A DNA stretch of 41,618 bases, taken from assembly GCA_025359205.1 (NCBI GenBank), contig JANYHD010000043.1:1-41618 (forward strand), given 5' to 3'. The first letter of the stretch is position 1; each line of letters opens with the position of its first letter. Of the stretch, positions 1 through 41,618 are shown in pieces. A program made the translations under genes and the position numbers. The notes below the pieces were generated by a model that saw only the letters and a program-made list of their open reading frames with translations, did no database searches and had not been told where the DNA came from. This DNA is from Gammaproteobacteria bacterium. Lineage in GTDB: Bacteria; Pseudomonadota; Gammaproteobacteria; Steroidobacterales; Steroidobacteraceae.

Positions 1-15
1 GGGGAGAATCAGGGG

Positions 16-44
16 AAAAGCCCGCAATACCCCAGGGGTCGGGC
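16..44 (-). terminator. Probable displaced terminator of the tRNA-fMet gene
   Basis: On the minus strand the arms GCCCG and CGGGC (plus-strand 40-44 and 20-24) enclose a 15-nt stretch that can itself pair, and four T follow. If the island at about 59-4627 is removed, this hairpin falls roughly 20-25 nt past the end of tRNA-fMet, where its terminator would be expected. The T tract is short, so this is a moderate call. I see no gene in bases 1-58. Confidence 0.45.
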
Positions 45-58
45 GCCCCCGCCGAACG

Positions 59-67
59 AGTGGTAGC
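59..67 (+). repeat. Left direct repeat, candidate attL core
   Basis: AGTGGTAGC is identical to 4619-4627 and in the same orientation. The flanking bases differ at once on both sides. Serine integrases leave short common cores, so 9 bp is compatible with an att site. The match is too short to prove it alone. Confidence 0.5.
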
Positions 68-117
68 AATCAAAGGCAGCGAGAGCGACAATTGATGGGG
101 TACGGGGAGGTCAACGA

Positions 118-396
118 ATGAAAACTATGCAGCAAACGAACGACGCCGTTGGCGGTGTGTTCAGAATCCTGTGGACCGGCGTTCGCTTGCCGATCCTTGG
201 CGTACTGGTGCTGTTCGAAGGTGCTGTACAGACCATTCTGGGCGGACTGGCATTCTTTATTTTCTTGACGGCACTGTTCTTCGAATTCGCCACACCAGTG
301 AGGCATTTTCCGTTCTGGACGATGATGGTCCTTAGCGGCGGTTGCCTATTGACGATAGTTTTTTACTACGTGTGTATTCGTGCGTTGTCCGATTGA
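118..396 (+). CDS. Small two-helix membrane protein of the element
   Basis: A 92-aa protein of unknown function. Residues from about 20 to 55 and 63 to 88 are strongly hydrophobic and predict two transmembrane helices, or a re-entrant first segment. There are short polar ends and no recognisable catalytic motif. The ATG at 118 has a good GGGGAGG ribosome site at 104-110, so it is likely a real gene. It lies just inside the left edge of the element and runs toward the convergent FlhD-like gene. Small membrane proteins of this general look occur in integrative elements, but I cannot assign a role. In the predicted excised circle it would lie directly after the recombinase gene. Confidence 0.6.
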   Translation: MKTMQQTNDAVGGVFRILWTGVRLPILGVLVLFEGAVQTILGGLAFFIFLTALFFEFATPVRHFPFWTMMVLSGGCLLTIVFYYVCIRALSD

Positions 397-496
397 GTGC
401 TGTCCCGCCCGCCTGCAAGTCTCGATAGAAGTCGCCATTCTGGATGGGGGTCGGCCAACGGTACCCCAAGCCAGTTTTGGATTGGTGGGCCGCGGG

Positions 497-1150
497 CTAT
501 CTGTCGGAAGCGAGGAGCTTGCCACAAAGAAGCAACTTGGCCTGCAAGTGAATGTCAGCCAATGCAAGCTGGTCGTCGCTAATGGCGGCAGCCATGAGCG
601 CGCCCCACCAATGCGGCGAGTCGCGCCAGCGAGGTTCTATTTCACCAGCGTTTTTCGCGGCGATGTCGCGTAATTCATGCGCACTCAGCCCCGCCACGAT
701 GGCAGAAACATCGGGCGACATTCCGACAATATGGACTGCACCGCGCGAATCGGACTGGACGATATGCCAGACGAACATCAGGGTTTCGTTCATCAGATGC
801 TCGCCGATTTCGGTCGGGAAACACGCCACTGCTGGCACTTCCGGTGGCACTGCAGGCCTCCGTGCCCGTTGCCACCATCGGGAATTAGTGAAATGAACAT
901 CCACGATGACGAACGGCAGACGCGCTGCTCGTTGACGAGCACTCCCGTCGAGGTTCCGCCACAACTCTCGATTCAGATTCACCAACGCCAACGGGCAGTC
1001 GTCTTCAGTGCCGGCGGCCATTTGTGACAATAGTTCCAGGCATCGATCATTCAACTGATACACAAGTTCAAGTGAACGCGCGCCGCGCCAACGCGGCGGC
1101 GACAGCGCCGCAGCTTGCGCCGCGCGCTTACCGCTCGACTCATTGGGCAT
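497..1150 (-). CDS. FlhD-like regulator with an extra N-terminal domain
   Basis: A 217-aa protein. From about residue 120 to 210 it resembles the FlhD fold: an IVQ stretch followed by alternating hydrophobics, a G-M-S-P turn, an LSAHELRDIAAKN helix like LTLPQMVKLAETN of E. coli FlhD, and a C-terminal IH…LL helix. The first 110 residues form a separate helical region (VYQLNDRCLELL, then a conserved-looking PFVIVDVHF) that ordinary 115-aa FlhD lacks. FlhD pairs with FlhC to activate transcription, and relatives control transfer genes in SXT-type elements. The ATG at 1150 has GGAG 6 nt upstream; a GTG at 1162 has none. It is divergent from the FlhC-like gene across about 140 bp. The FlhD relation is my alignment by eye. 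Confidence 0.6.
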   Translation of the reverse strand: MPNESSGKRAAQAAALSPPRWRGARSLELVYQLNDRCLELLSQMAAGTEDDCPLALVNLNRELWRNLDGSARQRAARLPFVIVDVHFTNSRWWQRARRPAVPPEVPAVACFPTEIGEHLMNETLMFVWHIVQSDSRGAVHIVGMSPDVSAIVAGLSAHELRDIAAKNAGEIEPRWRDSPHWWGALMAAAISDDQLALADIHLQAKLLLCGKLLASDR

Positions 1151-1290
1151 ACCGGACTCCACATAAAGGAGCCGGAATTCTTAATGGCAGCGCTCATGAT
1201 TACAGGGTCGGGTATCGAGTGAAAACCCGCTGAACTCGGTGCTCGGCACGGTGGCAACAAACAGATAACGAATGGTGTAGGGAGGGCGTT

Positions 1291-1851
1291 TTGGACATTC
1301 ATGTTACGGACGACCAGATCGGTCGCTACTTCCGTCGCCGACAGCTGGGATTGCGCCTGCTATCGCATGGAGCGCGCCCCCAGACCGTTCGAGAATGGAG
1401 TGGTCTCACTCGCGATCAGCTCGTCACCCTGCGGCGTCGCTGGTCAATCACGGCCGAAGAAGGACTCAGAGGGCCTTCGCCCAGTTCAAGTGAAGTGTTC
1501 TTCACTTCTGCGCGTGCATCTAACCACGCCGCATTATTTGCGAGCCTTTGTCAGATTGTCGGTGCGATTCCATCCCAGCGCGGCAAAGATGCAGCCAACG
1601 GATTGCCGTCGCTTGAGAACGGCGAACGGCTCTGCGAAGCGTTTGAGTTACTGAAAGAGTGGGCGCCGAGCGCCAAGATTGAATTCGAACAGGCGGTGCT
1701 GTTGGCTAGTGGCGTGGTCGAAGAGAAGGCCATGAAGCTGAATGCTTGCGCCAACTGTGGCGCCCCGACGCTCATCGACAAGTTGGGCTCAGGCCGCACA
1801 ACGTGCTCCTACTGTCGGCGGCGTGCGCCGAAGGCTGCGTCGCCCGAGTAG
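1291..1851 (+). CDS. FlhC-like transcriptional activator
   Basis: A 186-aa protein matching the FlhC layout. A helical N-terminus around residues 18-60 (LGLRLLSHGAR…LVTLRRRW, comparable to the LGARLQML…LIKLYKE stretch of FlhC) is followed by a G-P-S-P segment, an NHAALFASLC segment resembling the HASMFCN part of FlhC, and a C-terminal zinc site with Cys153, Cys156, Cys172 and Cys175. FlhC binds DNA in an FlhD4C2 complex; here the likely partner is the divergent FlhD-like gene. The TTG start at 1291 is supported by GGGAGG at 1280-1285 and the absence of any early in-frame ATG. Related FlhDC pairs (SetCD, AcaCD, SgaCD) switch on conjugation genes of mobile elements. None are present here, so the target is unknown. 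Confidence 0.75.
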   Translation: MDIHVTDDQIGRYFRRRQLGLRLLSHGARPQTVREWSGLTRDQLVTLRRRWSITAEEGLRGPSPSSSEVFFTSARASNHAALFASLCQIVGAIPSQRGKDAANGLPSLENGERLCEAFELLKEWAPSAKIEFEQAVLLASGVVEEKAMKLNACANCGAPTLIDKLGSGRTTCSYCRRRAPKAASPE

Positions 1852-2068
1852 GCGTTTCGTATCACCATCCATCGGCCGGGTATGTATTGGATTTGCATCG
1901 ATACCCTACAGCGCCGACGTGACGTTGATGTGTTCAGGCGCTGGCACTCCGCTGTTTAGGCCGTTTTTCGCTCGATTCTCTGTAATCCTTTTCGCCTGCA
2001 TCTTAGGCAACACTGCTCGCCAGTGACAGCTCGCCTTTGAATTGCACGAACTACGCGACGAGGATTGC

Positions 2069-2515
2069 ATGAACACCGAATTGAGCGATGCCAACCCCAA
2101 CTCCCAACTGCGCCTTTCCTGCACCCGCGTGGCACTGTCGCGCTGGGTGAACGAACCACTGCCCGCATGGCAAGACATTCTCAGCGCACACGATGTCGCG
2201 CGTCTAACGCGGCGGCCGACGTGGATACTCTGCGGATTAGCGCTGGTCGGCAGATTTCCAAGAGAATGCCAATATCGTGGACGCCGGATCGGTTGGTTGC
2301 GCTCCGATGTTCTCACCTGGATGACTCGGGAGCTGACGATCAAGGCAAGCGCGCCGCGAGTTATCGCTCGCTCTTATCAGGGTCGCGAACGCAGTTCTCG
2401 GCAACACTTCCTGCCGCTCGACTTCTCCTCACCCTGCGGGAGATCGATGCGGACGTCTGCTCGAACCAGGTCGAAAAGAAAGATCGAGATTCCCGTGTTG
2501 CTCAAGGATGATTGA
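2069..2515 (+). CDS. AlpA/excisionase-like helix-turn-helix protein
   Basis: A 148-aa protein from the ATG at 2069, chosen because GAGG lies about 7 nt upstream; the reading frame opens at a TTG at 2042 without a good ribosome site. Residues of about 35-85 (DILSAHDVARLTRRP … GRFPRECQYRGRRIGWLRSDVLTWM) have the winged helix-turn-helix look of AlpA/MerR-type excisionase proteins: an entry helix, a recognition helix and the R-R-I-G-W-xx-DV-xx-W wing. The basic C-terminal third has no recognisable domain. It may regulate the recombinase or act as a recombination directionality factor. It precedes the RHH–recombinase pair by 274 bp. Confidence 0.65.
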   Translation: MNTELSDANPNSQLRLSCTRVALSRWVNEPLPAWQDILSAHDVARLTRRPTWILCGLALVGRFPRECQYRGRRIGWLRSDVLTWMTRELTIKASAPRVIARSYQGRERSSRQHFLPLDFSSPCGRSMRTSARTRSKRKIEIPVLLKDD

Positions 2516-2572
2516 GGCGACATGGACCCGTCTCAACTCGAATTGATGCGGGGGACGCCCCAACGACACCGC

Positions 2573-2610
2573 TGTGCGTGAGCGGGACTTCTTTGTCCCG
2601 CTCACGCACA
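2573..2610. repeat. Perfect 16-bp inverted repeat with 6-nt loop
   Basis: The arms TGTGCGTGAGCGGGAC (2573-2588) and GTCCCGCTCACGCACA (2595-2610) pair fully around the loop TTCTTT. No T tract follows on either strand, so it is not a typical intrinsic terminator. It sits in the 274-bp gap between the AlpA-like and RHH genes. It could be a transfer origin, a replication site or a regulator target. The rest of the gap, apart from the 2762-2779 operator-like site, shows nothing I recognise. Confidence 0.7.
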
Positions 2611-2761
2611 AAGCGCATTCACTGCGTCAGAAGGGAACGGCGGCCGCGCCAACAGCGTGCATGAAGCCAAGCTCAACGGCCATAAGGCTGATTGAGTTAA
2701 TCGCGCGCGATTTGGCTCGCAAAGATTGGAGTGTTGCGGCTACGTGCGACTCGAAGTAGCA

Positions 2762-2779
2762 TACGGTGACATTACCGTA
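2762..2779. promoter_or_regulatory. Operator-like inverted repeat before the RHH–recombinase pair
   Basis: TACGGT and ACCGTA arms are separated by 6 bp, and the site ends 10 bp before the RHH start codon. Ribbon-helix-helix proteins bind short palindromes and often repress their own operons, so this is a plausible autoregulatory site. It overlaps the region where the ribosome site (AGGA, from 2779) begins. Confidence 0.4.
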
Positions 2780-2789
2780 GGAACGAATC

Positions 2790-3011
2790 ATGGCCGCGGT
2801 CAATTACAAGCCCATTGCGTGCTACCTGACACCCGCCCAGCACCAGGATTTGAAGAGGCTGAGCGCCAAAACGCTCGTGCCAATGCAGGTAATTCTCCGG
2901 CAGGCGGTGGATACGATTCTCGCCGAATACAGGATTCGACCGAACAAGTATCGGGATGAATACATCAATACGCGGCTCGCCCGCCTTCCTGGAAAGCGAG
3001 GCAAACGATGA
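2790..3011 (+). CDS. Ribbon-helix-helix DNA-binding protein
   Basis: A 73-aa protein with a short beta strand (KPIACYLTP) and two helices (PAQHQDLKRLSAKT and PMQVILRQAVDTILAEY), the standard ribbon-helix-helix arrangement of Arc/CopG-type dimeric repressors. The C-terminus is basic. An AGGA ribosome site precedes the ATG by about 7 nt. Its TGA overlaps the recombinase ATG (ATGA at 3008-3011), so the two are translationally coupled. It probably controls recombinase expression, or assists recombination as an accessory or directionality factor; the sequence cannot separate these. Confidence 0.65.
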   Translation: MAAVNYKPIACYLTPAQHQDLKRLSAKTLVPMQVILRQAVDTILAEYRIRPNKYRDEYINTRLARLPGKRGKR

Positions 3012-4642
3012 AAGCAGCGCTATACGCCCGATACAGTACCGACAAACAACGCGATGCATCTATCGACGACCAGTTCCGCGAGTGCGAGCGCGTCGCCCGC
3101 GCGGCCGGCTTCCATATCGTCGCGCGGTTCGCGGACAAAGGCATGTCCGGCGGAACGGCGGACCGGCCTGGATATCAAGCGTTACTCTCGGCCGCGCGCG
3201 GCAAAGTGTTCAGTGTAATCGTGGCGGAGGATATATCACGGCTGTGGCGCAACCGCGCTGAATTCGGGCCGCGCTCCGCCGAGTTTGAGGACCTTGGCGT
3301 GCATTGCGTGACCGCCGTTGGCGACGACACGCGGCGCGATGGCTGGGGGCTCGTAATTCAAATAAAACAAGCCGTCGCCGAACATGCGCGCCGCGAGGCA
3401 TCCTACCGCACACGTCGCGGTTTGGAAGGCAAAGCAATCAAAGGCGAGACTGCGGGCGGCAGAGCATACGGCTATCGGCCGGCGTCACAATCCCCGACCG
3501 GCCAGGTCGAAATCATTGAGGCCCAAGCTACTGTCGTGCTCCGAATCTTCGATTTATATGCAACGGGCCACTCGTCACGCTCTATCGCCGAACACCTCAA
3601 CGCTGAGAATGTCCCTAGTCCTGGCGCGGCTTGGAAGCGAACCGACACAGGCGAGCATGCGAAGCGGCGCGGAAAATGGGTTGGATCTGCGATCCACGGT
3701 GACCCGAAACGCGGTTACGGGATCCTGAACAATGAGCGCTATATCGGCCGACTCAATTGGGGTCGCCTGCAGTGGAAGCGCGGCGCCGCAAACAGCAAAA
3801 AGCGCACGCCTATCGCCGCCGATCCTGCTTCATTGGTGATGCGAGAGGACCCGAGGCTGCGTATCATTTCTGACGAGCTATGGCAGCGGGTGAAGGCACG
3901 CCAGTCCGCGCAGTCAATCGGCCCGCACGGGACGAAAGCGTCGAAGTCAGGAAAGCCGGCGACGTCCCTGCTTTCTGGCCTGCTGCTCTGTGAGGATTGC
4001 GGTTCTCGCTTCATTGCTAGCGACCAGTACTGTTACCAATGCGCAACCCGCACCTACGGCGGCGTCAGTGCATGTTCGAACAAGCTTCGTGTGAAGCGAG
4101 ATCGCGCGGAAGCCGCAATCATTGACTACATAGGCAACGAGTTGCTGTCTCCTGCGGCGATCGACATCGCGAAGCACGCGTATCAAGATGCCTTACGGGA
4201 GGATATGGGAACGCGCGAGCGCGAACTGGGCAAGGATAGACGAACTGACGGGCTACAGGCCGAAGAGACTAAGCTCAGAGCAATGTTAAAGGCTGGAACG
4301 CTGTCACCCGACGTCGCGCAAGCCGCTCTCGATGCGCTGGAGACCAAGCGAAGGAAGATTGCAGTCGCTCTTAGGTCGCCAGCCCTGCGCAGCCCGGAAG
4401 CCTTCTCGCTCGGGGCAGAACGCTACCGAGAAGCGGTGCGAAATCTGGGAAGGCACGTTGCAAGCAGCGCGCAGGCTGCGGAGGAGCGGAGTCTAGTGCG
4501 CGAGTTATTGGGTGGGCACGGAACCGTGTTCATGCGAGACGGCCGGATTGGTGCAAGATTTCGATCTGCCGGTTTGCTCGATATGGCAGAATTTTCTTAT
4601 AAATCAATAACCTATAATAGTGGTAGCGGGGGCAGGATTTGA
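3008..4642 (+). CDS. Large serine recombinase (site-specific integrase)
   Basis: A 544-aa protein. The N-terminal resolvase domain begins with the ALYARYSTD motif (catalytic Ser10, Arg8) and contains DISRLWRNR. A central recombinase domain spans about 150-290. A zinc ribbon has Cys328, Cys331, Cys345 and Cys356, and a charged helical segment (about 385-470) looks like the coiled coil of large serine integrases. It would catalyse integration and excision of the element. The final residues and the TGA at 4640-4642 are encoded by the 3' end of tRNA-fMet read on the opposite strand, so the integration site provides the end of the gene. All hallmark residues are present and the gene looks intact. 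Confidence 0.92.
   Translation: MKAALYARYSTDKQRDASIDDQFRECERVARAAGFHIVARFADKGMSGGTADRPGYQALLSAARGKVFSVIVAEDISRLWRNRAEFGPRSAEFEDLGVHCVTAVGDDTRRDGWGLVIQIKQAVAEHARREASYRTRRGLEGKAIKGETAGGRAYGYRPASQSPTGQVEIIEAQATVVLRIFDLYATGHSSRSIAEHLNAENVPSPGAAWKRTDTGEHAKRRGKWVGSAIHGDPKRGYGILNNERYIGRLNWGRLQWKRGAANSKKRTPIAADPASLVMREDPRLRIISDELWQRVKARQSAQSIGPHGTKASKSGKPATSLLSGLLLCEDCGSRFIASDQYCYQCATRTYGGVSACSNKLRVKRDRAEAAIIDYIGNELLSPAAIDIAKHAYQDALREDMGTRERELGKDRRTDGLQAEETKLRAMLKAGTLSPDVAQAALDALETKRRKIAVALRSPALRSPEAFSLGAERYREAVRNLGRHVASSAQAAEERSLVRELLGGHGTVFMRDGRIGARFRSAGLLDMAEFSYKSITYNSGSGGRI
4619..4627 (+). repeat. Right direct repeat, candidate attR core
   Basis: AGTGGTAGC, identical to 59-67. Seven of its nine bases are the acceptor end and CCA of tRNA-fMet (minus strand GCTACCA), so recombination here would restore a complete tRNA 3' end. 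Confidence 0.5.
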
Positions 4643-4697
4643 ACCTGCGACCTTCGGGTTATGAGCCCGACGAGCTGCCAGACTGCTCCACCCCGCA
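4621..4697 (-). tRNA. Initiator tRNA-fMet (CAU), CCA encoded
   Basis: A 77-nt cloverleaf with anticodon CAU in a loop closed by three G-C pairs (GGG/CCC), the initiator signature recognised in the ribosomal P site. The acceptor stem pairs from position 2 (GCGGGG/CCCCGC). Position 1·72 is unpaired, as required for formylation, but is U·U here instead of the common C·A. The CCA is encoded. In gammaproteobacteria this gene often sits between the nuo operon and rimP-nusA-infB, so rimP is expected to the left of the window. The recombinase gene overlaps its last 22 bp in antisense. Confidence 0.95.
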
Positions 4698-4712
4698 CCA
4701 GAAGGGCCGCGC

Positions 4713-4740
4713 ATTCTACACCAAAGCCGGGCGTTGGAAA
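4713..4740 (-). promoter_or_regulatory. Promoter of tRNA-fMet
   Basis: On the minus strand TTTCCA (4740-4735), a 16-bp spacer and TAGAAT (4718-4713) form a sigma-70-like promoter with a start expected about 10 nt before the tRNA. The stretch from there to the nuoN stop holds a GC palindrome (GCGGCCGGCCGC) and a weak AT-rich stem at 4792-4810, but no clear terminator for nuo. Confidence 0.55.
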
Positions 4741-4820
4741 GAAGGGCTGGCAATGCAGGCCTGATTTGGGCGGCCGGCCGCGCCGCGAGGTCCAAAAAGC
4801 AGCCTTTTGGCCGGGTAACC

Positions 4821-6260
4821 CTACCCCATCAGGCTCGTGCAGAGGGCGAGCAGGACGTTGGGCATCACGCCCAGGCCCGCCACGGCCAACACGTTGAGCG
4901 TCAGTGCTCCACGGGTCAGGGGCTGGCGCACGATGAGGGTCTGTTCGCGGCCAGCGTCGAAGTACATGAACCAGATGACGCGCAGGTAGTAATAGGCGCC
5001 GACCACTGAGGCCAGTACCGCGAGCGCAGCAAGCCAGACGTGCTGCGTGTGCAGCAGCGACTGGATGATCCACAGCTTGGCCCAGAAGCCTGCAAACGGC
5101 GGCACGCCTGCGGTCGAGAACATGAGCGCCATCATCAGCACCGCCAGCAGTGGGTCGCGGGTGCCCAGGCCCTTGAAGTCATCGAGTTCCTCAGCCTCGC
5201 CATCAGAGCGTGCGGCGAGCAGCACCACGCCGAAGGAACCGAGCGTCGTCAGCACGTACACCAGCGTGTAGGCGAGCGCAGCGCGATAGCCACTCGGGTC
5301 GGCCGTGATGAACCCAAGCAGGATGAAACCCACGTTGGCGATCGCCGAGTAAGCCAGCATGCGCCGGATGCTGGTCTGCGCGATGGCAATGAAATTGCCC
5401 GCGAGCAGCGAGAGCACGGCGAGCACCGTGAGGATCTGCACCCACAGCGCCGGGTCTGCACCGAGCCCATAGACAAGCAGGCGCGCGACCAGCGCGAATG
5501 AGGCAATCTTGGGTGCGGTTGACACCAGCAACGCGACGCTCACGGGCGCGCCGCTGTAGACGTCGGGCACCCACATGTGAAACGGCACGGCGCCGAATTT
5601 GAAGGCCACTGCCACCACGATGAAGGTGACCGCGATCACGAAACCGGCGCCATGCGCGGCGCTGACCGTGGCGAGCTTGTCGAGGTTCAGCGTGCCGGTC
5701 AGGCCGTACAGCATCGACATGCCATAGAGCAGCGTGCCCGAGGCGATGGCGCCGAGCACGAAGTACTTGATGGCCGCCTCCGCCGCCACGCCCGAATCAC
5801 GATCGAAAGCCACCAACGCGTACAGCGACAGCGACAGCAGCTCTATTCCGAGGTACACGGTCAGCAGGCTGTTGGCGGAAGCCAGCACGCAGATGCCCAG
5901 CAGCGCCGTGAGTGCCAACACCTGGTACTCGCCGCCCTGGATGCCGCGTCGCTCGAGATAAGGTTGCGAATAGAACAGCGCCAGGCCCACGCTGAGGAAC
6001 CCGGCGAGTTTCAGGAATACGCTCAGGCGATCGGCGACGTACAGGCCGTCGAACAGCACCGTGCGGTCCTGCACCGCGCCTACTGTGACGGTGAGCCAGG
6101 CGCAGGCCGCCAGCGCCACCAGCGTCAGGAGCGGCGTCACGTACTTGCGCGAGGCGCCGGCGAATACGTCCGCCATCAGCACTACGCAGATGGCGAGGCC
6201 AAGAGAGATCTCCGCGATGGCAGGGCGAAGTGATTCCAGCGTCATGGCGGATTCATGCAT
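4821..6260 (-). CDS. nuoN: NADH-quinone oxidoreductase subunit N
   Basis: A 479-aa membrane subunit of respiratory complex I, one of three antiporter-like proton channels. About 14 hydrophobic helices are visible. The family motifs YLGIELLSLSLYALVAF (with the conserved membrane Glu) and FKFGAVPFHMWVPDVYSGAP (with the conserved Lys) are present. E. coli NuoN has 485 residues. The ATG at 6260, just after the nuoM stop, gives the expected N-terminus; an in-frame ATG at 6245 is an alternative. The frame open upstream to 6350 runs inside nuoM and is not used. It is the last gene of the operon. Confidence 0.95.
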   Translation of the reverse strand: MHESAMTLESLRPAIAEISLGLAICVVLMADVFAGASRKYVTPLLTLVALAACAWLTVTVGAVQDRTVLFDGLYVADRLSVFLKLAGFLSVGLALFYSQPYLERRGIQGGEYQVLALTALLGICVLASANSLLTVYLGIELLSLSLYALVAFDRDSGVAAEAAIKYFVLGAIASGTLLYGMSMLYGLTGTLNLDKLATVSAAHGAGFVIAVTFIVVAVAFKFGAVPFHMWVPDVYSGAPVSVALLVSTAPKIASFALVARLLVYGLGADPALWVQILTVLAVLSLLAGNFIAIAQTSIRRMLAYSAIANVGFILLGFITADPSGYRAALAYTLVYVLTTLGSFGVVLLAARSDGEAEELDDFKGLGTRDPLLAVLMMALMFSTAGVPPFAGFWAKLWIIQSLLHTQHVWLAALAVLASVVGAYYYLRVIWFMYFDAGREQTLIVRQPLTRGALTLNVLAVAGLGVMPNVLLALCTSLMG

Positions 6261-6262
6261 GG

Positions 6263-7786
6263 TCAGGCCACCGGTATCTTGCTCACGGCGAGCTGCTGGA
6301 GCAGGTGTTGCACGGTGGCTTCCATCGTCCGCACGAGCGGCGCGGGCCACAGACCGAGCGCCAGCACGGCCACGGCCAGCATGGCGAGCACCAGGAACTC
6401 ACGGCCGTTCAGGTCCTGCATGGCTGCGACATGATCGTTGGCGATGGGGCCAAAGATCACGCGCTTGACGAGCCAGAGCGTGTAGGCGGCGCCCAGGATC
6501 AGCGTCGTGGCCGCGAGGAACGCGAACCAGACGTTCGCCTTGAATGCGGCCAGAATCACCAGGAATTCGCCGACAAACCCGGACGTGCCCGGAAGGCCTG
6601 AATTGGCGAGCGCGAACAGCACCATGAACGCACCGAACTTCGGCATGACGTTGATGACGCCGCCGTAGGCGCTGATCTCGCGGCTGTGCAGCCGGTCATA
6701 CATCACGCCGATGCACAGGAACAGCGCCCCCGAGATCAGGCCATGGGAGATCATCTGCACCATGGCGCCATCGAGCCCGTTGATGGCGCCGCGTAACGCT
6801 CCGGTCGAGCCCTGGATGTCAAAAGCCAGGAACGCGCCCAGCGTGACGAAGCCCATGTGCGCGACCGAGGAATAGGCGATCAGCTTCTTCATGTCGCTCT
6901 GCATCAGTGCTACAAAGCCGATGTACACGACCGCGATCAGCGACAGGCCGATGACCAGCCAGTCGAGTTCGCGGCTGGCATCGGGCGTGATCGGCAGGCT
7001 GAAGCGCAGCAAACCATAGCCGCCCATCTTCAGCATGATCGCGGCAAGAATCACGGAACCACCGGTGGGCGCCTCGACGTGCGCATCTGGCAGCCAGGTA
7101 TGCACGGGCCACATCGGCACCTTGACGGCGAACGCCACGAGGAATGCGAGGAAGATCCAGCGCTGTTCGGCGAGCGTGAGCGGGAGTGACTGGAAGCCCG
7201 CAATCGTGTAGTCGCCGGCCTTCAGGTACAGGAAGATCAGCGCCACCAGCATCAGCACCGAACCCAGGAAGGTGTAGAGAAAGAACTTCAGCGTGGCGTA
7301 CACGCGCCGCGGACCGCCCCAGATGCCGATGATCAGGAACATCGGGATCAGCATCGCTTCCCAGAAGAAATAGAACAGCAGTGCATCGAGGGCGCTGAAT
7401 ACGCCGATCATCAGCCCTTCAAGGATCAGGAAGGCCGCGTAGTATTGCGCCGGGCGCTTCTCGACCACGCTCCAGCCCGCAATGATGACCGGCACCGTCA
7501 TGAACGCGGTCAGCACGATCAACGGCAGGGAAATGCCGTCCACCCCCAGGTAATAGTCGGCGTGGAGCTGGTTGATCCAACTCAGGCGCTCCAGATACTG
7601 GAAGGCTGCCGTCGTGGTATCGAACTCGAGCCACAACGGTACACATAGAACAAATGTCGCGAGCGCGACCAGCAGCGCGACCCAGCGCGCGAGCCTGGCG
7701 CGCGTGTCACCGATGGCCAGCACGGCCACGCCGCCGCCCACGGGCAGCCAGATCAACAGCGACAGGATGTCAAAACCGTGCAGCAC
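6263..7786 (-). CDS. nuoM: NADH-quinone oxidoreductase subunit M
   Basis: A 507-aa antiporter-like subunit of complex I. Clear motifs are FYFFWEAMLIPMFLIIGIWGG, with the conserved Glu of the fifth helix, and AFAVKVPMWPVHTWLPDAH, with the conserved Lys. About 14 transmembrane helices fit the family, and the length matches NuoM of E. coli (509). It lies 10 nt after nuoL and 2 nt before nuoN, so it is clearly co-transcribed and probably translationally coupled. Confidence 0.96.
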   Translation of the reverse strand: MLHGFDILSLLIWLPVGGGVAVLAIGDTRARLARWVALLVALATFVLCVPLWLEFDTTTAAFQYLERLSWINQLHADYYLGVDGISLPLIVLTAFMTVPVIIAGWSVVEKRPAQYYAAFLILEGLMIGVFSALDALLFYFFWEAMLIPMFLIIGIWGGPRRVYATLKFFLYTFLGSVLMLVALIFLYLKAGDYTIAGFQSLPLTLAEQRWIFLAFLVAFAVKVPMWPVHTWLPDAHVEAPTGGSVILAAIMLKMGGYGLLRFSLPITPDASRELDWLVIGLSLIAVVYIGFVALMQSDMKKLIAYSSVAHMGFVTLGAFLAFDIQGSTGALRGAINGLDGAMVQMISHGLISGALFLCIGVMYDRLHSREISAYGGVINVMPKFGAFMVLFALANSGLPGTSGFVGEFLVILAAFKANVWFAFLAATTLILGAAYTLWLVKRVIFGPIANDHVAAMQDLNGREFLVLAMLAVAVLALGLWPAPLVRTMEATVQHLLQQLAVSKIPVA

Positions 7787-7796
7787 CGGCCCGCCC

Positions 7797-9755
7797 CTAG
7801 ACCCGCACCAGGAACCAGCCGAGGATCAGCACCAGGCTGACGATCATCCAGAACGCGTAAGAATAGAGGAACCCATTCTGGATCCGGCGCACACGGCCGG
7901 CGATCCAGCCCACCGCCCCTGCAGACCCATCGACCAGCACGCCGTCGATCACCGCCTGGTCCCCACCGCGCCAGAGCGCCAGGCCCAGGCCGCGCGCGGC
8001 GCGCGCGAGCACGTTCTCGTTGAACCAGTCGAAGTAGTACTTGTTCACGAGGAGGCGGTAAAGCCAGTTGAAACGCGCCTGGATCGCCGTAGCCTGATCG
8101 GGGCGGCGCAGCACGAAATGCCAGGCGCAATAGACGCCGGCGGCGGCCAGCCACAGCGGCAGGCTGAGCACCGCGTGCAGTGCGAAGACCGCCGCGCCGT
8201 GAAACTCGCGGCCGATTTCGGCCACGACGTCGTTGGACTCCAGCACCCGGATGGCATCGCCAAAATACCCGCCAAACAGCACCGGCTGAATGGTGAAGTA
8301 GCCGATCAGCAGCGAGGGGATTGCCAGCGCCACGAGTGGCCCTTTCATGTCCCAGCCGACATCGTGAAAATGCTCTTCCGCGTGATGATCGAGGCGTGAG
8401 GGACCGTGGAAGGTCATGAAGATCATGCGGAAGGTGTAGAACGCCGTGACGAACACGCCGGCAGTGACGCACACGTAGGCGTAGCCCGCACCCCAGCGGT
8501 GCGAGGCGTGCACGGCCTCGATCAGCGCGTCCTTGGAATAGAAACCCGAGAAGAACGGCGTTCCGATCAGCGCCAGTGCGCCGATCAGGCTAGTCCAGTA
8601 AGTCACCGGCATGCGTACTCGCAGGCCGCCCATCTTGCGCATGTCCTGTTCGTGGTGCATCGCGATGATCACGGCGCCCGCCGCGAGGAACAGCAGCGCC
8701 TTGAAGAAGGCGTGCGTCATCAGGTGAAAGATCGCGACGCTGTAGGCCGACACGCCCAGCGCCACGGTCATGTAGCCCAGCTGCGAGAGCGTGGAATAAG
8801 CCACCACGCGCTTGATGTCGTTGTTGACGATACCGAGAAAACCCATGAACAAGGCCGTGGTGGCGCCGATCACCAGCACGAAGGACAGCGCCGTCTCCGA
8901 CTGTTCGAACAGCGGCGACATGCGCGCCACCATGAAGATGCCGGCCGTCACCATGGTCGCCGCATGGATCAGCGCCGAAATCGGCGTCGGGCCTTCCATG
9001 GAATCAGGCAGCCAGACGTGCAGCGGCACCTGCGCGGACTTGCCCATCGCTCCCACAAAAAGGCAGATGCAGATCACGGTCATCGCGGGCCACCCGGCCG
9101 CGGTGCCGGCGACGTGCAAGGTCTGCTTCGCGATCGCGGGGGCCCAGTTGAAGGCCACCTGGTAATCAAGCGAGCCGGTGTAATACAGCACCCCGGCGAT
9201 GCCGAGCAGGAAGCCGAAATCACCGACGCGATTGACGAGGAAGGCCTTCAGGTTGGCGAAGATGGCGCTCGGCCGCGTGTACCAGAAGCCGATCAACAGG
9301 TAGGAGACCACGCCCACCGCTTCCCATCCGAAGAACAGCTGCAGAAAATTATTCGACATCACCAGCATCAGCATCGCGAAGGTAAACAGCGCGATGTACG
9401 CGAAGAAGCGCTGGAAGCCCGCGTCATCGTGCATGTAGCCAACGGTGTAGACGTGCACGCACAGCGAGACGAATGTAACCACCACCATCATCAGCGCCGA
9501 CAACCGGTCGATGAGGAAGCCCACCTGCATGTTGACACCGTCGCTCAGCAGCCAGGTGTAGACGCTGGCGTTGTAGTTGGCGGTACCGTGCAGCAGCTGG
9601 TTCAGCACCTGCATCGACAGCAGGCACGACGCAGCCACCGCAGCAATGGCCAGGCCCGCGGAGACAGCCCGGCCAAGCACGCGGCCGCCGAGACCGGCAA
9701 TGATCGCCGCCGCCAGCGGCAGCATCGGAATGGCAAGCAGCAGGTTCGCGTTCAT
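7797..9755 (-). CDS. nuoL: NADH-quinone oxidoreductase subunit L
   Basis: A 652-aa subunit, the most distal proton-pumping antiporter-like protein, which also carries the long lateral helix. The FFGWEAVGVVSYLLIGF motif (Glu) and GAMGKSAQVPLHVWLPDSM motif (Lys) are present, followed by the HAATMVTAG stretch. The start at 9755 (MNANLLLAIPML) fits the family. The reading frame continues to 9962 with an arginine-rich, non-family sequence that lies inside nuoK and was discarded. It starts 3 nt after the nuoK stop. Confidence 0.96.
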   Translation of the reverse strand: MNANLLLAIPMLPLAAAIIAGLGGRVLGRAVSAGLAIAAVAASCLLSMQVLNQLLHGTANYNASVYTWLLSDGVNMQVGFLIDRLSALMMVVVTFVSLCVHVYTVGYMHDDAGFQRFFAYIALFTFAMLMLVMSNNFLQLFFGWEAVGVVSYLLIGFWYTRPSAIFANLKAFLVNRVGDFGFLLGIAGVLYYTGSLDYQVAFNWAPAIAKQTLHVAGTAAGWPAMTVICICLFVGAMGKSAQVPLHVWLPDSMEGPTPISALIHAATMVTAGIFMVARMSPLFEQSETALSFVLVIGATTALFMGFLGIVNNDIKRVVAYSTLSQLGYMTVALGVSAYSVAIFHLMTHAFFKALLFLAAGAVIIAMHHEQDMRKMGGLRVRMPVTYWTSLIGALALIGTPFFSGFYSKDALIEAVHASHRWGAGYAYVCVTAGVFVTAFYTFRMIFMTFHGPSRLDHHAEEHFHDVGWDMKGPLVALAIPSLLIGYFTIQPVLFGGYFGDAIRVLESNDVVAEIGREFHGAAVFALHAVLSLPLWLAAAGVYCAWHFVLRRPDQATAIQARFNWLYRLLVNKYYFDWFNENVLARAARGLGLALWRGGDQAVIDGVLVDGSAGAVGWIAGRVRRIQNGFLYSYAFWMIVSLVLILGWFLVRV

Positions 9756-9757
9756 GC

Positions 9758-10063
9758 TCAGCCGCGCAGCGTGTTCAGGTCTTCGACGTTGATGCTGCGG
9801 CGTTCGCGGAACAGCACGACGAGGATGGCCAGGCCGATCGCCGACTCGGCCGCGGCCACGGTGAGAATGAAGAATACGAACACCTGCCCGTCGACGAACC
9901 CGAGGTAGCGCGAGAAGGCCACGAAATTGAAATTGGCCGACAGCAACAGCAGCTCGATGCACATCAGCAGCAGCAACACATTGCGGCGATTGATGAAGAT
10001 GCCAGCCACCGAGAGCGCGAACAGCACGGCCGAGAGGGTCAGCATGTGTCCGAGGGTGATCAT
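9758..10063 (-). CDS. nuoK: NADH-quinone oxidoreductase subunit K
   Basis: A 101-aa three-helix membrane subunit related to Mrp antiporter subunit C. The two functionally important membrane glutamates are visible in [17 protein letters not shown] (near residue 37) and [14 protein letters not shown] (near residue 73). Length and sequence are typical (E. coli 100 aa). Its ATG overlaps the nuoJ stop by four bases. Confidence 0.96.
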
Positions 10064-10662
10064 GGCCGCGGCTCCGACTTCATCTTCACAATACGCACCC
10101 GGTCCCCGGCCCGCACCGCCACCTGGGCCGAGATGTCCTGCAGCTTGAGGCCGCGGCGCCGGCGCAGCGTCAGCGAGATGGCGGCGATGATCGCCACCAG
10201 CAGCAGCATGGCGGCAAGCTCTACGGCGTAGGCGTAGCGCGTGAACAGCGCCGTGCCGAGCTCGGTGGCATTGCTGTAGCCGGGCGGGAGCGGCGCGGCG
10301 CCGCGGGTAACGTCCAGCCCCAGTCGGCGCTGCACGATCACGCCGACGATCTCGGCAATCACGATGCCCGTGACCAGCCAGCCCAGCCAGGCGTAGCGGG
10401 TGAAGCCGCGCTTGAGTTCCTCGACGTTGATGTCGAGCATCATCACCACAAACAGGAACAGCACCATCACGGCGCCCACGTAGACCAGCACCAGCACGAT
10501 GGCCAGGAACTCGGCTTCAATCAGCATCCACAACACTGCGCTGGTCAGGAAGCACAGCACCAGGCTCAGTGCGGCGTGCACGGGGTTGCGCGAGGTGATC
10601 ACGCCCACGCCCGCGGCCACCAGGATGGTCGCGAAAGTGTAGAAAAGCACCGTTACCAGCAT
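10060..10662 (-). CDS. nuoJ: NADH-quinone oxidoreductase subunit J
   Basis: A 200-aa membrane subunit with five hydrophobic helices. The conserved [21 protein letters not shown] segment of the third helix, which contains the pi-bulge region in known complex I structures, is present. The C-terminal cytoplasmic tail is basic. It overlaps nuoK by 4 nt and starts 24 nt after the nuoI stop. Confidence 0.95.
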
Positions 10663-10686
10663 GCGACTCTCCCCTCTCCCTCGCGC

Positions 10687-11172
10687 CTACCGGTAGCGCG
10701 CGTCGGCGGCCTTGTCGGCACTGATCATCGCTTCGTAGCGCTCGCCCACGGCCAGCAGCTTGTCCTTGGTCATGATGTTCTCGCCGCGATGCTCCATGTG
10801 GTATTCGTGGATGCGCGTCTCGACGATGGCATCCACCGGGCAGGCCTCCTCGCAGAAGCCGCAATAGATGCACTTGAACAGGTCGATGTCGTAGCGCGTC
10901 GTGCGCCGCGTGCCATCCGGCGCGACGTCAGAATCGATCGTGATGGCGAGCGCCGGGCAGACCGCCTCGCACAGTTTGCAGGCGATGCAACGCTCCTCGC
11001 CGTTCGGGTAGCGACGCAGCGCATGGAGTCCGCGGAAGCGTACCGACTGCGGGGTCTTCTCTTCCGGATAGTTAATGGTGATCTTGCGGCGAAACAGCGA
11101 GCGCGCCGTCACCGACAGGCCCTTGAGCATTTCCCACAGGGTAAAAGTCTTGATGGTGCTTGCGATGCTCAT
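10687..11172 (-). CDS. nuoI: NADH-quinone oxidoreductase subunit I, 2x[4Fe-4S]
   Basis: A 161-aa peripheral subunit that carries clusters N6a and N6b toward the quinone site. The two ferredoxin motifs are Cys62-xx-Cys65-xx-Cys68-xxx-Cys72 and Cys101-xx-Cys104-xx-Cys107-xxx-Cys111. The start at 11172 ([10 protein letters not shown]) was chosen because the upstream part of the frame to 11241 lies inside nuoH and does not resemble the family. It is 11 nt downstream of nuoH. Confidence 0.95.
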
Positions 11173-11183
11173 GCCAATTACCC

Positions 11184-12299
11184 TCAGGCGCGCCACGGGC
11201 CAACGTGGAACCAGGCCAGGACACCCTCCACCGCTATCCACACGATCGTGATCGGGATCAGCACCTTCCAGCCCAGGCGCATGATCTGATCATAGCGATA
11301 GCGCGGGAAGGTGGCGCGCAGCCACAAGAACACGCACAGCAGCGCAAAGATCTTCAGCGCCAACCAGTGCGTGCCGTCGCCGAGCACCAGGCCCACTGCC
11401 TTTCCCAGGTACGGCACCGGCAGATGGCGCAGCGCACTGTCTGCGGACAGGTAACCATCGAGCGGGCTCAGCCAGCCGCCCAGGAAGAAAATTGCGGTCA
11501 GCGCCGCGATCAGGATCATGTTGGCGTATTCAGCCAGGAAGAACAGCGCAAAGCCCATGCCGGAATATTCGACGTGAAAGCCCGCGACGATTTCCGACTC
11601 GCCCTCGGCGACATCGAAGGGTGCGCGGTTCGTCTCGGCCACGCCGGAGATGAAATACACCATGAACAACGGGAACAGCCACACCATGTTCCAGTGGAAC
11701 GGCGCGCCGCGCTGGTGTTCGACGATGACGCCCAGGTTGAGGCTCCCGGCCGCCATCAGCACGCCGACCAGTGCGAAACCCATGGCGATCTCATAGGCGA
11801 CGATCTGCGCGGCCGAGCGCATTGCGCCCAGGAAAGCGTACTTGGAATTGGAGGCCCAGCCGGCGAGGATCACCCCGTACACGCCCACCGAGGTGAGTGC
11901 GAGCAGGTAGATCAAACCCGCGTTGACGTCCGCGATGGCGAAGCCCGGGGCGATCGGAATCACCGCCCAGGCGGCAAACGCTGGTATGAGCGTGATCGCC
12001 GGCGCCAGCCGGAACAGCACGCGATTGGAGCGCGCGGGTGTGATGATCTCCTTGATAAGGAGCTTCACCACGTCGGCGAATGGCTGCCCTATATATTCCG
12101 TGTGCGGAATGCCGAACAGACGCACCCGGTTCGGGCCGCGCCGCATCTGCATCCAGCCGATGAGCTTGCGCTCCCAGAGCGTCAGGTACGCGACGCTGAG
12201 AATCAGCACAATGCTGAGTGCCAGGATGAACACCGTCGAGTGGACAAAACCCGGCAATGCGAGCCAGTGCGCCGACAACCAGCTGCCGGGGGCCGTCAC
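11184..12299 (-). CDS. nuoH: NADH-quinone oxidoreductase subunit H
   Basis: A 371-aa membrane subunit that forms much of the quinone chamber. The [20 protein letters not shown] motif near the N-terminus and the acidic loop around [19 protein letters not shown] are diagnostic. It is longer than E. coli NuoH (325 aa), with extra length in the N- and C-terminal regions. It starts with GTG at 12299, overlapping the nuoG stop (GTGA), which indicates coupling. Confidence 0.95.
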
Positions 12300-14476
12300 G
12301 AGGGATACTCCGCGGCCGCAGCCAGTCCGGCGCGTGTCTGCTGGAGCGAGGGCGCACGGCGCAGCAGCGGATCGAGCCGGTACATGGGCAGGTCGCGCAA
12401 CGTTTCGACCGCGGCCGAGCGCGTGGGCACGAAGGCGCTCTCGTAACCCAGGCGCGGCGCGCGTTCAACCGCCGCACGCAACTCGTCGCGCACGATCTCG
12501 GATGACTGGTATTCGAAGCCCTCCAGGTCGAGCAGGTTGCCCAACACCCGCAGGATCTTCCACGCCGGGCGCGCGCTGCCCGGCGGACGAGCCGCGCCCG
12601 CAAAACTCTGCCAGCGCCCCTCGAGGTTCACATAGGTGCCCGAGGTCTCGGCAAACGTCGCCGCGGGCAGCAGCACCTGCGCCACCTGCAGCATGGCCGG
12701 TGAGGCATAGGAAGCAATAGCGCCGACGAAGCGCGCGCGCTCTAGCGTGGCCAGGGTATGCGGTTGCAGACCGTCCGCCCAGGGTTCAGCACCCAGCAGC
12801 AGGTATCCGGGCAGCGGCTCTTCCAGCATCTGTCGCGCGTTGCGTCCGTATGCCGCGCGCACCATGCCGCCCGCCGCGCGATGCGGCGTGCAGCCGGCCA
12901 GGTAAGCGCCGGCCGCGTTGGCGCCTTCAGCCAGCTCACCAAGGGTGGCGCCCGTGACGCGCGCCAATTCGCGTGCCAGCGCCCGCAGCTCGGCATAGGC
13001 CGAGTGGCGGAGCGCCAGGGCTCCGAGCCAGATGGCGCGTTGGCCCTTGGCCAGCGAGGCCGCGATAGCCTTGTGTGCGACATTCGGCGCCACGCCCGCC
13101 AGCAGCGGTGCGAGTGAGGCAGGCGCCGCAGCAGCGCCGGCCTCGAGCGCTGCGCCCAGCACGCCCGCGAGTTCGTGCAGCATCTGTGCCGGGTTTGCCA
13201 CCAGCACGTTCGCAGTGGGGAACAGGTATTCGTAGCGCTGCGGATTCAGGAAGCTTACGGCGGCGCCGCGGCGCGCGGCCTTGCGCACGCGATGCGCGAG
13301 CATCGGCAGTTCCGCGCGCAGGTTGGAACCCACGATGAGTAGTGCATCCAGTGCGTCGACATCGGCTATCGCCAGGCTGAGGTGCGGTACCAATGGATCG
13401 CCGCCCTGGTCGCGGAAATCACGCTGACGCAGGCGATGGTCGATATTCGAGCTGCCCAGGCCCTCGGCCAGCCGCGCCAACAGGTACAGCTCTTCGAGCG
13501 TGCTGGACGGGTGCGCCATATACCCCGCGCCATCGGCGCCGCGCCCGGTACTGGCGGCGCGCAGGCCCTTGGCCATGGCGTCGAGCGCCGTGTCCCAATC
13601 CGCATCCTGCCACTGGCCGTTGCTCGCGCGGACGCGCGGCGCGGTCAGCCGGTCTGCGGCCGCGAGGCCTTCGTAACCGTAGCGGTCGCGATCGCAGATC
13701 CAGGTCTCGTTGATCTCCTCGCAGGGCTGCGGCACCACGCGCATCAACTTGCCACGCAGCACATGCCCATACAGGCGGCTGCCAAAGCCATCATGCGGCG
13801 ACACCAGCGGATGCTGGGTCATCTCCCAGGCACGCGCGTGGAAGCGAAACGGCTTGCTGTTGAGGGCGCCGACCGGACACAGGTCAATGATGTTGCCGGA
13901 CAGTTCATGATCGACACTGTGCTCGACGAACGTGCCGATCTGCATGTTCTCACCGCGACCCGTGGTGCCCAGTTCCTGGATGCCCGCGATTTCCTGCCCG
14001 AAGCGCACGCAGCGCGTGCAGTGGATGCAGCGGGTCATGTCGGTGGACACCAGCGGACCCAGGCTCAGGTCTTTCACTACGCGCTTGCGCTCGTGGTAAC
14101 GCGAGATATCGCGGCCGAAGCCCACCGCCAGGTCCTGCAGTTCGCACTCGCCGCCCTGGTCGCAGATCGGGCAGTCAAGCGGATGGTTGATGAGCAGGAA
14201 TTCCATCGTCGCTTTCTGCGCCGCGATCGCCTTGGGCGAGCGCGTGAAGATCTTCATGCCTTCGGCGACCGGCGTGGCGCAGGCCGGCAGAGGCTTGGGT
14301 GCTTTTTCCACCTCGACCAGGCACATGCGGCAGTTGGCGGCGATCGGCAGTTTGTCGTGATAGCAGAAGCGCGGGATGTAGGCGCCGTTCGCGTCCGTGA
14401 CGCGGATGATCATCTCGCCCTTGGGCGCCTTGACGGCGACGCCGTTCACCTCGACGTTGACGAACTCGGCGCTCAT
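12296..14476 (-). CDS. nuoG: NADH-quinone oxidoreductase subunit G
   Basis: A 726-aa peripheral subunit holding electron-transfer clusters. Ligands visible: N1b [2Fe-2S] at Cys38, Cys49, Cys52, Cys66; N5 at His98, Cys102, Cys105, Cys111; N4 at Cys150, Cys153, Cys156, Cys200. The rest is a molybdopterin-oxidoreductase-like domain without obvious cofactor function. The length is close to the mitochondrial type (about 727) and shorter than the 908-aa E. coli protein, and the extra N7-type cysteine motif is not apparent. It overlaps nuoF by 4 nt (ATGA). Confidence 0.96.
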
Positions 14477-15798
14477 GCCGCCACCTGTGTGCCGCGCGCC
14501 GCGTCGGGCGCGACGATGCTGCGCCCGGCGTGATCGACCATGAATTCGAACTCGTGCCGGTAATGCTTGAGAAAACTCTGCACCGGCCAGGCCGCCGCGT
14601 CACCGAGTGCACAGATCGTGTGCCCCTCGATGCGATTCGCCACATCGAGCAGGAGCCCGAGGTGCTCGCGCGTGCCCTGCCCTGCGAGGATGCGTTTAAG
14701 CGTGCGGTTCAACCAGCCGGTACCCTCGCGGCAGGGCGTGCACTGCCCGCAGGATTCGGACATATAGAAACGCGCCAGGCGCTCGAGCGTGCGCACCATG
14801 CAGGTGGTCTCGTCCATGACGATCACGGCAGCCGAGCCAACACTGGAGCCGCTCGCCTTGAGCGAGTCGTAGTCCATGTTGGTCTTCATCATGATCTCGC
14901 CCGGCACCACCGGCACCGAGGAGCCGCCGGGTATCACGGCCTTGATGTGGCGCGCCTTCCAGATGCCGCCGGCCATGTCGAGCAGGTCGGCGAAGGGAAT
15001 GCCCAGCGGCACCTCGAAGTTGCCCGGGTTGTTCACGTGGCCCGAAACCGAAAAGATATTCGTGCCGCCAGAATTGACGGGGCCGAGCGCGGCGAACCAT
15101 TGCGGGCCCTTGCGCAGGATGGTCGGCACCGAGGCAAAGCTCTGGCAGTTGTTGATCGTGGTCGGCGCGCCGTACAGGCCAAATGCGGCCGGGAACGGCG
15201 GCTTGAAACGCGGCTTGCCCTGCTTGCCCTCGAGCGAATCGAGCAGCGCGGTCTCTTCACCGCAGATGTAGGCGCCCGCGCCGACGAAGGTGTACAGGTC
15301 GAAATCGACGCCCGAGCCCATGATGTTCTTGCCGAGCAGGCCCGCGGCATAGGCCTCTTTCACCGCCGCCTCGAAGCGTGGCACCGGCTCGCCGAGGAAC
15401 TCGCCGCGGATATAGTTGTAGCCGACCGTGGCGTTCATTGCATAGCCGCCGATCGCCATACCCTCGATGAGCGCATGCGGATTGAAACGCAGGATGTCGC
15501 GGTCGTGGCAGGTGCCAGGCTCGCTCTCGTCCGAGTTGCAGACCACGTATTTCTGCATCGGCGCGTTGCGCGGCATGAAACTCCATTTCACGCCCATCGG
15601 GAAGCCGGCGCCGCCGCGGCCACGCAAGCCCGAGGCCTTGACGGCATCGATAATCTGCTCGCGCGGGGTCTTCTCGGCGAGCATCTTCTTCCAGGACTCG
15701 TAGCCGCCGATGCCCGTGTAGGTGGCGAGCGTCCACGGGCGCTCGAGCTTGATGGGCTCGAGGCACACCAGGTTCCGCTTGTCGTCCCATGCTCCCAT
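14473..15798 (-). CDS. nuoF: NADH-quinone oxidoreductase subunit F, NADH/FMN binding
   Basis: A 441-aa subunit that oxidises NADH and passes electrons to cluster N3. The FMN/NADH-binding glycine-rich motif GRGGAGFP is at 60-67, the second loop [13 protein letters not shown] at 173-185, and the [4Fe-4S] ligands are Cys350, Cys353, Cys356 and Cys396 ([12 protein letters not shown]). Length is typical. It starts 15 nt after nuoE and overlaps nuoG. Confidence 0.97.
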
Positions 15799-15813
15799 GC
15801 GCGCTGCCCGTCC

Positions 15814-16335
15814 CTACTTCAGCTCATCGAGAATGCGGTCGATTCGCTCAGCCGTCAGATTCTCGTGATAAACGTGATCGACCATCATCATCGGTGCGCC
15901 CGTGCAGGCGGCCAGGCATTCTTCTTCCTGCTTGAGGAAGATGCGCCCATCGGGCGTGCTCTCCCCCACCTTGATGCCGAGCCGCCTTTCGACATGCACC
16001 AGCAGATCTTCGGCGCCGCGCAGCATGCAGGAGATATTGGTGCACACGCTCACGTGGTGGCGACCGCAGGGATGGGTCTCGAACATCGAGTAGAAGCTGG
16101 CGATTTCGTAAACCTGGATCGGCGGCAACTGCAGGTAAGCCGCAATCGCGTCCATCAGCGGAGCGGTCAGGTATCCCTGGTTCTGCTCCTGCGCCGCGCG
16201 CAACGCCGCGATCACCGCCGAGCGCTGGCGGCCGGCCGGGAAGCGCGCGACCCAGTGATCGATCTCGGCGCGCGTGTGCTCGGACAATGCCGCTGGCGGT
16301 AGCGCGCCGCCCATTGGGCCCTCTGTAGCGCTCAT
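15814..16335 (-). CDS. nuoE: NADH-quinone oxidoreductase subunit E, [2Fe-2S]
   Basis: A 173-aa thioredoxin-fold subunit of the NADH dehydrogenase module. Cluster N1a ligands are Cys98, Cys103, Cys140 and Cys144 in the CTNISC and CLAAC motifs. The start at 16335 shares one base with the nuoD stop (TGATG). The frame open upstream to 16836 lies inside nuoD and has no family similarity. Confidence 0.95.
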   Translation of the reverse strand: MSATEGPMGGALPPAALSEHTRAEIDHWVARFPAGRQRSAVIAALRAAQEQNQGYLTAPLMDAIAAYLQLPPIQVYEIASFYSMFETHPCGRHHVSVCTNISCMLRGAEDLLVHVERRLGIKVGESTPDGRIFLKQEEECLAACTGAPMMMVDHVYHENLTAERIDRILDELK

Positions 16336-17588
16336 CAGCGATCGATCTCCCCGAAGACGATGTCCTGCGTGCCGATGACCGCGACCACGTCGGCGAGCAT
16401 GTGGCCCGTGACCATCTCGCTCAGCGCCGCGAGATGCGCAAATCCAGGCGCACGACACTTGAGTCGGTAGGGCTTGTTGGCACCGTCCGATACGAGGTAG
16501 ACGCCGAACTCGCCCTTCGGCGCTTCGACCGCGGCGTAACTCTCGCCCTCGGGCACGCAATAGCCCTCCGTCATGAACTTGAAATGATGGATCAGCGATT
16601 CCATGTCGCCTTTCATCTCTTCGCGCCGCGGCGCGCGCACCTTGCGGTCGTCGATCATGGCCGGACCGGGATTGGCGCGCAGCCAGGTCACGCATTGCTG
16701 GATGATGCGATTGGACTGCCGCATTTCCTCCACGCGCACCAGGTAGCGATCGTAGCAGTCGCCATGCACGCCCACCGGGATGTCGAAATCCATCTCGGCG
16801 TAGACCTCGTAGGGCTGTTTCTTGCGCAGGTCCCACTCCACGCCTGAGCCGCGCAGCATCGGCCCGGTGAACCCGAGCTGGATGGCGCGCTCCGGGGGCA
16901 CGACGCCAATATTCACGGTGCGCTGCTTCCAGATGCGGTTGTCGGTCAGCAGCGTCTCGTACTCGTCAACGCAGGCCGGGAAGCGGCGCGTGAAATCCTC
17001 GATGAAGTCGAGCAGCGTGCCGGCGCGGACGGCGTTGAGGCGCGCGGCGTCTGCTTCCGAGCGCCAGCGCGAAGCCTGGTAGCGCGGCATCGCGTCCGGC
17101 AGGTCGCGGTGCACGCCGCCCGGACGGTAATAAGTGGCATGCATGCGCGTGCCCGAGACCGCTTCGTAGCAGTCCATCAGGTCTTCGCGTTCGCGGAAGC
17201 AGAACAGGAACACGGTCATGGCGCCGATGTCGAGACCATGCGCGCCCAGCCACATCAGGTGATTGAGGATGCGCGTGATCTCGTCGAACATCACGCGGAT
17301 GTACTGCGCGCGCGGTGGCGGCTTGATGCCCAGCAGGTTCTCGATCGCGAGCACATAGGCGTGCTCATTGCACATCATCGATACGTAGTCGAGCCGATCC
17401 ATGTAGCCGATCGACTGGCTGAAAGGCTTGGATTCGGCAAGCTTCTCGGTGCCACGGTGCAGCAGGCCGATATGCGGGTCGGCCTTCTGGATCACCTCGC
17501 CGTCCATTTCGAGCACCAGGCGCAGCACGCCGTGCGCAGCCGGATGCTGCGGCCCGAAGTTCATCGTCAGGTTGCGGATCTCAGCCAC
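16335..17588 (-). CDS. nuoD: NADH-quinone oxidoreductase subunit D, 49-kDa
   Basis: A 417-aa subunit that shapes the quinone-binding pocket with NuoB. The N-terminal [16 protein letters not shown] and [14 protein letters not shown] motifs are diagnostic, including the quinone-loop His. GTG at 17588 was chosen as start because AGGAG lies 5 nt upstream and it gives the usual [14 protein letters not shown] start and length. It overlaps the nuoC stop. NuoC and NuoD are separate here, unlike the fused NuoCD of enterics. Confidence 0.94.
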
Positions 17589-18273
17589 CGCCACTCCTGC
17601 CCAGCAGCGCCGGGTCATAGCGATTGTCGTGACGGATCACACGCGGCACGAGCGTGCGCGACTCGATGCTTACCGGTTCGTAGACGACGCGCTTGAGGGC
17701 CGGGTCGTAGCGCACCTCGACGTTGCCGATCAGCGGAAAATCCTTGCGGAAGGGATGGCCAATGAAGCCGTAGTCCGTGAGCAATCGTCGCAGATCAGGG
17801 TGCCCCCGAAAAAGAATCCCGAACAGGTCATAGGCTTCGCGCTCGAACCAGGCGGCGCTCGCCCAGATGCCGGTGACCGAATCTACGGCCGGGTCTTCGC
17901 CCTGTTCGCACCAGGCGCGCAGCCGCAGCCGCCGATTGTGCGTAAGCGACAGCAGCTGGTAGGCGACCGCGTAGCGACGATCGCCGCGCAGCGGATGTAC
18001 CGCGGAGCAGTCGACCCCGCGGCTGAAGCCGGTGCCCGTGGCCTGCTCGGCCTGCCACTCGGTGCGCCCAAAATCGAGATAATCAACGCCGGCCACGTCG
18101 ATCAGCATCGCAAACTGCAGCGTAGGCGCATCACGCAGCAGTTGCACGATGGCCAGCAGGTCGGCGCTGGCAACTTCGGCCGTGATTTCATCGGCGCCCG
18201 AAACGTGCAGCGCGAGCCGCTCGCCGCAGACCGCGCGCAGCTCGTTCGCCAGGGTGTCGCTGGCGGCGCTCAT
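17581..18273 (-). CDS. nuoC: NADH-quinone oxidoreductase subunit C, 30-kDa
   Basis: A 230-aa peripheral subunit. The family signature around [29 protein letters not shown] and HPFRKDFPL is present at about 140-180, and the N-terminal half is less conserved as is usual. It starts immediately after the nuoB stop and overlaps the GTG start of nuoD by 8 nt. Confidence 0.95.
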
Positions 18274-18798
18274 TCAGGCCGCCGCGGCCGCGCCGCCGTA
18301 ACGATCGATCTTGCGCTGCAGCTGGATGATGCCGTACAGCAGCGCTTCCGCCGTGGGCGGGCAGCCGGGCACGTAAACGTCGACTGGGACGATGCGGTCA
18401 CAGCCGCGCACCACCGCATAGGAATAATGATAGTAGCCGCCGCCGTTGGCGCAGGAGCCCATGGAAATTACCCAGCGCGGCTCGGGCATCTGGTCATAGA
18501 CCCGGCGCAATGCCGGCGCCATCTTGTTCACGAGGGTACCGGCCACGATCATGACGTCGGACTGCCGCGGGCTGGGCCGGAAGACGACGCCGAAGCGGTC
18601 GAGGTCGTAGCGCGAGGCGCCGGCATGCATCATTTCCACCGCACAGCAGGCCAGGCCGAAGGTCATGGGCCAGAGCGACCCGGTGCGTGCCCAGCTCACC
18701 AGGCTGTCGAGCTGCGTGGTCATGAAACCCCGCTGGGCAAAGCCCTCGGCACCGCCTACCGCGGCGAGGACCGGGTCGGCTTCCGCTGTCAGTCCCAT
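18274..18798 (-). CDS. nuoB: NADH-quinone oxidoreductase subunit B, cluster N2
   Basis: A 174-aa subunit holding the terminal [4Fe-4S] cluster N2 that reduces quinone. The ligands are the tandem Cys51-Cys52, Cys116 (MGSCANGGG) and Cys146 (VPGCPPT). ATG at 18798 was chosen because the [11 protein letters not shown] start fits the family. It overlaps the nuoA end by 10 nt, with a G-rich ribosome site upstream. The frame remains open to 18819. Confidence 0.95.
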
Positions 18799-19157
18799 TC
18801 CAGGGCCCCTTTTTTCCATTCATAGACGAAGCCGACCACCAGCACCGCCAGGAACACGCCCATCACGCCGAGGCCAAAGCGGCCAGTTGACCCGAGCGAG
18901 ACCGCCCAGGGAAACAGGAACGCGATCTCCAGGTCGAAGACGATGAAGAGTATCGCCACCAGGTAATAGCGCACGTCGAAACGGGCGCGTGTGTCTTCGA
19001 AGGCATCGAAGCCGCATTCATAGGCCGAGATCTTATCGGCGTCGCCGTGCTTGCGCGTCCCGAGGCGCCCGAACAGGGCGCCCAATCCGAGCAGGACCGC
19101 AGCCAGCAACGTGGCCAGCGCCAGGAATATCAGCACCGGAAGATAATTTTCGAGCAT
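18789..19157 (-). CDS. nuoA: NADH-quinone oxidoreductase subunit A
   Basis: A 122-aa three-helix membrane subunit at the junction of the two arms. The [36 protein letters not shown] segment carries the conserved loop and membrane acidic residues. It is the first gene of the 14-gene nuo cluster. AGGTGG before the ATG is the likely ribosome site. Only about 18 nt separate its start from the upstream terminator. Confidence 0.95.
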
Positions 19158-19175
19158 CCCGATCCACCTGGTGTC

Positions 19176-19204
19176 AAAAAGGGCGGACAGTTTCCCATCC
19201 GCCC
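19176..19204 (-). terminator. Intrinsic terminator between tRNA-Leu and nuoA
   Basis: On the minus strand GGGCGGA (19204-19198) pairs with TCCGCCC (19187-19181) around a 10-nt loop and is followed by five T (19180-19176). It ends the tpiA-secG-tRNA-Leu transcript. No promoter fits between it and nuoA, so it may act as a leaky or regulated terminator for nuo. Confidence 0.85.
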
Positions 19205-19235
19205 CCGGTAAGCCGCAGCAATTCTACGAGAGAAT

Positions 19236-19320
19236 TGGTGCCGACGGGGAGATTCGAACTCCCACACCTTGCGGCGCTAGCCCCTCAAGCTAGTGTGTCT
19301 ACCAGTTCCACCACGTCGGC
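19236..19320 (-). tRNA. tRNA-Leu (GAG), CCA encoded
   Basis: An 85-nt cloverleaf with a long variable arm typical of class II tRNAs. The acceptor pairs are GCCGACG/CGTCGGC and the CCA is encoded. The anticodon stem CTAGC/GCTAG encloses TTGAGGG, giving anticodon GAG, which reads CUC and CUU. It begins 9 nt after the secG stop, so it must be cut from a common secG transcript. A small inverted repeat AATTCT/AGAATT flanks its 3' end. Confidence 0.95.
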
Positions 19321-19329
19321 AAGATTCGA

Positions 19330-19746
19330 TTATCGCGCCGGGCTGGCGGGAGCCGGATTCGCGGGCGCCGCCTGCTTCGCCGGGGCGCTCGAGGTCGGGC
19401 TCGCAGGAGCAGTCGGGGCCGGCGTGGCTAGTGCCGGTGCGGACTGGGCCGGCGTGGCCTGGGCCGGCGCCTGCTGCTTCATGCGGTCGAGCACGCTGGT
19501 TGGAGCAACCACGGTGCGCGAACCCACATAGGTCAGCGACAGGCTGGTAATCATGAAGACACCCGCCAGGATCGCCGTGGCCCGCGAAAGCGCCGTGCCC
19601 GCGCCGCGGGCACCAAACACCGTGCCCGACGCCCCAGCGCCAAAGCCGGCACCCGCCTCGGCACCCTTGCCCCGCTGCATGAGCACGAGCGCAATGATGC
19701 AAAAGGCCGAGATGAAGTGAATGATCATCAACGTGGTGTGCAACAT
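19330..19746 (-). CDS. secG: Protein translocase subunit SecG
   Basis: A 138-aa protein. SecG is the small partner of SecYE in the Sec translocon. Two transmembrane helices (about 5-22 and 55-75) flank the conserved cytoplasmic loop VLMQRGKGAEAGAGFGAGASGTVFG. The C-terminal tail is long and built almost only of Ala, Pro, Ser and Thr with imperfect repeats; E. coli SecG has 110 residues. ATG at 19746 gives a standard start. A TTG at 19758 overlapping the tpiA stop is possible but has no ribosome site. It follows tpiA directly and precedes tRNA-Leu. Confidence 0.92.
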   Translation of the reverse strand: MLHTTLMIIHFISAFCIIALVLMQRGKGAEAGAGFGAGASGTVFGARGAGTALSRATAILAGVFMITSLSLTYVGSRTVVAPTSVLDRMKQQAPAQATPAQSAPALATPAPTAPASPTSSAPAKQAAPANPAPASPAR

Positions 19747-19754
19747 GGTGTGTA

Positions 19755-20519
19755 TCAACTCTGGCTGAGGCTCACGGCCGCAGCAACGATAGCCAGGAAT
19801 TCGTGCGCCTTGAGCGACGCGCCGCCGATCAGGCCACCGTCGACGTCGGGCATCGCAAAGATGTCCCGGGCGTTACCCGCCTTGACGCTGCCGCCATAAA
19901 GGATACGGAGCCCGGCGGCAATTTTAGCATCCTCATTGGCCACGCGCTGGCGTATGAAGGCGTGCACTTCCTGGGCCTGCTCGGGGGTAGCGGTGCGGCC
20001 CGTGCCAATGGCCCAGACCGGTTCGTATGCGATGACCGCGCCGGCCAGCGAGGCGACGCCTGAGAGCTGCAGGACCGCATCGAGCTGCGTACCCACCACC
20101 TCGCTGGTGCGCGCGGCCTCGCGCTCGACGAGCTGCTCGCCGACGCAAAAGATAGGGGTCAGGCCACCGCTGCGCGCCGCGGCGAACTTGCGCGCCACCA
20201 GTGCATTGCTGTCGCCATAAAGCGCGCGCCGCTCGGAATGACCGACCAGCGTGTACTGGCAGCCGACGTCCACGAGCATGGCTGCAGATACTTCGCCCGT
20301 GTAGGCCCCCACCGCTTCAGCGCATACGTCCTGGGCGCCGAGGACGACGGCGCCACCGCGCAGCATCCGCCAGGCATCGTGCAGGTACACAAAGGGCGGG
20401 CAGATGAGGCAAGTCACCTGCTCGGATGTCGCACCGGCAACCACGGCTTCGATCAGGAACGCGTTTTCGGCACGCGCTCCGTGCATCTTCCAGTTGCCGG
20501 CTACTATCTTGCGTCGCAT
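19755..20519 (-). CDS. tpiA: Triosephosphate isomerase
   Basis: A 254-aa TIM-barrel enzyme of glycolysis and gluconeogenesis interconverting dihydroxyacetone phosphate and glyceraldehyde 3-phosphate. Active-site residues are visible: Asn9 and Lys11 (GNWKMH), His94 (LVGHSERR), Glu166 (AYEPVWAIGTG), and the phosphate-binding YGGSV and GGLIGGASL loops. Length is normal. It is transcribed with secG; a promoter is proposed about 35 nt upstream. Confidence 0.97.
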   Translation of the reverse strand: MRRKIVAGNWKMHGARAENAFLIEAVVAGATSEQVTCLICPPFVYLHDAWRMLRGGAVVLGAQDVCAEAVGAYTGEVSAAMLVDVGCQYTLVGHSERRALYGDSNALVARKFAAARSGGLTPIFCVGEQLVEREAARTSEVVGTQLDAVLQLSGVASLAGAVIAYEPVWAIGTGRTATPEQAQEVHAFIRQRVANEDAKIAAGLRILYGGSVKAGNARDIFAMPDVDGGLIGGASLKAHEFLAIVAAAVSLSQS

Positions 20520-20558
20520 GGGGCGGGATCAGGTGCCTGGGTCATTTAAGGGCGCGCG

Positions 20559-20587
20559 ATCATAGCCATGCATCCCCGTCCGCGCAA
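20559..20587 (-). promoter_or_regulatory. Promoter of tpiA-secG-tRNA-Leu
   Basis: On the minus strand TTGCGC (20587-20582), a 17-bp spacer and TATGAT (20564-20559) make a sigma-70-like promoter in the 100-bp gap between glmM and tpiA. The same gap contains a GC-rich imperfect stem near 20580-20620 that could end glmM transcription, but no T tract follows it. Confidence 0.5.
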
Positions 20588-20619
20588 TGCGGGCTATCCC
20601 ACCCACCCCGGGACAGGCC

Positions 20620-21954
20620 CTAGGCGCCTACTGCCCTGACGGCCTCGGCCAGCCGCTCGGCGCAGGAGCGCGCCAGGGATTCCTCGCGGGCCTCCACCAT
20701 GACGCGGATCAGGGCCTCGGTGCCCGAGGGCCGCAGCACGATTCGCCCGCGGTCGCCGAGCTGCTTTTCCAGCGTCGCCAGTAGCGAGCTGATGGCGGGC
20801 ACGCCGGCCGGATCGTAGCGCCGCGCAATGGGCACATTGAGCATCACCTGGGGCAGCCGGCTCATGCCCGCGGCCAGCTCCGCCAGCGACTTGCCGCTCT
20901 GCCGCATGACTGCCAGCACCTGCAGGGCGCTGACCAAGCCGTCGCCGGTGGTGGTGCGATCGAGGCACAGGATATGCCCCGAGGTCTCCCCGCCCAGCAC
21001 GCTGCCGGTCTCGCGCATCCGCGCCAATACGTACCGATCGCCCACCGCGGCGCGCTCGAAGGCGATGCCCCGCTCGCGCAGCGCGATTTCTAGTCCCAGG
21101 TTGCTCATCAGCGTGCCGATCACGGGGCCGTGCAGCGTCCCCTGTGCCTGCCGCGCGCAGGCGATGATGTAAAGCAGCTGGTCGCCGTCGACGACGCGCC
21201 CGAGGTGATCGACCAACAGCACGCGATCGCCGTCGCCGTCGAGTGCGATGCCAACCTGGGCGTTCACGCCAGGAACGGTGAGCTGCAGCAGCTCCGGCGC
21301 GGTCGAACCGCAGCCAATATTGATATTTCGGCCGTTGGGGGAAGAGCCGATCGGCACGATGTCCGCGCCCAGGTCCGCCAGCGTGCGCGGCGCCACCTTG
21401 TAGGCCGCGCCGTTGGCGCAATCGACCACGATCTTGAGGCCCACCAGATCCATGCCCTCGGGCAGGGTGCTGCGGCAGAACTGCTGGTACTGCACGCGCG
21501 TGTTGTCAACCCGCCGCGCGCGACCGAGTTCACCCGAAGCGCGCGTGAGCGGTGCGACGGCCAACTGCGCCTCGATCTGCTCTTCCAGTTCATCCGACAG
21601 CTTGCCGCCGCTATGGTCGAAGAACTTGATGCCGTTGTCCTCGAACGGGTTGTGCGAGGCGCTGATGACCACGCCGAAATTGCACTTCAGGCGCCGCGTC
21701 ATGTAGGCAATGCCCGGGGTGGGCAGCGGGCCCATCATCATGACGTTCACGCCCGCGGCCACGAACCCGGCCTCGAGGGCCGCCTCGAACATGTAGCCTG
21801 ACACCCGCGTGTCCTTACCGATGAGCACCGTGCCGCCCTGGGGCGCCAGCACCCTGCCTGCGGCGCTTGCGAGCCGCAGCGCGAAGTCCACGGTCATCGG
21901 ATGCTCGCCGACGCGCCCGCGGATGCCATCGGTGCCGAAATAAACTCTAGCCAC
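20620..21954 (-). CDS. glmM: Phosphoglucosamine mutase
   Basis: A 444-aa enzyme converting glucosamine 6-phosphate to glucosamine 1-phosphate for UDP-GlcNAc, peptidoglycan and LPS synthesis. Four-domain alpha-D-phosphohexomutase architecture: the active-site phosphoserine is Ser100 in ISASHNP, the Mg-binding loop DGDGDR is at 239-244, the sugar loop is GGETSGH, and the phosphate-binding RPSGTE lies near the C-terminus. Length equals that of E. coli GlmM (445). It starts 4 nt after folP, in the ftsH-folP-glmM arrangement seen in gammaproteobacteria. Confidence 0.97.
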   Translation of the reverse strand: MARVYFGTDGIRGRVGEHPMTVDFALRLASAAGRVLAPQGGTVLIGKDTRVSGYMFEAALEAGFVAAGVNVMMMGPLPTPGIAYMTRRLKCNFGVVISASHNPFEDNGIKFFDHSGGKLSDELEEQIEAQLAVAPLTRASGELGRARRVDNTRVQYQQFCRSTLPEGMDLVGLKIVVDCANGAAYKVAPRTLADLGADIVPIGSSPNGRNINIGCGSTAPELLQLTVPGVNAQVGIALDGDGDRVLLVDHLGRVVDGDQLLYIIACARQAQGTLHGPVIGTLMSNLGLEIALRERGIAFERAAVGDRYVLARMRETGSVLGGETSGHILCLDRTTTGDGLVSALQVLAVMRQSGKSLAELAAGMSRLPQVMLNVPIARRYDPAGVPAISSLLATLEKQLGDRGRIVLRPSGTEALIRVMVEAREESLARSCAERLAEAVRAVGA

Positions 21955-21958
21955 TGCC

Positions 21959-22735
21959 CTACCTCTTCAATGCCGCGGCCACGCGCACCGCATCGACCGT
22001 GGCGGCCACGTCGTGTGCGCGGATGATCGTGGCGCCATTGAGCGCCGCGACGGTCGCCAGTGCAATACTACCCGCCAGCCGTGCGCCGCTGTCGCGCCCG
22101 GTGAGGGTCTTGAGCAGCGACTTGCGCGACAGCCCCACCAGCAACGGTCGATCGAGCTCCAGCAGTTCGCCCAGGTTCCGCAGCAGCTCCAGGTTGTGTT
22201 GCGCTAGCTTGCCGAAGCCGAAGCCGGGGTCGACGCACAGGCGTATGGGCTCGATACCCGCATCCTGGCAGGCCGCGAGCCGCGCGGCCAGGAAGCCGCG
22301 CACCTCGCCGACGACATCGGCGTAGTTCACCAACAGCTGCATATTTTCTGGCTGACCGTGCATGTGCATCAGGCAGGCTGCGGCCCCAGTGCGCGCCACG
22401 GCGGCCAGTGCGCCGCGGCCCTGCAACGCGCGCACGTCGTTGATGATCGCGGCGCCCTCGGCGACGGCCTGTTCGATGACCTCGGGGCGGCTGGTGTCGA
22501 CGGACACGACAATGGCGCCCTCGCGCGCCAGCGCTCGCACCACGGGTATCACCCGGCGCAGCTCTTCATCCGCAGGCACGGGTGCGGCCCCCGGCCGCGT
22601 GGATTCGCCCCCCACGTCGATGATCGCTGCGCCCTCGCCAATCATGGCCTGCGCGCGCTCGAGGGCACGCTGCGGATCGAGGTACGACCCGCCATCGCTG
22701 AAGGAATCCGGCGTGACGTTGAGCACGCCCATCAC
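21959..22735 (-). CDS. folP: Dihydropteroate synthase
   Basis: Dihydropteroate synthase condenses 4-aminobenzoate with hydroxymethyl-dihydropterin diphosphate in folate synthesis and is the sulfonamide target. The VMGVLNVTPDSFSDGG motif, GGESTRPGA, the IINDV strand, DPGFGFGK and GLSRKS are all present. The first standard start codon is GTG at 22735, giving 258 aa, but that removes the expected first strand. The frame stays open and protein-like (…RRLALRHARGTLLLTEPIV) back to a CTG at 22810 that overlaps the ftsH stop. From there the protein would have 283 aa, close to the 282 of E. coli. A CTG start or an unrecognised start is therefore likely. Confidence 0.93.
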   Translation of the reverse strand: MMGVLNVTPDSFSDGGSYLDPQRALERAQAMIGEGAAIIDVGGESTRPGAAPVPADEELRRVIPVVRALAREGAIVVSVDTSRPEVIEQAVAEGAAIINDVRALQGRGALAAVARTGAAACLMHMHGQPENMQLLVNYADVVGEVRGFLAARLAACQDAGIEPIRLCVDPGFGFGKLAQHNLELLRNLGELLELDRPLLVGLSRKSLLKTLTGRDSGARLAGSIALATVAALNGATIIRAHDVAATVDAVRVAAALKR

Positions 22736-22806
22736 GATGGGCTCCGTGAGGAGCAGCGTGCCGCGCGCGTGCCGCAGCGCCAGGCGCCGCGGAGTGGTGC
22801 CGCTGT

Positions 22807-24732
<1,926 letters not shown>

Positions 24733-24756
24733 GTTCCAGGCTCCATTGAGTTCACG

Positions 24757-25384
24757 CTACACCAATCGCAGGCCGCTCGCCAGCAAGTAGATCTCGGCGC
24801 TCCGCGCGCGGGAAGCGGCCGGATTCAGGAAGCGCACGGTCCTGAATTGACGGCGCGCGGCCGCGGTCAGTTCCTGGAAACCAGGCCCCCTGGAAGACCT
24901 TGATGAGGGCACCGCCGCCGGGTTTCAATGCCTTGCCGGCCAGCTCGAGCGCGAGCTCGGCGAGGCATATGGCCCGGGGCTGGTCGATGACGTCCATTCC
25001 GCTCAGGTTGGGCGCCATGTCGGATAGCAACACGTCCACGCCCCGCTCTCCCGCCAGCGCCAGCAGTTGCCCGAATACGGCCTCTTCGCGGAAGTCACCC
25101 TGCACGAACTCCACGCCAGCCAGGGCGTCCATGGGCAGGATGTCGCTCGCGATGACCTTCCCCTGCGGCTTCACCTTCGCCCTTGCGTACTGGCTCCAGG
25201 CGCCGGGCGCTGCACCAAGATCGAGCACCACCTGCCCGCGCCGCAACAAATGCTCCTTTTTGTCGGCCTCCTCCAGCTTGAACACGGCCCGGGATCGCCA
25301 GCCCTCGGCCTGGGCGCGCTTCACGTAGGGATCCGAAAAATGTTCCTGCAGCCAGCGGCTGCTGCTCTGCGTGCGGCGGGTCAT
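24757..25384 (-). pseudogene. rlmE: rlmE, 23S rRNA 2'-O-methyltransferase, frameshifted in a 5-base run
   Basis: RlmE methylates U2552 of 23S rRNA using S-adenosylmethionine. Residues 1-165 are normal: the entry VFKLEEADKK, SAM motif DLGAAPGAWSQ, DMAPNLSG and LIKVFQG, with catalytic Lys, Asp and Lys. After VFQG the frame becomes an arginine-rich tail ending at 24752. Removing one base of the five-C plus-strand run at 24886-24890 restores FQELTAAARRQFRTVRFLN and ASRARSAEIYLLASG, ending at TAG 24757-24759, with the last catalytic Glu. It is either a sequencing or assembly slip in a homopolymer or a true mutation. The start at 25384 was chosen from the family; the frame stays open to 25405. Confidence 0.88.
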
Positions 25385-25398
25385 GGATAATGGCCGCC

Positions 25399-25704
25399 AT
25401 GGCACTGACCGAAAAACAGCTGCGGTTCCTGCGCGGCAAGGCCCATGCGCTCCGCCCCGTGGTCATGCTGGGCAACAAGGGACTGACCGACAACGTGGTC
25501 GCCGAAACCCGCCAGGCGCTGCGCGATCACGAGCTGATCAAGGTGCGGGTGCGCGCGGCGGACCGCGCGGGGCGCGATGCCGCGCTGGTGGAACTGGTGG
25601 CGCGTACCGACTGCTCCCTGGTCACGCGCATCGGCCACGTGGCCGTGCTGTACCGTGCCGCGGCGCCCATGCCGAAGCTGGTGCTGCCGGACGCTCAGGT
25701 GTAG
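25399..25704 (+). CDS. yhbY: CRM-domain RNA-binding protein YhbY
   Basis: A 101-aa protein with the CRM fold: [32 protein letters not shown] contains the conserved GNKGLT RNA-binding loop, followed by a HELIKVRV strand and a VLYR strand. YhbY associates with pre-50S ribosomal particles. ATG at 25399 aligns with the E. coli start; an ATG at 25390 would add three residues. It is divergent from rlmE, also a 50S-maturation gene. Its 3' end overlaps the greA end by 10 bp. Confidence 0.9.
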
Positions 25705-26167
25705 CGCACCGCGATGATTTCGTAGCTGCGGGTGCGGCCGGGCGCTGCCACTTCGACTACGTCGCCGACGATCTTGGCAATCAGCGCGCGCGCAATCGGC
25801 GAACCGACGGAAATGCGTCCGGCGCGGATGTCGGCTTCGTCCTCGCCGACGATCTGGTAGCTCACCACGGTGCGCTCGTCCTGGTCCTCAAGCTCGACCG
25901 TGGCGCCAAACACCACCCGATCGCTGACCGCGAGCTGCGCCACGTCAATCACTTCCGCGGCCGCGAGCCGGGATTCGATCTCCATGATGCGCCCTTCGAT
26001 GAAGCCCTGCTGTTCGCGCGCCGCGTGATACTCGGCGTTTTCCGACAGGTCGCCGTGCGCACGCGCCTCGGCAATCGCCTTGATGACGCGCGGCCGCGCC
26101 TCGGACTTGAGCTGTTTGAGCTCGATGCGCAGCAGTTCCGCGCCGCGCAGCGTCATGGGCGAACGCT

Positions 26168-26171
<4 letters not shown>
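25695..26171 (-). CDS. greA: Transcription elongation factor GreA
   Basis: A 158-aa protein, exactly the E. coli length. GreA enters the RNA polymerase secondary channel and stimulates cleavage of backtracked RNA. The N-terminal coiled coil contains the acidic tip [18 protein letters not shown], and the C-terminal FKBP-like domain has the [10 protein letters not shown]-type motif ([10 protein letters not shown]). The ATG at 26171 overlaps the carB stop (ATGA) and matches the family's MTLRGAE start; frame sequence further upstream lies in carB. Confidence 0.96.
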
Positions 26172-29406
<3,235 letters not shown>

Positions 29407-29407
<1 letters not shown>

Positions 29408-30591
29408 TAGCCCTCGGCCGCCTGCTTGCGGGACGCCGAACGCAGCGCGCGCAGCTGCGACTGCAGCCGCCGCAGCATCAGCTGCGTAAAGGTCTCGAAC
29501 AGCGGCGAAACATCGTGCGGTCCCGGGCTCGCCTCGGGGTGTCCCTGGAAGCTGAAGGCCGCGCGGTCGGTGCGCGCAATGCCTTGGAGACTGCCATCAA
29601 ACAGTGAACGGTGGGTAGGTTTGAGGTTTTCCGGGAGGCTCGATTCATCGACGGCGAAGCCGTGGTTCTGGCTGGTGATCAGCACCCGCCCAGTGGCCAG
29701 ATCCTGCACGGGGTGGTTTGCACCATGATGGCCGAATTTCATCTTCATCGTGCGCGCCCCGCTCGCGAGCGCCAACAGCTGGTGCCCCAGGCAGATGCCG
29801 AAGATCGGGATCTCGGTCGTCAGCAGTTCCGCGATGGCGCGGATCGCGTAGTCACAGGGCTCCGGGTCGCCCGGGCCATTGGACAGGAAGATGCCGTCAG
29901 GTTTGAGGGCGAGCACGTTGGCGGAGGTCGTCTGTGCCGGCACCACCGTGACGCGGCAGCCCTGGTCGGCCAGCAGCCGCAGGATATTGCGCTTGATGCC
30001 GTAGTCGTAGGCGATGACGTGCAGGCGTTGCTGCGCGCGTATGGTCGGTCGGTCGGTACCGCGGACAATGGCGCCGTCGTTCCATTGGTACGACTCTCGC
30101 GCCGTGACCACTTTAGCGAGATCCATGCCCTTGAGCCCGGGGAAGCGCTTAGCCGCGCGCACGGCCGCGGATTCGTCCAACTTCTCGCCAGTCATGATGC
30201 AGCCGGCCTGTGCGCCGCGCTCGCGCAAGTGCCGCGTCAGGCGGCGCGTATCGATGCCGGCGATCGCGACTACGCGCGCGCGTTGCAGGAAATCGGCGAG
30301 CGTGCCCTCGGCACGCCAGCTGCTGGCGATGATCGACAGATCGCGAATGACCAGACCTGCCGCCGCCACCTGCGCCGACTCCATGTCTTCTGGCGTGACG
30401 CCCGTGTTGCCGATGTGCGGCTGGGTGAAGGTGATGATCTGGCGGGAGTACGACGGGTCAGTGAGAATTTCCTGATAGCCCGTGATGGCGGTATTGAAAA
30501 CGACTTCGCCGGTGGTGTTGCCGCTGGCGCCGATGGACTGTCCGCGGAAGATGCTTCCGTCCGCGAGCGCCAGCACCGCTGGTGAGATCAC
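29407..30591 (-). CDS. carA: Carbamoyl-phosphate synthase small subunit
   Basis: A 394-aa class I glutamine amidotransferase that delivers ammonia to CarB. The N-terminal CPSase domain has [17 protein letters not shown], and the amidotransferase domain has the nucleophile Cys in [11 protein letters not shown] and the His-Glu pair in [13 protein letters not shown]. The start is GTG at 30591 with AGAGG upstream. It forms an operon with carB and greA. A strong promoter and a hairpin-bearing leader lie upstream. Confidence 0.97.
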
Positions 30592-30637
30592 TTAAGCCAT
30601 CCTCTTCGGTGCGACTCCGATTTTCGATGCGTATATG

Positions 30638-30680
30638 CACAAAGCGGGAGGAGTTCTTGTGGAACGCCCCCCGCCTTGTG
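30638..30680 (-). promoter_or_regulatory. Large hairpin in the carA leader
   Basis: The two 19-nt arms (30680-30662 and 30656-30638 on the minus strand) pair along their length apart from two G·T wobbles and one mismatch, with loop CACAA. It lies about 25 nt after the predicted start of transcription and about 47 nt before the carA GTG. No T tract follows, so it is not a simple terminator. It could regulate translation, stability or transcript elongation. Confidence 0.55.
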
Positions 30681-30712
30681 CGGACTAACCCGACAATCGG
30701 ATTACGCGCGAA

Positions 30713-30741
30713 ATTCTAAGGATCGGGCCTGCCCCTGTCCA
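30713..30741 (-). promoter_or_regulatory. Promoter of carA-carB-greA
   Basis: On the minus strand TGGACA (30741-30736), exactly 17 bp, then TAGAAT (30718-30713); each hexamer differs from the sigma-70 consensus at one position. It predicts a leader of about 115 nt for carA. An 8-bp inverted repeat (TTTTGGTC/GACCAAAA, 30758-30780) lies just upstream and could be an operator. Confidence 0.7.
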
Positions 30742-30776
30742 TGCGCCAATAAGCCCATTTTGGTCGAAAACAGACC

Positions 30777-30798
30777 AAAAAACACCTTTATAAAGATG
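30777..30798 (-). terminator. Intrinsic terminator after dapB
   Basis: On the minus strand CATCTT and AAGGTG (one T·G pair) flank TATA, and six T follow. It lies 36 nt past the dapB stop and separates the hrcA-grpE-dnaK-dnaJ-dapB group from carAB. Confidence 0.65.
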
Positions 30799-30833
30799 GA
30801 GTTAATGGGGAACTGGCTATGCGGTGCAGGAAT

Positions 30834-31601
30834 TTATTTTTCGCGCAAAACGTCGCCCATGCCGTACTTCCCGGGGGGCCTCGCGGCCAGCCAGGACCCC
30901 GACTGGAGGGCCCCACGGGCGAATACCGACCGGTCGGTGGCGCTGTGGCTGAGGCATAGCCGCTCGCCCTGCCCCAGGAAGTGCACCTCGTGGTCGCCCA
31001 CGACGTCACCGCCCCGGATGGAGGCATAACCAATGCGCTGGGCGGCCAGGCGCCCACCGCTGGCCGCAGCGGCACCCAAAGCGAGCGCCGTCCCGGAGGG
31101 GGAGTCGAGCTTGGCGGCATGGTGGGCGTCGCGGACCTGGACATCGAACCCGGAGCCAAGGGCCGTGGCGGCGGCGCGCACCAGGTCCTGCAGCACGGCC
31201 ACGCCCAGGCTGGTATTGGCGGTGACCAGCAGCGGGATCCGCTGTGCCGCCTGTTCGAGGATAGCGGGCATCTCAGGGCCCAGCCCCGTGGTGCCCAGCA
31301 GCAGCGCTACCCGGTGCGCGGCGCAGGCGGCGACATGAGAAGAAGCCGCTGCCGCGGTCGAAAAGTCCAGCGCGAGCCCGGCACCTTCCAGCGCAGCCTC
31401 GGCGTCCGAGCGGACACGGATACCGTTGGGGGCCACGCCGGCCAGCTCACCGCAATCGCGTCCCACAGCCGGGTTGCCGCTCGCGGCCACCGCGGCATGG
31501 AGCCGAAGCCCCGGAAACAAGGGCAGCAGTCGCAGCAGGCTCGTGCCCATGCGCCCGGGGGCGCCGAGGATGACGACCGCGACCGGACCGCTGCGCTTCA
31601 C
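30834..31601 (-). CDS. dapB: 4-hydroxy-tetrahydrodipicolinate reductase
   Basis: A 255-aa enzyme of lysine and diaminopimelate synthesis. The nucleotide-binding GAPGRMG loop is near the N-terminus, followed by DFSTAAA and GTTGL. The catalytic segment is [15 protein letters not shown], with Asp where Glu is common before the His pair. The start is GTG at 31601, overlapping the dnaJ stop (GTGA). The frame is open far upstream into dnaJ, but only the part from the GTG matches the family. Confidence 0.95.
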
Positions 31602-32743
31602 GGCACAGTCCCGAAAAAGCGCTTTACGCCTTCCATGAAACTCTTCTGCCGCGGCGCGTGGCGATTGCCATCGTGCTTGAGAGAGTCTTCGAACTGCTGT
31701 AGCAGCGTGCGCTGCTCGGTGGACAGCTTGACCGGCGTCTCGATCGTGACGCGGCAAAACAGGTCGCCCTGCTCGCCACCGCGCGCGGGCTTGATGCCCT
31801 TGCCGCGCAATCGGAACACGCGGCCCGACTGCGACTCGGGCGGGATCTTCAGGCTCACCGTGCCCTCGAGCGTGGGCACGTCGAGGGAGCCACCCAGCGC
31901 AGCGGTGGCGAAGGACAGGGGCACTTCGCAGCTCAGGTGCGCCCCGTCGCGTTCGAAAATCGGGTGCTCCCGCACATGCACCTCGACGTACAGGTCGCCG
32001 GGCGGCCCGCCGTTGCGCCCAGCTTCGCCCTCGCCAGCGAGTCGCACCCGATCGCCGTTGTCGACGCCGGGCGGAATCTTGACCGCGAGCTTCTTGTGCT
32101 TGCGCACGCGCCCCTGGCCGAGGCAATTGTCGCAGGGGTTGCGCACGACACGGCCGGTGCCGCGGCACTGCGGACAGGTCTGCTGCAGCGTGAAAAAGCC
32201 CTGCGAAACGCGCACCTGGCCCGAGCCGGAGCAGGTTTCGCATTGCACCGGGTTGCTGCCCTTGGCCGCGCCGCTCCCGTGGCAGACCTCGCATTCCACC
32301 AGCTTGGTGAGATCGATCTCGAGCGTGCGCCCGAACACAGCCTCGGCCAGGTCGAGCTCGGTGTCGTAGCGCAGGTCGGCGCCGCGGTAAACCTGCGAGC
32401 GACCGCCTCCGCCACGCCGGGCGCCGCCGAAGATGTCGCCGAATACGTCACCGAAAATATCGCCGAACTGCTCGGCGCCGGGCGAGAACCCGCCGCCGGC
32501 GCCGCCCTGGCGGGCGGCGTCGATGCCGGCATGGCCGTGCTGGTCGTAGATCGCACGTCGGGACGCGTCGGAAAGCGCTTCGTAGGCTTCCTTCGCCTCC
32601 TTGAATTTCTCTTCCGCAGCCTTGTCACCCGGATTGCGGTCCGGGTGGTGTTTCATCGCCAGGCGGCGGTAGGCCTTCTTGATGTCGGCCTCGCTGGCGT
32701 TGCGGGGCACATCCAGCAGCTTGTAGTAATCGCTCTTTGCCAT
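31598..32743 (-). CDS. dnaJ: Chaperone protein DnaJ
   Basis: A 381-aa co-chaperone that stimulates the ATPase of DnaK. The J domain has the HPD motif at 33-35, then a Gly/Phe-rich region (about 75-115), four CxxCxGxG zinc-binding repeats ([32 protein letters not shown]) and the C-terminal substrate domains. It lies 17 nt after dnaK and is coupled to dapB by overlap. Confidence 0.98.
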
Positions 32744-32760
32744 GAACGCTTAAGAGTACT

Positions 32761-34731
32761 TCAAGTCGCGCGCTGTCCCTTGCCTTTGTCCTTGTCTTTT
32801 ACTTCCTCAAACTCGGCGTCCACAACGTTGTCGTGGCCGCCGCCCGCCGCAGCGCCAGGCGCCGCGTCGCCATCCGCACCCGCAGTGCCGGCGCCCGCAC
32901 CACCGTCGCCCTGGCCGGCCGCATAGGCCTGTTGGGCGATACCTGCAGCGGCGCTGGTGAGTGCCTCGGTCTTCTTGGCGATGACCTCGCCGTCATCGGT
33001 CTTGAGCACCGTGCGCAGGTCCGCCATGGCCGATTCGGCCTTGGCACGATCCTCACTGCTGACCTTGTCGCCGAGGTCCTTGAGCGCCTTATCCACCGAG
33101 TGCAGCGTGGCATCGGCGCGATTGCGCACCTCGACCAGCTCGCGGAACTTCCGGTCTTCCTCCGCATGCACTTCGGCGTCGCCGACCATGCGCTTGATCT
33201 CATCCTCGGTCAGGCCGCTCGAGGCCTTGATCACGATCTTCTGTTCCTTGCCAGTGGCCTTGTCACGCGCCGACACGTGCAGGATGCCATTCGCGTCGAT
33301 GTCGAAGGCCACCTCCACCTGCGGCACGCCGCGCGGCGCGGGCGGAATGTCCGCCAAGTCGAATTTGCCGAGCGACTTGTTGTCCTGCGCACGCTCGCGT
33401 TCACCCTGCAGCACGTGAATGGTCACGGCCGTCTGGCCGTCGTCCGCGGTCGAGAACACGTTGCTCGCCTTGGTCGGGATAGTCGTGTTCTTGGTGATGA
33501 GCTTGGTCATCACCCCACCGAGCGTCTCGATGCCAAGCGACAGCGGCGTCACATCGAGCAGCAACACGTCTTTCACTTCGCCGGAGAGCACCCCGGCCTG
33601 CACGGCGGCGCCCACCGCCACCGCTTCATCCGGGTTGACGTCCTTGCGCGGCTCCTTGCCGAAGATATCCTTGACGTACTTCTGCACCAGCGGCATGCGC
33701 GTCTGGCCGCCGACCAGGATGACCTCGGCAACCTGTGCGGGCTCGAGTCCGGCATCCTTAAGCGCGGTGCGGCAGGGACCGATCGTCCGCTTGACCAGGT
33801 CTTCGACCAGCGATTCGAGCTTGGCGCGCGTGAGCTTCACGCTTAAGTGCTTAGGACCACTGGCATCGGCCGTGATGTAGGGCAGGTTCACGTCGGTCTG
33901 CTGGCTCGAGGAGAGCTCGATCTTGGCCTTCTCGGCCGTCTCCTTGAGGCGCTGCATGGCCAGCGGATCGCGGCGCACGTCGACGCCCGACTCTTTCTGG
34001 AACTCGTCGGCCAGGTAGTGAATGACCTTCATGTCGAAGTCTTCACCGCCAAGAAAGGTGTCGCCGTTTGTGGAGAGCACTTCGAACTGACGCTCGCCGT
34101 CGACCTCTGCGATCTCGATTATCGAGACGTCAAAGGTGCCGCCACCGAGGTCGTACACCGCAATCTTGCGATCACCGCCCTGCTTGTCGAGGCCATAGGC
34201 CAGCGCCGCCGCGGTCGGCTCATTGATGATCCTTTTCACTGTCAGGCCGGCAATCCGGCCGGCATCCTTGGTGGCCTGGCGCTGCGAGTCGTTGAAATAC
34301 GCTGGCACCGTGATCACGGCCTCGGTGACTTCCTCGCCGAGGTAATCCTCGGCCGTCTTCTTCATCTTCATGAGCACGCGCGCCGAGATCTCCGGCGGGG
34401 CCATCTTCTTGCCCTGCGCCTCGACCCAGGCGTCGCCGTTGTCGGCCTTGACCACCTTGTAGGAGACCATGCCGATGTCCTTCTGCACGACGTCATCGGT
34501 GAACTTGCGGCCGATGAGCCGCTTCACCGCGAACAGCGTGTTCTGCGAATTGGTGACGGCCTGGCGCTTGGCCGACTGGCCGACCAGGACTTCGTCGTCC
34601 TTCGTGAAGGCGACGATCGACGTGGTGGTGCGATCGCCCTCGCTGTTCTCGATGACGCGCGGCTTCCCGCCCTCCATCACCGCGACGCAGGAGTTGGTCG
34701 TGCCCAGGTCGATGCCGATTACCTTGCTCAT
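32761..34731 (-). CDS. dnaK: Chaperone protein DnaK (Hsp70)
   Basis: A 656-aa chaperone. The ATPase domain begins with [14 protein letters not shown] and contains [12 protein letters not shown] and [12 protein letters not shown]. The linker [13 protein letters not shown] precedes the peptide-binding domain, and the C-terminus ends with a Gly/Ala-rich tail and the [10 protein letters not shown] motif, then a lysine-rich extension. It lies 58 nt after grpE, with a possible heat-shock promoter in that gap. Confidence 0.98.
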
Positions 34732-34765
34732 GGCTTGCTCCGAAATAGCAGATTCTTGATGTGTT

Positions 34766-34794
34766 ATCTGAGGACGGCGGCCGTCATTTTCAAG
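34766..34794 (-). promoter_or_regulatory. Possible sigma-32 promoter of dnaK
   Basis: On the minus strand CTTGAAA (34794-34788), the exact sigma-32 -35 consensus, is followed after 14 bp by CCTCAGAT (34773-34766), which resembles CCCCATnT. It overlaps the grpE stop codon and lies upstream of dnaK. It would let dnaK-dnaJ be raised by heat independently of hrcA-grpE. Confidence 0.45.
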
Positions 34795-35332
34795 CCGGCG
34801 CCTGCGGTGCGCGCGCCACGATCACGCGGGCCGGGCGCAGCAGCCGTCCGTTCAGCTGGTAGCCCGACTGCAGCACCTGCAGCACGCTGTCGGGGCGGGC
34901 GCTGGCCGATTCCTGCACTGCCACCGCCTCGTGTAGCGCGGGGTCGAAAGTGGCGCCGAGCGGATCGATGCGCTGGATCGAATATTTCTCGAACGCGGCA
35001 GCCAGCAGCTGCAGCGTTGCCTGCTGCCCCGCAGCCAACGCCGCGGCGTCAGCGGTAGCGGCGCTCTGCGCCGCCAACTCCAGGCTGTCGCGCACGCCCA
35101 GCAGCTCGCCCGCGAAGCGCTCGAGCGCAAAGCGGTGCGCGTTCTCGATGTCGCGCTGGGCGCGTTTGCGCACGTTGTCGAGCTCGGCCGCGCCCCGCAG
35201 CTGGGCGTCGCGCGCCGCGGCACTCGCCTGTACGGCCGCTTCCAGCGCAGCCTTGAGCGAGGCCATCTCGTCTGCAGGCGGGGCGGTGGACAGTGGCGCC
35301 TCGGACTCGCTCGTCTGGGGTTCTGCGTTCAA
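34790..35332 (-). CDS. grpE: Nucleotide exchange factor GrpE
   Basis: A 180-aa homodimeric factor that releases ADP from DnaK. The long N-terminal helix (about 25-75) contains [16 protein letters not shown], and the beta domain has FDPALHEAV and [21 protein letters not shown]. The start is TTG at 35332 with GGAAGAG about 6 nt upstream; the ATG in the same leader is in another frame and stops at once. The protein is rather alanine-rich. It lies between hrcA and dnaK. Confidence 0.94.
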
Positions 35333-35349
35333 ATAAACTCTTCCATATT

Positions 35350-35367
35350 AATAAGTTATAACTTATT
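35350..35367. promoter_or_regulatory. 18-bp perfect palindrome before grpE
   Basis: AATAAGTTATAACTTATT is fully self-complementary and lies 18 bp before the grpE start in an AT-rich island within GC-rich DNA. A consensus TATAAT (minus strand, 35386-35381) is beside it, though no good -35 is evident. It does not resemble CIRCE (TTAGCACTC-N9-GAGTGCTAA). It may be an operator or part of a promoter. Confidence 0.45.
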
Positions 35368-35418
35368 TCTAACGTCAAATATTATAACGTGCCCGCGCCC
35401 TTCGGCGCGATGTGGGGG

Positions 35419-36489
35419 CTAGCGGCGTGAATTCAAGGCGGAGCCGAGCAGTTTCGCCGTGATGTCGACGATGGGGATCACCCGCTCGTAGGCCATGCGC
35501 GTCGGCCCGATGACGCCCAGCACGCCGGCCACGCCTTCACCCGTGCTGTAGGGCGCGGTGATGACGCTGCAGTCGTCGAGTATCTGGTAGCCCGACTCGT
35601 GCCCGATGAAGATCTGCACGCCGTCGGCCCGCAGGCTCTGGTCGAGCAGATGCAGGATGTCGCGTTTTTCGGTGAACGCCTCGAACAGGCGCTTGAGCTT
35701 ATCGACACTCGAGAGTTCTGCGAGTCCCATCAGATTGGTCTCGCCGGCGATCACATACTCGATGCCTTCCTGCGCAGCGCTCTGCCCGCTGATCTGCTGC
35801 GCGATCGCAATGGCGTCCAGCATCACCTGGTTGATCGAGGCGTGGGTCTCCTTCAACTGGCGCAGCAGCTCGCCGTGCAGATCGCCCAGCGAACGGCTGC
35901 GGCAATGGTCATTGAGGAAGTTGGCCGCGCGGCGGAGTTCCTCGGGGCCATAGCGGCGCTCCAGCTGGACGATGCGGTTCTGCACCTCACGGTCGTTGAA
36001 CACCAGGATGACCAGTACCCGGTTTTCGGTCAGGTTCACGAATTCAATCTGCGTGAGCGTAACGGCCGGGGCCAGCGGCATGGTGACGAGTCCGGCGAGG
36101 TGCGTGATGCGCGAGAGCAGTTGCGACGCCGAGGCGATCAGCTCCTTTGGGCCCTCGCGCGCCGTCTCGAACTGCTCACGCAGATCCACCAGCTCGGCAC
36201 TCTCCGACTGCGGCAGCTCGGCACGCAGCAGCGAGTCGACGAAAAAGCGATAGCCGCGATCCGTGGGCACGCGGCCGGCAGAGGTGTGGGGGGAGCTGAC
36301 GAAGCCCAGCTCCTCGAGGTCCGCCATCACGTTGCGTATGGTGGCCGAACTCAGGCTCAGCCCCGAATCACGCGACAAGGCGCGCGAACCCACGGGCTGG
36401 CCGTCGCGGATATAGCTTTGCACCAGCACCCGCAGCAGGTGCTGCGCGCGCTCATTGAGGCTTTCCGCTGGATTTGAATCGGCGCTCAT
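35419..36489 (-). CDS. hrcA: Heat-inducible transcription repressor HrcA
   Basis: A 356-aa repressor of chaperone operons that normally binds CIRCE and is activated by GroEL. The N-terminal winged helix covers about 1-80 (RAQHLLRVLVQSYIRDGQPVGSRALSR … SSATIRNVMADLEELGFVSSPHTSAGRVPTDRGYRFFVD), and the GAF-like domain and C-terminal VIGPTRMAYERVIPIVD motif follow. The ATG at 36489 was chosen from the family; upstream frame sequence is arginine-rich and unrelated. A 6-bp inverted repeat (36515-36530) lies in the leader, and no CIRCE element is seen. Confidence 0.95.
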   Translation of the reverse strand: MSADSNPAESLNERAQHLLRVLVQSYIRDGQPVGSRALSRDSGLSLSSATIRNVMADLEELGFVSSPHTSAGRVPTDRGYRFFVDSLLRAELPQSESAELVDLREQFETAREGPKELIASASQLLSRITHLAGLVTMPLAPAVTLTQIEFVNLTENRVLVILVFNDREVQNRIVQLERRYGPEELRRAANFLNDHCRSRSLGDLHGELLRQLKETHASINQVMLDAIAIAQQISGQSAAQEGIEYVIAGETNLMGLAELSSVDKLKRLFEAFTEKRDILHLLDQSLRADGVQIFIGHESGYQILDDCSVITAPYSTGEGVAGVLGVIGPTRMAYERVIPIVDITAKLLGSALNSRR

Positions 36490-36600
36490 AGCTGCTGAAT
36501 TCCGGACAGACGGGCAGGCTACCGAGCCTGTTTCCGTTACGTCAAGCAATGCTTCTTGGGAGCTGCGTCGCAACCACGCCATCCAGTCAGATTTGCGCCG

Positions 36601-36629
36601 TTGGCCGCCCCAGCTGGGCATGCTTAAAT
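36601..36629 (+). promoter_or_regulatory. Weak candidate promoter of nadK
   Basis: TTGGCC (36601-36606), 17 bp and TTAAAT (36624-36629) have 4 of 6 consensus bases each. The predicted start falls at or next to the nadK ATG, which also lacks a ribosome site, so the transcript might be leaderless. Confidence 0.3.
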
Positions 36630-36635
36630 GGCTGC

Positions 36636-37523
36636 ATGAAGGCCAGATTCCAGACCTGTGCCCTGATCGGCCACTTTGCCGAAGGGCGTATTGCCGAGAG
36701 TGCCGCTGCGGTGCTGGCCGCCCTCGCCCGACGCGCGGTCGCGGTGCTGGTGCCGACCGACGAACCGGGCAACTTTGGCGACGCCGCCCGCGCGGTGCCG
36801 CGCGCCGAGCTGGCCGCACAGGCCGACTTCATGATCGCGGTCGGCGGCGATGGCACCTTGCTCGAAGCCGCGCGGCTGGTGGCCGGTCGCGAGGTGCCGC
36901 TGCTCGGCATCAATCGCGGGCGGCTCGGGTTCCTGACCGACGTGCTGCCGCAGGATGTCGCGGCCGGGATCGACGCCGTGCTCGACGGGCACTGTGCGTC
37001 GGACGCACGCCGGCTAATCGAGGCGCGGCTGCATCGGGGCGAGCGCGGCGCGGCCCGGCTCCTTGCCATGAATGATGTGGTGCTGCTGCGTCGAGAGACC
37101 GGCCGCATGCTCGATTTCCAGACGCGCGTCGACGGCCGGTACCTCAATTCGCACCGCGGCGATGGCATCGTTGTTGCCACCGCGACCGGATCGACCGCCT
37201 ATGCCCTCTCATGTGGCGGCCCGATCGTCGACCCGCGGCTCGACGTGCTGGTCATGGCCCCCATCTGCCCACATACCCTGTCCGACCGACCCATAGTCGT
37301 GCCCGGCGATGCCGTCATCGAGGTTCGCTCGCTCGACCGCGGCTCGGGCCTGGCGGAAGTGACCTGCGATGGCGCCCGCCTCGGCGACCTGCAGCCCGGC
37401 GACCGGCTGGAGGTATCAGTCGCGGGCGGGTCGATCACGCTGTTGCATCTGCCGGGCTACGACTACTTTCGACTGCTGCGATCCAAGCTGCGCTGGGGCC
37501 GGGGCGCCGAGCAGCAGGAATGA
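36636..37523 (+). CDS. nadK: NAD kinase
   Basis: A 295-aa enzyme phosphorylating NAD to NADP. The GGDGTLLEAAR motif has the catalytic Asp at 72. The NAD-binding loop is AMNDVVLLR, and the ATATGSTAYALSCGGPIVDP segment and the C-terminal beta domain are present. ATG at 36636 gives the family start KARFQTCALIGHF; the frame is open back to 36549. It is divergent from hrcA and followed by recN on the same strand after 34 nt. Confidence 0.96.
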   Translation: MKARFQTCALIGHFAEGRIAESAAAVLAALARRAVAVLVPTDEPGNFGDAARAVPRAELAAQADFMIAVGGDGTLLEAARLVAGREVPLLGINRGRLGFLTDVLPQDVAAGIDAVLDGHCASDARRLIEARLHRGERGAARLLAMNDVVLLRRETGRMLDFQTRVDGRYLNSHRGDGIVVATATGSTAYALSCGGPIVDPRLDVLVMAPICPHTLSDRPIVVPGDAVIEVRSLDRGSGLAEVTCDGARLGDLQPGDRLEVSVAGGSITLLHLPGYDYFRLLRSKLRWGRGAEQQE

Positions 37524-37557
37524 TGATTGTTGACAGGCCCTAGCACAGGAAGCCGCC

Positions 37558-39285
37558 ATGCTGCGTAACCTGCAAATCCGCGACCTGGCCATCATCGACG
37601 CGGTCGAGATCGACTTCGCGCCCGGCCTGACCGTGCTCACGGGCGAGACCGGCGCTGGCAAGTCGATGTTGGTCGATGCCATCGAGCTGTTGAGTGGCGG
37701 CCGCGCCGGCGCCGAGGTCGTGCGCGCGGGCGCCGAGCGCGCGGACCTCAGCGCCACGGTCGACATCTCCAAAGTGGGCGGCGCCTTGCGGCGGCTGCTG
37801 GAAGAGCAGTCGATCGCGCACGAGGGCGAGCTGCTGCTGCGCCGGGTGATTACCACCGATGGGCGCAGCCGCGCCTGGATCAACGGCCAGAACGTGCCGG
37901 TGAGCGTGTTGCGCTCGGTGGGCGAACTGCTGTTCGATATCCACGGCCAGCATGAATTCCAGTCGCTCATGCGCAGCAACGCGCAGCGCGAATTGCTCGA
38001 TACCTACGGCCAGCTCGAATCGCTGGTCGGCCAGGTGCGGGCCACGCATGCAACCTGGCTTGGGCTCATGAATCGCAGCGTGACCGTCGAGGCCGCCGCC
38101 AGCGAGCGGCATGCGCGCCTCGACCTGCTGCGCTACCAGGTACAGGAACTCGACGCCATGCGACTCGGCGCCGATGAGTTCTCGCGCCTGAACGTGGAAC
38201 GCACGCGCATTGCCAACAGCGGCAGGCTCGCGCAGGCCGCACGCACGGCGCTCGAGGGCCTGTACGAATCGGAACAGGCCAATGCGCACCAGCTGCTGGC
38301 GCGCGCCGGCACAGCGCTGCGCACTGCCAGCGGACTCGACGCACAGCTCGCCCCGCTCCACCCGCAACTCGAGCAGGCCGCGGCCCAGGTGCAGGAGGTG
38401 GCGCACGCTCTGGCGCACTATCTTGAGTCGCTGGAATTCGACCCGGCACGCCAGGAGACGGTCGAGCGGCGCCTGGCAGGCATCGAGGAACTCGCCCGCA
38501 AGCACCGCGTGGAGCCCGGCGAGCTGGTGGCCTGGCACGGCGCGTTGCAGCGCGAATTGGCCGGCATGGAGACCGCTGCCGCCGACCTCGGTTCCTTGCG
38601 CACGCAGGTCGCCGCGGCGCTCGCGGCCTACCAGGAACAGGCGCGCAAGCTCACCGCCGCGCGCGCGACGGCCGCGCGCGCGCTGGGCTCGGCGGTCACG
38701 CACCGCATGCAGGAGCTGGGGATGGCCGGCGGCAGCTGCGTCGCCGAAGTCGCCCCGCTCGACGGCTCTGAGCCGGCTGCGCATGGTGCCGACCGCGTGG
38801 AATTTCGCGTCAGCACCAATCCGGGCCAGCCGCCGCGCGCAGTCGCCAAGATTGCCTCCGGCGGCGAGCTCGCGCGTCTCTCGCTCGCGGTGCAGGTGTG
38901 CTGCGCACGCAATGCGGCGCCCTGCATGGTGTTCGACGAAGTCGACGCGGGCATCGGCGGCGCTGTGGCCGAAATTGTCGGGCGCGAGCTGCGCGGCCTC
39001 GGCGGCGCGGCGCAGGCACTGTGCGTGACGCACCTCGCGCAGGTCGCATGCCAGGGACACCAGCACATGCGGGTCAGCAAGCTCACCGACGGGCGCGCCA
39101 CGCGCATCAGCGTCACGCCGCTCAACGGCGACACGCGGGTGGAGGAAATCGCGCGCATGCTCGGCGGGCTGGAGATCACCGCCAAGACGCGTTCACACGC
39201 GGTTGAGATGCTGCAGCGGGCGACCACCGCTGCACCGCCGGCGCCGGCCGCCGCGCGGCGCGGCCGCGGCGGCGCCAAGAGCTAG
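37558..39285 (+). CDS. recN: DNA repair protein RecN
   Basis: A 575-aa SMC-like ATPase for double-strand break repair. Walker A is GETGAGKS (29-36), followed by the conserved FDIHGQHEFQSL stretch. The middle is a long coiled coil (about 150-400), and the signature KIASGGELARLSLAVQV and Walker B CMVFDEVDAGIGG are near the C-terminus. AGGA lies about 7 nt before the ATG. The end is a basic Ala/Gly/Arg tail. No LexA box is obvious in the 34-nt gap after nadK. The stop overlaps that of fur. Confidence 0.96.
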   Translation: MLRNLQIRDLAIIDAVEIDFAPGLTVLTGETGAGKSMLVDAIELLSGGRAGAEVVRAGAERADLSATVDISKVGGALRRLLEEQSIAHEGELLLRRVITTDGRSRAWINGQNVPVSVLRSVGELLFDIHGQHEFQSLMRSNAQRELLDTYGQLESLVGQVRATHATWLGLMNRSVTVEAAASERHARLDLLRYQVQELDAMRLGADEFSRLNVERTRIANSGRLAQAARTALEGLYESEQANAHQLLARAGTALRTASGLDAQLAPLHPQLEQAAAQVQEVAHALAHYLESLEFDPARQETVERRLAGIEELARKHRVEPGELVAWHGALQRELAGMETAAADLGSLRTQVAAALAAYQEQARKLTAARATAARALGSAVTHRMQELGMAGGSCVAEVAPLDGSEPAAHGADRVEFRVSTNPGQPPRAVAKIASGGELARLSLAVQVCCARNAAPCMVFDEVDAGIGGAVAEIVGRELRGLGGAAQALCVTHLAQVACQGHQHMRVSKLTDGRATRISVTPLNGDTRVEEIARMLGGLEITAKTRSHAVEMLQRATTAAPPAPAAARRGRGGAKS

Positions 39286-39725
39286 CCGCGCGCCGCGGCC
39301 TTGGTCTTGCGACGCGGGCAGTCGGCGCGCTGGCAGCGCCCGTACAGGATCAGCGAATGCTCGCTGATCTTGAAGCCATGCTGCTGGGCAATCGCGTCCT
39401 GGCGCGCTTCGATGTCGGTATCGACGAACTCTTCCACGTGGCCGCAGTCCATACAGACAATATGGTCATGATGCGCGCCCTGCACGAGCTCGAACACCGC
39501 CATGCCATCCTCGAAATGGTGGCGCGCGACCAGGCCTGCGGCCTCGAACTGCGTCAGCACGCGATACACCGTGGCGAGCCCGATGTCCTCGGAGGAACCG
39601 ATCAGGCTGCGGTAGATTTCCTCGGCCGACAGGTGGCGCGTGGCGCTGCGCTCGAGGATCTCGAGGATTTTCAGGCGCGGCAGCGTGACTTTGAGCCCCG
39701 CCTTGCGCAGATCTTTCCCTTCCAT
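39282..39725 (-). CDS. fur: Ferric uptake regulator Fur
   Basis: A 147-aa iron-responsive repressor. The N-terminal winged helix contains LPRLKILEIL and ATVYRVLTQFEAAGLV. The metal-binding region has HHDH (85-88), and the structural zinc cysteines are Cys91, Cys94, Cys131 and Cys136. Length matches E. coli Fur (148). Its start is only 29 bp from the bamE start codon, an arrangement kept in many gammaproteobacteria. Confidence 0.97.
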   Translation of the reverse strand: MEGKDLRKAGLKVTLPRLKILEILERSATRHLSAEEIYRSLIGSSEDIGLATVYRVLTQFEAAGLVARHHFEDGMAVFELVQGAHHDHIVCMDCGHVEEFVDTDIEARQDAIAQQHGFKISEHSLILYGRCQRADCPRRKTKAAARG

Positions 39726-39741
39726 GTATCCGCCCGGACGG

Positions 39742-39747
39742 TATGAT
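39742..39747 (+). promoter_or_regulatory. -10 element of bamE
   Basis: TATGAT lies 7 bp before the chosen bamE ATG; a poor -35 (CTTCCA at 39719-39724) sits 17 bp upstream inside the fur 5' end. A start near 39754 would make bamE mRNA essentially leaderless. Confidence 0.4.
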
Positions 39748-39754
39748 TGGAAGC

Positions 39755-40129
39755 ATGCAAACTACCATATCGCGCATTGCCACCGCCTTATTGACCGTGG
39801 CGGGGTTCCTCGGCGCCGTTGGCTGCGTGTACCACATGCCTATCCAGCAGGGGAACCACCTGGATGCGACCGCCATCGCCCAGGTGAAGCCTGGCATGAC
39901 CCGCGCACAGGTTCGTTACCTGCTCGGTACGCCGATGGTGCCGGGCGGCTTCCAGAATGATCGCTGGGACTACGACTATTACCTCAAGCTCCGCCATCTC
40001 CAGCACCCCTACCGTTCACACGTTGTGGTCTATTTCCGCAACGAGGTCGTCGATCACATCGACAGCGACGTGAAGGGCAACCCGGCCGAGCGCATCATCA
40101 CCAAGCCGGTCAACGCGCCGGGCGCCTAG
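39755..40129 (+). CDS. bamE: Outer membrane assembly lipoprotein BamE
   Basis: A 124-aa lipoprotein of the BAM complex, which inserts beta-barrel proteins into the outer membrane. A signal peptide ends in the lipobox LGAVGC, and the mature part has the SmpA/OmlA signature VKPGMTRAQVRYLLGTPMVPGGFQNDRWDYDYYL. The ATG at 39755 gives a normal 20-aa signal; the ATG at 39743 overlaps the likely -10 element and was not used. Confidence 0.94.
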   Translation: MQTTISRIATALLTVAGFLGAVGCVYHMPIQQGNHLDATAIAQVKPGMTRAQVRYLLGTPMVPGGFQNDRWDYDYYLKLRHLQHPYRSHVVVYFRNEVVDHIDSDVKGNPAERIITKPVNAPGA

Positions 40130-40157
40130 GGCCCGTAACCCGCCCAGCTTCTGGCGG

Positions 40158-40457
40158 TCAGCGCCTGGCGGCGCGCCGGCGGCGGCGTTCGCACGGATCG
40201 GCCGGCAGTGGCCGGTACACTTCAATGCGATCCCCGTCACGGAGCATGGCTGCTCTCCCGCAGCGCTGGCCCCAGATGCCTGTCGCGGCGCCATTCCAGT
40301 CGATGTCACATGGCCGGCTGTCCCGCAGCAGTGCGGCGCGCGCCTGTGCCAGCGCGTTCGCGATGGTCGCATCGCCCGCCAGTTCCACCTCGACGAGCAG
40401 CGGACCCGAGGCCGCATCGATCGCGACCAGGCAACGCATGCAGGCCACCTCAGCCAT
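40158..40457 (-). CDS. rnfH: RnfH family protein (RatB)
   Basis: A 99-aa ubiquitin-like beta-grasp protein. The VEVELAGDATIANALAQA start, the GIWGQRCGRAAMLRDGDRIEVYRPL segment and the basic RRRRRAARR end are typical of RnfH/RatB. Its molecular role is uncertain. The start codon at 40457 lies inside the end of ratA (8-nt overlap), as in the conserved ratA-ratB pair next to smpB. The frame open to 40631 runs through ratA. Confidence 0.92.
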   Translation of the reverse strand: MAEVACMRCLVAIDAASGPLLVEVELAGDATIANALAQARAALLRDSRPCDIDWNGAATGIWGQRCGRAAMLRDGDRIEVYRPLPADPCERRRRRAARR

Positions 40458-40881
40458 GGCTCTGCTGTGCGCGGGCCACGAACGCGCGCACCATGGAGGT
40501 GGCCGTTCCTTCGAGCAGCGGCTCGAGCAATGCGGCCTTGAACGGATTCGAGAACTCGAACTGCAGCTGCAGCTCGATGCGGCAACCATTGCTCGCCACC
40601 GGCGTGAAGGTCCACAGGCCATGCAGCGCACGCAAGGGCCCCGACACCAGTTCCATGCGTATTTCGCGGTGCGGCGTCAGGTGATTGCGGGTGGTCAGCT
40701 GCGTGCTCAATGGCCCTCTGTGTACTTTCAGACGCGCGACGATCTCGCGCTCGTTGCGCATCAGGATCTCTGCGCCTGAGCAGCCGGGCACGAACTTGGG
40801 ATAGCTGCCAATGTCGTTGACGAGCGCGTACACCTGCTCGGGCAGGCGGGCGACGAGCGCCGAGCGCGTCAGGGTCTTCAT
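40450..40881 (-). CDS. ratA: RatA family START-domain protein
   Basis: A 143-aa protein of the COQ10/polyketide-cyclase START family. The YALVNDIGSYPKFVPGC motif near residue 20 and the amphipathic C-terminal helix SMVRAFVARAQQ are characteristic. Homologues have been linked to coenzyme Q handling and, in E. coli, to ribosome subunit association. It is divergent from smpB across 59 bp and coupled to rnfH. Confidence 0.93.
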   Translation of the reverse strand: MKTLTRSALVARLPEQVYALVNDIGSYPKFVPGCSGAEILMRNEREIVARLKVHRGPLSTQLTTRNHLTPHREIRMELVSGPLRALHGLWTFTPVASNGCRIELQLQFEFSNPFKAALLEPLLEGTATSMVRAFVARAQQSHG

Positions 40882-40928
40882 GGTCCGCCAGTGTGGGGTA
40901 TCGCGCCGGCTGACTCAACCCGAGCGCG

Positions 40929-40934
40929 TACAAT
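40929..40934 (+). promoter_or_regulatory. -10 element of smpB
   Basis: TACAAT lies 6 bp before the smpB ATG in the 59-bp ratA-smpB gap. No convincing -35 is seen. A start about 7 bp downstream would give a leaderless or nearly leaderless mRNA. Confidence 0.3.
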
Positions 40935-40940
40935 GCGGCG

Positions 40941-41408
40941 ATGGCAAAGCCTGAAAATCCGGAGCGAGTGATCGCCGAAAACCGGCGCGCGCGGCATGAC
41001 TATTTCATCGAGGAGCGGCTCGAAGCCGGGCTCGTGCTCGAGGGCTGGGAGGTCAAGGCCATGCGCGCCGGACGCGCGCAGGTCGCCGAATCCTACGTCT
41101 ATATCCGCAGCAACGAGGCCTTCCTCATCGGCGCGCACATCGCGCCGCTCAAGACGGCCTCCACGCACAAGGTCGCCGACCCGGTGCGCACCCGCAAGCT
41201 CCTGCTCAACCGCCGCGAACTCGATCACCTGATCGGCGCCGTAGAGCGGCGCGGCTACACGCTGGTGCCGCTCGAGCTGTACTGGAAACAAGGTCGCGCC
41301 AAGCTCCAGGTCGGGCTGGCCAAAGGCAAGAAGCAGCACGACAAGCGCGCCACCGAGAAGGACCGCGACTGGGAGCGCAACAAGGCACGCTTGTTGCGGC
41401 GTGGGTAG
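40941..41408 (+). CDS. smpB: SsrA-binding protein SmpB
   Basis: A 155-aa protein that binds tmRNA and delivers it to stalled ribosomes. The OB-fold core has [37 protein letters not shown], and the basic C-terminal tail has [30 protein letters not shown], which occupies the mRNA channel. Length is normal (E. coli 160). It lies directly upstream of ssrA, its RNA partner. Confidence 0.97.
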
Positions 41409-41465
41409 CCGTTGCGACGCAGTTGCCTGTTCGCCGCGACGTACGCGCGGGCGCGCCCTGGCAGT

Positions 41466-41473
41466 GGTATGAT
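41466..41473 (+). promoter_or_regulatory. Extended -10 promoter of ssrA
   Basis: TGGTATGAT (TG one base before TATGAT, 41468-41473) is an extended -10 element placed about 16 bp before the mature tmRNA 5' end. There is no recognisable -35 at the usual distance. Confidence 0.5.
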
Positions 41474-41489
41474 CCGGGCGTTTCCTGAA

Positions 41490-41618
41490 GGGGGCGACCG
41501 GTTTCGACGTGGGTTACGAACCTTCAGGGGCGTGCCGAGGCGCAGTGGCCCTCGTTAATAACTGCTGCAAAACTTAGTTGCCAACGACGACAACTACGCT
41601 CTGGCCGCTTAATCCGGC
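41490..41618 (+). ncRNA. ssrA: tmRNA (ssrA), 5' part, cut by the window end
   Basis: The 5' end GGGGGCGACC and the TTCGAC stretch of the tRNA-like half are present, followed by GTGCCGAGG and the resume region. The tag reading frame starts at GCC 41580 and encodes ANDDNYALAA, with stop TAA at 41610-41612. Together with smpB it rescues stalled ribosomes and marks nascent proteins for ClpXP and related proteases. The 3' half, including the acceptor end, lies beyond the window. Confidence 0.95.

What the first reader, a model, noticed from the sequence alone, without database searches (positions are those of the whole stretch)
59..4627. A 4.56-kb serine-recombinase element carrying its own FlhD/FlhC-like activator pair but no transfer genes
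Seen: recombinase, RHH, AlpA-like HTH, FlhC-like, divergent FlhD-like and a small membrane protein, bounded by a 9-bp repeat. Known: FlhDC relatives SetCD, AcaCD and SgaCD activate conjugation genes of SXT elements, IncC plasmids and the SGI1 island. Inference: a minimal satellite that keeps the master switch without the machinery may steer a helper element's transfer genes, or link movement to host flagellar or other FlhDC targets. Alternatively it is the remnant of a larger element.
Basis: partly seen in the sequence, partly recalled or inferred. Interest (0 to 1): 0.85.

Follow-up and report, generated by a model that had tools for sequence, protein, structure and literature searches.

The report
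Mobile island carrying conjugation's master switch
A piece of recently transferred mobile DNA in an uncultured bacterium carries a flagella-type (FlhC/FlhD-like) gene switch that, in related elements, sits beside DNA-transfer genes and shares their likely control sites; it looks like a small conjugation satellite, but one of its ends lies off the assembled contig.

Summary
The six genes are real, and the FlhC/FlhD-like pair is confirmed by profile match to solved FlhC and FlhD. The recombinase end is a true integration at a tRNA-Met gene: another genus carries the same DNA (1 mismatch in 2,820 bp) at the same tRNA, in flanks only 65-74% identical. That is recent horizontal transfer.

The 4.56-kb size is not supported. 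Position 1 is the contig edge. The left 9-bp repeat lacks the G-run where related recombinases appear to cross over, and lacks inverted arms. A 14-bp distal tRNA repeat lies on another contig of the genome.

Nineteen element-side FlhC rows separate from a chromosomal paralogue; 8 of the 19 lie near VirB4. A dyad motif recurs between flhC and flhD, upstream of AlpA-like genes and upstream of virB. A same-genus element (G325) is 4.3 kb, bounded by a 12-bp repeat, carries integrase, AlpA, membrane protein, FlhC and FlhD, and its genome has no VirB4.

Best reading: the recombinase end of a small SGI1-like conjugation satellite. Helper use is inferred, not shown.

The parts
1..58 (.). contig edge; outside or inside of the element not decidable from the window
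   Evidence: window = whole contig C17 of G000; window 1-200 matches nothing else in 15 genomes of the genus apart from a chance-level 20-bp hit, E 0.067
59..67 (+). left 9-bp repeat AGTGGTAGC; probably chance, not the attachment end
   Evidence: only two copies in 41.6 kb; lacks the G-run kept in related distal repeats and shows no inverted arms
118..396 (+). small membrane protein (92 aa), recurrent partner of the AlpA/FlhC/FlhD set
   Evidence: tblastn relatives in conjugative and T4SS-poor elements; no Pfam family at E <= 0.001
497..1162 (-). FlhD-like protein, 221 aa, C-terminal FlhD domain plus about 110 extra N-terminal residues
   Evidence: profile A2 matches FlhD 8j56 E 3.6e-7, 1g8e 1.8e-4; 9 of 14 members hit Pfam FlhD at E <= 0.1
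1291..1851 (+). FlhC-like protein, 186 aa, with four invariant cysteines
   Evidence: Pfam FlhC 1.8e-4; profile A1 matches FlhC 2avu 7.9e-10 full length; Cys 153,156,172,175 invariant in 14 of 14
1956..1977 (+). predicted FlhC/FlhD-like operator TTAGGCCGTTTTTCGCTCGATT upstream of the AlpA-like gene
   Evidence: rank 2 in 41.6 kb with a motif trained without the window; 0.5% of same-length stretches outside the element score as high
1156..1234 (.). divergent flhD/flhC promoter region; candidate operators 1156-1177 or 1213-1234 (position unsure)
   Evidence: rank 3 at 1156 in the held-out scan; 1213 is best when the window is in the training set but reaches only 7.3 held out
2042..2515 (+). AlpA-like winged-helix protein (likely ATG at 2069); probable recombination directionality factor or regulator
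   Evidence: phrog_2790 excisionase/regulator E 8.9e-5, Pfam AlpA 0.059; 43-66% identity over 71-132 aa to AlpA-like genes of related elements
2573..2610 (.). perfect 16-bp-stem hairpin between AlpA and RHH genes; role unknown
2762..2779 (.). palindrome TACGGT-N6-ACCGTA just upstream of the RHH gene; likely RHH auto-operator (inference)
   Evidence: sequence; seen
2790..3011 (+). ribbon-helix-helix DNA-binding protein, overlaps the recombinase start by 4 nt
   Evidence: Pfam RHH_3 E 4.1e-7
3008..4642 (+). large serine recombinase (Resolvase + Recombinase + Zn ribbon), stop codon inside the tRNA gene
   Evidence: PF00239 9e-29, PF07508, PF13408, phrog_95 integrase 1e-72; 100% identical protein in G299
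4619..4632 (.). right attachment junction at the tRNA-Met 3' end
   Evidence: identity to G299 is unbroken from 2674 to 4632, then tRNA alleles and flanks diverge
4621..4697 (-). tRNA-Met (CAT), integration target, beside nuo genes; called fMet here from its GGG/CCC anticodon stem (recalled hallmark of initiator tRNA, not tested)
   Evidence: in relatives the tRNA match commonly starts at query 22 = window 4621

Best explanation
The window holds the recombinase-side end of a small integrated mobile island in the 3' end of tRNA-fMet, probably without conjugation machinery of its own: a conjugation satellite in the manner of SGI1. Its core is a control module shared with VirB-type conjugative elements of the same order. 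An FlhC/FlhD-like complex binds about 22-bp dyads in its own divergent promoter and upstream of the AlpA-like gene, which probably supplies the recombination directionality factor, so switching on the pair would drive excision by the serine recombinase. The same dyads lie upstream of virB in the conjugative relatives, so the pair could also raise a helper's transfer genes. Shown: the genes, homology, recent transfer, the shared motif, and a bounded T4SS-less sister element. Inferred: DNA binding, activation, AlpA as directionality factor, helper use, and absence of transfer genes beyond the contig edge.
For: Recent transfer into the same tRNA in another genus: 1 mismatch in window 1813-4632, flanks 65-74% identical. 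FlhC tree: 19 element-side rows lie on one side of a 100/99 branch, 40 others on the other; the window falls in an 8-row clade (99/92) with four VirB-linked copies. Pair near VirB4 in G115, G029, G235, G215, G351, G309, G332, G363. Motif LLR 97.6 against 40-48 in 4 shuffles; held-out virB test 6 of 7. G325 element: Tyr-integrase, AlpA, membrane protein, FlhC, FlhD within a 12-bp repeat 4,293 bp apart, one copy being the last 12 coding bases of gcvP. No VirB4 match in G000 or G325. Three related-recombinase loci with paired repeats span 8.8 (G336), 11.4 (G079) and 14.6 kb (G293) and show no homologue of G115's VirB4, VirB8, CagX or TrbI.
Against: The left end is off the contig, so a conjugation module could follow. 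Genomes here are drafts, and bins lose mobile DNA: G299 lacks everything left of window base 1813, including most of flhC. No relaxase or oriT was looked for. With no VirB4, neither G000 nor G325 shows a resident helper. The G029 element's virB site was not found by the motif, and with the window held out the best-scoring site of the contig (30758) lies outside the element. G079 and G293 each have a second distal repeat farther out. G299 carries a VirB4 on a separate 6.4-kb contig that could belong to its copy. The membrane gene lies beyond FlhD here, unlike in the relatives where both were found.
Confidence: 0.5

Rival explanations
1. The block is the regulatory and recombinase end of a complete self-transmissible ICE; its VirB genes lie just past the contig edge and were lost in assembly or binning.
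For: Same order and orientation AlpA, FlhC, FlhD as in G115 and G029, where virB follows. In 7 of 8 conjugative relatives VirB4 starts 0.9-1.6 kb past FlhD; only 0.5 kb remains here. G299's copy is also cut by a contig end and that genome has a VirB4.
Against: G000 has no VirB4 match although 97% complete in 43 contigs. A convergent membrane gene, not virB, follows FlhD. Three related-recombinase loci with paired repeats span only 8.8-14.6 kb and show no VirB homologue.
Confidence: 0.3
2. One reading: a complete 4.56-kb satellite ending at the 9-bp repeat at 59.
For: The 9-mer occurs only at 59 and 4619 in 41.6 kb; a given 9-mer is expected 0.017 times in 4.56 kb (my arithmetic). Gene content equals that of the bounded 4.3-kb G325 element apart from RHH and recombinase type. 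A contig break beside an attachment site is natural if circular forms exist (inference).
Against: No G-run at positions 8-12, where two related attP sites are centred, and no inverted arms: 7 of 20, null mode 8. Distal tRNA repeat TGGTAGCGGGGGCA sits on contig C33.
Confidence: 0.15
3. A decaying remnant: the pair is a leftover of an ICE and no longer moves.
For: FlhC copies with internal stops exist in relatives (G167:C57 two, G167:C90 one). tRNA-fMet holds several layered islands in relatives.
Against: All six genes are open; near-identity with another genus shows recent movement of the right part.
Confidence: 0.1
4. The pair controls host genes (flagella or others) rather than element genes.
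For: Host genomes carry a chromosomal FlhC/FlhD-like paralogue, often beside nudC-tamA-tamB, so cross-talk is conceivable.
Against: Several of the 8 chromosomal intergenics scanned show a different palindrome (TTTGGGAAAAAATTCCCAAA-like), and the paralogue is a separate group. Host targets were not searched for.
Confidence: 0.05

Closest known systems
SGI1-family integrative mobilizable elements (SgaDC) with IncC helper plasmids (AcaDC)
   Same: Satellite and helper each carry FlhDC-type activators, and activator sites lie upstream of xis (PMC4207636 and PMC9927553, passages read; PMC8409611, passages).
   Different: Tyrosine integrase at trmE, with mobilization genes and oriT in SGI1; here a serine recombinase at tRNA-fMet, no mobilization gene seen in the visible piece, VirB-type kin, and a dyad motif of its own. 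No SGI1 protein was compared directly.
SXT/R391 ICEs (SetCD)
   Same: FlhDC-type pair as master activator of an ICE (PMC4344509, search listing and abstract start only; PMC4207636 passage).
   Different: Different transfer system, integrase and gene order (recalled); the window shows no transfer genes.
ICEclc BisDC
   Same: FlhC-like BisC expressed from a promoter called PalpA; Pfam DUF2857 (PMC7423338, passages). The window FlhC also touches DUF2857, but only at E 0.2.
   Different: BisD is ParB-like and no FlhD domain was detected there; here a true FlhD-domain partner, divergently transcribed.
VirB-type ICEs of G115, G029, G351, G309, G215, G235, G332, G363
   Same: Same FlhC/FlhD pair with VirB4; AlpA-like gene found in G115, G029 (11 kb off), G351, G309; membrane-protein match in seven of eight, not in G235, in four of them antisense to an over-long AbiEi reading frame or its relative; shared dyad motif.
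   Different: They carry VirB4 (8 of 8) and VirB8, CagX and TrbI homologues (6 of 8; contig ends cut G309 and G332); integrase matches near G115, G029 and G309 are to tyrosine integrases.

Membership tests
FlhC family | full-length homology to FlhC incl. four-cysteine zinc motif | tested here: met
   profile to 2avu_E positions 6-176, E 7.9e-10; four Cys invariant in 14 of 14; single-sequence Pfam score 21.8 is below the 27-bit cut-off
FlhD family | FlhD domain homology | tested here: met
   profile 112-198 to 8j56_A E 3.6e-7; window protein alone is below Pfam cut-off (14.1 vs 27 bits)
Large serine integrase | Resolvase + Recombinase + Zn-ribbon domains | tested here: met
Large serine integrase | site-specific integration at one target | tested here: met
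   same tRNA 3' end in G299; of 16 family genomes with a recombinase match at E <= 1e-60, 12 have a tRNA-Met gene match in the fetched stretch beside it (88-91% to this tRNA in G247 and G291), 4 (G261, G363, G364, G235) do not
SGI1-like integrative mobilizable element | defined element ends | tested here: inconclusive
   right end defined; left end off contig, 9-bp repeat doubtful
SGI1-like integrative mobilizable element | no own T4SS | tested here: inconclusive
   none in 1-4620; no VirB4 in G000, but the element is cut by the contig edge
SGI1-like integrative mobilizable element | oriT / mobilization genes and helper dependence | not tested
   no relaxase or oriT search was run
Conjugation master activator (AcaCD/SetCD type) | binding sites upstream of transfer and excision genes | tested here: inconclusive
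   predicted motif upstream of virB in 6 of 7 scanned relatives and of AlpA in the window; no binding experiment
ICE | complete conjugation module in the element | tested here: inconclusive
   not in the visible piece; sequence ends at base 1

The most novel reading that the evidence does not exclude
A family of 4-5 kb 'switch-only' satellites in uncultured gammaproteobacteria: a recombinase of either type, an AlpA-like factor, one membrane protein and an FlhC/FlhD pair, which move by turning on the virB genes of a helper ICE through operators common to both.
Probability: 0.3. Interest if true: 0.8.

Novelty: new variant of a known kind. Interest (0 to 1): 0.6.

Why it matters
FlhDC-type activators of conjugation are known mainly from SXT, IncC and SGI1 in enteric and vibrio hosts (recalled, and the papers listed). 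Here an unrelated lineage of VirB-type ICEs and at least one small T4SS-less island share one activator pair and one operator family. That would make the satellite-helper relation a recurrent design and gives exact DNA sites to test. The bounded 4.3-kb G325 element is close to a minimal genome for such a satellite.

Tried and rejected
Plasmid collection: distant blastn of 1-4620 gave 3 records with 65-70-bp recombinase pieces only; tblastn of FlhC gave no match; tblastn of the recombinase gave 308 records, best places all under 60% identity. IMG/VR: FlhC found no relative (close relatives only); two exact junction patterns gave 0; the recombinase gave 2 contigs, one ending in tRNA-fMet sequence. 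An ORF antisense to the virB2/virB3 region was first taken for a gene and dropped. C36:13260 in G000 holds TGGTAGCGGGG, and its arm scores 9 of 14 at centre 15 and 8 of 14 at 11.5 (1.1% of random arms reach 8 there); it was dropped because it lies inside a GGDEF/EAL gene among topoisomerase, peptide-transporter, M1-peptidase and tRNA-synthetase genes, with none of the element genes nearby. An empty-site test for G325 by gcvP synteny failed because no other genome of the genus showed more than weak partial matches to that gcvP. A distal repeat for the G167 tRNA-Ser and G256 tRNA-Phe elements was not found in the fetched stretches. G167:C69 was first counted as T4SS-less, but VirB4 lies about 52 kb away on the same contig, so it is not used as a satellite example. 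G289:C24 is flanked by metabolic genes that may be cargo, so its extent stays open. Rows dropped before the tree: of 86 FlhC loci, pieces under 140 aa and near-duplicates (60 kept), then L027 (59 used). No structure was predicted.
Full report
WHAT IS IN THE WINDOW. All six reported genes are present and open: small membrane protein 118-396 +, FlhD-like 497-1162 -, FlhC-like 1291-1851 +, AlpA-like 2042-2515 +, RHH 2790-3011 +, serine recombinase 3008-4642 +. tRNA-Met(CAT) is at 4621-4697 -, next to nuo genes (named by recall; not scanned). I call it fMet because its anticodon stem has the GGG/CCC pairs of initiator tRNA (recalled hallmark). The window is the entire contig C17 of a draft genome, G000 (2.98 Mb, 43 contigs, 97% complete), so base 1 is an assembly edge, not a chosen cut.

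FLHC/FLHD IDENTITY. Single-sequence Pfam scores are below the curated cut-offs (FlhC 21.8 vs 27 bits; FlhD 14.1 vs 27). Family profiles settle it: alignment A1 (14 FlhC-like) matches FlhC 2avu_E at 7.9e-10 and 8j56_C at 1.1e-9 over nearly the whole length. Alignment A2 (14 FlhD-like) matches FlhD 8j56_A at 3.6e-7 over profile positions 112-198, and 1g8e at 1.8e-4, so these FlhD-like proteins carry about 110 extra N-terminal residues. The four zinc-type cysteines are invariant in 14 of 14 FlhC-like proteins.

RECENT TRANSFER. G299, of another genus in the same family, has a 100% identical recombinase. Window 1813-4632 matches G299:C72 with one mismatch (2673). Differences begin inside the tRNA at 4633, and the neighbouring nuo region is 65-74% identical in the aligned pieces. 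Two chromosomes with different tRNA alleles therefore carry the same inserted DNA at the same site. G299 is a MAG, GL140_6_metabinner_39; its contig stops at window base 1813, so the left part was not seen there. A search for the FlhC protein in G299 found only a distant copy (34% identity), which lies beside a nudC-like gene. Of 217 family genomes, 16 have a recombinase match at E <= 1e-60, and in 12 of these a tRNA-Met gene match lies beside it.

THE LEFT END. The finding's 9-bp repeat (59-67 and 4619-4627) is unique in the window, but three results speak against it as an element end. First, among nine related-recombinase loci (L108, L111-L117, L119) four have a distal copy of the tRNA 3' end in the fetched stretch, and it runs 11-21 bp, always with TGGTAGCGGGG; in five none was found. 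Second, right-end and distal arms were paired for the four. Two show inverted arms matching 10 of 14 positions centred at 11.5, inside the G-run (G293, G336); random arms reach 10 or more in 16 of 5000 trials. G079 has 9 of 14 at centre 9.5 and 7 of 14 at 11.5, and G330 shows no such symmetry. The left repeat of the window has no G-run, and a junction made from it gives 7 of 20, below the null mode of 8. Third, the rimP contig of G000 carries TGGTAGCGGGGGCA at C33:74981, 1,056 bp before its end, and that of G231 carries the same 14 bp 625 bp before its end. In G199 rimP and tRNA-fMet lie about 3.6 kb apart. The likely arrangement is rimP ... distal repeat | island(s), gap | this contig | tRNA-fMet. 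The arms at C33:74981 resemble those at two other sites (in L112 and L109), of which the L112 one lies outside the paired serine element, so C33 may close another, older island (inference); against the window's right arm C33 scores only 3 of 14 at 11.5. A pattern search for TGGTAGCGGGG found in G000 only the tRNA, C33 and C36:13260, and in G299 only the tRNA. C36 lies inside a GGDEF/EAL gene in a core-gene neighbourhood and was dropped.

TWO KINDS OF FLHC/FLHD PAIR. FlhC-like matches occur in 208 of 246 genomes of the order. A tree of 59 FlhC rows puts 40 on one side of a 100/99 branch and 19 on the other. For 33 of the 40, a nudC-like or tamA/tamB gene lies in the fetched stretch; for 7 it was not seen. 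This is a chromosomal paralogue, and G000 has its own at C41. Of the 19, eight lie in a fetched stretch with VirB4: G115, G029, G235, G215, G351, G309, G332, G363. Four of the 19 (G164, G079, G257, G276) show no AlpA, membrane or VirB match in the fetched stretch and were set apart beforehand only for lacking nudC. Pfam confirmed VirB4, VirB8, CagX and TrbI next to the G115 pair. The window row sits in an 8-row clade (99/92) with G115, G029, G351, G309, two G289 copies and G167:C57. In 7 of the 8 conjugative relatives VirB4 starts 0.9-1.6 kb past the FlhD stop; in G332 it lies on the FlhC side. G115, G351 and G309 are near-copies (VirB4 95-96%).

A BOUNDED SISTER ELEMENT WITHOUT TRANSFER GENES. 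In G325, same genus, a tyrosine integrase, AlpA-like gene, membrane protein, FlhC and FlhD lie between two copies of CAACGGACTAGT, 4,293 bp apart, one of them the last 12 coding bases of gcvP. A shared 12-mer between the two stretches compared is expected about 0.03 times (my arithmetic). Pfam names the neighbours as gcvP, gcvT and serine dehydratase on one side, and ABC transporter and MarR genes on the other, beyond three scanned ORFs without a Pfam name and one ORF not scanned. G325 has no VirB4 match; neither does G000. Other cases are less certain: G289:C24 (integrase fragment, AlpA, membrane protein, histidine kinase, FlhC, FlhD, then metabolic genes), G289:C166 (FlhC, membrane protein, AlpA, tyrosine integrase, tRNA-fMet end), G256 (tRNA-Phe, integrase, AlpA, FlhD/FlhC, then contig end). 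G289 and G256 do have VirB4 on other contigs. G167:C69 has a VirB4 about 52 kb away and is not counted.

A SHARED OPERATOR. Motif search over 36 regulatory stretches found a dyad near TTTCGCCGAAAATTCGGCGAAA. LLR was 97.6 against 40-48 in four dinucleotide shuffles (width 18, palindromic) and 166 against 77-85 (width 20). Trained without virB regions, but with other stretches of the same elements, the motif places a site upstream of virB at rank 1 or 2 in 13.6-19.9 kb for L054, L052, L184, L172, L050 and L175, but not for L051: 6 of 7, of which L050 and L172 are near-copies. In L050 rank 1 lies about 80 bp before an integrase reading frame. Trained without the window, ranks 2 and 3 in 41.6 kb are 1956-1977 (upstream of AlpA) and 1156-1177 (flhD start); rank 1 is elsewhere, at 30758. 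Only 0.5% of same-length stretches outside the element score as high as the AlpA site; the strict flhC-flhD intergenic reaches only 7.3 (4.7%), and the RHH and membrane-gene upstreams are at chance; 0 of 300 column-shuffled matrices put two of three top sites in the AlpA upstream and 1150-1280. Trained without G325, rank 1 is its AlpA/membrane-gene intergenic and rank 4 its flhC/flhD intergenic. Of 8 chromosomal intergenics scanned, several show a different palindrome and one (L056) scores 15.9 with the element matrix. The element-type motif also occurs at pairs where neither RHH nor AlpA was found in the fetched stretch (G257, G276), so FlhC/FlhD is the likeliest binder (inference).

MECHANISM. 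By analogy with AcaCD sites upstream of xis in SGI1 (PMC4207636, passages) and with SgaDC (PMC9927553, passages), the FlhC/FlhD-like pair would activate itself and the AlpA-like gene, giving excision by the serine recombinase. RHH, translated with the recombinase through a 4-base overlap and preceded by the palindrome 2762-2779, probably limits recombinase expression (inference). Transfer would need a VirB system: from a helper, or from the unseen rest of the element. The gene after FlhD (a convergent membrane gene rather than virB), the lack of VirB4 in G000, the small spans of three related loci (8.8, 11.4, 14.6 kb) and the G325 element favour a satellite; draft-bin losses keep the ICE reading open.

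NOVELTY. Searches of the held literature for FlhDC-type activators in mobile elements (listings of 20 of 179, 19 of 19, 2 of 2, 15 of 153 and 1 of 1 papers) showed work on SXT, IncC, SGI1 and ICEclc among unrelated papers; I noticed nothing on this lineage in the titles and abstract starts. Only open-licence papers were searched. I file it as a new variant of a known kind. The 4.56-kb claim does not stand; the switch-bearing, transfer-poor island does.

Noticed in passing
window 4621-4642 and 11 loci with the same or related recombinases at tRNA-fMet: In 12 of 12 loci examined (the G299 copy of the same element included) the long recombinase frame runs into the antisense of the tRNA gene and takes its stop there (+22 in 8, +44 in 4), so excision would change the recombinase C-terminus.
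   Followed up: partly
G000:C41 (L049), L056, L058, L059 and others: A chromosomal divergent FlhC/FlhD-like pair sits beside nudC-tamA-tamB in many genomes of the family, often with its own palindrome; its targets are unknown.
   Followed up: partly
A2 alignment, first about 110 columns: FlhD-like proteins of element and chromosomal pairs carry a conserved N-terminal extension that the solved-FlhD match does not cover.
   Followed up: no
tRNA-fMet in G336 (L114), G079 (L115), G293 (L112), G289 (L170, L171), IMG/VR L207: tRNA-fMet is a layered hotspot taking serine-type and tyrosine-type islands and an IMG/VR viral contig; several copies of the tRNA end lie in one array.
   Followed up: partly
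G000:C33 about 74287-74907 and window 24863-25375: A second RlmE/FtsJ-like gene (name recalled, not scanned) lies just before the distal tRNA-fMet repeat; 47% identical to a stretch in the window.
   Followed up: no
window 2573-2610: Perfect 16-bp-stem hairpin without a T-run between AlpA and RHH genes.
   Followed up: no
window 30758: Best-scoring site of the contig for the motif trained without the window, outside the element; context not examined.
   Followed up: no
L053 (G167:C57) 11237-15823: A HerA-NurA-methyltransferase set lies between remnants of the same FlhC/FlhD/membrane gene set and an AlpA-like gene; looks like defence cargo.
   Followed up: no
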